In this document: piece by piece, positions 1 through 36,137 of the stretch | Position numbering within the stretch: position 1 is the stretch's first letter | How the letters are laid out: each line of letters starts with the position of its first letter | NCBI GenBank assembly: GCA_021777755.1 | Contig: JAJYDE010000042.1 | Location: 1-36,137, forward strand | DNA length: 36,137 nt | Origin: Deltaproteobacteria bacterium | GTDB taxonomy: Bacteria > Desulfobacterota > Syntrophobacteria > Syntrophobacterales > Syntrophobacteraceae | Direction: 5' to 3' | Position numbers and translations under genes: made by a program | The notes under the pieces: model-generated | Told to the model about the DNA's origin: nothing | The model's database searches: none | Seen by the model: only the letters and a program-made list of their open reading frames with translations

Positions 1-868
1 GGGTCATTCCGCCCTTGCCGGGAAACACAAGGTCGGAAGTAACCGGCAAGCCCCGGATAGCATCAAGTGCCTGTGTGCTCACAGCCAAAGTGATGGTCTT
101 CCCGCTCTTGGGGTTTCTGAGAGTCACGGTGGCGCGTTCGAGATCAATATCATTCCAGGCAAGCCGCATAAGCTCCCCGCGCCGAAAGCCCGTGAGCATG
201 GCGAATCGGACGAATGCCGCCGATTCTCGACAAGGCCAGTTATCCAGGGTATCGAGCAGCCTTCGCGTCTCTTCCTCTGTGAGCATTTCAGTCTTCTGGT
301 TATCGACCTTGGGCATGGACACGGAATCAACCGGGTTCTTGCCGTCATACAGGTTCCACTTTCTCGCAAGGTTGAAGAGGCGCCTGACGATGACAAGCTG
401 GTGCTTTATGGTCTGCGCTGCGAAGGGTGTCCCGCGCGAACTCTTGCCTTTCTTGAGTTCGCTTTTCATCTTCTCGACATCAAGAGCGGTAATGTCGGCA
501 AGGGCTTTCGAACCGAAGCGCGGTTCAATGTGCGCCCGGTAGTAATATTCGTCGTCCTTCCACGACTTCTTGTGTTCTTTGGCCCAAGGCAGGTACTTTC
601 CCCACACGTCCGCCAGGGTGAGCGGCTTTCCCTGCATCCTGTGCTCGGAAATGTCGAATTCGCCCCGGACCAGATCGGACTTTAAAGCCGCTTCGACTTC
701 GCGGGCAATGGTGAGGTTGTCCACAATCCGATTTGCCCGGCGTCCCTTGCTTGAAACACTGACTCGATACTTGCGGTCGCGTCCGAAGGGCTTCCCGCAT
801 TTCGTGCATTTCTTCGAATCCAGGGAGCAGCTATTTCGACATTCCGAACAGTAGATTTGAATCGCCAT
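1..868 (-). CDS. Tyrosine-type site-specific integrase (C-terminus cut off by window edge)
   Basis: Phage or genomic-island integrase of the tyrosine recombinase family, which catalyses att-site strand exchange. Translation from the ATG at 868 gives 289 residues with no stop before the window edge. The N-terminus has a zinc-ribbon-like pattern, C7xxC10 and C21xxC24. A SAM-like core-binding region follows (about residues 75-160), then the start of the catalytic domain with the first catalytic Arg, R229, in TGFRRGEL. The HxxR, second His and Tyr motifs lie beyond the window. The start sits 3' of three direct repeats and about 170 bp from a truncated tRNA-Arg, the usual arrangement of an integrase beside its attachment site. 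The family call is firm; the type of element (prophage or island) cannot be told from here. Confidence 0.93.
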   Translation of the reverse strand, partial: MAIQIYCSECRNSCSLDSKKCTKCGKPFGRDRKYRVSVSSKGRRANRIVDNLTIAREVEAALKSDLVRGEFDISEHRMQGKPLTLADVWGKYLPWAKEHKKSWKDDEYYYRAHIEPRFGSKALADITALDVEKMKSELKKGKSSRGTPFAAQTIKHQLVIVRRLFNLARKWNLYDGKNPVDSVSMPKVDNQKTEMLTEEETRRLLDTLDNWPCRESAAFVRFAMLTGFRRGELMRLAWNDIDLERATVTLRNPKSGKTITLAVSTQALDAIRGLPVTSDLVFPGKGGMT

Positions 869-887
869 GGCCGGACCTCCATTCCCC

Positions 888-919
888 TTGCGTGCATTCT
901 TGCGTGCATATTGCGTGCA
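888..919. repeat. Three direct copies of TTGCGTGCA upstream of the integrase
   Basis: The 9-mer TTGCGTGCA occurs exactly at 888-896, 900-908 and 911-919, with periods of 12 and 11 bp, about one helical turn. The array lies between the integrase start (868) and the tRNA-fragment att site (from 1036). By analogy with lambda-type systems it may be an arm-type integrase site, an excisionase site or an operator for int. The repeat is seen directly; the role is inferred. Confidence 0.75.
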
Positions 920-1035
920 CGGATTCGGATTAAACCGTCAAAAACCATCCCGACAGGTAACGCCATGATTACCCGGAAACCGTTGTTATGTCAAGGTTTA
1001 TCTCAAGGAAGGAAAAACTGTCAAAAGGTATTTAG

Positions 1036-1082
1036 ACGGACTTCTAATCCGTAGGTCGAGCGTTCGAATCGCCCCAGGCGTA
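1036..1082 (+). other. Attachment-site scar: 3' half of tRNA-Arg(UCU)
   Basis: The sequence contains a perfect anticodon arm, ACGGA-CTTCTAA-TCCGT (1036-1052, anticodon TCT at 1043-1045). A variable segment follows, then a T-arm with loop TTCGAAT (1063-1069) and a CAGGCGT acceptor strand (1075-1081). No D-arm or 5' acceptor strand precedes it, so this is not a complete tRNA gene. Integration into the 3' end of a tRNA leaves exactly such a duplicate at the distal end of an element. The integrase on the left and a tRNA-style terminator on the right support that reading. The intact tRNA should lie to the left of this window. Confidence 0.8.
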
Positions 1083-1092
1083 CTAACAAAAG

Positions 1093-1130
1093 AAAGGACT
1101 TGACGAACTTTTCGTCAAGTCCTTTTTCTT
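1093..1130 (+). terminator. Strong intrinsic terminator after the tRNA-Arg fragment
   Basis: A perfect 12-bp stem, GGACTTGACGAA (1096-1107) with TTCGTCAAGTCC (1111-1122), has a 3-nt loop and is followed by TTTTTCTTT. A-rich flanking bases extend the pairing, so it may work in both directions. It lies just after the tRNA fragment and is most simply the original terminator of the host tRNA gene. Confidence 0.85.
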
Positions 1131-1149
1131 TGGTGTGCAGGCCCTGTGC
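1123..1149 (+). repeat. Post-tRNA sequence block, copy 1
   Basis: TTTTTCTTTGGTG (1123-1135) is followed by GCA at 1137-1139 and TGTGC at 1145-1149. The same three blocks occur with identical spacing after tRNA-Trp at 16250-16276. It overlaps the U-tract of the terminator and extends beyond it. Confidence 0.6.
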
Positions 1150-1235
1150 ACGGTCCATTTTAATGGCGCTCTTGCCCGCAGTTCTCTTGACTTTTTTCTA
1201 ACATCCCCGGCTATCGTTTAGGCCTCCGCCGCGGG

Positions 1236-1988
1236 TCAACCATGGATTTTGATTTGCCGCAGCTTTGTCCAGGTACTCTCCGAATACCAGACGTCAACAA
1301 ACTCGCGCAGGGATTCTTGTGCCCCGTCAGCCATTTTCCGAACGATCGGTTTTCGAAGCAGCCATTTTACAATCCTGTAGGGTTCGGAGTCTTTTCGGGC
1401 GAGTTCCAAGGCGACTGTTTTCACCCGCTCCTCGAAGTCCGCCTCTTCGACGGCTTCATCGACCAGGTTCATGGCCAGGGCCTCTTCGGCCGGATACATT
1501 GCTCCCAAAAGCAGAATTCGCTCGGCGTTTCTATCTCCCACAAGGCTTCTCAGCATCTCCACGCCTCCGGTAAACATCGGAGCGCCGAAAGTGATTTCGT
1601 TCAGGCCGATCTTCGCCTTGCCCTTGACCATGACCCTGCAGTCGCAGGTCATTGCCAGAAGACATCCTCCGGCTATGGTGTGGCCATTCAGAGCGGCCAC
1701 CACGGGCTTGGGAAAAAGGTATACCTGATCGCAAAGAGCGCTGAACTTGGTTAAAAACCTGGTAAATTCGTCTTTCGAATAGTTCAGAAACTCCGGGATG
1801 TCGAAACCAAAGGAGAAAAAACTCCCGGTGCCGCGCAATATCACGGCCTTTACGGACGGATCGCTCTCCATGTCGCGGAAGCAGGTGGAAAACTCATCGA
1901 CCAAAGGTTCACTGAAGGCGTTTACCTTGCCCCTGGAAATGGTAAGAGTGGCCAGTCCTTCATTATTTGAAACAGTTAAAAAGCCCAT
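1236..1988 (-). CDS. Enoyl-CoA hydratase/isomerase family protein, resembles delta3,delta2-enoyl-CoA isomerase
   Basis: A 250-residue crotonase-fold protein. The ATG at 1988 is preferred over an upstream ATG at 2042 because it follows AGGAGAGG closely and the protein then begins at the family start. The oxyanion-hole segment NGHTIAGGC (residues 101-109) is present. The first hydratase Glu, normally in GGGCE, is Leu here (L110), while the second acid remains in IGLNEITFG (E131). That single-Glu pattern, and the downstream NAERILLLGAMYPAEEAL region, resemble mitochondrial ECI1-type isomerases, which move cis or trans 3-enoyl double bonds to trans-2 for beta-oxidation. The true substrate is unproven. 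It lies 74 nt downstream of an isochorismatase-family gene on the same strand, probably one transcript. Confidence 0.85.
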   Translation of the reverse strand: MGFLTVSNNEGLATLTISRGKVNAFSEPLVDEFSTCFRDMESDPSVKAVILRGTGSFFSFGFDIPEFLNYSKDEFTRFLTKFSALCDQVYLFPKPVVAALNGHTIAGGCLLAMTCDCRVMVKGKAKIGLNEITFGAPMFTGGVEMLRSLVGDRNAERILLLGAMYPAEEALAMNLVDEAVEEADFEERVKTVALELARKDSEPYRIVKWLLRKPIVRKMADGAQESLREFVDVWYSESTWTKLRQIKIHG

Positions 1989-2062
1989 CCTCTCTCCTAA
2001 TTTAAAAATAATTCTCGGCCCGGTCGCATTTTTTTGCTTCATTCATCTCGGGCCGCAGTCGG

Positions 2063-2629
2063 CTATTTGAGTTTTTTAAGCATCGGCAGAAGCGTACGGA
2101 ATTCCTTTGTGCCGCCCTGGTGAAGCAGTTGATAAACGATCATTTCGGTGGAACTGATCACGGCGCCGGCCCTGTCCATGTGCTGAATGCCCGTCTGCCT
2201 GTTGAGTTGGCTTCTCGATGAGACGGCGTCCACCGGTACATGAACCCGGTAACCCAGGCGAAGGGCGCCGATAGCGGTGTGGAAGATGCAAATGTGGCCT
2301 TCGATGCCTGCCAGCAGGAGTGTTTTTCGGCCCGTGCGGCGAATTGCCCGCGCTATTTGCTCGTTTTCGAAAGAGTCGAACTCCATTTTGCTTAAGATTG
2401 CCGGATCTTTAACCAGTCCGCTCAGCTCGGGTAAAAATCGGCCGAGCTTATCCGGATTTTGAACTGTGAAGATAACGGGAATATTGAAAACCTTGGCCAC
2501 CTCGATCAGCGCACCGGTATTCGAGACCGTCAAGTCGCGATCCTCACAAAGATCGAGCAAGGACTTTTGAATATCGATCAGCAAAAGAAGACATTCGGCC
2601 GGATTCAAAAATTCCTGGTACTGGTTCAT
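2063..2629 (-). CDS. Isochorismatase-family cysteine hydrolase (ISOC2/YcaC-like)
   Basis: A 188-residue alpha/beta cysteine hydrolase. The family triad is visible: D19 in LLLIDIQ, K81 in ILSKMEF and C114 in GIEGHICIFHTA. The downstream segment GYRVHVPVDAVSSRS is typical of the ISOC1/ISOC2 and YcaC branch, whose physiological substrates are mostly unknown. It is probably not a true isochorismatase. The ATG at 2629 has a good ribosome site (GGAGGG, 8 nt upstream). It is followed 74 nt later by the enoyl-CoA isomerase-like gene; co-transcription is inferred from spacing and strand. Confidence 0.88.
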   Translation of the reverse strand: MNQYQEFLNPAECLLLLIDIQKSLLDLCEDRDLTVSNTGALIEVAKVFNIPVIFTVQNPDKLGRFLPELSGLVKDPAILSKMEFDSFENEQIARAIRRTGRKTLLLAGIEGHICIFHTAIGALRLGYRVHVPVDAVSSRSQLNRQTGIQHMDRAGAVISSTEMIVYQLLHQGGTKEFRTLLPMLKKLK

Positions 2630-2697
2630 TCTTTATCCCTCCGGTTCGGGGTGCGGGTATTCGAAATCCGTCCTTAAAGATAGGACCGCCACAGTCC

Positions 2698-2739
2698 TTG
2701 AATCGCACAGCAGAAAATAAATGGCAAGCACGCTTTCAT
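2698..2739 (-). repeat. Decayed partial copy of the 3' end of the neighbouring membrane-protein gene
   Basis: The 42 bp here match 2870-2911 with about six mismatches. On the minus strand this segment reads NESVLAIYFLLCDS, against YESVLGISFLLSDS near the C-terminus of the adjacent gene. The rest of the duplicate is unrecognisable. A short ORF runs through it but has no convincing start. It looks like the remnant of a tandem paralogue. Confidence 0.6.
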
Positions 2740-2828
2740 TGAGGTTTTCTGATTTTTGGATCTTTGCGGGATGGGGATGCAAAACCATACCCGGTCTTCG
2801 ACTTGAGCGGGTTTTCGAACGAACACCG

Positions 2829-3218
2829 CTATTTCGTGTATTTTGAAGAAAAATATGCCGCGATCTTTTTTGAATCGCTCAGCAGAAAAGAAATCCCGAG
2901 CACGCTTTCATAGAAAACGAACAGCAGACAGAAACAAAGGCTCGGGATAGTGATAAAGATCGGCAGTTCGAAAAATTTATGGATCAAAATATTGACCCCT
3001 TCCCAGCTTGTGCAAGCATGCGAGAAACCGGGGAGCATCCAGGAAGTATTCAAGTCGAGAAACCTCGAAAACTTCAGCCAATAAAATGCCTGACAGGCGG
3101 AAAGAAACACGGCTGGAAATAAACAGAGCCACAGGGAAAACATCCTGAAAAGCCAGTTCAAACGATAAGTGAAATTTCCGTCATGGCCTGCGGGCTTCAC
3201 AGAAGAGAGCGTATCCAT
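2829..3218 (-). CDS. Small integral membrane protein of unknown function
   Basis: I do not recognise this 129-residue protein. The ATG at 3218 is chosen because GGAGG (3229-3233) sits 10 nt upstream. A longer in-frame extension to 3512 overlaps the divergent gene and reads poorly. There are two clear hydrophobic segments, one around residues 26-48 (FRMFSLWLCLFPAVFLSACQ) and one around 87-112 (PIFITIPSLCFCLLFVFY). A partial decayed duplicate lies just downstream. The gene is divergent from the zinc-ribbon protein gene, with about 240 bp between them. Confidence 0.6.
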   Translation of the reverse strand: MDTLSSVKPAGHDGNFTYRLNWLFRMFSLWLCLFPAVFLSACQAFYWLKFSRFLDLNTSWMLPGFSHACTSWEGVNILIHKFFELPIFITIPSLCFCLLFVFYESVLGISFLLSDSKKIAAYFSSKYTK

Positions 3219-3460
3219 TTTTTTAGGTCCTCCGGGGTGGCCTCTTCGTTGCGTGATTTTGCAAATTTTCCTCCACACCGTGAAGATTCCGTCGTTTTCC
3301 CGGCGGAATAAATCGGTTAATTTAATCATAACAAATTCATTCAAGTCCAGTAATTCCTGGAATTTATGGCAACCCCCGGAGGGCTTCCGCCAAGGCAATG
3401 GATTTGCTTGATCTCTGCCGGGCGTGCACGTAGTGTTCACTATTACGGAGGTTTGTCGAT

Positions 3461-4162
3461 ATGGCCAATCCCGAAGATGACGAGAGAAAAGAAAGCAGGC
3501 CGGGTTCCGCATTGAAGACTTTGACTCCGGGTGAGCTGCGCAAAGGGCTCTACTGCCCCTCCTGCGGAACGCTCCACTACCTTGACAACGCCAAAGACTT
3601 CCTCAGGGGGCGATGCACCGAGTGCGGATCGCCCTTCGATCTCAGGGTAAAGTTCCACCGCGGCGCACGGCGCGAAGTCGCCTATCCCGTCCTGGCGGCG
3701 CTGATATCGGCCTTCATATGGATTTTGTTTTTACCCGGTGGAAGTAATATTCAACCCGAACGCAGCCTGAAGTCCGCCCTGCCTGCGCGGCAAAAGACCG
3801 CGCCGGTCGCCACGCCCCACGCCTCGACAGCGGTCAAGGTGGAAAAACTGCCTCCCCCCCCGGCCTCGAGTGCACCCCCGAAGTCACTGGCGCCTGCCGA
3901 CAAGGCTCCCGTGGAGCTTACACCTTCCAGCGTCCCGAACCAACAGCCACCTGAAGCTCCCGCAGTGGGACCGCCAGCGCCCGCCGCGCCCGCGCAAAAG
4001 GAGGAGCAAGGGCCAAAAAACGTCCCTGACAGATCGCAACCGAGATCAAACTACAATGACCGCGCACCAGGCATGGGAGCACCGGGTGGAAGATCGACCG
4101 CACCGAGGGAGAAAAAAGACGATCTGATGGATATTCCTCTTCCCGGGTCAGGCGGGCAGTAG
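3461..4162 (+). CDS. Zinc-ribbon, single-pass membrane protein with Pro/Ala-rich tail
   Basis: A 233-residue protein of unknown function. Residues 32-55 form a CPSC...CTEC four-cysteine zinc ribbon. A single hydrophobic segment follows (about 74-92), then a long Pro/Ala/Lys-rich disordered tail to the C-terminus. Topology would put the ribbon in the cytoplasm and the proline-rich tail in the periplasm, where such tails often span the wall or bind partners; that is inference. The start ATG follows GGAGG about 10 nt upstream. It converges on the TPR-protein gene at the end of the large minus-strand operon. Confidence 0.75.
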   Translation: MANPEDDERKESRPGSALKTLTPGELRKGLYCPSCGTLHYLDNAKDFLRGRCTECGSPFDLRVKFHRGARREVAYPVLAALISAFIWILFLPGGSNIQPERSLKSALPARQKTAPVATPHASTAVKVEKLPPPPASSAPPKSLAPADKAPVELTPSSVPNQQPPEAPAVGPPAPAAPAQKEEQGPKNVPDRSQPRSNYNDRAPGMGAPGGRSTAPREKKDDLMDIPLPGSGGQ

Positions 4163-4168
4163 CAACAG

Positions 4169-4197
4169 GGGCCCTCGAATTAGCCGGCCCTTCTTCT
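4169..4197. terminator. Possible weak terminator between converging genes
   Basis: GGGCC (4169-4173) can pair with GGCCC (4186-4190), and TTCTTCT follows. The 40-bp space separates two converging genes, where a terminator is expected. The stem is short and the U-tract is interrupted. Confidence 0.3.
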
Positions 4198-4203
4198 ACC
4201 CCT

Positions 4204-6228
4204 TCAGTGATCCGTTGCGTGTTGGGGGTGACCTTTATCGCCATTTTGGGATTTTTTCCCCGCGGGCGTCTTTCCGCTTGCGGCCCTTTTGGGCTTCACG
4301 GCGCCGGCGGGGGGTTTGGGGTTCTTTTTTTCCGGGGCGCCCTTGGACGCCGCCTTCAACCCTCCGTGCTGCAACTGCTCGAGCTTTACTCTTTCGTAAT
4401 CCTGTTGCGCCTTCTTATCCTTGAAATCAAGCTTTAGTACGGTCTGAAGTTGGGCGGCGGCGGCGCTGTAATTGCCTTGCTTTTCGTAGATATAGGCCGC
4501 AAGGCGGTGGTATTCCTTCTGCTGGGGCTGGAGTCGGACGAGTTGTTCGAGTTCGTGCAGGGCGGACTTTTGGTCGCCAAGCTTTGTGGCCGCTTCCAGA
4601 AGATATTTATGCACGTTGACCGAATTGGGGTTTTGAGCCGCCATGGAGCGGAAAAAAGTCTGCATGCCTTTGTAGTCTTTCTTTTGAGCAAAAGACCTGT
4701 AGAGGGCGTCGAGATTTCCCGAGTCATTGGGGCTAAGCTTTGCGAGCTGGAGGCGAACTCTGGCCTGGCCGTTTGCGTCGTTTGTCTTCTGGTAGACGAC
4801 AAGCAGTTGTTTCAGGCTTTTAGTGTCTTGCGGAGCCAAGGCGACAAGGCTCTTAAGGGGGGCCACGGCTTTGTCGTAGCTTTTCTGCTGAATGTAGAGC
4901 ATCGCCAGATTGAAAAGGTATTTTCGGTTATTTGGATCGGCGTGCAGAAGCTTTTGGTAAGCGGCGATTTCGCCGGGCTGATCATTTGTTTTCTGCTCCA
5001 AAGCCACAAGGTTGACAAGTGCCTGTTTGTCGCCGGGGTTTTCCTTGACCATCGTTTCGTAGATGGACTTGGCCCTGCCGAATTTTCCCGCTTTAATGCA
5101 GAGGTCGGCGACCAGCCCAAGGGTCTTCGGGTCGTTGGGGTTTTTTTGCAGGTACTTTTCAAATGCCGCCAGGGCCTCATCGGTCTTGCCGGTGCGCATG
5201 AGGGTCACGGCGAGGTTATACTGCACATCGGAGTTCTGCATCCCGGCATTTTGGGCATCCCGCCAGGCCCGGGCGGCGCCTTGCCAGTCCTTGCGGGCTC
5301 CCGCCAGCTCGGCAATTTCCACCAGGACCTGGGTTCGGAAGGGCTGCGGAAAGTCGCGCACATGCTTTTCAAGAAAACCCTGGGCCTGGCTGACGCTCTT
5401 TTTCTTTTTCAAGTAGTTTAGAAAATCTGCGAAAGTTTGCTTATCGCCGGTCATTTTCATGAGAGCCAGGTAGAGCCGGAGGGCCTCGTTCGGTTTATTC
5501 TCGGCCTGGTAGATCATAAGAAGCTTTTCGGAGATGTCCCGGGATTCTCCGGACTGGTTGATTTCCTTATAGAGCTTTTCGGCTTCCTTATAGTGTTTGA
5601 TATCGAAATAGAGTCCGGCAAGCTGGGTTTTGATGAGTATGTTGGAGCTGTTGTCGGCAAGGGCCTTTTCCAGGTATTCAATTCTCAGATCGAGGTCGGG
5701 AGTCGCGTTGGCCTTGCTCAGCCAGTCCTTGTAGTCGAGTTGGACAAGGAAGGTGACCTTGCCTATCGGCCGGTTCCAGAGCAATACCGTGATGACGAGA
5801 CTCTTGGGTTTTTCAAAGGATTCTCCGGAAAAAAGATCCCTTATGACCATGCCCGGAGGCGTTGTGAGGGGCTTGATATCGACCTCGGGGCTTACGACCC
5901 TGGTCCCCCAGGAGAGCCACCCGTCGGTTTTTACGGCCGTAAGTTGCAGCGTGTCCCTCGGGTTGATCACGACCTGCGAATCGGGAAGCAGGAGCATGTC
6001 CTGCCCGTTATGCAGGAAATTAAGCGCCATGAGCCTGCCGGGAAAGATCTTCCCCTTCGGCAGCAAAAAAAACAAGGCTGCGCCCAAAAGCGCCAATACA
6101 ACCACGCCGATGACAATCGCGCGCCCGTGTCCGGACGACCGCGGTTTTTTCTCCTTCTCCCTTCGACCGCTGTAAAAGGGACCGGCAGACCCATAAGGAT
6201 AACCTCGCCTCGAATTCATCTCAGGCAT
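4204..6228 (-). CDS. Membrane-anchored TPR-repeat protein
   Basis: A 674-residue protein. A basic cytoplasmic N-terminus precedes one transmembrane segment (about residues 37-56). About 130 residues follow with no recognised motif, then a long array of tetratricopeptide repeats (for example VQYNLAVTLMRTGKTDEAL and RKYLFNLAMLYIQQKSYDKA), and a Lys/Pro-rich C-terminal tail. TPR arrays mediate protein-protein contacts; the partner is unknown, and the bulk is probably periplasmic. The ATG at 6228 shares its A with the TGA stop of rluB (TGATG), so translation is probably coupled. A GTG one codon earlier is an alternative. It is the last gene of the large operon. Confidence 0.85.
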   Translation of the reverse strand: MPEMNSRRGYPYGSAGPFYSGRREKEKKPRSSGHGRAIVIGVVVLALLGAALFFLLPKGKIFPGRLMALNFLHNGQDMLLLPDSQVVINPRDTLQLTAVKTDGWLSWGTRVVSPEVDIKPLTTPPGMVIRDLFSGESFEKPKSLVITVLLWNRPIGKVTFLVQLDYKDWLSKANATPDLDLRIEYLEKALADNSSNILIKTQLAGLYFDIKHYKEAEKLYKEINQSGESRDISEKLLMIYQAENKPNEALRLYLALMKMTGDKQTFADFLNYLKKKKSVSQAQGFLEKHVRDFPQPFRTQVLVEIAELAGARKDWQGAARAWRDAQNAGMQNSDVQYNLAVTLMRTGKTDEALAAFEKYLQKNPNDPKTLGLVADLCIKAGKFGRAKSIYETMVKENPGDKQALVNLVALEQKTNDQPGEIAAYQKLLHADPNNRKYLFNLAMLYIQQKSYDKAVAPLKSLVALAPQDTKSLKQLLVVYQKTNDANGQARVRLQLAKLSPNDSGNLDALYRSFAQKKDYKGMQTFFRSMAAQNPNSVNVHKYLLEAATKLGDQKSALHELEQLVRLQPQQKEYHRLAAYIYEKQGNYSAAAAQLQTVLKLDFKDKKAQQDYERVKLEQLQHGGLKAASKGAPEKKNPKPPAGAVKPKRAASGKTPAGKKSQNGDKGHPQHATDH

Positions 6229-6977
6229 CACTCCATGTAAAGATTGGCTTCCTCGTAGATTTTCCGGATTTCCTGCGGGCCGAGCGCTCGATGCCCGCCC
6301 GAGGGCAATTTTCCAAGAACCACCGGCCCGTAGGCTATGCGCCTGATCTTCAAGACCGGATGTCCGACCGCAAGTCCCATGCGCTTGATCTGGCGATTCC
6401 AGCCCTGGTGCAGAGTGATCCGCAGCCAGGCCGAGCCGGGAAGTCGTCCGATCACCTCAACTTCGGCCGGGGCGGTGACGCCTTCTTCGATTCGCACCCC
6501 CCCGCGCAGTTCTTCTATCGCTTTTTTGTCGGGATGTCCCTTTATTTTTACATCATAGACCTTGGTGATTCCATAACGGGGATGCAGGAGCCGATTGGCG
6601 AGTTCTCCATCATTAGTGAGCAGCAGCAAGCCTTCGGCGTCATAGTCCAGCCTGCCCACCGGGAAAACACGCGTTGGCAAACCCGGAAAAAAATCCATAA
6701 CGGTTTTTCGTCCTTGGGGATCGGAAACCGTGGTGACACAACCGGCGGGCTTGTTGAAGGCCAAAAGCACCCGGCCCGGCTTCACGGAGATTTCCTTGTC
6801 ATCAACGCGAACGAGGTCTTTTAAAGGATCGACGCTCGAGCCCAGTTCGGCCCTGCGGCCGTTGACTTCGACTCTACCCTGCCGAATCATTTGCTCGGCG
6901 GCGCGCCTGGATGCGACGCCCGCCTGCGCAAGAAATTTTTGAAGCCGCATTAGGCCCGTGGCCTGAACTTCGCTCAC
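6228..6977 (-). CDS. rluB: 23S rRNA pseudouridine synthase, RsuA/RluB family
   Basis: A 249-residue pseudouridine synthase. An S4 RNA-binding domain occupies about residues 10-60 (MRLQKFLAQAGVASRRAAEQ). The catalytic domain carries the family motif GRLDYDAEGLLLLTNDGEL, whose first Asp is the nucleophile position. RluB modifies helix 89 of 23S rRNA in E. coli; the exact target here (RluB, RluE, RluF or RsuA type) cannot be fixed by eye, but context and length favour RluB. The start is a GTG at 6977; an ATG at 6950 is a plausible alternative. It lies 29 nt after trpS and overlaps the TPR gene at its stop. Confidence 0.88.
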   Translation of the reverse strand: MSEVQATGLMRLQKFLAQAGVASRRAAEQMIRQGRVEVNGRRAELGSSVDPLKDLVRVDDKEISVKPGRVLLAFNKPAGCVTTVSDPQGRKTVMDFFPGLPTRVFPVGRLDYDAEGLLLLTNDGELANRLLHPRYGITKVYDVKIKGHPDKKAIEELRGGVRIEEGVTAPAEVEVIGRLPGSAWLRITLHQGWNRQIKRMGLAVGHPVLKIRRIAYGPVVLGKLPSGGHRALGPQEIRKIYEEANLYME

Positions 6978-7006
6978 CCTGGTCGAAATCCTTTCCCTCC
7001 CCCCGC

Positions 7007-7996
7007 TCAGATGCCGATGGCGCGACGCACAAGCTCCATGGTGGCCGAGGCCTCGCGAGCGGCCCTGGCATTGCCGGCGGCGATAATGTCCCTCAGCCCG
7101 TCCGGGTCGCTTTCAAACTTTGCGCGCCTTTCGCGAACGGGCGCGAGCCGGGCGGCAACGTTACGGATCAATATTTTTTTGCATTCGACGCAACCGATAC
7201 CCGCGCTACGGCACCCGTGGGCGATCTCCTCGATTTCCGAAGCCGAGGAGTAGAGCTTGTGGTAGGCGAAAACAGGGCAAACCTCGGGGTTTCCGGGATC
7301 ATTTCGCCTCACCCTCTGCGGATCGGTCATCATCCTGGAAATTTTTTCAGCTATATCCTTTCCCGAATCGGTGATGAAGATGCAGTTGCCGTAGCTCTTG
7401 CTCATCTTGCGGCCGTCAAGGCCCGGAAGCACGGGGGCCTCGGTGAGCAGGCCGTCGGGTTCGGGAAAAATTTCGGATTTATAGAGGTAGTTGAACCTGC
7501 GGGCGATTTCCCTGGTCAGCTCGATGTGCGGCAGTTGGTCCTTGCCCACGGGTACGCCGTTGGCGCGGTAAATAATTATGTCCGCGGCCTGGAGCACCGG
7601 ATAGCCGAGAAACCCGTAGGTCCCGAGGTCTTTGTGCTCCAATTGCTGCTGTTGTTCCTTGTAGGTGGGATTGCGCTCAAGCCAGGCGAGCGGTGTGATC
7701 ATTGCGAGCAGAAGATATAGCTCGGCGTGCTCCTTGATCTGCGACTGAACAAAGATCGTCGAGCGCCGCGGGTCGAGACCCGCGCTCAACCAGTCGAGCA
7801 CCATTTCACGAGAGTTTTCGCCTATATTTCCCGGCGAGGCGTAGTCGGTGGTAAGCGCGTGCCAGTCGGCCACGAAGTAAAAACATTCGTACTGGTCCTG
7901 AAGTCTGATCCAGTTTTCCAGGGCGCCGTGGAGGTTGCCCAGATGAAGGCGCCCGGTGGGGCGCATGCCGCTAAGTACTCGTTTCCTATCAGCCAT
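7007..7996 (-). CDS. trpS: Tryptophanyl-tRNA synthetase
   Basis: A 329-residue class I aminoacyl-tRNA synthetase that charges tRNA-Trp. The HIGH-type motif is LHLGNLHG (from residue 17), and the KMSKS loop is exact at 197-201 (DGRKMSKSYGN). The length matches bacterial TrpRS. The ATG at 7996 follows AAAGGAG. It sits between the site-2 protease (28 nt upstream) and rluB (29 nt downstream). In many relatives scpA and scpB lie between trpS and rluB; they are absent here. The matching tRNA-Trp gene lies at 16136 in the same window. Confidence 0.97.
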   Translation of the reverse strand: MADRKRVLSGMRPTGRLHLGNLHGALENWIRLQDQYECFYFVADWHALTTDYASPGNIGENSREMVLDWLSAGLDPRRSTIFVQSQIKEHAELYLLLAMITPLAWLERNPTYKEQQQQLEHKDLGTYGFLGYPVLQAADIIIYRANGVPVGKDQLPHIELTREIARRFNYLYKSEIFPEPDGLLTEAPVLPGLDGRKMSKSYGNCIFITDSGKDIAEKISRMMTDPQRVRRNDPGNPEVCPVFAYHKLYSSASEIEEIAHGCRSAGIGCVECKKILIRNVAARLAPVRERRAKFESDPDGLRDIIAAGNARAAREASATMELVRRAIGI

Positions 7997-8024
7997 GACA
8001 GGCCTTGTCTCCTTTACCTTTATG

Positions 8025-8642
8025 TCAGATTCTCATGCCCAGAATTCGCAGAAGCAGATATATAACCGGACCCAGCACGCGTGTCCACACATGCGATACG
8101 ATCAAGAGCAATACGATGAGCATTCCCCATCTTTCGGTTCGCTGCAGGGGTATGGCCAGGCTTTCCGGGAGCAGACCCACGGCGATCCTGCCGCCGTCGA
8201 GCGGAAGAACGGGCAAGAGATTGAAAACCATGAGCACCAGGTTGACGATTACCGAATCGGCGGCCATCAGGTGGATCGGACCGGCGCCGAAAGTGAGGTG
8301 ATAGATGATCGCACTCAGCACGGCCAGCAAAAAGTTGGTGGCTGGCCCTGAAAGGGCAACAAGCGCCATGCTTTTGCGCCCGCCGCGCAAATTGCCAAAA
8401 TTTACCGGCACGGGTTTTGCCCAGCCGAACAAAAAGTGGGCGCCTGTCACCAGCAGTAGGCCGGGAACAAGGATGGAGCCCACCGGATCGATGTGCGATA
8501 TGGGGTTGAGCGTAATGCGGCCCATCGACCTGGCCGTCGGGTCCCCCAGTTTTTCAGCCACCCAGCCGTGGGAGACCTCGTGGAGAATTATCGCCGCCAG
8601 CAACGGCACGATCATGATGAGTATTTCTTGAGCATGGTTCAT
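8025..8642 (-). CDS. Site-2 protease family (M50) intramembrane metalloprotease
   Basis: A 205-residue polytopic membrane protein. The zinc motif HEVSH lies at residues 21-25 in the first membrane segment. The third ligand region, NLLPVLPLDGGRI, is near residues 140-155, matching the NxxPxxxLDGG signature. This is the short S2P branch without PDZ domains, common beside trpS. Its substrate is unknown; the family cleaves membrane-embedded regulators. The ATG at 8642 lies 21 nt after the stop of the CCA-transferase fusion gene. Confidence 0.9.
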   Translation of the reverse strand: MNHAQEILIMIVPLLAAIILHEVSHGWVAEKLGDPTARSMGRITLNPISHIDPVGSILVPGLLLVTGAHFLFGWAKPVPVNFGNLRGGRKSMALVALSGPATNFLLAVLSAIIYHLTFGAGPIHLMAADSVIVNLVLMVFNLLPVLPLDGGRIAVGLLPESLAIPLQRTERWGMLIVLLLIVSHVWTRVLGPVIYLLLRILGMRI

Positions 8643-8663
8643 GGAAGTTGCACCCTTGTTTCA

Positions 8664-11399
8664 TTAACAAAAATTCCGCCACTCCGATTTCGCAGCCTCT
8701 GAAAACAGCTCGGGCCATGTGGACAGGAGATAATTAATCTCCTCGTGGCGACTCTGAACCAACTTGTCGATTCTTGCATCCAGGAGTTCGTCGAGCAGCC
8801 GGCGATAAATGGGGCCGGGGGGTACCCCCATTGCCTTCAGATCCTTTCCCTTCAACTCGGTTCGGGTATTCCTGTACCTGTGGAAAAAATAGCTCACAGC
8901 TTTTCGGATCGCTTCCTTTTCGGCTCTTCCCATGAGGAAAAGCAATTCCTCGGCCCTGAACGGTAGAAGCACCCGGTAGACTTCACTGGGTTTTCGCCTG
9001 GACAGATCGGGAAAAAAAGACTTGAGCAACCTGCCGGTGTGTTCCAGGGTCCAGAGCAGCCGGTCGCGCTGGTTTTCGGATAAAAGGAGCCGGTCGCACG
9101 CCTTGACCACTTGTTCGCGGGCAAGGTTTGAAAAAAGCCCGAGAAGGTATACCTGCCATCGTTCGAGCGGTTCGTCAAGAAAACTCAGCCGATACCAGGA
9201 AATGACCTCTCGCAGCCTGCCGAAGATCTCCTCCATTTTCCTGTCGAAATTGATTTGGGCGGACAGCGCGGCCATGACACCGAAGTCGGCCATTCTGCGA
9301 AGTGCCGGCAAGGGATCGTCTTCTTCCAAAATGAGCGCTGTTTCATGAAAAAGGCGTCGGCCCCCGAGCTTTTCAATGAGCCCCATGCGCACCGCATTAC
9401 GAATGAGCGAGGCGGTCTGCTTTCCCAGTCGGAAGCCGAAGCGCTGCTCGAACCGAATGGCCCTGAGAATCCGGGTCGGGTCTTCGATAAGGCTGAGGTT
9501 GTGAAGGACCCGAATGATTTTGTCTTTTATATCGCGCTGGCCGTTGAAAAAATCTATCAGCTCACCGAACTCGTCGGGGTTTAAGGCGATAGCCAGGGTG
9601 TTTATCGTAAAATCCCTGCGGTAGAGATCCATTTTAAGCGAGCTGAATTCGACGATGGGCAGGGCCGCCGGGTGCTGATAGTATTCGAACCTTGCCGAAG
9701 CGACATCGACGGTCTGCCCGTCGGGAAAGACCAGCATCGCCGTGCTGAATTTTCTGTGCAGCTTGATCTTGACCTTGTATTTTTCCGAAAAAGCCCTGGC
9801 GAATTCGATCGCGTTTCCCTCGACCACGATGTCCAGGTCGAAATTGGGGCAGCGAAGGAGCAGATCGCGGACAAAGCCGCCCACCGCAAAAGCGCGAAAT
9901 CCCAGGTTTTCAGCAAGCTGCCCGAATTCTTTGAGCATTCCGATAAGACTACGGGGAAGCTGTTCGGAGAGCACCGAGCGGATGCTTTTCCTCTTAGACC
10001 AGTGGATCTGTGAGTACTCGCCGGCGGGCGGCCTTTGCTCGCTGTGGTCGCTGCGCATCAAATCCAGCAGATCGCGCCGGGTTATAACACCCAGCACTTT
10101 CCCCTCGCCCACCACGGGCAGAATGCGCTGATGGAGTTCGACCAGGAAGGTCTGGATTTCCACAAGGCCAGCTTCGGGGCTTACAGAGGCAAAATCGGTA
10201 TTCATGAATTCAGCCACGGTCTGCTTCTGGAGACCGTGGAAAAGGGCTTTTTCGAGCACCTGCCGGGTGATCAGTCCAACCAGGATGTCGTTTTCAAGCA
10301 CCGGCATCGCGTTAATGTTGTAGCGCACCATGGTGAGGTGGGCCTCGGCGATTTCCACCGCTGGTTCGGTATGAATCGCGGGACTGGTCATGAGGTTTTC
10401 GGCGGTCGGATAGGGATGGATGTGCCGGCGGAGCACATCGACGAGTTTTTCTTCGGTCTGTACGAGGGTCAAATCCTTTATGCTCGCGGAGGCCGCGGTC
10501 GCATGCCCGCCTCCCCCGAAGATCGAGGCAACCGTTGCAACGTTTACCTCGGGAAGCCGACTCCTGGCCACCAGGTAGACCCGGTCGTCCATGCACGCAA
10601 GGGCGAACACCACGTCGAGGCTCTCGATATCGCGCAACTTGTGGACAAGAACGGCGAAATCTCCCACGTACCTGTCAACCGACACGGAAGTCAGACACAC
10701 CTCCACGCCGTTGACGTTGATTTTTTTGGCCGACTGAATCAATTCGTTCAGCAGTGTGATCTGTTCGGCGCTCAGTTCCTGGCTCACCATGTCGGAGACC
10801 ACGTTCAGATTGGCCCCGGATTTTAGCAAAAAGGCGGCGGCCTCGAAATCCTCGGGCGTGGTGCTGCTGAAGGTAAAAGACCCGGTGTCCTCAAAGATGC
10901 CAAGGCTCATGATGGTGGCCTCTTCCGAAGAGACCTCGATGCCGCGCTCCATGAAAAGCCCGGTGAGAAGAGTCACCGTCGAACCCACGTTTTTTACAAT
11001 CGAAAGATCCGCTTTCACGTCGTCTTCGGCATCGGGATGGTGATCGTAGACATGCACCTCCAGGCCGGGCTTTTTGAGAATATCGACAAACTTGCCGATT
11101 CGGGACGCTTGTCGCGTGTCAACCAGAATGAGCCGGGTAACCTCTTCGACCTCGATGTCTCGAAGGCGGGTGAAACCGTAGATATAAACCGTGGACTTGA
11201 TGAAGTATTCCCGGAGAGTACGTTCCTGGGAGCCGGGAAATACCAGAAGGGCTCCGGGATAGAGCTTTTTTGCCGCAATCATCGATCCCATTGCGTCAAA
11301 GTCGGCGTTTATGTGGGTGGTAATGACTTCCATGGCACTCATTTCCGGCCGGACTGTTCCCGCCCCCCGGCCGTTGACTTCCGTTTGTCCGCTGCTCAT
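8664..11399 (-). CDS. DHH phosphoesterase - CBS pair - tRNA nucleotidyltransferase fusion
   Basis: A 911-residue multidomain protein. It has an N-terminal DHH domain (HINADFDAMGS at 29-39, LVDTR at 92-96, DHH at 119-121), a DHHA1 GGGGHATAA motif (295-303), two CBS domains (about 333-450) and a class II poly(A) polymerase/CCA-adding domain (GGFVRD at 507-512, DLD at 521-523, then RRDFTINTLA and RILRAIRFEQRFGF). The head carries metal-dependent phosphoesterase motifs and the tail adds nucleotides to tRNA or RNA ends. CBS pairs usually sense adenine nucleotides. The fusion is a known architecture in this phylum. The ATG at 11399 overlaps the xer stop (ATGA); a 74-residue extension upstream would run through xer and is rejected. 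Confidence 0.92.
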   Translation of the reverse strand: MSSGQTEVNGRGAGTVRPEMSAMEVITTHINADFDAMGSMIAAKKLYPGALLVFPGSQERTLREYFIKSTVYIYGFTRLRDIEVEEVTRLILVDTRQASRIGKFVDILKKPGLEVHVYDHHPDAEDDVKADLSIVKNVGSTVTLLTGLFMERGIEVSSEEATIMSLGIFEDTGSFTFSSTTPEDFEAAAFLLKSGANLNVVSDMVSQELSAEQITLLNELIQSAKKINVNGVEVCLTSVSVDRYVGDFAVLVHKLRDIESLDVVFALACMDDRVYLVARSRLPEVNVATVASIFGGGGHATAASASIKDLTLVQTEEKLVDVLRRHIHPYPTAENLMTSPAIHTEPAVEIAEAHLTMVRYNINAMPVLENDILVGLITRQVLEKALFHGLQKQTVAEFMNTDFASVSPEAGLVEIQTFLVELHQRILPVVGEGKVLGVITRRDLLDLMRSDHSEQRPPAGEYSQIHWSKRKSIRSVLSEQLPRSLIGMLKEFGQLAENLGFRAFAVGGFVRDLLLRCPNFDLDIVVEGNAIEFARAFSEKYKVKIKLHRKFSTAMLVFPDGQTVDVASARFEYYQHPAALPIVEFSSLKMDLYRRDFTINTLAIALNPDEFGELIDFFNGQRDIKDKIIRVLHNLSLIEDPTRILRAIRFEQRFGFRLGKQTASLIRNAVRMGLIEKLGGRRLFHETALILEEDDPLPALRRMADFGVMAALSAQINFDRKMEEIFGRLREVISWYRLSFLDEPLERWQVYLLGLFSNLAREQVVKACDRLLLSENQRDRLLWTLEHTGRLLKSFFPDLSRRKPSEVYRVLLPFRAEELLFLMGRAEKEAIRKAVSYFFHRYRNTRTELKGKDLKAMGVPPGPIYRRLLDELLDARIDKLVQSRHEEINYLLSTWPELFSEAAKSEWRNFC

Positions 11400-12280
11400 G
11401 GCCTCGGGTGATACCGGGAGTGTATCTCTTTTAGGCGCTCCCTGGCCACATGGGTGTAAATCTGGGTCGTCGAAATATCGGAGTGGCCGAGCATTATCTG
11501 CAAAGACCGAAGATCCGCGCCGTTTTCCAGAAGGTGTGTGGCGAACGAATGCCTCAGCATGTGCGGAGTGATGTTGACCGCGATACCGGCTTTTAGCGCA
11601 CAGGTTTTGATAATCTTCCAAACCCCCTGCCTGGAAATCCCCTCACCGCGGGAGTTTAAAAAGATCTGCGCGGCAAAGCCGCCTTTCAACAGAAGGCGCC
11701 GTGCGCTTTGCAGGTAATCTCTCAGCCACTGCGCGGCAATTTCCCCCATGGGCACAAGCCGCTCCTTGTCACCCTTTCCATGCACTCTCACGTAGCCGGG
11801 GTCGAGCGCGACCTGGCTCACCCGCAACTCGGAGAGTTCGCTCACCCTCAGGCCGCATGCGTAGAGCAGTTCGAACATGGCCCGGTCTCTCAGGCCCAGG
11901 GGCTTGGAGACATCGGGGCCGGCGAGCAACGCCCCGATCTGGGCCGAGGTCAGCGTTTTGGGCAGCTGAGGGCCAAGTTTGGGGAAATGGACCAGTGAGG
12001 CGGGGTTGGAACCGATATGGCCCGTCTTCAGCAAAAATCCGAAAAAGGACCGAAGCGCGGCCAGCCTTCGAGCCCTGGAGCGGGCGCAAAGCGATATCCC
12101 CATACTTTGAATATACCCGCTTATGCTGGTTTGGCAAACCTCCCGCCAATTCGAAAGGCCCGATTCCTTCAAATATGCGCTGAAATGGGCGAGATCGGCC
12201 GAATAGGCCGCGATCGTGTTGGCACTAAGTCCTCGCTCGACCGCCAGGTGAATCAAAAAGAGGTCGATGTGCTTTTCCAT
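11396..12280 (-). CDS. XerC/XerD-type tyrosine recombinase
   Basis: A 294-residue recombinase with an N-terminal SAM-like core-binding domain (1-90) and a full catalytic set: R145 in LLYACGLRVSELS, K169 or K172 in HGKGDKERL, H240 and R243 in TPHMLRHSFATH, H266 in LGHSDISTTQIYTH, and nucleophile Y275. Length and motifs fit the chromosomal dimer-resolution recombinases; operon position suggests XerD, but XerC cannot be excluded. It is a housekeeping gene, unlike the integrase at the left edge. The ATG at 12280 lies 17 nt after the carboxyltransferase stop. Confidence 0.9.
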   Translation of the reverse strand: MEKHIDLFLIHLAVERGLSANTIAAYSADLAHFSAYLKESGLSNWREVCQTSISGYIQSMGISLCARSRARRLAALRSFFGFLLKTGHIGSNPASLVHFPKLGPQLPKTLTSAQIGALLAGPDVSKPLGLRDRAMFELLYACGLRVSELSELRVSQVALDPGYVRVHGKGDKERLVPMGEIAAQWLRDYLQSARRLLLKGGFAAQIFLNSRGEGISRQGVWKIIKTCALKAGIAVNITPHMLRHSFATHLLENGADLRSLQIMLGHSDISTTQIYTHVARERLKEIHSRYHPRP

Positions 12281-12297
12281 CCGCGCCTCGTCGATCG

Positions 12298-13944
12298 TTA
12301 ATCACCGCCCTTCTGCGTCTTGTATGTCTGGAAGTGGTAGTCGACCAGAAGTGAGGTCTGGACCCCGTCGGCTGTCTTTCGGGTGGAAATCAGATCGATA
12401 TTGTGGGTCTTGCCTGCCTCATCGGCAAAGGAGATTCGCGTGCCGTCGGGAAACCCCCCTTTATGAAACCACACCTCGGGGGGAAGCAGCCATGTCTTCC
12501 CGAAGCGCTCCTCGAACTTCATGAACTCCAGGGCGTCCCTTGGAAATTGCAAATAGATGCAAAGCTCTTCATTTGTCGAGAGGCGCTTGAGCTTGGATTC
12601 GAGCTGGAGGCGCCGGGCTTTGAAGTCTTCATCGGCCAGGTCCTGAAGACCGCCTTCATCGGCCAGGATTTCATCCCACCCCTTGCCGTCCGCCCTGCCG
12701 CTTTCGAGCACCTTTTTGAAAATCCATTCGGGAGGATCGTAGAAGGGAAACGGTCCGTAGCGACCGAGCAGCAGCCGCTTCAAGTCGTCGGAGGGCTTTT
12801 CGTAGCGACCGTTTAGCACATTGCTCATGGCCGTTGCCCAGAGAAGCTGGCTACCGGGCGTCACCACCCATATGTTTCCCAATTCCCTGCCAACCTGGAT
12901 CACTTCATTGAAAAGCTCGTGGGCGCGTTCAAGAAGGCCGGCCTTTTCGGCCTGTTCCATGGCCATCCGGAGAGCCCCCCCCGGCAGCTTGTGGCGCTTC
13001 ACGGTCGGATCGAATCCGTGAAAGGAGCCTGTGAATTCATCATAGAGGCGTCGCTCACGCCGCAGGATATCGGAGGCGTCCAGCACCGGGGCGATGCTCA
13101 ACCCTGGGGTCTTGAAGCCGTAATCGCGAAGATTCTGAATGGCGCTCAAGGCCGGCGTCTGGCTGTAGCTGCCGCCAAAACCATGATCGGCAACCTCGAC
13201 GATCTTTACACCCTCCTGCACCGCGGCCATCAGGCGGGCCAGATCGTTTCCGTCCGTGTTATGGCCGTGGTAGGAGATCAAAAGGGAGGGAAATCTTTTC
13301 CGGATGGCGCCAACCAGTTCCGCGATGCGCGCCGGGGAGCCCAGGGCCGAATGATTCTTGATGCACAAGACGATGTTTTCGCCAAGAAGCGATAAAACCT
13401 CCTCGACTTTGCCCAGGTAAAAATCATCGGTATGTCCTTCCCCCGTGCTGAAGCAGATGCAGGGCATGAGAAGCCTGCCGGCTTCCTTGACCGCATTTGC
13501 CGCGACAACCAGATTGGGAATGTAGTTCATGCAATCGTACATTCTCCAGACGTCCACGTATTTGGAAAAAAGCCTCACCGTCATTTCCACGACGTTATCG
13601 GGGTAGGGACGATAGCCGAAAAGATGTTTCCCCCTGCAAAGCCCCTGGATCAGGGTATTGGGCATCGCCTTGCGAACCAGCCTGAGCTTTTCGAAGGGAT
13701 TGACCTGCTTTTTTATGAGATCCATGTGCATCGTGGCCCCGCCGAATATCTCAAAGGCGAAATATCCCGTGGCGTCCCGATAAGGAGCGACCTTGAGGGT
13801 CGTTTGAGGCATGATCCGGCACATGTAGTCGGACTGGGAAAGGTCGCGCTCGTTGTTGGTGAGGAACACCCCCGGAGTTTTGCGCAAAAAATCCAGGATT
13901 TCCGCAGTCCGCATCTGTGGTGAAACTCTTTGTCGCTCAGCCAT
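12298..13944 (-). CDS. Carboxyltransferase subunit, pyruvate carboxylase/transcarboxylase 5S-like (divergent, no biotin domain)
   Basis: A 548-residue protein alignable by eye to the carboxyltransferase domain of pyruvate carboxylase and oxaloacetate decarboxylase alpha. Kept residues include R33-D34, R104 in LCRGKHLFGY, K196 (the carbamylated-Lys position, CIKN), metal ligands H226 and H228 in YHGHNT, and T362 in VTPGSQ. Nearby motifs differ from classical enzymes: NERDLSQS replaces TFRDAHQS, Asn follows K196 instead of Asp, and DHGFGGSYSQT replaces the usual TAVASMSG-type loop. There is no biotin domain or MKM motif at the C-terminus. The product could act on pyruvate or another keto-acid. 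The ATG at 13944 follows GGAG. It lies 43 nt downstream of the biotin carboxylase gene. Confidence 0.82.
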   Translation of the reverse strand: MAERQRVSPQMRTAEILDFLRKTPGVFLTNNERDLSQSDYMCRIMPQTTLKVAPYRDATGYFAFEIFGGATMHMDLIKKQVNPFEKLRLVRKAMPNTLIQGLCRGKHLFGYRPYPDNVVEMTVRLFSKYVDVWRMYDCMNYIPNLVVAANAVKEAGRLLMPCICFSTGEGHTDDFYLGKVEEVLSLLGENIVLCIKNHSALGSPARIAELVGAIRKRFPSLLISYHGHNTDGNDLARLMAAVQEGVKIVEVADHGFGGSYSQTPALSAIQNLRDYGFKTPGLSIAPVLDASDILRRERRLYDEFTGSFHGFDPTVKRHKLPGGALRMAMEQAEKAGLLERAHELFNEVIQVGRELGNIWVVTPGSQLLWATAMSNVLNGRYEKPSDDLKRLLLGRYGPFPFYDPPEWIFKKVLESGRADGKGWDEILADEGGLQDLADEDFKARRLQLESKLKRLSTNEELCIYLQFPRDALEFMKFEERFGKTWLLPPEVWFHKGGFPDGTRISFADEAGKTHNIDLISTRKTADGVQTSLLVDYHFQTYKTQKGGD

Positions 13945-13987
13945 CTTGCAAAGCTCCTACAAGCTTGATTTTCCGGGGTCGTGGCGC

Positions 13988-15421
13988 TCAACTGTAAGGG
14001 TTGTAGCCGTAGGCGTTTATCTCTGCCACAAGGCTTGCCAGTTTGCCAATCGGGGGGACTTCCTCCTGGTAGTCCAGGAGCCGCGGATGTGTTTCTATAT
14101 AGGATGTATCGAAATCCTGGTTGATAAAATCGGCATCCGTCACGATCTGCTTGTAATAGGGGATGGTGGTCTTTACGCCCGCTATGAGAAAACTGTCCAA
14201 GGATCGGCGCAGACGGTCCACGGCCTCTTTCCAGGTAAATCCGTAAACGGTCAGTTTGCACAGCATGGAATCATAGTAGCGCGGAATTTCATACCCCTGA
14301 TAGACCGCACCGTCCATTCGGGTTCCATGGCCTCCCGGGGACTGGTAGATTTCTATCAGCCCGGGGTTGGGCATAAAATTGTTTTTCGGATCTTCGGCGG
14401 TTATCCTCAACTCTATGGCCGCTCCCCGAAACGATACGTCTTCCTGGGTCACCGAAAGGGGGCTTCCGGCGGCCACGAGAAGCTGTTCGCGCACGATATC
14501 AATGCCCGTGATGACCTCCGTTACGGTATGCTCGACCTGTATCCGGGTGTTAACCTCCAGAAAGTAATAATTGTCTTCCTGGTCGAGCAAAAATTCCACC
14601 GTCCCCGCGCTCAAATAGTTGCAGGCCCTTGCCGCCTGGACGGCGGTGCGGCAAATTTTCTCCGTCAGATAGTCGGGCAGAAAGGCCGGGGCGATTTCGA
14701 TCATCTTTTGATGCCGCCGCTGTATCGAACAGTTCCTCGTCCCCATATGGATGACATTGCCGTGCCGATCGGCCAGAATTTGGACCTCGATGTGCCTGGG
14801 GTTGGTGAGCCCCTTTTCCAGATAGACATCGCCATTTCCGAAGGCCATCTTGGCTTCCGAGCGCCCGACTTCGATAAACCTTTCCAGTTCGCTCCTGTTC
14901 TGGGCGACCCGGATCCCTCTGCCTCCGCCTCCGGCAACCGCCTTGACCATTATGGGGAAACGATGCTTTTCGGCAAACTCGGCTGCCAGCCGCTTGCCCT
15001 CGTCTCCCGCGGGCAGCACCGAGGTCCCGGGGATCGAGGGGATCCCCGCCTCGGACATGACCCGGCGGGCTATCACCTTGCTGCCCATGTCGATGATGAC
15101 CTGCGGGGGAGGGCCAACGAAGACCAGGCCGGCTTCGGTGCACTGTTTGGGAAATGCGGGATTTTCGGCCAGAAAGCCGTACCCCGGGTGTATGGCTTCA
15201 GCCCCGGTTCTCTGGGCGGCCTGGATGATGCGTTCAATGTTCAGATAGTCGCGCCTCGGGCCGCTGCCGATGCAAACCGCCTCATCGGCGCGCATGATGT
15301 GCATCGAGGTCTTGTCCGTTTCCTCGTAGACCGCAACGGTCTTTATTCCCAATTCCTGGGCCGACCGCATGATGCGTATTGCGATCTCACCCCTGTTTGC
15401 CACAAGCAGCTTCTTAAACAT
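13988..15421 (-). CDS. Biotin carboxylase subunit (acetyl-CoA/pyruvate carboxylase type)
   Basis: A 477-residue ATP-grasp enzyme that carboxylates biotin with ATP and bicarbonate. It begins MFKKLLVANRGEIAIRIM. The Gly-rich ATP loop AVAGGGGRGIRV is at 161-172, K239 lies in RRHQKMIE, and E289 and R293 in EVNTRIQVEHTVTE match metal and biotin-site positions. It stops after the biotin carboxylase C-domain with no fused carrier domain. The ATG at 15421 is preferred (GGAG 10 nt upstream); a GTG two codons earlier is too close to the ribosome site. As first gene of the operon it is followed by a carboxyltransferase, so the pair probably forms one carboxylase, with the biotin carrier encoded elsewhere. 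Confidence 0.9.
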   Translation of the reverse strand: MFKKLLVANRGEIAIRIMRSAQELGIKTVAVYEETDKTSMHIMRADEAVCIGSGPRRDYLNIERIIQAAQRTGAEAIHPGYGFLAENPAFPKQCTEAGLVFVGPPPQVIIDMGSKVIARRVMSEAGIPSIPGTSVLPAGDEGKRLAAEFAEKHRFPIMVKAVAGGGGRGIRVAQNRSELERFIEVGRSEAKMAFGNGDVYLEKGLTNPRHIEVQILADRHGNVIHMGTRNCSIQRRHQKMIEIAPAFLPDYLTEKICRTAVQAARACNYLSAGTVEFLLDQEDNYYFLEVNTRIQVEHTVTEVITGIDIVREQLLVAAGSPLSVTQEDVSFRGAAIELRITAEDPKNNFMPNPGLIEIYQSPGGHGTRMDGAVYQGYEIPRYYDSMLCKLTVYGFTWKEAVDRLRRSLDSFLIAGVKTTIPYYKQIVTDADFINQDFDTSYIETHPRLLDYQEEVPPIGKLASLVAEINAYGYNPYS

Positions 15422-15586
15422 CGACACACTTCTCCGTTGCGGGTTTTCTCAAAGGCCTGCCGCCATAACGACGGGCAGCCGCCAGAGGCGGGAAAGAGCG
15501 CCGCCCCGCGGGGCAGGATGGAAAAAGCCCGTGAGCGTTGAACCATATTGATTTTTTTTGCAAAGACTTTCAGCCCGAAGCCGAAA

Positions 15587-15853
15587 TCAACTCTGGGAAG
15601 ACATACCCGCGCGTTTGCCCATGCGACGCGCCCGATTTCTCTCGTGCGTAATTTCCCTGCTCATCAGGCCGCAATTGAAGGGCTTGATAATGGCGTTTGC
15701 CTCCCACTTCGGCCTGTCGGCATCTTTAAGGAGTTCCTTTATGCTCGGCCAGCTCGTTTGACTATAAAATTCACAGGAGCGCCCGTCATTAAAAAATTCA
15801 CAATGCTGTTCGCTCACATATTTTTCGTATTTTTTGCAATATTTGATTTTCAA
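15587..15853 (-). CDS. Small Cys-containing protein of unknown function
   Basis: Not recognised. From a TTG at 15853 after a G-rich stretch it would encode 88 residues with C6, C18, C27 and C61 (KYCKKYEKYV...EQHCEFF...RSCEFYSQ). The reading frame stays open upstream to an ATG at 15916, so the start is uncertain. The cysteine spacing and mixed charged composition look protein-like rather than random, and no competing gene lies opposite. It is upstream of the biotin carboxylase on the same strand, 165 nt away. Confidence 0.45.
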   Translation of the reverse strand: MKIKYCKKYEKYVSEQHCEFFNDGRSCEFYSQTSWPSIKELLKDADRPKWEANAIIKPFNCGLMSREITHERNRARRMGKRAGMSSQS

Positions 15854-16135
15854 CGCGCACCCCCCCGCAAAATCGGCCGCGGCCCCATCCGCCGCCGGTG
15901 TTTCCCGGGCAAACAAGAGCCCTCAGGCAATATGACCCCCGAAGGTGATGAGCAACGGGGTAATCGGTCGAATCGCCAGGGGCTCGGGAAACATGGATAA
16001 AGCCAGAGATGTAAACAGTATATGCGAACCCCCCCGGCAGGAAAAGCAAAAAGTAGAAAACCCCCAGGAGGGCGGGCCTTCGTGATTTTTGCTTTGCATC
16101 GACAAGCCAAACCAGTTATAAGGAGTCCTTCCTGC

Positions 16136-16212
16136 AGGCCAGTAGCTCTAACGGCTAGAGCACCGGACTCCAAATCCGGGGGTTGGGGGTTCGAATCCCT
16201 CCTGGCCTGCCA
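16136..16212 (+). tRNA. tRNA-Trp (anticodon CCA)
   Basis: A complete cloverleaf. The acceptor stem AGGCCAG (16136-16142) pairs perfectly with CTGGCCT (16202-16208). The D-arm is GCTC...GAGC. The anticodon arm is CCGGA-CTCCAAA-TCCGG with anticodon CCA. The T-arm is GGGGG-TTCGAAT-CCCTC with one G-U pair. Discriminator G16209 is followed by an encoded CCA (16210-16212). G is the normal discriminator for bacterial tRNA-Trp. Confidence 0.97.
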
Positions 16213-16222
16213 GGAATTTCAA

Positions 16223-16254
16223 GGGCTTGGCGGGACTGCCGTCGGGTCTTTTTT
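16223..16254 (+). terminator. Intrinsic terminator after tRNA-Trp
   Basis: GGGCTTGGCGG (16223-16233) pairs with CCGTCGGGTCT (16239-16249) over 11 bp if G-U pairs are allowed, with a 5-nt loop, then TTTTT. It lies 11 nt after the tRNA CCA end. The several wobble pairs make it weaker than the terminator at 1093. Confidence 0.55.
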
Positions 16255-16276
16255 CTTTGGTGAGCATACAGTGTGC
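16250..16276 (+). repeat. Post-tRNA sequence block, copy 2
   Basis: TTTTTCTTTGGTG (16250-16262), GCA (16264-16266) and TGTGC (16272-16276) repeat the blocks found after the tRNA-Arg fragment at 1123-1149 with exactly the same spacing. The sequences between the blocks differ. Confidence 0.6.
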
Positions 16277-16426
16277 GCGAATGCGGCTCGAGCCCGTTTT
16301 ACTCGCTCGTGTATCCTTGACCCATCGCCCAGAAAACTCGGTGGCCTTCCCGGTCGAGTGGAACTGACTTGCCGTCTTCAATAAATGAGCGGGTTCATGA
16401 CACCCGCTCTATTCCCGGATAGCTGA

Positions 16427-16678
16427 TTATCTGTACGCTTCTTTCCTGTGCGTTACCCTGAGCGCGTAGATGACGCCTTCGCTTTGGTCGATGCGAAGTA
16501 TCGCCCGGAAGTCGCCGACTCGGAGACGCCATCTGTCGTCACTGGCCCCGAATTTTAAAATGTCGGCAGTCCGCATGTCCGCCTACGCCCTGTCAATCCC
16601 TTCCTGGACTCTTTGCCTGTCCTTCGGGTCCATAGAGAGCAAGTCCTTTTCAGCCCGCGTCGAAATGACAAGCCTCAT
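16427..16678 (-). pseudogene. RelE/ParE-type toxin broken by an in-frame TAG
   Basis: Read from the ATG at 16678 the frame encodes a typical small RelE/ParE-fold toxin of 84 codons: MRLVISTRAEKDL at the start, then DILKFGASDDRWRLRVGD and YALRVTHRKEAY at the end. Codon 32 is TAG (16583-16585), while the frame before and after it stays intact. The start overlaps the stop of the antitoxin remnant by ATGA, the usual antitoxin-toxin coupling. The toxin is most likely inactive; a sequencing error or amber readthrough is possible but unsupported. Confidence 0.75.
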
Positions 16679-16788
16679 AGCCCGAGTTCCCTTTTAACCT
16701 GTTGCCATGGTTTCACTTTTCCCCGCCTTATGTCCTCTTCGGCCTCTTCGATAGCTCTCAAGTCCTCTTCCGTGTTGAATTTGGAGGA
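16675..16788 (-). pseudogene. Truncated antitoxin (Phd/RelB-like C-terminal part)
   Basis: In frame just before the toxin are about 37 codons ending EEDIRRGKVKPWQQVKREL, a typical acidic-then-basic antitoxin tail that wraps the toxin. An in-frame TAA (16789-16791) cuts it off upstream, and no ATG or GTG start is available, so the DNA-binding N-terminus is lost. Sequence farther upstream shows no antitoxin similarity in any frame, which suggests a deletion or recombination joint. Confidence 0.65.
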
Positions 16789-17083
16789 TTAAGCGCCCGC
16801 GCCAAGACTTCACTCCGCAAGCAAATCCTTCTCGAAACCGGTTGCTGTTTGAAGGTCCCGCTGAAAAAACGAAAGCGCGGCGGGCGCGCCCCCCCCCCCC
16901 CGCGATGCCGCGCAGATCATAGCCCTCGATCAAAATATCTCCTATCGACTTTAAAATTCGTCTTAAAAAACACTTGCAAATGGAAACAAAGTTCTTCAAA
17001 CTAAATACGGGTCAGTATTAGCTCTTGAGAATCCCATGCGTCAATTCGCCTCTCATCATGCTCCTTTCCCTGCGGGGTGAGTC

Positions 17084-17542
17084 GTGGAAAAGGTAAAGGT
17101 CTACCTGGACGAAGCTCGCAATGCCTGTGTCGTTTGCGGCAATTGCGGAAAATTCAAAGAGATTTCTTTTGCCAACAGGGAAGTCCCACGTTCGAGCATG
17201 GTCAAATGCAGTTGCGGCTCCAGTTTCATCGTTTCCTTCGAAAAAAGGATACATTACCGTAAAGCACTCGACTTAAAGGGAAAGTGCTTTACGAACGGCA
17301 ATCCGGCCAAAAGCGACCTTATTCGAATAATGGACGTATCCATCGGCGGCGTGCAGTTTCAAGCTCCAGCGAACGGCGCCTACAAATTTGATCAGAAGCT
17401 CGGGGTTGCTTTCAGCATCGATAATCAATCCGTTAACATGATCGTAGCCGTTCGTTACATTCAGGGCCTGAATGTGGGGACCGAAGTTACGAGCATAGAT
17501 GGACACAGCAAGAAAATAATTGGATTTTATCTCCTGCCCTGA
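17084..17542 (+). CDS. PilZ-domain protein with N-terminal Cys-rich segment
   Basis: A 152-residue protein. The N-terminus has C15, C18, C21, C42 and C44 in a zinc-ribbon-like setting. A PilZ domain follows with both c-di-GMP-binding elements: RIHYR (R55 and R59, the RxxxR motif) and DVSIGG (D84xS86xxG89). This predicts a cytoplasmic c-di-GMP effector. The start is a GTG at 17084 with a purine-rich stretch upstream. It stands alone between the toxin-antitoxin remnant and ugd, so its output is unknown. Confidence 0.8.
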   Translation: MEKVKVYLDEARNACVVCGNCGKFKEISFANREVPRSSMVKCSCGSSFIVSFEKRIHYRKALDLKGKCFTNGNPAKSDLIRIMDVSIGGVQFQAPANGAYKFDQKLGVAFSIDNQSVNMIVAVRYIQGLNVGTEVTSIDGHSKKIIGFYLLP

Positions 17543-17852
17543 TAATTCCCGTCGAAGTTAAATTCTGTGTCGCCACGGAAGGTCATGCCCCCTGCCGTCG
17601 TTGGTCGAAAACCGGTCGAAAGAAAAATTTGTCTTCGCAACTGCCTCTTGGACGGAGAATTTTTCACCTATATCAGCGTGAGGCCCCGGGAGCCCGGATA
17701 CGACCAGTTGATTTTCTCGCACAAAGCTGGTATGTGAGGCCACTTGTAACGCGGTATGGGGCGGCGCGAGCCCGGGGACGAAATCCCTCGGGGCTATCGG
17801 CTTTTAAGGGCCTGCCGCAACATTCATCAACCCTTCCGAACTGGTCATTCAA
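17543..17852. other. Intergenic region, no gene seen
   Basis: Short frames exist on both strands but lack ribosome sites and family features. Two copies of GGTCGAAA occur 11 bp apart (17603-17610 and 17614-17621). A promoter for ugd is expected here, but I see no convincing -35/-10 pair. Confidence 0.4.
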
Positions 17853-19187
17853 ATGAAAATAGCAATCATAGGCGCGGGTTATGTTGGACTGGTGAGCGGG
17901 GCATGCCTTGCCGAGTTCGGCCATGAGGTCACTTGTGTTGATTACGATGAAGCAAGGATCCTGCGGCTGAGCAACGGGGAAATCCCCATTTATGAGCCCG
18001 GTCTTGACACGATGATCAAGAAGAACACACAGGCGGGTCGGCTCATTTTCTCGACTCAATACACGCCTTGCGTTCCGGAGGCCGAAGTGGTTTTCATTGC
18101 CGTTGGAACTCCGGCCTCACGACGCGGCGACGGCTACGCGGACCTCAGTTACGTCTACGAGGCGGCCCGCCAGATGGCGCCCTTTCTGCGCGATTACACG
18201 GTGGTGATCGACAAGAGCACCGTACCGGTGGGGACAGCCGCGCAGGTAAGAAGGATCATCTCCCAAACCAATCCCGATGCCTCTTTCGACGTTGCGAGCA
18301 ACCCCGAGTTCCTGCGCGAGGGAGCGGCCATAAACGACTTCATGCGTCCGGACCGGATCGTCTTGGGGGTAAATTCCAAAAGGGCCGAAGAAGTGCTTAG
18401 AGCCGTCTACAGACCGCTCTACCTGATTGAAACCCCTTTTGTCATCACCACCATCGAGACGGCCGAACTCATAAAGTACGCCGCCAATGCCTTTCTTGCC
18501 ACCAAGATCAGTTTCATAAACGAGATCGCATCCCTTTGCGAGGAGATCGGCGGCAATGTGCAGGATGTGGCCAAGGGCATAGGCCTTGACGGCAGGATCG
18601 GGAAAAAATTTCTTCATGCCGGTCCGGGCTACGGCGGGTCGTGCTTTCCCAAAGACACCCAGGCACTGCTGCGAATAGCCCAGGAAAACGGGGTGGCTTT
18701 TCGCATCATCGAGGCGACCATTGAGGTCAACGCCGCTCAGAAGGCGCGCATGACTCGAAAAATCAGGCAGGCCCTCGGCGGCACGGAGGGCGGGAAAACC
18801 ATCGCGGTTCTTGGTCTTGCCTTCAAGCCCGAAACAGACGATGTAAGGGACTCACCGGCCATCACCATTATTTCCAAGCTGATCGAACACGGCGCCTCGG
18901 TTCGCGCTCACGACCCCCAGGCAATGGAGGAGGCGGCCAAACTGCTGGCGGGCGTGACATTTTGCGCAAACCCCTACGAGGCTTGCGAAGGCGCGGACGC
19001 TCTTGTGCTCATGACCGAATGGAACGAATACCGGGCGCTCGACCTGTATCGGGTCAAGAGTCTGCTCAAGGAGCCTCTGTTTATCGATCTGCGCAACGTC
19101 TACAGGCCCGCGGCCATGCAACAGCTCGGATTCACCTATCACAGCGTGGGCAGAACCTCGGCAAACGGCTGCGCCGCCAAGGGCTGA
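17853..19187 (+). CDS. ugd: UDP-glucose 6-dehydrogenase
   Basis: A 444-residue UDP-sugar dehydrogenase that oxidises UDP-glucose to UDP-glucuronate with two NAD+. The Rossmann start is MKIAIIGAGYVGLVSG, NPEFLREG lies at 150-157, the catalytic Cys is C264 in GYGGSCFPKDT, and the C-terminal UDP-binding domain has the usual FKPETDDVRDSP motif. The length fits Ugd; UDP-N-acetyl sugar dehydrogenases share the fold, but the motifs favour Ugd. The ribosome site is weak. Followed 10 nt later by the glutaminyl cyclotransferase gene, so probably co-transcribed. Likely feeds polysaccharide synthesis. Confidence 0.94.
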   Translation: MKIAIIGAGYVGLVSGACLAEFGHEVTCVDYDEARILRLSNGEIPIYEPGLDTMIKKNTQAGRLIFSTQYTPCVPEAEVVFIAVGTPASRRGDGYADLSYVYEAARQMAPFLRDYTVVIDKSTVPVGTAAQVRRIISQTNPDASFDVASNPEFLREGAAINDFMRPDRIVLGVNSKRAEEVLRAVYRPLYLIETPFVITTIETAELIKYAANAFLATKISFINEIASLCEEIGGNVQDVAKGIGLDGRIGKKFLHAGPGYGGSCFPKDTQALLRIAQENGVAFRIIEATIEVNAAQKARMTRKIRQALGGTEGGKTIAVLGLAFKPETDDVRDSPAITIISKLIEHGASVRAHDPQAMEEAAKLLAGVTFCANPYEACEGADALVLMTEWNEYRALDLYRVKSLLKEPLFIDLRNVYRPAAMQQLGFTYHSVGRTSANGCAAKG

Positions 19188-19197
19188 ACGCACTAAA

Positions 19198-20007
19198 ATG
19201 TCTTTGCAAACACGGTTTGTCTTTTTCATTCTTTGCCTCTGGGCCGCCTTTTTCGCACTGCCGCGTCGGGCGGCCCTGGCTTGGCAACCTTTTTCGCCTT
19301 GCCAAACCCGTCCCGGCGCTCCCCTGCTCCAGTTCAAGGTCGTAAAAAACTATCCCCACGATCCGGGGGCCTTCACCGAGGGGCTCCTGTTCGCAAACGG
19401 CAACCTCTATGAAAGCACGGGGCTCAATAACCGCTCAAGCCTTAGGAAGGTCGATCTCCACACCGGCCGGGTCCTAAAAGAAGACGATCTTCCCTCGCAA
19501 TTTTTCGGAGAAGGCCTGGCGATCTTGGACGGCTCCCTGTTTCAACTCACCTGGAAAAACGGGCTAGCCTTCCAATACGATCTGCACACCTTTGCCCTAA
19601 AGCGCCGGTTCCGGTACGCGGGAGAAGGCTGGGGGCTAACTGTTGGCGATAATTGTCTCATTATGAGCAACGGAAGCTCGGAGCTTGAATTCATCGATCC
19701 AAAAACCTTCGCCGTGAAGCGTTTACTGCAGGTTCGAGATATGGGCAGGCCTGTTCCGATGCTAAATGAACTCGAGTGGATCAAGGGGAAAATTTTCGCC
19801 AACGTTTGGCACAAAGACTACATCCTCATAATATCACCCGAAACCGGCCAGGTCACCGGGTGGCTCGACCTCTCGGCTCTGCGCCGGCAACTGCCCCCAA
19901 GCGCGGAGGTCTTGAACGGCATCGCCTACGATGCAAAAAAAGACAGGATTTTTGTCACCGGAAAGCTCTGGCCGCTTCTTTTCCAAATCCGGCTCCTCGG
20001 CCACTAG
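19198..20007 (+). CDS. Glutaminyl-peptide cyclotransferase (beta-propeller type)
   Basis: A 269-residue secreted enzyme of the plant/bacterial QC family, which forms N-terminal pyroglutamate on peptides and proteins. The signal peptide is hydrophobic residues 7-27. The mature part has the family pattern: YPHDPGAFTEGLLF, LYESTGLNNRSSLRKVD, FGEGLAI, WGLTVGDNCLIMSNGSS, LNELEWIKGKIFANVW and LNGIAYD. The length agrees with bacterial members. It follows ugd by 10 nt and converges on the lipoprotein-like gene with 7 nt between the stops. Confidence 0.9.
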   Translation: MSLQTRFVFFILCLWAAFFALPRRAALAWQPFSPCQTRPGAPLLQFKVVKNYPHDPGAFTEGLLFANGNLYESTGLNNRSSLRKVDLHTGRVLKEDDLPSQFFGEGLAILDGSLFQLTWKNGLAFQYDLHTFALKRRFRYAGEGWGLTVGDNCLIMSNGSSELEFIDPKTFAVKRLLQVRDMGRPVPMLNELEWIKGKIFANVWHKDYILIISPETGQVTGWLDLSALRRQLPPSAEVLNGIAYDAKKDRIFVTGKLWPLLFQIRLLGH

Positions 20008-20014
20008 CGGCGAA

Positions 20015-20488
20015 TCACCGCCGCAGTTCGACATCCGAAGAGTTTTTCCGTATGGCTTTAAAACCGGGCTCTATAACCTGCCATATTTTTTTGCGCTCGT
20101 TGAAGCGCCATTTCTGCGTTATGGTCGCGTTCCTTAAAATCGGGGATTCCACGCTCCAGTATTGATAGTGCACCTTTGCGGTCGCCGAGAGGCCATTTTC
20201 GCAAAAAGCGATATCCCGGATCTCATAGTCGGTTAGCCGGATGTCCCGCTTCATCCTGTCCATTTGCGCCCAAAAGCTGTTGCCCTGCGTTTGAGGAATG
20301 AATTTTTTCGCCGTCTCGTAATCCTGCCAGCGGATATCGCCGTTGAAAAGATCGACGGACTGTTTAAGAAGCTTTTTGGCCCTTCTGTCCGGACCCGCGG
20401 CGGTGGCGCAGGATAGAGTCATCAGAGCAACGAAGAGCAGAAGCGAAGTCTTTAGCAGACGGGTACAGCTACCCACGGTCATTTTCAT
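20015..20488 (-). CDS. Putative lipoprotein of unknown function
   Basis: A 157-residue protein. A basic start and hydrophobic stretch (LLKTSLLLFVALMTLSC) end in an LSC lipobox-like site, though the -3 residue is Thr rather than Leu. The mature part resembles small periplasmic proteins with an NTF2-like or DUF4440-type layout: an N-terminal helix, then strands such as ATAKVHYQYWSVESP and ITQKWRFNERKKIWQVIEP. The ATG at 20488 has GGAG 5-6 nt upstream. It is divergent from the 20691 gene. Confidence 0.7.
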   Translation of the reverse strand: MKMTVGSCTRLLKTSLLLFVALMTLSCATAAGPDRRAKKLLKQSVDLFNGDIRWQDYETAKKFIPQTQGNSFWAQMDRMKRDIRLTDYEIRDIAFCENGLSATAKVHYQYWSVESPILRNATITQKWRFNERKKIWQVIEPGFKAIRKNSSDVELRR

Positions 20489-20690
20489 GGCGTCTCCACA
20501 ATCGGCTGGTTATCGAACGCCTATTTTGATACAGAAGGCTCTCTGCGATCAAGCGAATTCGGCAATTGCGCGCTTGTTGATTTTTTGTCCCCCAAATGGG
20601 CCGGTTGGCATCCATTTCTGTATTATTCAGCAATCTGATGGGTTAGAATGCGAGCCTTTGGAGATACCCCCCGTAGCTGAGTGAACGATC

Positions 20691-21284
20691 GTGACCCAAT
20701 ATGTCTGGTGCAAAGATGAGGAGTGCAGGATTCCTGTATTCCGATGCCTGTTGTGCCGCTCGGACTGCTATCAAACGCGCGCCCGCGGCCCGCGGGTCCA
20801 ATTGGGCGACGCACTTGAGACACTGAGAAATTCCGGAAAATTCAAGGAGCATTTTGTAATGAGACGCAAGGACGGCGCAAAAGCAAAAGATGGTCAGCTC
20901 TCCTTTTTGGAAAAGGACCAGAAAGAAGAACCCGTTGTTGAAACCGAACAACCAACGAGTGAAAACGGCGTCTTCATTGTGGAAAACGGCAGAATGGAGC
21001 CGGTATCCGCGGATTGCTTCATCACCTCCACGATGTACCGCACCGTCGATTCATTCAGCGTCGATTGCAGACTCGTAAAGCCCGAGGAGCCCGGCGGAAT
21101 GGTTTTCGAGGGCAAAAAGCCTTCCAAAAAGACCGTGCCCGTCCTCATAGGCCGGGAGGGGGAGTGTGTGATTTTGAACTCCTGGGAGGAGCTTGAGACG
21201 GAGCCCTCCAGACTTTCAAACGCCATCGAGGTGCTCGGCGCCATGCCCGTCAAACAGGTTTTTGTTCTGAAAAGAAAACCGTAA
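20691..21284 (+). CDS. Cys-rich N-terminal protein of unknown function
   Basis: Not recognised. A 197-residue protein from a GTG at 20691. Five cysteines crowd the N-terminus (C7, C12, C19, C22, C26), suggesting a metal site. An acidic linker follows, then a C-terminal globular part with strands such as TVPVLIGREGECVILNSW. The start is not certain: an internal ATG near residue 57 exists, but starting there would drop the cysteine cluster. It converges on asnS with 14 nt between stops. Confidence 0.6.
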   Translation: MTQYVWCKDEECRIPVFRCLLCRSDCYQTRARGPRVQLGDALETLRNSGKFKEHFVMRRKDGAKAKDGQLSFLEKDQKEEPVVETEQPTSENGVFIVENGRMEPVSADCFITSTMYRTVDSFSVDCRLVKPEEPGGMVFEGKKPSKKTVPVLIGREGECVILNSWEELETEPSRLSNAIEVLGAMPVKQVFVLKRKP

Positions 21285-21298
21285 TCCGCGCAACGTTC

Positions 21299-22708
21299 TT
21301 AAAATTCGGCGTGTCCGGGAGTTCTCGGAAACGGAATCGTTTCGCGAATATTGGGGAGTCCGGTGACGAACTGCACCAGGCGCTCCAACCCGAGGCCGAA
21401 GCCGGAGTGCGGAGCGGAGCCGAATTCGCGCAACTCGATGTACCAGCGGTAGTCCTCTTTTGGAATGCCTTTCATGCTCATCTGTTCGAGCAGCACGTCG
21501 AGGCGTTCTTCTCTTTGCGATCCTCCGATGATCTCGCCTATCCCCGGCACCAGTATGTCCATGGCCGCAACGGTCTTTTGATCGTCGTTGACGCGCATGT
21601 AGAAAGGTTTCAGTGCCCTGGGGAAATTGAGTATGGCCACAGGCCTGCCGAATACCTTCTCTGTAAGATAGCGTTCGTGTTCGGCCTGAAAGTCGCACCC
21701 CCACTCCACGGGGAAGGCGAATTTCTCCCCGGACTTCGAGAGGATGTCCACCGCTTCGGTGTAAGTAACGACCTCCGAAGAGCGGCGGACCGCGTTTTCA
21801 AGACGCTCGATCAAGCCGGGCTCGATGAAGCGGTTGAAAAACTCGGCCTCCTGGGCGCACTCGCCGAGCACGACTTCGATCAGATACTTGATGAAGGCCA
21901 GGGCCACCTCCAGATCGTCTTCCAGATCGTGGAAGGCCATCTCGGGCTCGACCATCCAAAACTCGGCCAGGTGGCGGCTGGTGTTGGAATTTTCCGCCCG
22001 GAAAGTCGGCCCGAAGGTGTAGACTTGCCCGAGGGCAAGGGCATAGATCTCGGCCTGAAGCTGTCCGCTCACGGTAAGAAAGGCGGGGCGGGCGAAAAAA
22101 TCGCTCTTGTAGGGGTCTTCGGTCTGCCCGCTCACAGGGCGCGCGGGGTCGAGCGTGGTGACCCGGAATGTCTCCCCCGCCCCTTCGCAATCGCTCGCGG
22201 TAATGACGGGCGTATGGATGTAGTGGAAGCCCCGGTCCTGAAAAAACCGGTGAATGGCAAAACTCAGACGGCTGCGCACTCTTGCGGCCGCGCCTATCGT
22301 GTTGGTCCTGGGCCGAAGGTGGGCGATACGGCGCAGATACTCGAAGGAATGTCTCTTTTTTTGCAGCGGGTAAGTCTCGGCCTCAGCCCGGCCATAGATC
22401 TCGATTCGTTCGGCGCGAAGTTCGATGCTCTGCCCTTTTCCAGGCGATGCCGCCACAAGGCCTTCCACCAGGATGGCGCTTCCTGTGGTGATTTGCCCGA
22501 GCAACCCGCTGTAATCCCGACCTTCGAGTTCTACAACTATCTGCACGCCCTTGAGGTTCGAGCCGTCGTTTAGCTCTATGAACCCCACGCCCGCCCTGGA
22601 ATCCCGCCTGGTTTTAACCCAACCCTGCACAACAGCGGTCTTGCCCGGCCATTTTTCCTCTTCTTTAAACAAATCGGCTATCCGTATGCCTCTTTCCATA
22701 CTCTTCAT
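21299..22708 (-). CDS. asnS: Asparaginyl-tRNA synthetase
   Basis: A 469-residue class IIb synthetase. The N-terminal OB-fold has [20 protein letters not shown]. Class II motif 2 is [21 protein letters not shown], and motif 3 is [15 protein letters not shown]. The AsnRS pattern in the active site ([12 protein letters not shown]) distinguishes it from AspRS. An ATG at 22708 and one three codons later are both possible; neither has a strong ribosome site. Its presence suggests direct charging of tRNA-Asn, not only the amidotransferase route. Confidence 0.95.
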
Positions 22709-22891
22709 CCCATCCCGCAGGGGTTTTTTTTAAACACAACGCGACCAGAACCCATCCGTCAATTATAGCGATAATTTCAAGAAGCGCCATCACAGTGAAT
22801 CATCTCCGCCCCGAATACAAACCTTCTTGCTCGACCGGGCTTTCCTCTATGGTTATCTTAAAGAAAAGAGGGAAACACGGTTTTTTTGAGT

Positions 22892-22921
22892 TGCTAAGCA
22901 CCGTGCGCCAGGTTTATATTG
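22892..22921 (+). promoter_or_regulatory. Candidate sigma-70 promoter for rpoZ
   Basis: TTGCTA (22892-22897), an 18-bp spacer, and TATATT (22916-22921). It lies about 130 bp before the rpoZ start, in the 346-bp space between the divergent asnS and rpoZ genes. No other gene is seen in that space. Confidence 0.4.
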
Positions 22922-23054
22922 TCAGATTCTAAAGAGTTGAATTTTCTGGCTGCCCGGATGACGCGAAATGGTTGACAATACCACTTCCCTCATACGGGCA
23001 GCTCCGATTTTCGTTTTAATCCCGAAAGGCTTAACGAAAAAGGAGAAAGCGCCT

Positions 23055-23429
23055 ATGGCCCGGGTAACCGTCGAGGATTGTCTGGCTAATGTGGACAGCC
23101 GCTTTACGCTGGTCCACCTTGCAGTTCGCCGCGTTTTGCAGTTGCGCCACGGTGTACCGGCAGCGATGGAAAACGAAAAAGACAATAAGGAAGTCGTGCT
23201 GGCCTTGCGCGAGATTGCCGCCGGGGTGATCACCCCGGAAAATATCCGTCTGATCGAGGAGTCCAGGCCGGCTCAAATCCAGGAGCCCATGGCTGAAGTC
23301 GAAACGCAGCGTTCCGAGCTCCGGGAGATCATCGAAGAGGCCGGCTCCATCGCCGCTTCGGCCGAATTCGACGGCTCGGCTCAGTTCCTGGAAGAAGAGC
23401 CGGCCCCGGAGAGTCCCCCCGAAGAATAG
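23055..23429 (+). CDS. rpoZ: RNA polymerase omega subunit
   Basis: A 124-residue omega subunit, which aids assembly of the beta' subunit. The N-terminal core MARVTVEDCLANVDSRFTLV is the diagnostic family sequence. It continues with AVRRVLQLRHG, KDNKEVVLALREIAAGVIT and a long acidic tail. The ATG at 23055 is preceded by AAGGAG; an in-frame ATG at 22968 would add 29 residues unlike any omega protein and is rejected. The tail makes it longer than the E. coli protein. dnaJ follows after 156 bp with its own promoter-like sequence. Confidence 0.93.
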   Translation: MARVTVEDCLANVDSRFTLVHLAVRRVLQLRHGVPAAMENEKDNKEVVLALREIAAGVITPENIRLIEESRPAQIQEPMAEVETQRSELREIIEEAGSIAASAEFDGSAQFLEEEPAPESPPEE

Positions 23430-23488
23430 ATTTGTGCGGGGGAGCCTTGGACGGCTCAGGGGGCGGAAACACGAAGGCAACGCCCGGC

Positions 23489-23517
23489 TTGACAGTGTCG
23501 CGGATCGTGTTTAGCAA
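23489..23517 (+). promoter_or_regulatory. Candidate sigma-70 promoter for dnaJ
   Basis: A perfect TTGACA (23489-23494), 17-bp spacer, then TAGCAA (23512-23517). It lies about 70 bp upstream of dnaJ. No CIRCE-type inverted repeat is seen nearby. Confidence 0.5.
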
Positions 23518-23585
23518 TTAGCTGCTGCTGAGATAATCAATTCCCTGTAGGAAAGTGTATCGAGTCGAGGAGGCAACCACTCTCG

Positions 23586-24752
23586 ATGGGCAAAAGAGAT
23601 TATTACGAAGTTTTAGGTGTACCGCGCCAGGCTGGCGAGGATGAAATCAAGAAGTCTTACCGGCAACTTGCCCTGAAATTCCATCCCGACCGAAACCCGG
23701 GCGACAAGGAAGCGGAAGAAAATTTCAAGGAAGCCGCCGAGGCCTACGAGGTCTTGCACGATTCGCAAAAAAGACAGCTCTACGACGCCTATGGCCATGA
23801 GGGACTGCGGGGGTCCGGTTTTAGCGGCTTCAGGGGTTTTGAGGACATTTTCAGTTCGTTTGGAGATATTTTTCAGGACTTTTTCTCCTTCGGCGGTTTT
23901 GCGGGGCAGACTCGTCAGCGTAGCGCCGAGAGGCCCGGCGACGACCTGTTGGTCACGCTTCATTTAAGTTTTGAAGAAGCCATTTTCGGAACGGAAAAAG
24001 ATGTCGACCTGAACACCATGCTTGCCTGTCCTCAGTGCGGGGGCTCGGGGGCCGAGCCGGGGACCAAGCTTACCACTTGCCCCGCCTGCCAGGGTTCCGG
24101 GCAGGTGGTGCAGTCGCAGGGCTTTTTTCGTATCAGCACGAGTTGTGCCCGATGCCAGGGAACGGGCCGGGTCTTGGTCTCACCTTGCAAACAATGCCAA
24201 GGGCAGGGGCGGATCAGGCAAAAAAGGACCGTCCAGGTAAAGGTGCCCGCCGGCGTTGATTCAGGGACCAGACTGCGGCTCAGGGGCGAAGGCGAAAGCG
24301 GCTACCGCGGCGGCGTAACGGGGGATCTCTATGTCAGAGTCGAAGTGGCCACCCATCCCAACATTGAACGTGACGGGGACAATCTCTATACGAAGATATC
24401 CATATCCTTTTTGCAGGCCATTCTTGGAGATACGGTAGCCTTGCCTACCCTGGACGGCGAGAAGACACTCAATATTTCGCCTGGAACACAGCCGGGCGAA
24501 GTGGTGCAGTTTTCGAGCGAGGGCGTTCCAAGGCTTAGGGGCTACGGCCGAGGAGATCTGTTTGTGGAAGTCGAGGTGCGGATCCCCAAACAGCTCACAC
24601 CCCGCCAGGAAGAACTGCTAAAGGAGTTCATGGAACTGGAGAAGGAAAGGGAGAAGCACAAGGGCAAAAGGTGGCCATGGAACCGGCATAAGCAGCACGA
24701 CAAGGATCCGATGTCGAGCGTTCAACCGGAGGCCAACCCTTCCTGGGACTAG
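23586..24752 (+). CDS. dnaJ: Chaperone DnaJ (type I J-protein)
   Basis: A 388-residue Hsp40 that delivers substrates to DnaK and stimulates its ATPase. The J domain has HPD at 33-35. A Gly/Phe-rich linker follows ([20 protein letters not shown]), then four zinc-finger repeats: [24 protein letters not shown] and CKQCQGQG. The C-terminal substrate-binding region completes the type I layout. The ATG at 23586 follows GAGGAGG. dnaK and grpE are not adjacent. A small zinc-ribbon gene follows after one nucleotide. Confidence 0.96.
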
Positions 24753-24753
24753 C

Positions 24754-24966
24754 ATGTCAACTGCCGCGACGCGAAAACAATTCGAAGAATTCAGGGCATC
24801 GGCCCTCTACTGCCCCGGGTGCAAGAAGGCCATGCCGGTCCACAGTAGACTGTTGCTCGTTCTACCCGATGGCGAACTCCACGAGTATCTGTGCCGGGCG
24901 TGCATGACCTCGCTTGGGACCAGGACCATACGCAACAGCCCGCAAGACAGGGTCATCATTCCTTAG
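24754..24966 (+). CDS. Small zinc-ribbon protein
   Basis: A 70-residue protein with a CPGC (C20, C23) and CRAC (C47, C50) zinc-ribbon pattern. Otherwise not recognised. The ATG begins one base after the dnaJ stop, so it is probably translated from the dnaJ message. A seven-C/seven-G palindrome (24967-24980) follows its stop but has no U-tract. A role with DnaJ is only suggested by position. Confidence 0.65.
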   Translation: MSTAATRKQFEEFRASALYCPGCKKAMPVHSRLLLVLPDGELHEYLCRACMTSLGTRTIRNSPQDRVIIP

Positions 24967-25004
24967 CCCCCCCGGGGGGGAGCATGGCCTCAGGCCGCCA
25001 ATAG

Positions 25005-25033
25005 TTGATCGAGCCCTGATTAAGAGATAAAAA
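25005..25033 (+). promoter_or_regulatory. Candidate sigma-70 promoter for the ABC cluster
   Basis: TTGATC (25005-25010), 17-bp spacer, TAAAAA (25028-25033). It would give a leader of about 125 nt before the ATPase gene, containing the alternative hairpins at 25107-25134. Confidence 0.4.
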
Positions 25034-25106
25034 CAACGACGAAGCACTAGCCAAAAATCTCAAATGGAGATAATAAGCGGGTCGGGTGTCTTTTTCCGTT
25101 TTGGAA

Positions 25107-25134
25107 GGGACCTACGTGGCGTCCCTGTCGGGAC
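25107..25134 (+). promoter_or_regulatory. Leader with two mutually exclusive hairpins
   Basis: GGGAC (25107-25111), GTCCC (25121-25125) and GGGAC (25130-25134) lie in a row. The central GTCCC can pair with either flank but not both, giving a 9-nt-loop or a 4-nt-loop hairpin. It sits 31 bp before the ATPase start. A switch in translation or transcription is possible but unproven; the stems are short. Confidence 0.35.
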
Positions 25135-25165
25135 ATGTAATGGCGCAAGACGAGGTTGAATTGAA

Positions 25166-26116
25166 ATGATAGAAGCCGAAGGACTGACAAAATTTTATGG
25201 CCCGAGAGGGGCCATAAAGGATGTTTCCTTTCAAGTCGAAAAGGGTGAAGTGGTCGGCTTTCTTGGCCCCAACGGGGCTGGTAAATCCACCACCATACGT
25301 ATTCTTACCTGCTATATTCCTCCGTCGTCGGGCACGGCGACCGTCGAGGGACTCGACATTCTTGAGGACTCGCTTCGGATCAGGCAAACGATCGGCTACC
25401 TGCCCGAAAGCGTTCCGCTCTACAATGAACTGACGGTGGATCGATTTCTTCGTTTTGCCGCCGGGGCCAAGGGAGTCGGGGCAAAGAGGATCGGCGCGGA
25501 GATAAGCCGTGTGGTCTCGACCTGCGGCCTGGAAAAGGTGTCCAACAGGATTATCGGCAATCTTTCGAAGGGCTTCAAGCAGCGTGTGGGTCTTGCCCAG
25601 GCGCTTTTAAACAACCCGTCGGTTCTCATCCTCGATGAACCCACCATAGGGCTCGATCCGACTCAGATCATCGAAATCCGGCGTATCATCGAGGAACTGC
25701 GCGAAGACAGGACAATTCTTCTAAGCAGCCATATCCTGCCCGAGGTGGCCCAGATTTGCAAAAGGGTCGTGATCATCAACAAAGGGCAAATCGTTGCTAC
25801 CGACAGCCCGGCAAACCTCACCAGCCAACTGCAGAAGACATCGACCATCGTGCTTGAACTGAGCGGACCGCACGAGGAGTTCACCCGGGCTGTTGAAAAC
25901 TTGCCGGGGGTGCAGAAAGTCCTGCGCACGAGCAATGGAACGAGCAAGTTCCAGATAGAAACGGACCCCACCGTGGATATGCGCCCCGATATTGCGGCCC
26001 TCGCGGTGCGCAAGGGATGCGGACTTCTTGAGTTGCGAACCTTGCAACTGAGCCTGGAAGAGATATTCATGCAGCTTGTCACCGAGGAATCGACCCAGGA
26101 GGGAGCCGAGTCATGA
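25166..26116 (+). CDS. ABC transporter ATP-binding protein (GldA-like)
   Basis: A 316-residue ATPase with Walker A GPNGAGKST (34-42), signature LSKGF at 133-137 (a variant of LSGGQ), and Walker B VLILDEPT (153-160) followed by IGLDP. A C-terminal region beyond the ATPase core is typical of CcmA/GldA-type exporters. It powers the permease encoded by the next gene, which overlaps by ATGA. With the GldG-like and DUF4340 genes it forms the conserved cluster annotated as gliding-motility-type ABC transport. Gliding itself is not implied; the substrate is unknown. Confidence 0.92.
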   Translation: MIEAEGLTKFYGPRGAIKDVSFQVEKGEVVGFLGPNGAGKSTTIRILTCYIPPSSGTATVEGLDILEDSLRIRQTIGYLPESVPLYNELTVDRFLRFAAGAKGVGAKRIGAEISRVVSTCGLEKVSNRIIGNLSKGFKQRVGLAQALLNNPSVLILDEPTIGLDPTQIIEIRRIIEELREDRTILLSSHILPEVAQICKRVVIINKGQIVATDSPANLTSQLQKTSTIVLELSGPHEEFTRAVENLPGVQKVLRTSNGTSKFQIETDPTVDMRPDIAALAVRKGCGLLELRTLQLSLEEIFMQLVTEESTQEGAES

Positions 26117-26886
26117 AAGGTTTTTGGCCCGTTTATAAAAAAGAACTCTACGAAATGTTCATGTCGCGCATCTTTTATGCCTTGGCCTTCTTTTTCCTGC
26201 TTTTGTGCGGAGTTTTTTTCTACCTCATCCTGCAACAGATCGTGATGTTTAGCTACCAGGTTGCGCAAAACCCGCAGATCGCTCAAAACGTCAGCATGCC
26301 CGAGTTGTTCATGCGCTCCTTTTTGTGGAACATCAGCGTGATCATGCTGTTCGTGGCACCTCTTCTGACCATGAGGCTCTATGCTGAAGAGCGAAAAAAC
26401 GGGACCATGGAACTGCTCTACACCTATCCGGTAACCGATCTTGGAACCCTTGCGGGCAAGTTCGCCGCCTGCATGACAACCTTTGCCGTGCTCCTTGCCG
26501 CCACACTTCCGGGCGTCATCATGCTGGCCTCGATCGCCGGATCGTCCTGGAAGCCCATTGTTTGCGGCTACGGGGGGCTTGTGCTTCTGGGCAGCGCTTT
26601 TATCTCCCTGGGCACTTTCGCTTCCACCCTCACCAGCAATCAGATCGTGGCCGCCATCGTCACCTTCGGGGTGCTGCTGATGCTCTGGTTTATAGGCGAC
26701 GCCAAATCGGCGGTCAATCCGCCTGTTGTAGGAAACATCCTGGGATATCTTTCGGTATCCGATCATTTCAAGGGGATGGTCAAAGGACTGCTCGATTCGA
26801 GGGATATCGTCTATTACGGGGCTTTTTCCGCCCTTTTCCTGTTCCTCACCTTGAGGCAGATGAGCTCTTATCGCTGGAGGGGTTAA
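26113..26886 (+). CDS. ABC-2 type permease (GldF-like)
   Basis: A 257-residue polytopic membrane protein. Hydrophobic segments lie near residues 17-40, 75-95, 110-140, 145-170, 175-195 and 230-250. The motif RLYAEERKNGTMELLYTYPVTD is the standard ABC-2 permease loop between early membrane helices. The start overlaps the ATPase stop (ATGA). It is followed by the GldG-like gene after 110 bp. Confidence 0.88.
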   Translation: MKGFWPVYKKELYEMFMSRIFYALAFFFLLLCGVFFYLILQQIVMFSYQVAQNPQIAQNVSMPELFMRSFLWNISVIMLFVAPLLTMRLYAEERKNGTMELLYTYPVTDLGTLAGKFAACMTTFAVLLAATLPGVIMLASIAGSSWKPIVCGYGGLVLLGSAFISLGTFASTLTSNQIVAAIVTFGVLLMLWFIGDAKSAVNPPVVGNILGYLSVSDHFKGMVKGLLDSRDIVYYGAFSALFLFLTLRQMSSYRWRG

Positions 26887-26996
26887 CCGGGCCGCCGAGG
26901 CAGTTCTCCCGCCCGTTTTTTCAACCGGCGGGCTCCAAACCTTCCCTCGGTCCCGGAATCCATCATAAGAAACCAAAGAACGACGGAGAAATGAAA

Positions 26997-28412
26997 ATGC
27001 CGGCAAATAGCGGCCGCAAACTCAAATGGGCATATGGAGCCAACACCGTGGTCTCCACTGTAATTTTCTTCATGATCCTGGTTTTTGTCATCCTCATCGC
27101 CCAGCAAAACCCCTGGCGGGTCGATCTTACCGAAATGGGGGCTTTCAGCCTTTCCCAGCAAACCCGAAAGATTCTTAAAACCATAAACAGGCCCGTTTCC
27201 ATCAAGGTTTTCATCGCCGGCAGCGGCCAGGGGGCCCAGGGCAAGGGCAAGATCAGGGACCTTTTAAAAACCTACTGCTATTACAGCAAGAACATTACAT
27301 ACCGGTTCATCGACCCGGATACGCATCCGCGAATGACCCGAAGCTACGGCATAAAAACCTACGGAACAATCGTACTGGAAGGCTACGGGAAAAAGCAGTC
27401 GGTCCTTGCGGCCGATGAGCAGGACATTACAAACGCCCTTCTCAAGCTTAAAAGCACCGTGCGGCAGAAGATATACTTTCTGACCGGACATGGGGAACAT
27501 TCCCTTACGGCCAATGGAAATGAGAGCTATTCGGTCGCCAAAACCGCCCTTGGTAAAGACCTCTACAAGGTGGGCGAATTAAACCTGCTGCAGGCAAGCG
27601 ATGTTCCGGCCGACGCGGCCGCCCTCATCATCGCCGGGCCTCAGAAACCGATTCCCGAGCGCGAACAGAAGATACTGGCCGGCTACCTGGCCCGCGGAGG
27701 CTCGGTCTTCCTGCTCCTCGACCCTCTCACCCCGACTGGCATGACCAGCTTCTTAAAGGGCTACGGCATCGATGTGGGCAGCGACGTGGTCGTTGACCGC
27801 CTGAGCCGCCTTTTCGGCGCAAGCCCCACCGTCCCCGTGGTGATGCAATACGGGCAAAGCGAAATCACTCGCGATTTCACCGAGCCTACTTTCTTCCCCT
27901 ACGCCAGGTCGGTTGTCCCTATGAAAACGCCACCCAAGGGGATCGAATTGCAAACGATCGCGGCCACTTCAGCCAGCGCGTGGGCCGACCGCAATATAGA
28001 CGAACTCAAACAGGGCAAGGCCACCTTCGATAAATCAAGAGATCTTCCCGGCCCCGTTCCCCTGGTGGTCATGGCCTCCATCAAAACCGCGCCCAAGCCT
28101 GATGCGGCTGGCAAGCAACTCGTTGCCGCTCAACCATCGAAGGCGGGAAAACTCGTTGTTGCGGGCAACTCCTTTTTCCCCGTCAATTCAAATTTCAATC
28201 AATACGGAAACGGGGATCTGTTCTTGAACACGGTGAATTATCTGGCCAACAGGACCGATCTGATCACCATCCAGCGGCCGAACGTGAGCAAACCCCTGAT
28301 GCTTACCCGCGCCCAGGGAGTATCGTTTATCTGGACGGTTATCATACTGATCCCGCTCGCCGTGCTGGTTTCCGGAATTGCGGTCTCCAGAATGAGGAGG
28401 TCTCAGAGATGA
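26997..28412 (+). CDS. GldG-like ABC auxiliary protein
   Basis: A 471-residue protein with an N-terminal membrane anchor (about residues 14-37), a large extracytoplasmic domain of the GldG/DUF4350 or IFT52-like type (DLTEMGAFSLSQQTRKIL, YFLTGHGEHSL, GGSVFLLLDPL), and a C-terminal membrane segment (VSFIWTVIILIPLAVLVSG). The ATG at 26997 is chosen because GGAG is 8 nt upstream; an ATG two codons earlier is too close. A much longer frame extends upstream into the permease gene but is not credible. It overlaps the next gene by ATGA. Confidence 0.88.
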   Translation: MPANSGRKLKWAYGANTVVSTVIFFMILVFVILIAQQNPWRVDLTEMGAFSLSQQTRKILKTINRPVSIKVFIAGSGQGAQGKGKIRDLLKTYCYYSKNITYRFIDPDTHPRMTRSYGIKTYGTIVLEGYGKKQSVLAADEQDITNALLKLKSTVRQKIYFLTGHGEHSLTANGNESYSVAKTALGKDLYKVGELNLLQASDVPADAAALIIAGPQKPIPEREQKILAGYLARGGSVFLLLDPLTPTGMTSFLKGYGIDVGSDVVVDRLSRLFGASPTVPVVMQYGQSEITRDFTEPTFFPYARSVVPMKTPPKGIELQTIAATSASAWADRNIDELKQGKATFDKSRDLPGPVPLVVMASIKTAPKPDAAGKQLVAAQPSKAGKLVVAGNSFFPVNSNFNQYGNGDLFLNTVNYLANRTDLITIQRPNVSKPLMLTRAQGVSFIWTVIILIPLAVLVSGIAVSRMRRSQR

Positions 28413-29788
28413 AATTGCGGACCACCGCCATATATTTTCTCATCCTGCTGGTGATCGGAGCGGTTTACGGCGCGATGAGGATGGAAAAGCAAAAAACGGC
28501 AACGAAAGAAAAGTTGGCCAGGCGCGTTTTTACCTTTTCACCCGATAGTGTCACCCAAATTGAGATAGAGTCGGGGCAACATAAGCTTATCAGCCTTAAA
28601 AAGGCCGGTAAGTGGACCATTTCCACTCCGATCGTCTCCGAAGTGGATAATACCCAACTCACCGGTTTTCTTTCCACTCTCCAAAATGTCGAAATGGAGC
28701 GAAAGATCGGCAAGCCCTCGGGAGACCTCAAGGCTTTCGGACTGGACAAGCCTTCTTTGGTCGTGCGGTTTTTGACCGCGGGCAAATGGCTGGAACTCGA
28801 CGCCGGGGCAAAAAATCCGGTTGGGACCGACAGATACGCGAGGGCTGGCAAAAGCGGTGAAATCTTCGACATATCCAGCCAGGCTTATGACGATTTGAAC
28901 AAGAACCTGACCGCGCTCAGGCGAAAGGAGCTTTTCTCCTGGAAACCCGGTCAGGTCAAAGCCTTCCAGATTACTTGGAAAAACGGCGACCAGGTGGCCG
29001 TTGCGCGCCAGGGAGACACTGGCCTGTGGAAGTCTAAAACCCAGCCGCAGCTGAAAATCAGCTCCGATAAGGTCGATAATTTCCTCGAAGGGCTTCACTG
29101 GCTTCGGGCCGCGAATTTTCCGCCCGAGAGCGCGAAACCGACTTCGCCCGATATAGCCGTCAACATTGAACTACGAGGCGGCAAAACCGCCCAACTTCAG
29201 GCTCAACTGCCCGGCCCCGGGGAAAAGCAGGCTCTTGCCACTTCCTCCGAACTTCCTTGGCCCGTGCTGCTTCCAACCTACTTTCTGTCATCCCTGCCGC
29301 ACACGGTGGACGCGCTCGTAGACAAATCCCTTCTGTCCTCCCGGCCTTCGGACATAAAGAAGATCTCATGGAAAACGCAGGGCACGAGCGCGGAGCTTGC
29401 TCGCATGGCAAACAACCACTGGGGGATAGTAGAGGGCGCCTCCCCCCCGAAGTCCATCAAGAATCCCTGGGCCGCCGAGAGTCTTTTGGCCGCCTTGCAC
29501 AACACGGAGTATATCGGAGCGGCCAGTCCGGCAGCGGCGGCGCCCTCCGGCGCTTCGAACTCGCTTACCCTGGTGGACACTTTCGGCAAAAAGACTTCCC
29601 TTACCTGGAATGCGGTCGAGGCTAAAAATGCGGGGCCCGTGGACGCCTGGCTCGAAAAGGACGGCTCCTTGTCGCAGCTGCGGATAAATTCCAAGGACAT
29701 TCTGCGAATCGATTCGTTGCTGAGCTCGCTCAACCCGGTCGAGAAGGCTGCGGCGCCAGTAAAGAACGCGGCGAGCGCGAAAAAATGA
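28409..29788 (+). CDS. DUF4340-type membrane-anchored protein
   Basis: A 459-residue protein with an N-terminal hydrophobic anchor (about 6-24) and repeated beta-rich modules of DUF4340 (WTISTPIVSEVDNTQLTGFL, KAFGLDKPSLVV, SLLSSRPSDIKKISW). The domain commonly follows the GldG-like gene. The role is unknown; an extracytoplasmic accessory to the ABC system is likely. The start overlaps the preceding stop by ATGA, suggesting translational coupling. The C-terminus is Ala/Lys-rich. Confidence 0.82.
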   Translation: MKLRTTAIYFLILLVIGAVYGAMRMEKQKTATKEKLARRVFTFSPDSVTQIEIESGQHKLISLKKAGKWTISTPIVSEVDNTQLTGFLSTLQNVEMERKIGKPSGDLKAFGLDKPSLVVRFLTAGKWLELDAGAKNPVGTDRYARAGKSGEIFDISSQAYDDLNKNLTALRRKELFSWKPGQVKAFQITWKNGDQVAVARQGDTGLWKSKTQPQLKISSDKVDNFLEGLHWLRAANFPPESAKPTSPDIAVNIELRGGKTAQLQAQLPGPGEKQALATSSELPWPVLLPTYFLSSLPHTVDALVDKSLLSSRPSDIKKISWKTQGTSAELARMANNHWGIVEGASPPKSIKNPWAAESLLAALHNTEYIGAASPAAAAPSGASNSLTLVDTFGKKTSLTWNAVEAKNAGPVDAWLEKDGSLSQLRINSKDILRIDSLLSSLNPVEKAAAPVKNAASAKK

Positions 29789-29819
29789 TCACAGCTCAAG
29801 CGGAGGCCCGGCGTTATCC

Positions 29820-31148
29820 ATGACTGCTGTAAGCCTTGAAAACCTGGTGGCTCAGCAAAAAAACCTTCAAAGTATTCTCGACAACATGCTCGAAGGCATA
29901 ATAGCCCACGATACGGACCGGCGGATATTGTTCTTCAACCGTGCGGCGGAAAAGATCACGGGCTATTGCCGCGAGGAGGTTCTCGGCCGGGATTGCCACT
30001 TGGTCTTCGGCTCCCCGTTTTGCGGGAAGAAATGTTCCTTTTGCAATCGCCCCATGGAAAGGCTCGATCATCACTCATATACCTTGAACATCTGCACCCG
30101 CTCGGGGGATCTGCGCCGCATAGAAATGTCGGTTACCGGCATGTACGACGACGAAGGGGCCTTTGTCGGCGTACTGGCGGCATTCCGGGATCTCACCGAG
30201 ATTTTGAGCCTGCAACTGCGCCTTGGCGAACTCACGAGCTTTTCCGGCATTGTGGGCAAAGACCGAAAGATGATCGAAGTCTACGATCAGATCCGAAACC
30301 TTTCGGCAACCGATTACCCGGTGCATATTACCGGGGAGACCGGGACCGGTAAGGAACTGGTTGCCGCCGCAGTGCACAACGAAAGCGCCCGGGCCGGCGG
30401 GCCGTTTGTGCCGGTAAACTGCGGAGCGCTGCCCGAAGGCCTCCTTGAGAGTGAACTCTTCGGACATGTCAAGGGCGCCTTCTCGGGGGCCATCCGCGAT
30501 AAGAAGGGCCGATTCGAGCTGGCCGACGGAGGCACGCTATTTCTCGACGAAGTGGCCGAACTGCCCCGGCACATGCAGGTAAAACTCCTGCGGGTCTTGC
30601 AATCGGGTTCGTTTGAAAGGGTTGGCGGGGAAAAGACCATTACGACCGATGTGCGCATCATAAGCGCCACCAACCGCAATCTCAAACGTCTCATGGAGCG
30701 GGAGGAATTCCGGGAAGACCTCTATTACCGGCTAAACGTTGTCCCGGTAAGAATACCGGCCCTGCGCGAGCGTAAAAACGACATTCCGCTCCTTGCCGCC
30801 TTTTTTCTCGGTCAGGCGGCCGAGCACGGCCGCAAGGCGGCACGCATCCGCAGTCAAGCCGTCTCCATGATGATGGACTATGGTTGGCCGGGAAACGTGC
30901 GAGAATTGCAAAACGCCATCCATTTCGCCCTGGTCAAGTCGCGCGGCCTCGATATCGAAGCCGATCATCTCCCTTTTGAAATCCGCCAAAACCCCTGTAC
31001 GCCTTCAAAGCCGGGCCCCCGGCCGCTTCTTACCCCGGAAACGGTTGCTTCCGCCATCGCCAGGGCGGGGGGAAATCGCTCGCAGGCGGCCAAACTGCTC
31101 GGAGTGGGCCGCGCAACTCTCTACAGGTTTCTGGAAAAAAAACTATAA
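29820..31148 (+). CDS. Sigma-54-dependent activator with Cys-rich PAS domain
   Basis: A 442-residue Fis-family regulator. The N-terminal PAS domain (about 10-130) has C50, C59, C68, C72, C75 and C92, with spacing CX8CX8CX3CX2C. The AAA+ domain has Walker A GETGTGKE (172-179), the sigma-54 loop as GAFSGA (219-224) rather than GAFTGA, and Walker B GGTLFLDE (237-244). A Fis-type helix-turn-helix ends the protein (GNRSQAAKLLGVGRATLYRFL). It drives transcription from -24/-12 promoters; the cysteines suggest redox or metal sensing. It follows the DUF4340 gene by 31 bp, so it may belong to that operon. I found no good -24/-12 site in the window. Confidence 0.92.
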   Translation: MTAVSLENLVAQQKNLQSILDNMLEGIIAHDTDRRILFFNRAAEKITGYCREEVLGRDCHLVFGSPFCGKKCSFCNRPMERLDHHSYTLNICTRSGDLRRIEMSVTGMYDDEGAFVGVLAAFRDLTEILSLQLRLGELTSFSGIVGKDRKMIEVYDQIRNLSATDYPVHITGETGTGKELVAAAVHNESARAGGPFVPVNCGALPEGLLESELFGHVKGAFSGAIRDKKGRFELADGGTLFLDEVAELPRHMQVKLLRVLQSGSFERVGGEKTITTDVRIISATNRNLKRLMEREEFREDLYYRLNVVPVRIPALRERKNDIPLLAAFFLGQAAEHGRKAARIRSQAVSMMMDYGWPGNVRELQNAIHFALVKSRGLDIEADHLPFEIRQNPCTPSKPGPRPLLTPETVASAIARAGGNRSQAAKLLGVGRATLYRFLEKKL

Positions 31149-31439
31149 AAATTGGTCGTCAAACGTCTACCACAAATGAGTAACGACCGGTTGTCCCCAT
31201 CGCGTGTTCACAGCGAAATCCACAAATCCGCGGACTTCCATACCGGCGGTATGCTTACGTACTCAAAAGCGACGACAGAAGATCAAAACCGGCCCGCGAT
31301 GCCCCTCTCCCCCGTGCAAGGCATGGGGAAGAGAGGATTTCGACCGCGCTCGGCCAACCATAATCCGGGCGGCCAAGAGCAAAAGGGCATCGAGTCCGAA
31401 ACGCAAACAGTCGGGGACTGCGAAAGAGTCGGCCTGCAA
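31149..31439. other. Intergenic region between converging genes
   Basis: No gene is seen here. A loose hairpin (CCTCTCCCCC against GGGGAAGAGAGG, about 31303-31340) without a U-tract could slow polymerase between the converging regulator and etfA. Confidence 0.3.
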
Positions 31440-32429
31440 CTACGAGCAGCTGCTCTTCAATTTCTTGATCTCTTCGGTAAAAGCCGGAACGAAGTTGAAA
31501 AGGTCTTCGACGACCCCGTAATCGGCCTTGCTGAAAATGGGAGCTTCCGCATCCTTATTGACCGCGACGATGAACTTGGAAGAGCCCATGCCGGCAAGAT
31601 GCTGGATTGCTCCCGAAATTCCAACGGCGATATAAAGATTGGGATTGACGACCTTTCCGGTCTGCCCCACCTGATCGGAATGAGGACGCCATCCCGAGTC
31701 GACCGCGGCTCGCGAGGCCCCGACAGCGGCCCCAAGCACCCTGGCCATATCCTCGAGCAGAGCATAATTTTCAGGCCCTTTCATCCCACGGCCGCCGGAA
31801 ATGATGATTTCAGCTTCCGTAAGTTCCACCTTGCCCGAAGTGTCAAAGTCCATCGACTTTACGCTGGACCTTGCAGGGGCGATGGAGACCTCTACTTTTT
31901 CCACTTCAGCCTTTTTGTCTTCCGCCGGAGCAAAGCAATCCATCACGTTCGGACGGCAGGAAATGACCGGAAGCGCGCCTTCGGCCCATTCGCACCAGCC
32001 GAAGCACTTGCCGGCGAATATGGGCCTTTTGGCCTTGATCCTGCCATTTTCACAGACCACCTGGATGCAGTCCTGGGCAAGACCTGCCTTGAGACGCGCC
32101 GCAAGACGAGCGCTAAAGTCCTTGCCATCAACGGAGGCAGGCAAAATCACCGCGGAAGGGTCGCACTTGGCAACAACATCGGCCATGGCGGGCACGTAGC
32201 TTTCCGCCAGATAATTTTCCAAAGCCGGATCATCGACCACATAGACCTTGTCCACCCCGTAACGGCCAAGTTCGGCGGCCTTGTCGGCCACTCCGGACCC
32301 CACCGCCACGGCGCACAAGCCAACACCCATGGCATCGGCAAGCCTTTTTCCCTCGCTTGCCACCTCATAGCTCACACGGCGGAAGGCGCCGTGACGAAAT
32401 TCGGCAATAATGCACACGCATTTTCCCAT
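31440..32429 (-). CDS. etfA: Electron transfer flavoprotein alpha subunit
   Basis: A 329-residue EtfA that carries FAD and passes electrons from acyl-CoA or other dehydrogenases. The C-terminal FAD domain has the family signature [20 protein letters not shown], then [34 protein letters not shown]. The ATG at 32429 has GGAG upstream. It follows etfB by 18 nt. No clustered iron-sulfur ligands are seen, so it resembles a simple Etf rather than a ferredoxin-fused form; whether it bifurcates cannot be told from here. Confidence 0.95.
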
Positions 32430-32447
32430 TGTTTTGCTCTCCTTGGC

Positions 32448-33239
32448 TCAGATCACTTTAGCTTCTTCATGCAACGCACGAACGAGTTCCACTGCCTTTC
32501 CGGCCGTATCCAGTCCTCCGTCGATGACCTTTCCCGCGGATCTCGGGACGGGCATCTCCAGGGACGTCATACGAACTCTGGCAGTTCCGGCCACCGCGGC
32601 ATCCACTCCCAGGTCGGCGAGCTTTTTTGTGGCCAAAGGCTTTTTCTTGGCTTTCATGATGCCGGGCAAAGATGCGTAGCGCGGGCTCCAAACAGCGTGC
32701 GAACCGCCGAAGGTGACCACGGCGGGCAGGCTCGATTCCAAAACCACCTTGCCCCCCTCCACGGAGCGCTCAATAGTGACGTTTTGCCCGTCCGAAGCAA
32801 TCGAAACGGCCAGAGCCAGATGAGGCCAATCCAGCAACTCGGCCACCATGGGACCGCGTTGAGCCATGTCGTAGTCTACAGCGCGAGAACCACACAAAAC
32901 GATGTCGGCATTGAGTTCCTTTACGGCCGCGGCAAGAGCCATGGCAACTCCCAGGCTGTCGCTTCCCTCCAGCGCCGGATCGTCGATCAGAACGCCGGTA
33001 TCGGCGCCCATGGCCATGGCAGTGCGAATGGATTCCACAACTCTTTGCGGTCCCCAACTGATGATGGTGACGCTTCCCCCGTGTTTTTCCTTCAATCGAA
33101 GGGCCGCTTCCACGGCGAATTCGTCATAGGGGTTGACGATCCACTTCAGATCATCCGTAACGACCGATTTGCCGTCACTTGCAATGCGGATTACCGATTC
33201 GGTATCCGGAGTTTGTTTGAGCAATACTGCCACATTCAC
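32448..33239 (-). CDS. etfB: Electron transfer flavoprotein beta subunit
   Basis: A 263-residue EtfB with MNVAVLLKQTPDTES, NPYDEFAVEAALRLKE, the nucleotide-binding GADTGVLIDDPALEGSD region and ADIVLCGSRAVDYDMAQRGPMVAELL. It begins with GTG at 33239 after GGAGGAAAAACC, a good ribosome site. It heads the etfBA unit with a palindrome (33336-33352) about 100 bp upstream. It pairs with EtfA to accept electrons during acyl-CoA oxidation or the reverse. Confidence 0.95.
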   Translation of the reverse strand: MNVAVLLKQTPDTESVIRIASDGKSVVTDDLKWIVNPYDEFAVEAALRLKEKHGGSVTIISWGPQRVVESIRTAMAMGADTGVLIDDPALEGSDSLGVAMALAAAVKELNADIVLCGSRAVDYDMAQRGPMVAELLDWPHLALAVSIASDGQNVTIERSVEGGKVVLESSLPAVVTFGGSHAVWSPRYASLPGIMKAKKKPLATKKLADLGVDAAVAGTARVRMTSLEMPVPRSAGKVIDGGLDTAGKAVELVRALHEEAKVI

Positions 33240-33335
33240 GGTTTTTCCTCCTTCTAGGCTGTTTAGCTCTGCTTTAGAGGGCAGTCTTCCATAACGCTTC
33301 CTCTTCTATAAAAAAAACTCCACTTTTTCAACAAA

Positions 33336-33352
33336 TAGGTAAAATTTACCTA
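33336..33352. promoter_or_regulatory. Palindromic operator candidate upstream of etfB
   Basis: TAGGTAAA-A-TTTACCTA is a perfect 8-bp inverted repeat with a 1-bp centre. On the etf strand an AT-rich stretch with a TTGTTG/TATAGA-like promoter follows it directly. Its sequence differs from the palindrome before the TetR gene, so a different regulator may bind here. Confidence 0.6.
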
Positions 33353-33407
33353 ACGCCGAGTCAAAAAAGGCAACGCCCTTCCCGCCCCTCCCCTGGCAAA
33401 AGATTGC

Positions 33408-33998
33408 TCACCATCTGGCCATCATGCTCAAATAGGCATCGGCAAGCTCTTCAATGCCGATCTCCCTTTCTCTCAGCAGTCCCTGTATGGCGACCCCTTG
33501 TACGGACCCCAGAAAAGCGACGGCCGCCGCCCGAGGGTTCTTGATGCCCGGATGGTTGCACAGGCTGCGGGCGAAGCTGTCCATAAACAGCTCGTAGGTT
33601 TCCTTCAACCGCTTCTCGATGGGATGGTTGCTTCCGGCGAATTCGGTGGCCAGCGCCGCCAAACAAATGGTGGCCTCCGGACTGCGCCTGTAGTGATCTT
33701 GCATCAACTCCATAACCGCCTCAACCACAAGGTAGGATCCGGTCTGCGCCTGGTCCGCCACGTCGGAGTAGGCCTTGAAACCGCGGGCAAGCCAGGCGAC
33801 CACCGCCTCCAGAATGGCTTCCTTGCTGGGGAAATAGTGAAAGATCGCTCCGGAGGTCCTGCCGATGGCCTGCGCCAGTTCGGCAATGGTGGTTCCGTGA
33901 TAGCCGTGGCGAGAAAACAGCTCCACCGCGGCTTTGACAATCTTGAGGCGCGCCTCAGCGGATTGTGATTCGTTCTTTTGGTTTCTGGATTGTCCCAT
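33408..33998 (-). CDS. TetR-family transcriptional regulator
   Basis: A 196-residue regulator. The N-terminal helix-turn-helix (about 36-57: TTIAELAQAIGRTSGAIFHYF) is followed by the usual KEAILEAVV helix and a ligand-binding C-terminal domain. The ATG at 33998 is preferred; a GTG at 34010 would lie inside the -10 region. It lies 168 bp upstream of etfB on the same strand. In fatty-acid users such neighbours often control Etf and beta-oxidation genes, so it may sense an acyl-CoA. The palindrome at its 5' end points to self-control. Confidence 0.88.
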   Translation of the reverse strand: MGQSRNQKNESQSAEARLKIVKAAVELFSRHGYHGTTIAELAQAIGRTSGAIFHYFPSKEAILEAVVAWLARGFKAYSDVADQAQTGSYLVVEAVMELMQDHYRRSPEATICLAALATEFAGSNHPIEKRLKETYELFMDSFARSLCNHPGIKNPRAAAVAFLGSVQGVAIQGLLREREIGIEELADAYLSMMARW

Positions 33999-34007
33999 GG
34001 TGGATAC

Positions 34008-34036
34008 CACATACTACGTAGTATCTACTATGTCAA
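34008..34036 (-). promoter_or_regulatory. tetR promoter with palindromic operator
   Basis: On the minus strand TTGACA (34036-34031), a 17-bp spacer and TATGTG (34013-34008) form a promoter. A perfect 14-bp palindrome ATACTACGTAGTAT (34011-34024) covers the spacer and reaches into the -10, the classic place for a TetR self-operator. The predicted transcript start falls within a few bases of the ATG at 33998. Confidence 0.65.
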
Positions 34037-34198
34037 TTAAAATTGCTCCCTCTGATCAGCTCCGATCGCCGCCAGCGCGTGTAAACAAATGTGGAAAGTA
34101 ATCACTGTGAAAACGGCATGGGCGCTTGCCACTAAGATTCAGGAGAAACCCGCCTTCGTTTTGGGTCGGGAGGCAAGATTCTTTCGGAGGCTTAGGGC

Positions 34199-34420
34199 TT
34201 ATACGTAAATAACGCCACATTTCCTGAACGCAATTATTGCCGCGGCAAGGTGCAGTAGCGCTTCGTATGATTCGATGGATTTCTCGTATCTAACGAGTAG
34301 CTTCCTGAAGCGGTTGAACCAGGAATGAGCGGCCTCCTGAAATCTGAAACGATCAGACCGCATTATCTCTCGCGCACGGAGGACCCGATTCGCAATTGAG
34401 CCATTTAGCTCTCGAGGAAG
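34199..34420 (-). pseudogene. IS5-like transposase C-terminal remnant
   Basis: A 73-codon open stretch ends at a normal stop (34199-34201) and is cut by an in-frame TAA at 34421-34423. It encodes ANRVLRAREIMRSDRFRF, EAAHSWFNRFRKLLVRYEK and ALLHLAAAIIAFRK, which is the C-terminal region of IS5-type DDE transposases, including the likely last acidic catalytic residue in the QEAAHSW segment. The other two acidic residues and the N-terminus are gone. Family assignment within IS5 is tentative. Confidence 0.7.
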
Positions 34421-34421
34421 T

Positions 34422-34447
34422 TATGTTCCAAATAGACACAGAACATA
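34422..34447. repeat. 7-bp inverted repeat next to the transposase remnant
   Basis: TATGTTC (34422-34428) and GAACATA (34441-34447) are exact inverted copies separated by 12 bp. It marks the edge where transposase similarity stops. Confidence 0.45.
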
Positions 34448-34806
34448 CCTCACATCTCAACCTCCTAAAATAAAATTTGGCCGATACTGTCATCTACTGA
34501 AGCTGATAGCACCGCAAAATGGTTGCCTGTGTGCGTAGCAAAATAGGGTATACCATGGCGCTATTCCTCTTGCCCGTGACACAAGGAAAGAGGGGCCGTT
34601 GCGCAAGTCACCCACGATTGTTTTGCCTGAGCCTACTTTCAACGGCGCAAAGAACCGATTTCTCCGGGTTGGGAGTATTCCTTCTCTATAGTCCCGAACC
34701 ACCTAGCATTCCCCTGGGGCTTTAATGCGGAAACGGGGGCTGTGGGATACTACGTGGTCTCGATGTCACTTGGCATTAATTTTTCTTGCAAATCAAGTGG
34801 TTAACC
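34448..34806. other. Degenerate accessory DNA without a recognisable gene
   Basis: Short frames occur on both strands, but none has a ribosome site or a family motif. ATACTACGTGGTCT (34747-34760) matches the tetR operator at 12 of 14 positions. Confidence 0.4.
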
Positions 34807-35070
34807 CTAAAAGTCCCCTTTGTGGCTCTCCGGGATCGACCATACTCCGGCCCTGTCGATTTCGGTGAAGCGGCCCGAATGAAAATAAGCCACGATTATC
34901 AGGTCGTCAGGGTTCCCCAACGAAGGCGTCCGCCCTAAGGGGAAAATAACGACGCGTTTTAAGAGCCTCCTGAGTTCATTTCGGAGGCGAGGCAGACGTA
35001 GCTCGACCCGTTCCAGGTCATCCGCTTCCTGCAAGGCCGCGAAGGGATTCACATGGAAGCAGTTCCCCAC
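34807..35070 (-). CDS. Hypothetical protein, doubtful
   Basis: A frame of 87 codons starting with GTG at 35070. The middle part (DDLERVELRLPRLRNELRRL) would form an amphipathic helix, and the rest reads DDLIIVAYFHSGRFTEIDR. I do not recognise it. It may be a real small gene or part of a decayed one, as it sits between the transposase remnant and HicBA. Confidence 0.3.
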   Translation of the reverse strand: MGNCFHVNPFAALQEADDLERVELRLPRLRNELRRLLKRVVIFPLGRTPSLGNPDDLIIVAYFHSGRFTEIDRAGVWSIPESHKGDF

Positions 35071-35311
35071 TAATATCCGGCGCTTCCAACATCCCGTGAT
35101 CCTGTCCTTGTCTTAGATGTCGCTCCCCTGACCCGTCTTCCAAGGTTGAAACCACCGGGGATGCCGCAGGCAGCCGTTTCCACAGCCCCTGTGGGTTACG
35201 CCATGATCCGGGATCATCGAAGACGGATCAGGCAATGGAATCCGCACTGAAATCAGGTTTATTGCATCGGACGGTCCCTGTGCCGATCAAACGCGTTCGG
35301 GTCCGGCCATC

Positions 35312-35539
35312 TCAAAGTAACGATTGAAATTCTTCCTGGGTGATCCGTGCTTGTTTGAGTATTTGCACAAGAGTGGAGTTCTTAATAGGACTGTGCGCCG
35401 GAACAGTCAGCTTAAGCACTTCCATCCGCGTGTGCTTTTGGAGTCGGATATGGCTTCCTCTCTGGCGGATAATGACCCACCCGTCCCGCTGAAGGGCTTT
35501 GATCACCTTTTCGTAGCCCAAGCTCGGGAGGCGGGTCAT
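35312..35539 (-). CDS. hicA: HicA-family toxin (mRNA interferase)
   Basis: A 75-residue double-stranded-RNA-binding-fold toxin. The catalytic His lies in RQRGSHIRL (H30), and the conserved C-terminal half is VPAHSPIKNSTLVQILKQA. HicA cleaves mRNA when not held by HicB. The ATG at 35539 overlaps the hicB stop (ATGA). The gene looks intact. Order is antitoxin first, which is common for the small HicB type. Confidence 0.88.
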   Translation of the reverse strand: MTRLPSLGYEKVIKALQRDGWVIIRQRGSHIRLQKHTRMEVLKLTVPAHSPIKNSTLVQILKQARITQEEFQSLL

Positions 35540-35739
35540 ATGGCAATCTCGATGACCTCGACACCTGGAATCGAGGACAGATCGTCTTCAACAGGCTCGA
35601 GATAAAGCTCGATGGCTTCTCTGATGTTCGCCAAAGCTTCGTCCCTGGTTTCACCCTCGCTTATGCAGCCGGGAAGGCTAGGCACGACGACAGTGTAACC
35701 CCCCTCATTGCTGGGCTCCAAAACTATTCGAACGTTCAT
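35536..35739 (-). CDS. hicB: HicB-family antitoxin
   Basis: A 67-residue protein with the partial RNase-H-like HicB fold: VLEPSNEGGYTVVVPSLPGC followed by SEGETRDEALANIREAIELYLE. It lacks a separate helix-turn-helix or ribbon-helix-helix tail, so it is the short form. The ATG at 35739 (GGGG 9 nt upstream) is preferred over a GTG one codon earlier. It neutralises HicA, whose start it overlaps. Confidence 0.87.
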   Translation of the reverse strand: MNVRIVLEPSNEGGYTVVVPSLPGCISEGETRDEALANIREAIELYLEPVEDDLSSIPGVEVIEIAI

Positions 35740-36137
35740 CACAAATTACCCCACTTTCGAGACTATGAATTTCGTAGCGCCACTAACAGTATGGAGATTA
35801 TACTATTGCCTCCCGGGATTGGCATCAGTTTTCCCAATCATTGTAGCGAGCAAATAAAATGTCCGCACTTCCGCTTGTAGCACGTGAATTGTCCGGTTTA
35901 GAAAGGCCTCCGAAGGAGGGGGCCAGTGAGACGGACAGAGTTGCTGCAGAGGGAAATCGTCAAAACGCTTGAAGAGCTTGATCGGTATCGATACTGTGGC
36001 CACTCTTGTTTCAGGGTTGATTTGTTCTCCTTCACAGACTGAGAACACCGCACGAATTTTTCGTCATCCGCAAGTAGTCGAAAACCAGGCGGCCATTGCG
36101 TGTGAGTTGGCGCATTTTTTGTGCAACGCTCGGCACC
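35740..36137. other. Right edge, no firm gene
   Basis: A minus-strand frame at 35803-36048 (GTG start, 81 codons, or a shorter version beginning MATVSIPIKLFKRFDDF from an internal GTG) is possible but unrecognised. A 27-codon minus-strand frame just upstream of it also ends near 36036. Neither has a reliable ribosome site. The promoter of hicBA is expected near 35760-35810. Confidence 0.25.

Follow-up and report, generated by a model that had tools for sequence, protein, structure and literature searches.

Putative doubled arm sites and a zinc-ribbon residue in the integrase family of a small element at tRNA-Arg(UCU)

Described islands and the scar at the window's edge

In the accessible part of the Islander report (PMC4383910), the integration site is centred on the anticodon in 2083 of 3919 islands, and tandem arrays are known. 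As described there, these islands are bounded by an intact tRNA gene and a same-orientation 3' fragment and carry a tyrosine integrase, and the element discussed here is built likewise. Unlike them, it is small, its integrase family is spread over 12 tRNA species, and of the 28 family members examined 26 have the integrase next to the fragment. According to the available portion of PMC10111431, primase belongs to the usual PICI gene set, and a doubled motif is reported for helper-embedded PICIs and not for other PICIs, its two copies facing the same way at 81 and 132 bp from the centre of attP. Our element resembles helper-embedded PICIs in having a doubled motif, placed by our arithmetic approximately 133 and 99 bp from the anticodon, and differs from PICIs as depicted there in that no packaging gene was seen, a short ORF has no Pfam match and the motif sequences are others. 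Paired arm motifs are already known, this doubled motif being the nearest description that we found in the text available to us.

Other comparisons concern single proteins. The P22-like integrase of phage ES18 was the top-ranked phage match (28.8% identity over 89%); in ES18 the attP lies 3' of int, whereas here it lies 5'. The primase of the element resembles the NrS-1 primase-polymerase family in its helix-bundle domain and its match to PDB 6a9w, but stops approximately 50 residues past the helix-bundle, with a separate ATPase gene next to it. Serine integrases possess a DNA-binding zinc-ribbon domain that is thought to bind DNA, as stated in the accessible text of PMC4701971; in contrast, the ribbon described below stands at the N-terminus of an enzyme of another recombinase family, the tyrosine integrases, and would target the arm site. 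In the part of PMC8138268 available, the arm sites of lambda help to govern insertion versus excision; the word 'zinc' is absent from its main text. The zinc ribbon mentioned in the excerpt of PMC10732058 belongs to a different gene, and in the literature covered, outside which most subscription papers fall, no title or abstract deals with a zinc ribbon as the arm-binding domain of a tyrosine integrase.

The window, that is, the whole stretch of 36,137 nucleotides analysed, is contig C28 of a source genome of 103 contigs and 4.2 Mb, and its start is the contig start. As the sequence-only reading had claimed, its left edge holds only the 3' half of a tRNA-Arg(UCU): the 45 bases at 1036-1080 are present once in the window at up to three mismatches (0.00 expected), and the 56 bp at 1036-1091 recur without a mismatch at C14:3760-3705, a repeat longer than the span given in that reading. 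The copy falls within an intact tRNA-Arg(UCU) gene on contig C14 (C14:3787-3713), the sole full-length match found in the source genome (one search scored 14 of 19 candidates). Thus the intact gene that had been predicted does exist, on another contig, and the duplicated tRNA 3' end does form the core repeat. We annotate 1036-1091 on the forward strand as the attR repeat, comprising the tRNA 3' part from the anticodon stem and some bases past the tRNA end. As would be expected of a fragment, the place reaches 25.8 bits with the Rfam tRNA model, whose cut-off is 29, and is not called as a tRNA by ARAGORN. The terminator that had been noted behind the half-tRNA is confirmed as a forward-strand hairpin of 17 pairs with a 3-nt loop and a T run after it (1091-1127; fold of 1028-1130, z -4.65), and the intact tRNA on C14 also has a related terminator behind it. 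The idea of a dispersed terminator family was rejected; three places match at up to three mismatches in the genome, each behind a tRNA or half-tRNA. The first gene past the scar, at 1236-2042 on the reverse strand, encodes a member of the enoyl-CoA hydratase/isomerase family (Pfam ECH_1, 5.7e-46).

On the other side of the scar lies a tyrosine integrase on the reverse strand (1-868; residues 1-289 of approximately 378), with a Phage_integrase match of 3.6e-12 on 2-868 and an N-terminus containing CSECR. It is cut by the window start at position 2, and its last 66 residues are found at C14:2-199. The integrase of a sister element on contig C40 is 77% identical over residues 1-289, and the C14 piece is 85% identical over residues 314-378; close relatives of the C40 enzyme (80-86%) occur in the public MAGs Deltaproteobacteria bacteria DX1.bin82 and WY4.bin13. 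We are highly confident that the window starts inside the right end of an integrated element of approximately 4.8 kb, the product of attP and tRNA-Arg(UCU), with the intact tRNA on the left and the scar on the right.

The position of the integrase at the scar end, also part of the sequence-only reading, proved to be the rule in the family, in that the start codon faces a half-tRNA lying 5' of the gene in 26 of the 28 members. Among the first 16 integrases, from the own-genome, genus and family searches, 15 have a tRNA 3' part approximately 153-219 bp 5' of the start codon, identified by a BLAST comparison with the tRNA genes that the retrieved loci contain; the targets are Arg-UCU, Arg-ACG, Leu-CAG, Trp-CCA, Thr-CGU and Ala-GGC. 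The class and phylum searches gave 11 further integrases, 10 with a half-tRNA read by eye from the anticodon stem-loop, which add Arg-CCU, Lys-CUU, Pro-GGG, Phe-GAA, Met-CAU and Leu-UAA; the partial integrase G130:C77 has a Lys half-tRNA, likewise by eye. The two members lacking a half-tRNA are G023:C688 and G090:C28, the latter of which comes after intact tRNA-Val and tRNA-Asp genes. Where intact tRNA, partial copy and integrase were seen together on a single contig, the integrase is at the scar end (3/3: G001:C64, G015:C1 and C34 of the source genome, whose integrase is only 31% identical). In this family the attP lies 5' of the integrase gene, and so the gene sits beside the scar. The layout is not universal, since a distant integrase (24%) in G002 directly adjoins the intact tRNA-Arg(UCU). 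On a tree of the first integrases, six changes of tRNA target account for six targets. The G015 integrase (6115-7227) has two in-frame TAG codons and is otherwise full length. The window also encodes, at 11396-12280, a second tyrosine recombinase with an N-terminal SAM_1 domain and no link to the element, which we take to be XerC/D-like.

Putative doubled arm sites and the site beyond the scar

Between the integrase start and the half-tRNA, 25 of the 28 members carry a doubled motif of 11-bp period, which we regard as putative arm sites. In the window this is TTGCGTGCA-TA-TTGCGTGCA-CG at 900-921 on the forward strand, starting 143 bp before the anticodon, and the other end of the element, at C14:3644-3661, carries the same motif. 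The conserved right end between arm site and core (922-1035, forward strand) is similar to that of C40 and partly to that of contig C32. Searched by class pattern, the motif was found in 24 of 26 members and in G130:C77, and was absent from G023:C688. Of the 25 anchored members, 18 have the best-scoring start 141-145 bp from the anticodon (ties counted, and G015 with a score of just 6/9), G407 has it at 140 bp, five have it one helical turn further, at 151-153 bp, and G126 has it elsewhere. As background, among 254 host stretches of 260 bp from the window, read on both strands, four hold the CCT pattern, three TRC and none RGT. The left end could be observed for four elements, and each of them has one prefix class at both ends: this one, G001:C64, G015 and G003:C158b, the left end of the last being assigned from a tandem. 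When the repeat itself was scored at 15 right ends, 12 were equalled by no more than 3 of 200 shuffles, while C40 was equalled by 12, C32 by 23 and G015 by 97; at left ends the counts were 0 for C14, 2 for G001:C64, 20 for G003:C158b and 96 for G015. Repeat scoring alone is not decisive at every end.

A second arm-like site, GGTGTGCA-GGC-CCTGTGCA-CGG, lies outside the element at 1131-1153 on the forward strand, and we believe that it is probably the left end of another, lost element, once in tandem with the present one or an earlier user of the tRNA. It is marked by an exact copy of the motif and by its offset: GTGCAN6GTGCACG occurs exactly four times in the genome, at the C14 left end, window 904, window 1135 and C40 (at one mismatch, 16 places against 5 for a reversed control pattern), and the site at 1135-1152 lies 52 nt past the tRNA end, the same offset as that of the C14 left arm. 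It could instead be a mere hairpin behind the terminator, since it is also readable as a terminator-like hairpin and is listed as such, its repeat score is equalled by 29 of 200 shuffles, and no class pattern fits it, its prefixes GGT and CCT belonging to different classes, neither of them the TGC of the present integrase. Given that the other three exact copies of the motif all lie at element ends and that the offset is shared with C14, we consider the hairpin explanation rather unlikely. With this arm-like site to the right of the half-tRNA, the flanking DNA may not be virgin host sequence. Half-tRNAs in tandem are seen at C40 and G003:C158.

Elsewhere in the window, at 16136-16300, a terminator of this kind stands behind a tRNA-Trp, together with a doubled arm-like site in degenerate form (GGTGAGCA..AGTGTGCG). 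The window was found to hold no partial copy of this tRNA, the best other match being the Arg half at 76.7%; the 3' site of this tRNA is possibly another left-end scar.

Zinc-ribbon residue 11 and the arm prefix

Zinc binding by the N-terminal ribbon of the integrase is predicted from pairs of CxxC and from weak Pfam zinc-ribbon matches below the cut-off. In the predicted structure, from which we drew, with little weight, on the first 60 residues alone (pLDDT of 68-85 by block), strands at 3-6, 33-40 and 43-49 precede a helix at 52-64, an arrangement consistent with a zinc ribbon followed by an AP2-like sheet, AP2 being our own reading of the strands and helix. The model as a whole is weak (pLDDT 64.8); with it, Foldseek matched the integrase to lambda Int (1z1b) at 1.1e-8, but at a TM of 0.32.

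The residue after the first CxxC, residue 11, tracks the first three bases of the arm motif: lysine goes with RGT, arginine with TRC and tyrosine or phenylalanine with CCT, in 24 of 24 unambiguous cases, with G035, which fits two patterns, as an extra. As first written, from 15 members, the rule paired R to TTGCG, K to GGTGT and Y to CCTGT. Among 12 later members, nine had R, K or Y together with a pattern-found motif and all nine agree, one of them (G130:C77) being a near copy of G059; one more has F with the CCT class, and G407 and G126 have no strict motif. G035 (GGTGC) and G158 (AGTGG) fit only patterns that were loosened later, and G035 also fits TRC. In a set of 26 rows, 23 fit exactly one pattern and 23/23 agree, G035 fits two and two rows fit none; with G035 counted as RGT the agreement is 24/24, and the best of 20,000 shuffles reached 18. 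G002 has two ribbons, which carry R and K in that order, and its first ribbon was the one scored.

The rows came in part from the class and phylum searches, one of which took 395 genomes drawn from a larger group, with limited candidates scored per genome in both. Its 38 rows outside the source genome were divided into 11 for the arm-site set, 18 checked for a zinc ribbon, which was absent in all 18 (L163 being a C-terminal piece only), and 9 left out (G126:C3, G126:C16, G282:C140, G394:C150, G060:C116, G060:C83, G090:C68, a second G160 place and G183:C2). Also left out of the set were G003:C231 (41%) and the end piece G003:C347.

When all 342 alignment columns were scanned, column 11 came first (z 13.0, MI/H 1.00, from label shuffles that ignore relatedness), followed by columns 6, 48 and 46, all N-terminal. 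That the link reflects shared ancestry and not DNA reading is unlikely in our view, even though these z-scores take no account of relatedness and the relatedness-corrected pairs are few: the best column past residue 75 reaches only z 3.3, and the supported independent pairs, taken from a tree built without the first 75 residues, all go the same way (K versus the rest 5/5 concordant, p 0.0625; R 4/4 and Y/F 4/4, p 0.125 each). Furthermore, R, K and Y all occur within a single clade, whose members are 77-86% identical to the C40 enzyme, and each residue goes with its own motif there. The tree requires 11 changes of residue class and likewise 11 of motif class. When the columns were ranked against the remaining bases of the half-site, column 39 came first (z 4.7), not much higher than core columns at 3.6, and arginine at position 37 goes with CCA in 4/4 cases versus 0/20, a hand count found after the fact.

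The pairing of residue and arm is a correlation, and suggests that a single residue may predict which repeats an integrase reads. We consider it fairly likely that the zinc ribbon reads the first three bases of the half-site, with residue 11 as the switch, and the AP2-like sheet the rest, and that arm module and core target change independently, so that close relatives moved among twelve tRNA genes while keeping or co-changing their arm addresses; that G035 fits two patterns slightly lowers the odds for DNA reading by residue 11.

Extent, cargo and meaning of the element

The element was expected to extend to the left of the window, and the integrase reading frame does go on at C14, where the exact repeat recurs. 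The 70-bp gap between C14 and the window corresponds only to C40:1753-1822, and both of its sides match C40 exactly, over 92 and 50 bp; we attribute the assembly break to this repeat common to two elements. The distance between the core repeats would be approximately 4.8 kb, made up of 3704 bp on C14, the 70-bp gap and 1035 bp in the window. C14 and the window thus appear to be two ends of one element, on a joining of contigs that we infer. The contig repeat could in principle join C14 to C40 and C40 to the window; the matching cores and the arm motif, identical at C14 and window 904-921 and different from those of C40 and C32, argue otherwise. A half-tRNA left as an old scar by some event with no relation to the adjoining integrase, C14 and the window being ends of two different elements, is most improbable, for the 56-bp repeat is exact, the integrase frame goes on over the gap and the C14 and 904-921 motifs are identical and unlike those of C40 and C32, against which stand the extra arm-like site at 1135-1152, suggestive of more than one user of tRNA-Arg(UCU), and the two tandem half-tRNAs of C40. 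No excision product of the element was seen.

Intact tRNA-Arg(UCU) is present in all 10 congeners examined, with a second core copy in one of the 10, four of these stretches reaching only 1.3-2.5 kb downstream and none having the same flanks. Neither the enoyl-CoA hydratase nor the PRC-barrel flank gene was found in the fetched congener tRNA-Arg loci, and none of these loci showed an empty site between those flanks. Matches to the hydratase at 1e-60 occur in 6 of 11 genus genomes, the source genome included, and ARAGORN found no tRNA gene at three longer hydratase loci (G001, G008 and G005). Viral contigs gave four integrase loci, 25-28% identical, and matches to the integrase occurred in 1646 phage and 3254 plasmid records, every best place being below 60% identity.

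Other arrangements of this kind are visible in the source genome. C40 1-7298 holds two copies of a half-tRNA-Arg in tandem, each behind an integrase (the second partial), and its second stretch encodes a PLD-domain protein; no intact tRNA-Arg(ACG) was matched from the C40 copies among those of the genome's tRNAs that were read. At tRNA-Leu(CAG), an element spans C35 and C32, whose end and start overlap by 127 exact bp; it is flanked by a 593-bp repeat with copies 95.6% alike, and a HicA/HicB pair adjoins its integrase. At C10 2565-5962, a tRNA-Arg(CCU) has partial copies of its 3' part at two places downstream, one 1.1 kb away (97.6%) and one 3.3 kb away (100%), perhaps a decayed tandem.

From the scar end, the gene order is integrase, MerR-like gene, 68-residue ORF, NrS-1-type primase and ATPase. 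The MerR-like match (1.1e-3) is below the model cut-off, and the 68-residue ORF has no Pfam or PHROG match. The primase (349 aa) is of the NrS-1 kind, with matches to the helix-bundle domain at 5e-25, to PHROG DNA primase at 4.9e-86 and to PDB primases such as 6a9w at 2.8e-45; the ATPase (264 aa) has weak DnaB/AAA matches below cut-offs. The end of the primase gene contains, at C14:2140-2289, iteron-like tandem repeats built on TTTGCAACCT, and our guess is that they are a replication origin. No capsid, packaging or conjugation gene was found among these five scanned ORFs, some small ORFs lying outside the scan, and helper-mediated transfer is therefore only a guess. With an intact tRNA at one end, a same-orientation 3' fragment at the other and a tyrosine integrase inside, given the contig joining that we propose, the locus has the make-up of an island; the integrase together with a primase/replication module is PICI-like, and at approximately 4.8 kb with no conjugation genes among the scanned ORFs it does not qualify as an integrative conjugative element. 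Taken alone, it is an ordinary small tRNA-integrated island.

We propose the following model. The tyrosine integrase would recombine attP, comprising the tRNA-Arg(UCU) 3' part and terminator, with the chromosomal gene, the crossover probably lying at the anticodon stem-loop. The element's copy would rebuild an intact tRNA at the left end, on C14, and the resident 3' part would be displaced, ending up at the right end, where it forms the scar (1036-1091). With attP 5' of its gene, the integrase would come to adjoin the scar and read towards the intact tRNA. The paired arm sites, spaced by 11 bp, would flank the core on both sides and are probably bound by the zinc ribbon and AP2-like sheet. Finally, with an NrS-1-type primase, an ATPase and an iteron-like cluster, the element probably replicates after excision.

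The new part of this work is the pairing of arm site and zinc-ribbon residue, which may surprise a specialist. We know of no way to predict the arm sites of tyrosine integrases from sequence. If the one-residue zinc-ribbon rule is true, arm sites would become predictable and the prediction directly testable. Furthermore, the family is a natural series of close integrases on many tRNA targets, useful for questions of how integrases switch target.

Follow-up and report, generated by a model that had tools for sequence, protein, structure and literature searches.

A split pyruvate-carboxylase-like enzyme without a biotin carrier in the Syntrophobacteria, probably served by the carrier of a transcarboxylase

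Introduction

Textbook pyruvate carboxylases bear their own swinging biotin. The stretch of DNA analysed in this work (the window; 36,137 nucleotides, contig JAJYDE010000042.1 of a member of the Syntrophobacteraceae) carries two adjacent genes on the minus strand, the upstream one for a biotin carboxylase (BC) and the following one for a carboxyltransferase (CT), and neither encodes a biotinyl domain. It is therefore asked which reaction the pair catalyses and where its biotin comes from. The preliminary description of this DNA had suggested a carboxylase or transcarboxylase for another keto-acid, with a carrier in trans.

The BC-CT locus

The BC matches the Pfam domains PF00289, PF02786 and PF02785 above cut-off and the CT matches HMGL-like and PYC_OADA, while PF00364, the biotinyl domain, is absent from both (Table 1). 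The best NCBIfam model of BC and CT alike is the single-chain pyruvate carboxylase, below its curated cut-off; of the 1147 positions of this model, 3-485 and 519-1041 are covered by BC and CT, and the BCCP end is missing. Tested for membership in PycB, OadA or 5S, the CT stays below all NCBIfam cut-offs.

Table 1. Features of the BC-CT locus, in positions of the window
Feature	Position	Strand	Remarks
Biotin carboxylase (BC) subunit	15427..13988	-	479 aa from GTG; the ATG at 15421 is the start given in the preliminary description
Carboxyltransferase (CT) subunit, pyruvate-carboxylase-like, without biotinyl domain	13944..12298	-	548 aa
RDLSQ (RDxxQS motif), residues 33-37, with Asp34 for the metal and Gln37 for the substrate; the usual His is replaced by Ser36	13834..13848	-	
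Lys196 in CIKNHSA, predicted carbamylated metal-bridging lysine	13357..13359	-	from alignment
His226-Gly-His228, metal ligands	13261..13269	-	from alignment; the second is Cys in G006, G191, G166 and G135
Thr362 of VTPGSQ, proton-shuttle threonine (R. etli T882)	12859..12861	-	from alignment
C-terminal beta domain, residues ~497-545, equal to part of the PYC scaffold (PT) domain	12310..12456	-	from model and alignment
xerD-like recombinase	11396..12280	-	directly 3' of CT

Downstream of the CT are found xerD and then the genes for a CCA-transferase, an M50 protease and TrpRS, and the order BC-CT-xerD-CCA is kept across the taxonomic order, Syntrophobacter fumaroxidans included. As xerD marks the 3' boundary, there is no space for a carrier domain or gene 3' of the CT. 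No biotinyl domain was detected on the window contig, either by scanning the window for the motif in six frames or by a search for PF00364 over the whole genome, which bears out the earlier statement that neither subunit has such a domain and that no carrier gene is nearby. Among 43 carrier-less loci, 41 have a BC next to the CT and two start at a contig end, and none has a 12S or carrier gene beside the CT. OadB and OadG, the partners of the sodium-pumping oxaloacetate decarboxylase, are likewise absent from the CT neighbours named above. That a carrier was overlooked near the genes is ruled out by the genome search for PF00364, by a biotinyl HMM run on the locus flanks (up to 8 kb) and by the six-frame scan. 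A CT shortened by the assembly is ruled out by the same end in all 43 carrier-less loci and by like frame lengths in 39 genomes. Elsewhere in the window (25166-31148) a PAS sigma-54 activator follows an ABC transporter ATPase and permease with PF09822 and DUF4340 proteins, a gliding/GldFG-like set.

Active site and structure of the carboxyltransferase

Comparison of 44 carrier-less and 66 fused sequences, the latter being orthologues with a C-terminal biotinyl domain, showed R33, D34, Q37, R104, Y111, D137, K196, H226 and S365 to be invariant, while T362 is Ser in one sequence and H228 is Cys in four. These four (G006, G191, G135 and G166) form the subclade of loci L021-L024, in which the motif YHGCNTDG has Cys for the second metal-ligand His of HxH, perhaps reflecting a change of metal. 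The carbamylated Lys, the metal His pair and the catalytic Thr were rightly recognised in the preliminary description, since K196, H226, H228 and T362 all align. It had also reported altered substrate-side motifs; the changes are real, but their placement on the substrate side finds no support, the pyruvate- and metal-binding residues R33, D34, Q37, R104 and D137 all being present in the window CT. Two of the changes, Ser in place of His in RDxHQS and KN in place of KD, occur without exception in the 44 carrier-less as well as in the 66 fused orthologues and are therefore family traits. The dN/dS ratio of the window CT is about 0.06-0.09 against close relatives, which together with the conserved catalytic residues rules out a decaying remnant.

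The AlphaFold2 model of the CT is confident (pLDDT 86.6, pTM 0.88). Among solved structures Foldseek ranks the carboxyltransferase of R. etli PYC first (4mim; TM 0.87, normalised to query length), the model aligning over its full length to the CT and PT domains of PYC. According to the model a scaffold (PT) domain is present after the CT, as in pyruvate carboxylase. In the alignment carrier-less CTs stop after the last strand of this domain, which is the scaffold/biotinyl junction; in the fused relatives a helix (SKEEIEDLA) leads on from there to the biotinyl domain. In predicted fold and length the protein is in effect the CT of a pyruvate carboxylase minus BC and BCCP.

Phylogeny and loss of the carrier domain

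Genome and contig searches revealed two kinds of orthologues, one of about 550 aa that lacks a C-terminal biotinyl domain and one of about 640-660 aa that has it. The fused ones are found in other Desulfobacterota, are about 50% identical to the window CT and carry EAMKM in 65 of 66 cases by motif. A maximum-likelihood tree was built from 91 CT cores, including 40 carrier-less and 26 fused rows, with PYC, PycB, OadA, 5S and the second CTs of the window's own genome (C5 and C60, see below) as references; a 2-oxoglutarate carboxylase sequence is not among them. The 40 carrier-less rows form one clade (support 98) with the 26 fused rows beside it (support 89), and a group of about 38% identity, also with biotinyl domain, lies outside both (support 98). 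The whole family is set apart from PYC, PycB, OadA, 5S and C5/C60 with support 100, read with a long-branch warning at this deepest split, so that a nesting of the CT in ordinary PycB, which would have spoken against the preliminary description, is not observed. What was observed is the other finding it had named against itself, a carrier domain fused in close orthologues. Absence of the carrier is thus a lineage-specific loss and not a primary property of the family and, as the carrier-less sequences are one clade, it was lost once, in the ancestor of the Syntrophobacteria and relatives.

Biotinyl domains in the window genome and its relatives

The window genome (4.2 Mb, 95.8% complete) has five PF00364 domains: two on lipoyl E2 proteins, two on CT-biotinyl proteins (C5 and C60) and one on a BC-BCCP protein (C44). 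It contains two BCs, the window BC and C44, and three PF01039 carboxyltransferases. The best models for C5/C60 are PycB and OadA, the PycB score being 472 bits as against 173 bits for the window CT. Both adjoin a malate dehydrogenase, and C60 has a 2-oxoacid:ferredoxin oxidoreductase gamma subunit as a further neighbour, these neighbours being named from reading their sequences; another CT, C100, is MmdA/12S-like. Two such malate dehydrogenase and CT-biotinyl pairs, one followed by the gamma subunit (L126 3039-6038 and L127 15-3642), make the propionate pathway appear partly duplicated.

In G006, G191, G166 and G036 the CT-biotinyl gene adjoins a 12S/MmdA-like CT. This neighbour, and the linkage to malate dehydrogenase elsewhere, identify the CT-biotinyl protein as a 5S-1.3S fusion of the methylmalonyl-CoA:oxaloacetate transcarboxylase. 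The window CT itself is ruled out as transcarboxylase 5S, given that the transcarboxylase genes are elsewhere (C5/C60 for 5S-1.3S, C100 for 12S), that it belongs to a separate clade and that it has a BC partner. The transcarboxylase proposed in the preliminary description is therefore to be sought not at this locus but in C5/C60, beside malate dehydrogenase, and in C100.

The carrier-less CT is present in all 39 genomes examined of the window's order, and in 37 of them, all but G256 and G264, it is accompanied by a second CT of C5/C60 type. A CT-biotinyl protein is also present in each of the four genomes from outside the order that have the carrier-less CT (G006, G191, G166 and G135). The distribution is thus complementary: a separate CT-biotinyl protein occurs in 41 of 43 genomes with carrier-less CT versus at most two of 23 with fused CT (G036 and G077), for which Fisher's p = 7e-13 is descriptive only and not independent, because the contrast reflects one evolutionary event. 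Of the 43 genomes with carrier-less CT, 32 have no BC besides the window-type one. In G006, which has a single PF01039 CT, the CT-biotinyl protein carries the only PF00364 domain of the genome.

The orphan biotin-carrier search suggested in the preliminary description uncovered free carriers of 72-133 aa in several members of the order, in glutaconyl-CoA-decarboxylase-like clusters, and none by PF00364 search in the genomes of S. fumaroxidans and G006. In seven genomes (L142-L148; G037, G233, G106, G073, G211, G187 and G162) genes for a CaiB-like protein, a pump-like membrane subunit, an acyl-CoA dehydrogenase, a PF01039 protein and, in most, a small carrier are found together; this looks like a sodium-pumping glutaconyl-CoA-decarboxylase type with acyl-CoA dehydrogenase.

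The genome of S. fumaroxidans MPOB (G276; 4,990,251 bases, PMC3570798) is complete in one contig. Its CT-biotinyl gene (555410-557437) adjoins malate dehydrogenase, the linkage published for Sfum_0461 and Sfum_0460. The orthologue of the window CT lies at 821-823 kb; being the only other such CT found, and at a position which fits the number, it should be Sfum_0676, the second "pyruvate carboxyltransferase" of PMC8691401. Proteomics has reported both Sfum_0461 and Sfum_0676, each annotated as pyruvate carboxyltransferase (PMC8691401). The genome encodes a single BC and three CTs, among the latter one PF01039 (12S-type) CT, Sfum_1223 (PMC8691401). Of its three PF00364 domains two are lipoyl (ETDK) and one is biotinyl (EAMKM), the latter on Sfum_0461, and BC consequently has exactly one detectable candidate carrier in this complete genome.

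Source of the biotin and substrate of the enzyme

The only plausible biotin arm for the window CT sits on the propionate-pathway transcarboxylase, and the two carboxylation systems therefore probably share one biotin. We consider it fairly probable, from gene content and conservation, that BC charges the transcarboxylase biotin in trans and that the window CT moves the carboxyl group to pyruvate; the carrier inventory makes the carrier in trans of the preliminary description the best reading. BC would use ATP and bicarbonate to carboxylate biotin on the flexible C-terminal biotinyl domain of 5S-1.3S (C5 and C60; Sfum_0461). The window CT would then form oxaloacetate by transferring this carboxyl group to pyruvate, a step that could also run backwards. 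Anaplerosis and the propionate pathway would in this way be coupled via one biotin pool. The linker of the carrier donor is long and rich in Pro/Ala (48-64%) and could let the 1.3S-type domain travel; as the linker of Klebsiella OadA is similar (46% Pro/Ala), this argument is weak and unspecific.

Several observations count against a shared carrier. The distribution rests on one loss in one clade, and 5S-1.3S is undetected in G256 and in G264, although the latter is 94% complete. Should BC load the biotin of 5S-1.3S, oxaloacetate could already be made by the 5S CT. A second CT looks redundant in that case, yet it is kept in 39 of 39 genomes of the order. The simplest answer would be that the window CT provides a dedicated anaplerotic site coupled to BC, with the scaffold domain holding it together. 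In a rather unlikely alternative, BC and 5S-1.3S could be the real two-subunit pyruvate (and propionyl-CoA) carboxylase, with the window CT serving mainly as a docking scaffold for BC and carrier or catalysing a minor reaction only. Such a role would agree with the lack of any other biotin carboxylase in most of these genomes, with the CT of C5/C60, which matches best the PycB model and the solved PycB 5ks8, and with the scaffold-type C-terminal domain kept by the window CT. Conserved catalytic residues (among 44 sequences, one has S for T and four have C for H) and purifying selection would, however, be needless for a pure scaffold.

The small free carriers of some members of the order could also serve instead. 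A carrier of this kind, of about 70-180 aa and with its gene at another locus (the glutaconyl-CoA-decarboxylase-like clusters being an example), or else the BC-BCCP on C44 in the window's own genome, seems to us very improbable, since free carriers are absent from S. fumaroxidans and G006, both of which keep the carrier-less CT; a very divergent carrier outside PF00364 may also exist. As to the substrate, it is quite improbable that the CT acts on another 2-oxo acid, such as 2-oxoglutarate, with the same borrowed carrier. The conserved differences from PYC, PycB and OadA around the active site (RDLSQS, KNH, NTDG) point in this direction, but the known pyruvate- and metal-binding residues are all unchanged, and the fused relatives, in many genomes without other biotinyl enzyme of this type, show the same differences. 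With the residues of the pyruvate pocket invariant and the fold that of a pyruvate carboxylase CT with scaffold, the other keto-acid of the preliminary description is not needed.

The shared carrier can be extended to a wider scheme, slightly more doubtful than not, for S. fumaroxidans and relatives: one BC would charge the single biotinyl domain on the propionate transcarboxylase, and this domain would feed three CTs (12S, 5S and the window CT). Carboxylation of pyruvate, the exchange between propionyl-CoA and methylmalonyl-CoA and even the supply of malonyl-CoA would then run via one biotin. No AccD-type CT for malonyl-CoA was found in S. fumaroxidans and relatives.

Comparison with known systems

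By sequence the window pair is a split pyruvate-carboxylase-like enzyme and not the propionate transcarboxylase. With the single-chain PYC of R. etli, S. aureus and L. monocytogenes it shares the order BC, CT, scaffold (PT-like), the CT fold and identical catalytic residues; it differs in being split in two genes, in a CT of only 25-30% identity in a separate clade and in the absence of the biotinyl domain (EAMKM). PycA/PycB (5ks8) likewise has BC and CT on separate chains, but PycB carries a biotinyl domain and does not group with the window CT in the tree. The methylmalonyl-CoA:oxaloacetate transcarboxylase (12S, 5S, 1.3S) has the same CT fold, occurs in the same genomes and is the likely carrier donor; in contrast to the window pair it needs no BC and is encoded by C5/C60 and C100. 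The BC and CT-biotinyl pairs of Desulfobulbales, Syntrophales and Desulfofervidales are direct orthologues in the same two-gene order, which unlike the window CT keep the biotinyl domain after a short Pro/Ala-poor linker. One carrier serving several CTs is a feature of the actinobacterial acyl-CoA carboxylases, in which AccA3/AccBC works with several beta subunits; their carrier is fused to BC, whereas the carrier proposed here is fused to another CT.

We found no account of a carrier-less pyruvate carboxylase or of sharing with a transcarboxylase in the open-access literature, most subscription papers being outside the scope of the search. The window CT represents a natural lineage that has given up its own carrier and apparently depends on the carrier of a catabolic enzyme. 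If this is true, carboxylation driven by ATP would be linked to the energy-poor propionate pathway, and the synthesis of oxaloacetate, and possibly malonyl-CoA, in a syntroph with one BC and one biotinyl domain would be explained.

Three further genomes have a divergent BC followed by an AccD/AccA-like CT of 756-772 aa (L168 2756-6480 in G195, L169 3170-6816 in G038 and L170 3744-7429 in G017). The PF00364 search of G195, G038 and G017 gave no biotinyl domain beyond that on the fused pyruvate-carboxylase-type CT, assuming that a divergent AccB was not missed. Their acetyl-CoA carboxylase may borrow the carrier of the fused CT, and carrier sharing may be older and commoner in the phylum. Beside the acetyl-CoA carboxylase genes of G038 (L169 6762-7469) is the gene for a 236-aa protein with an apparent biotinyl/lipoyl-type repeat lacking the modified lysine motif.
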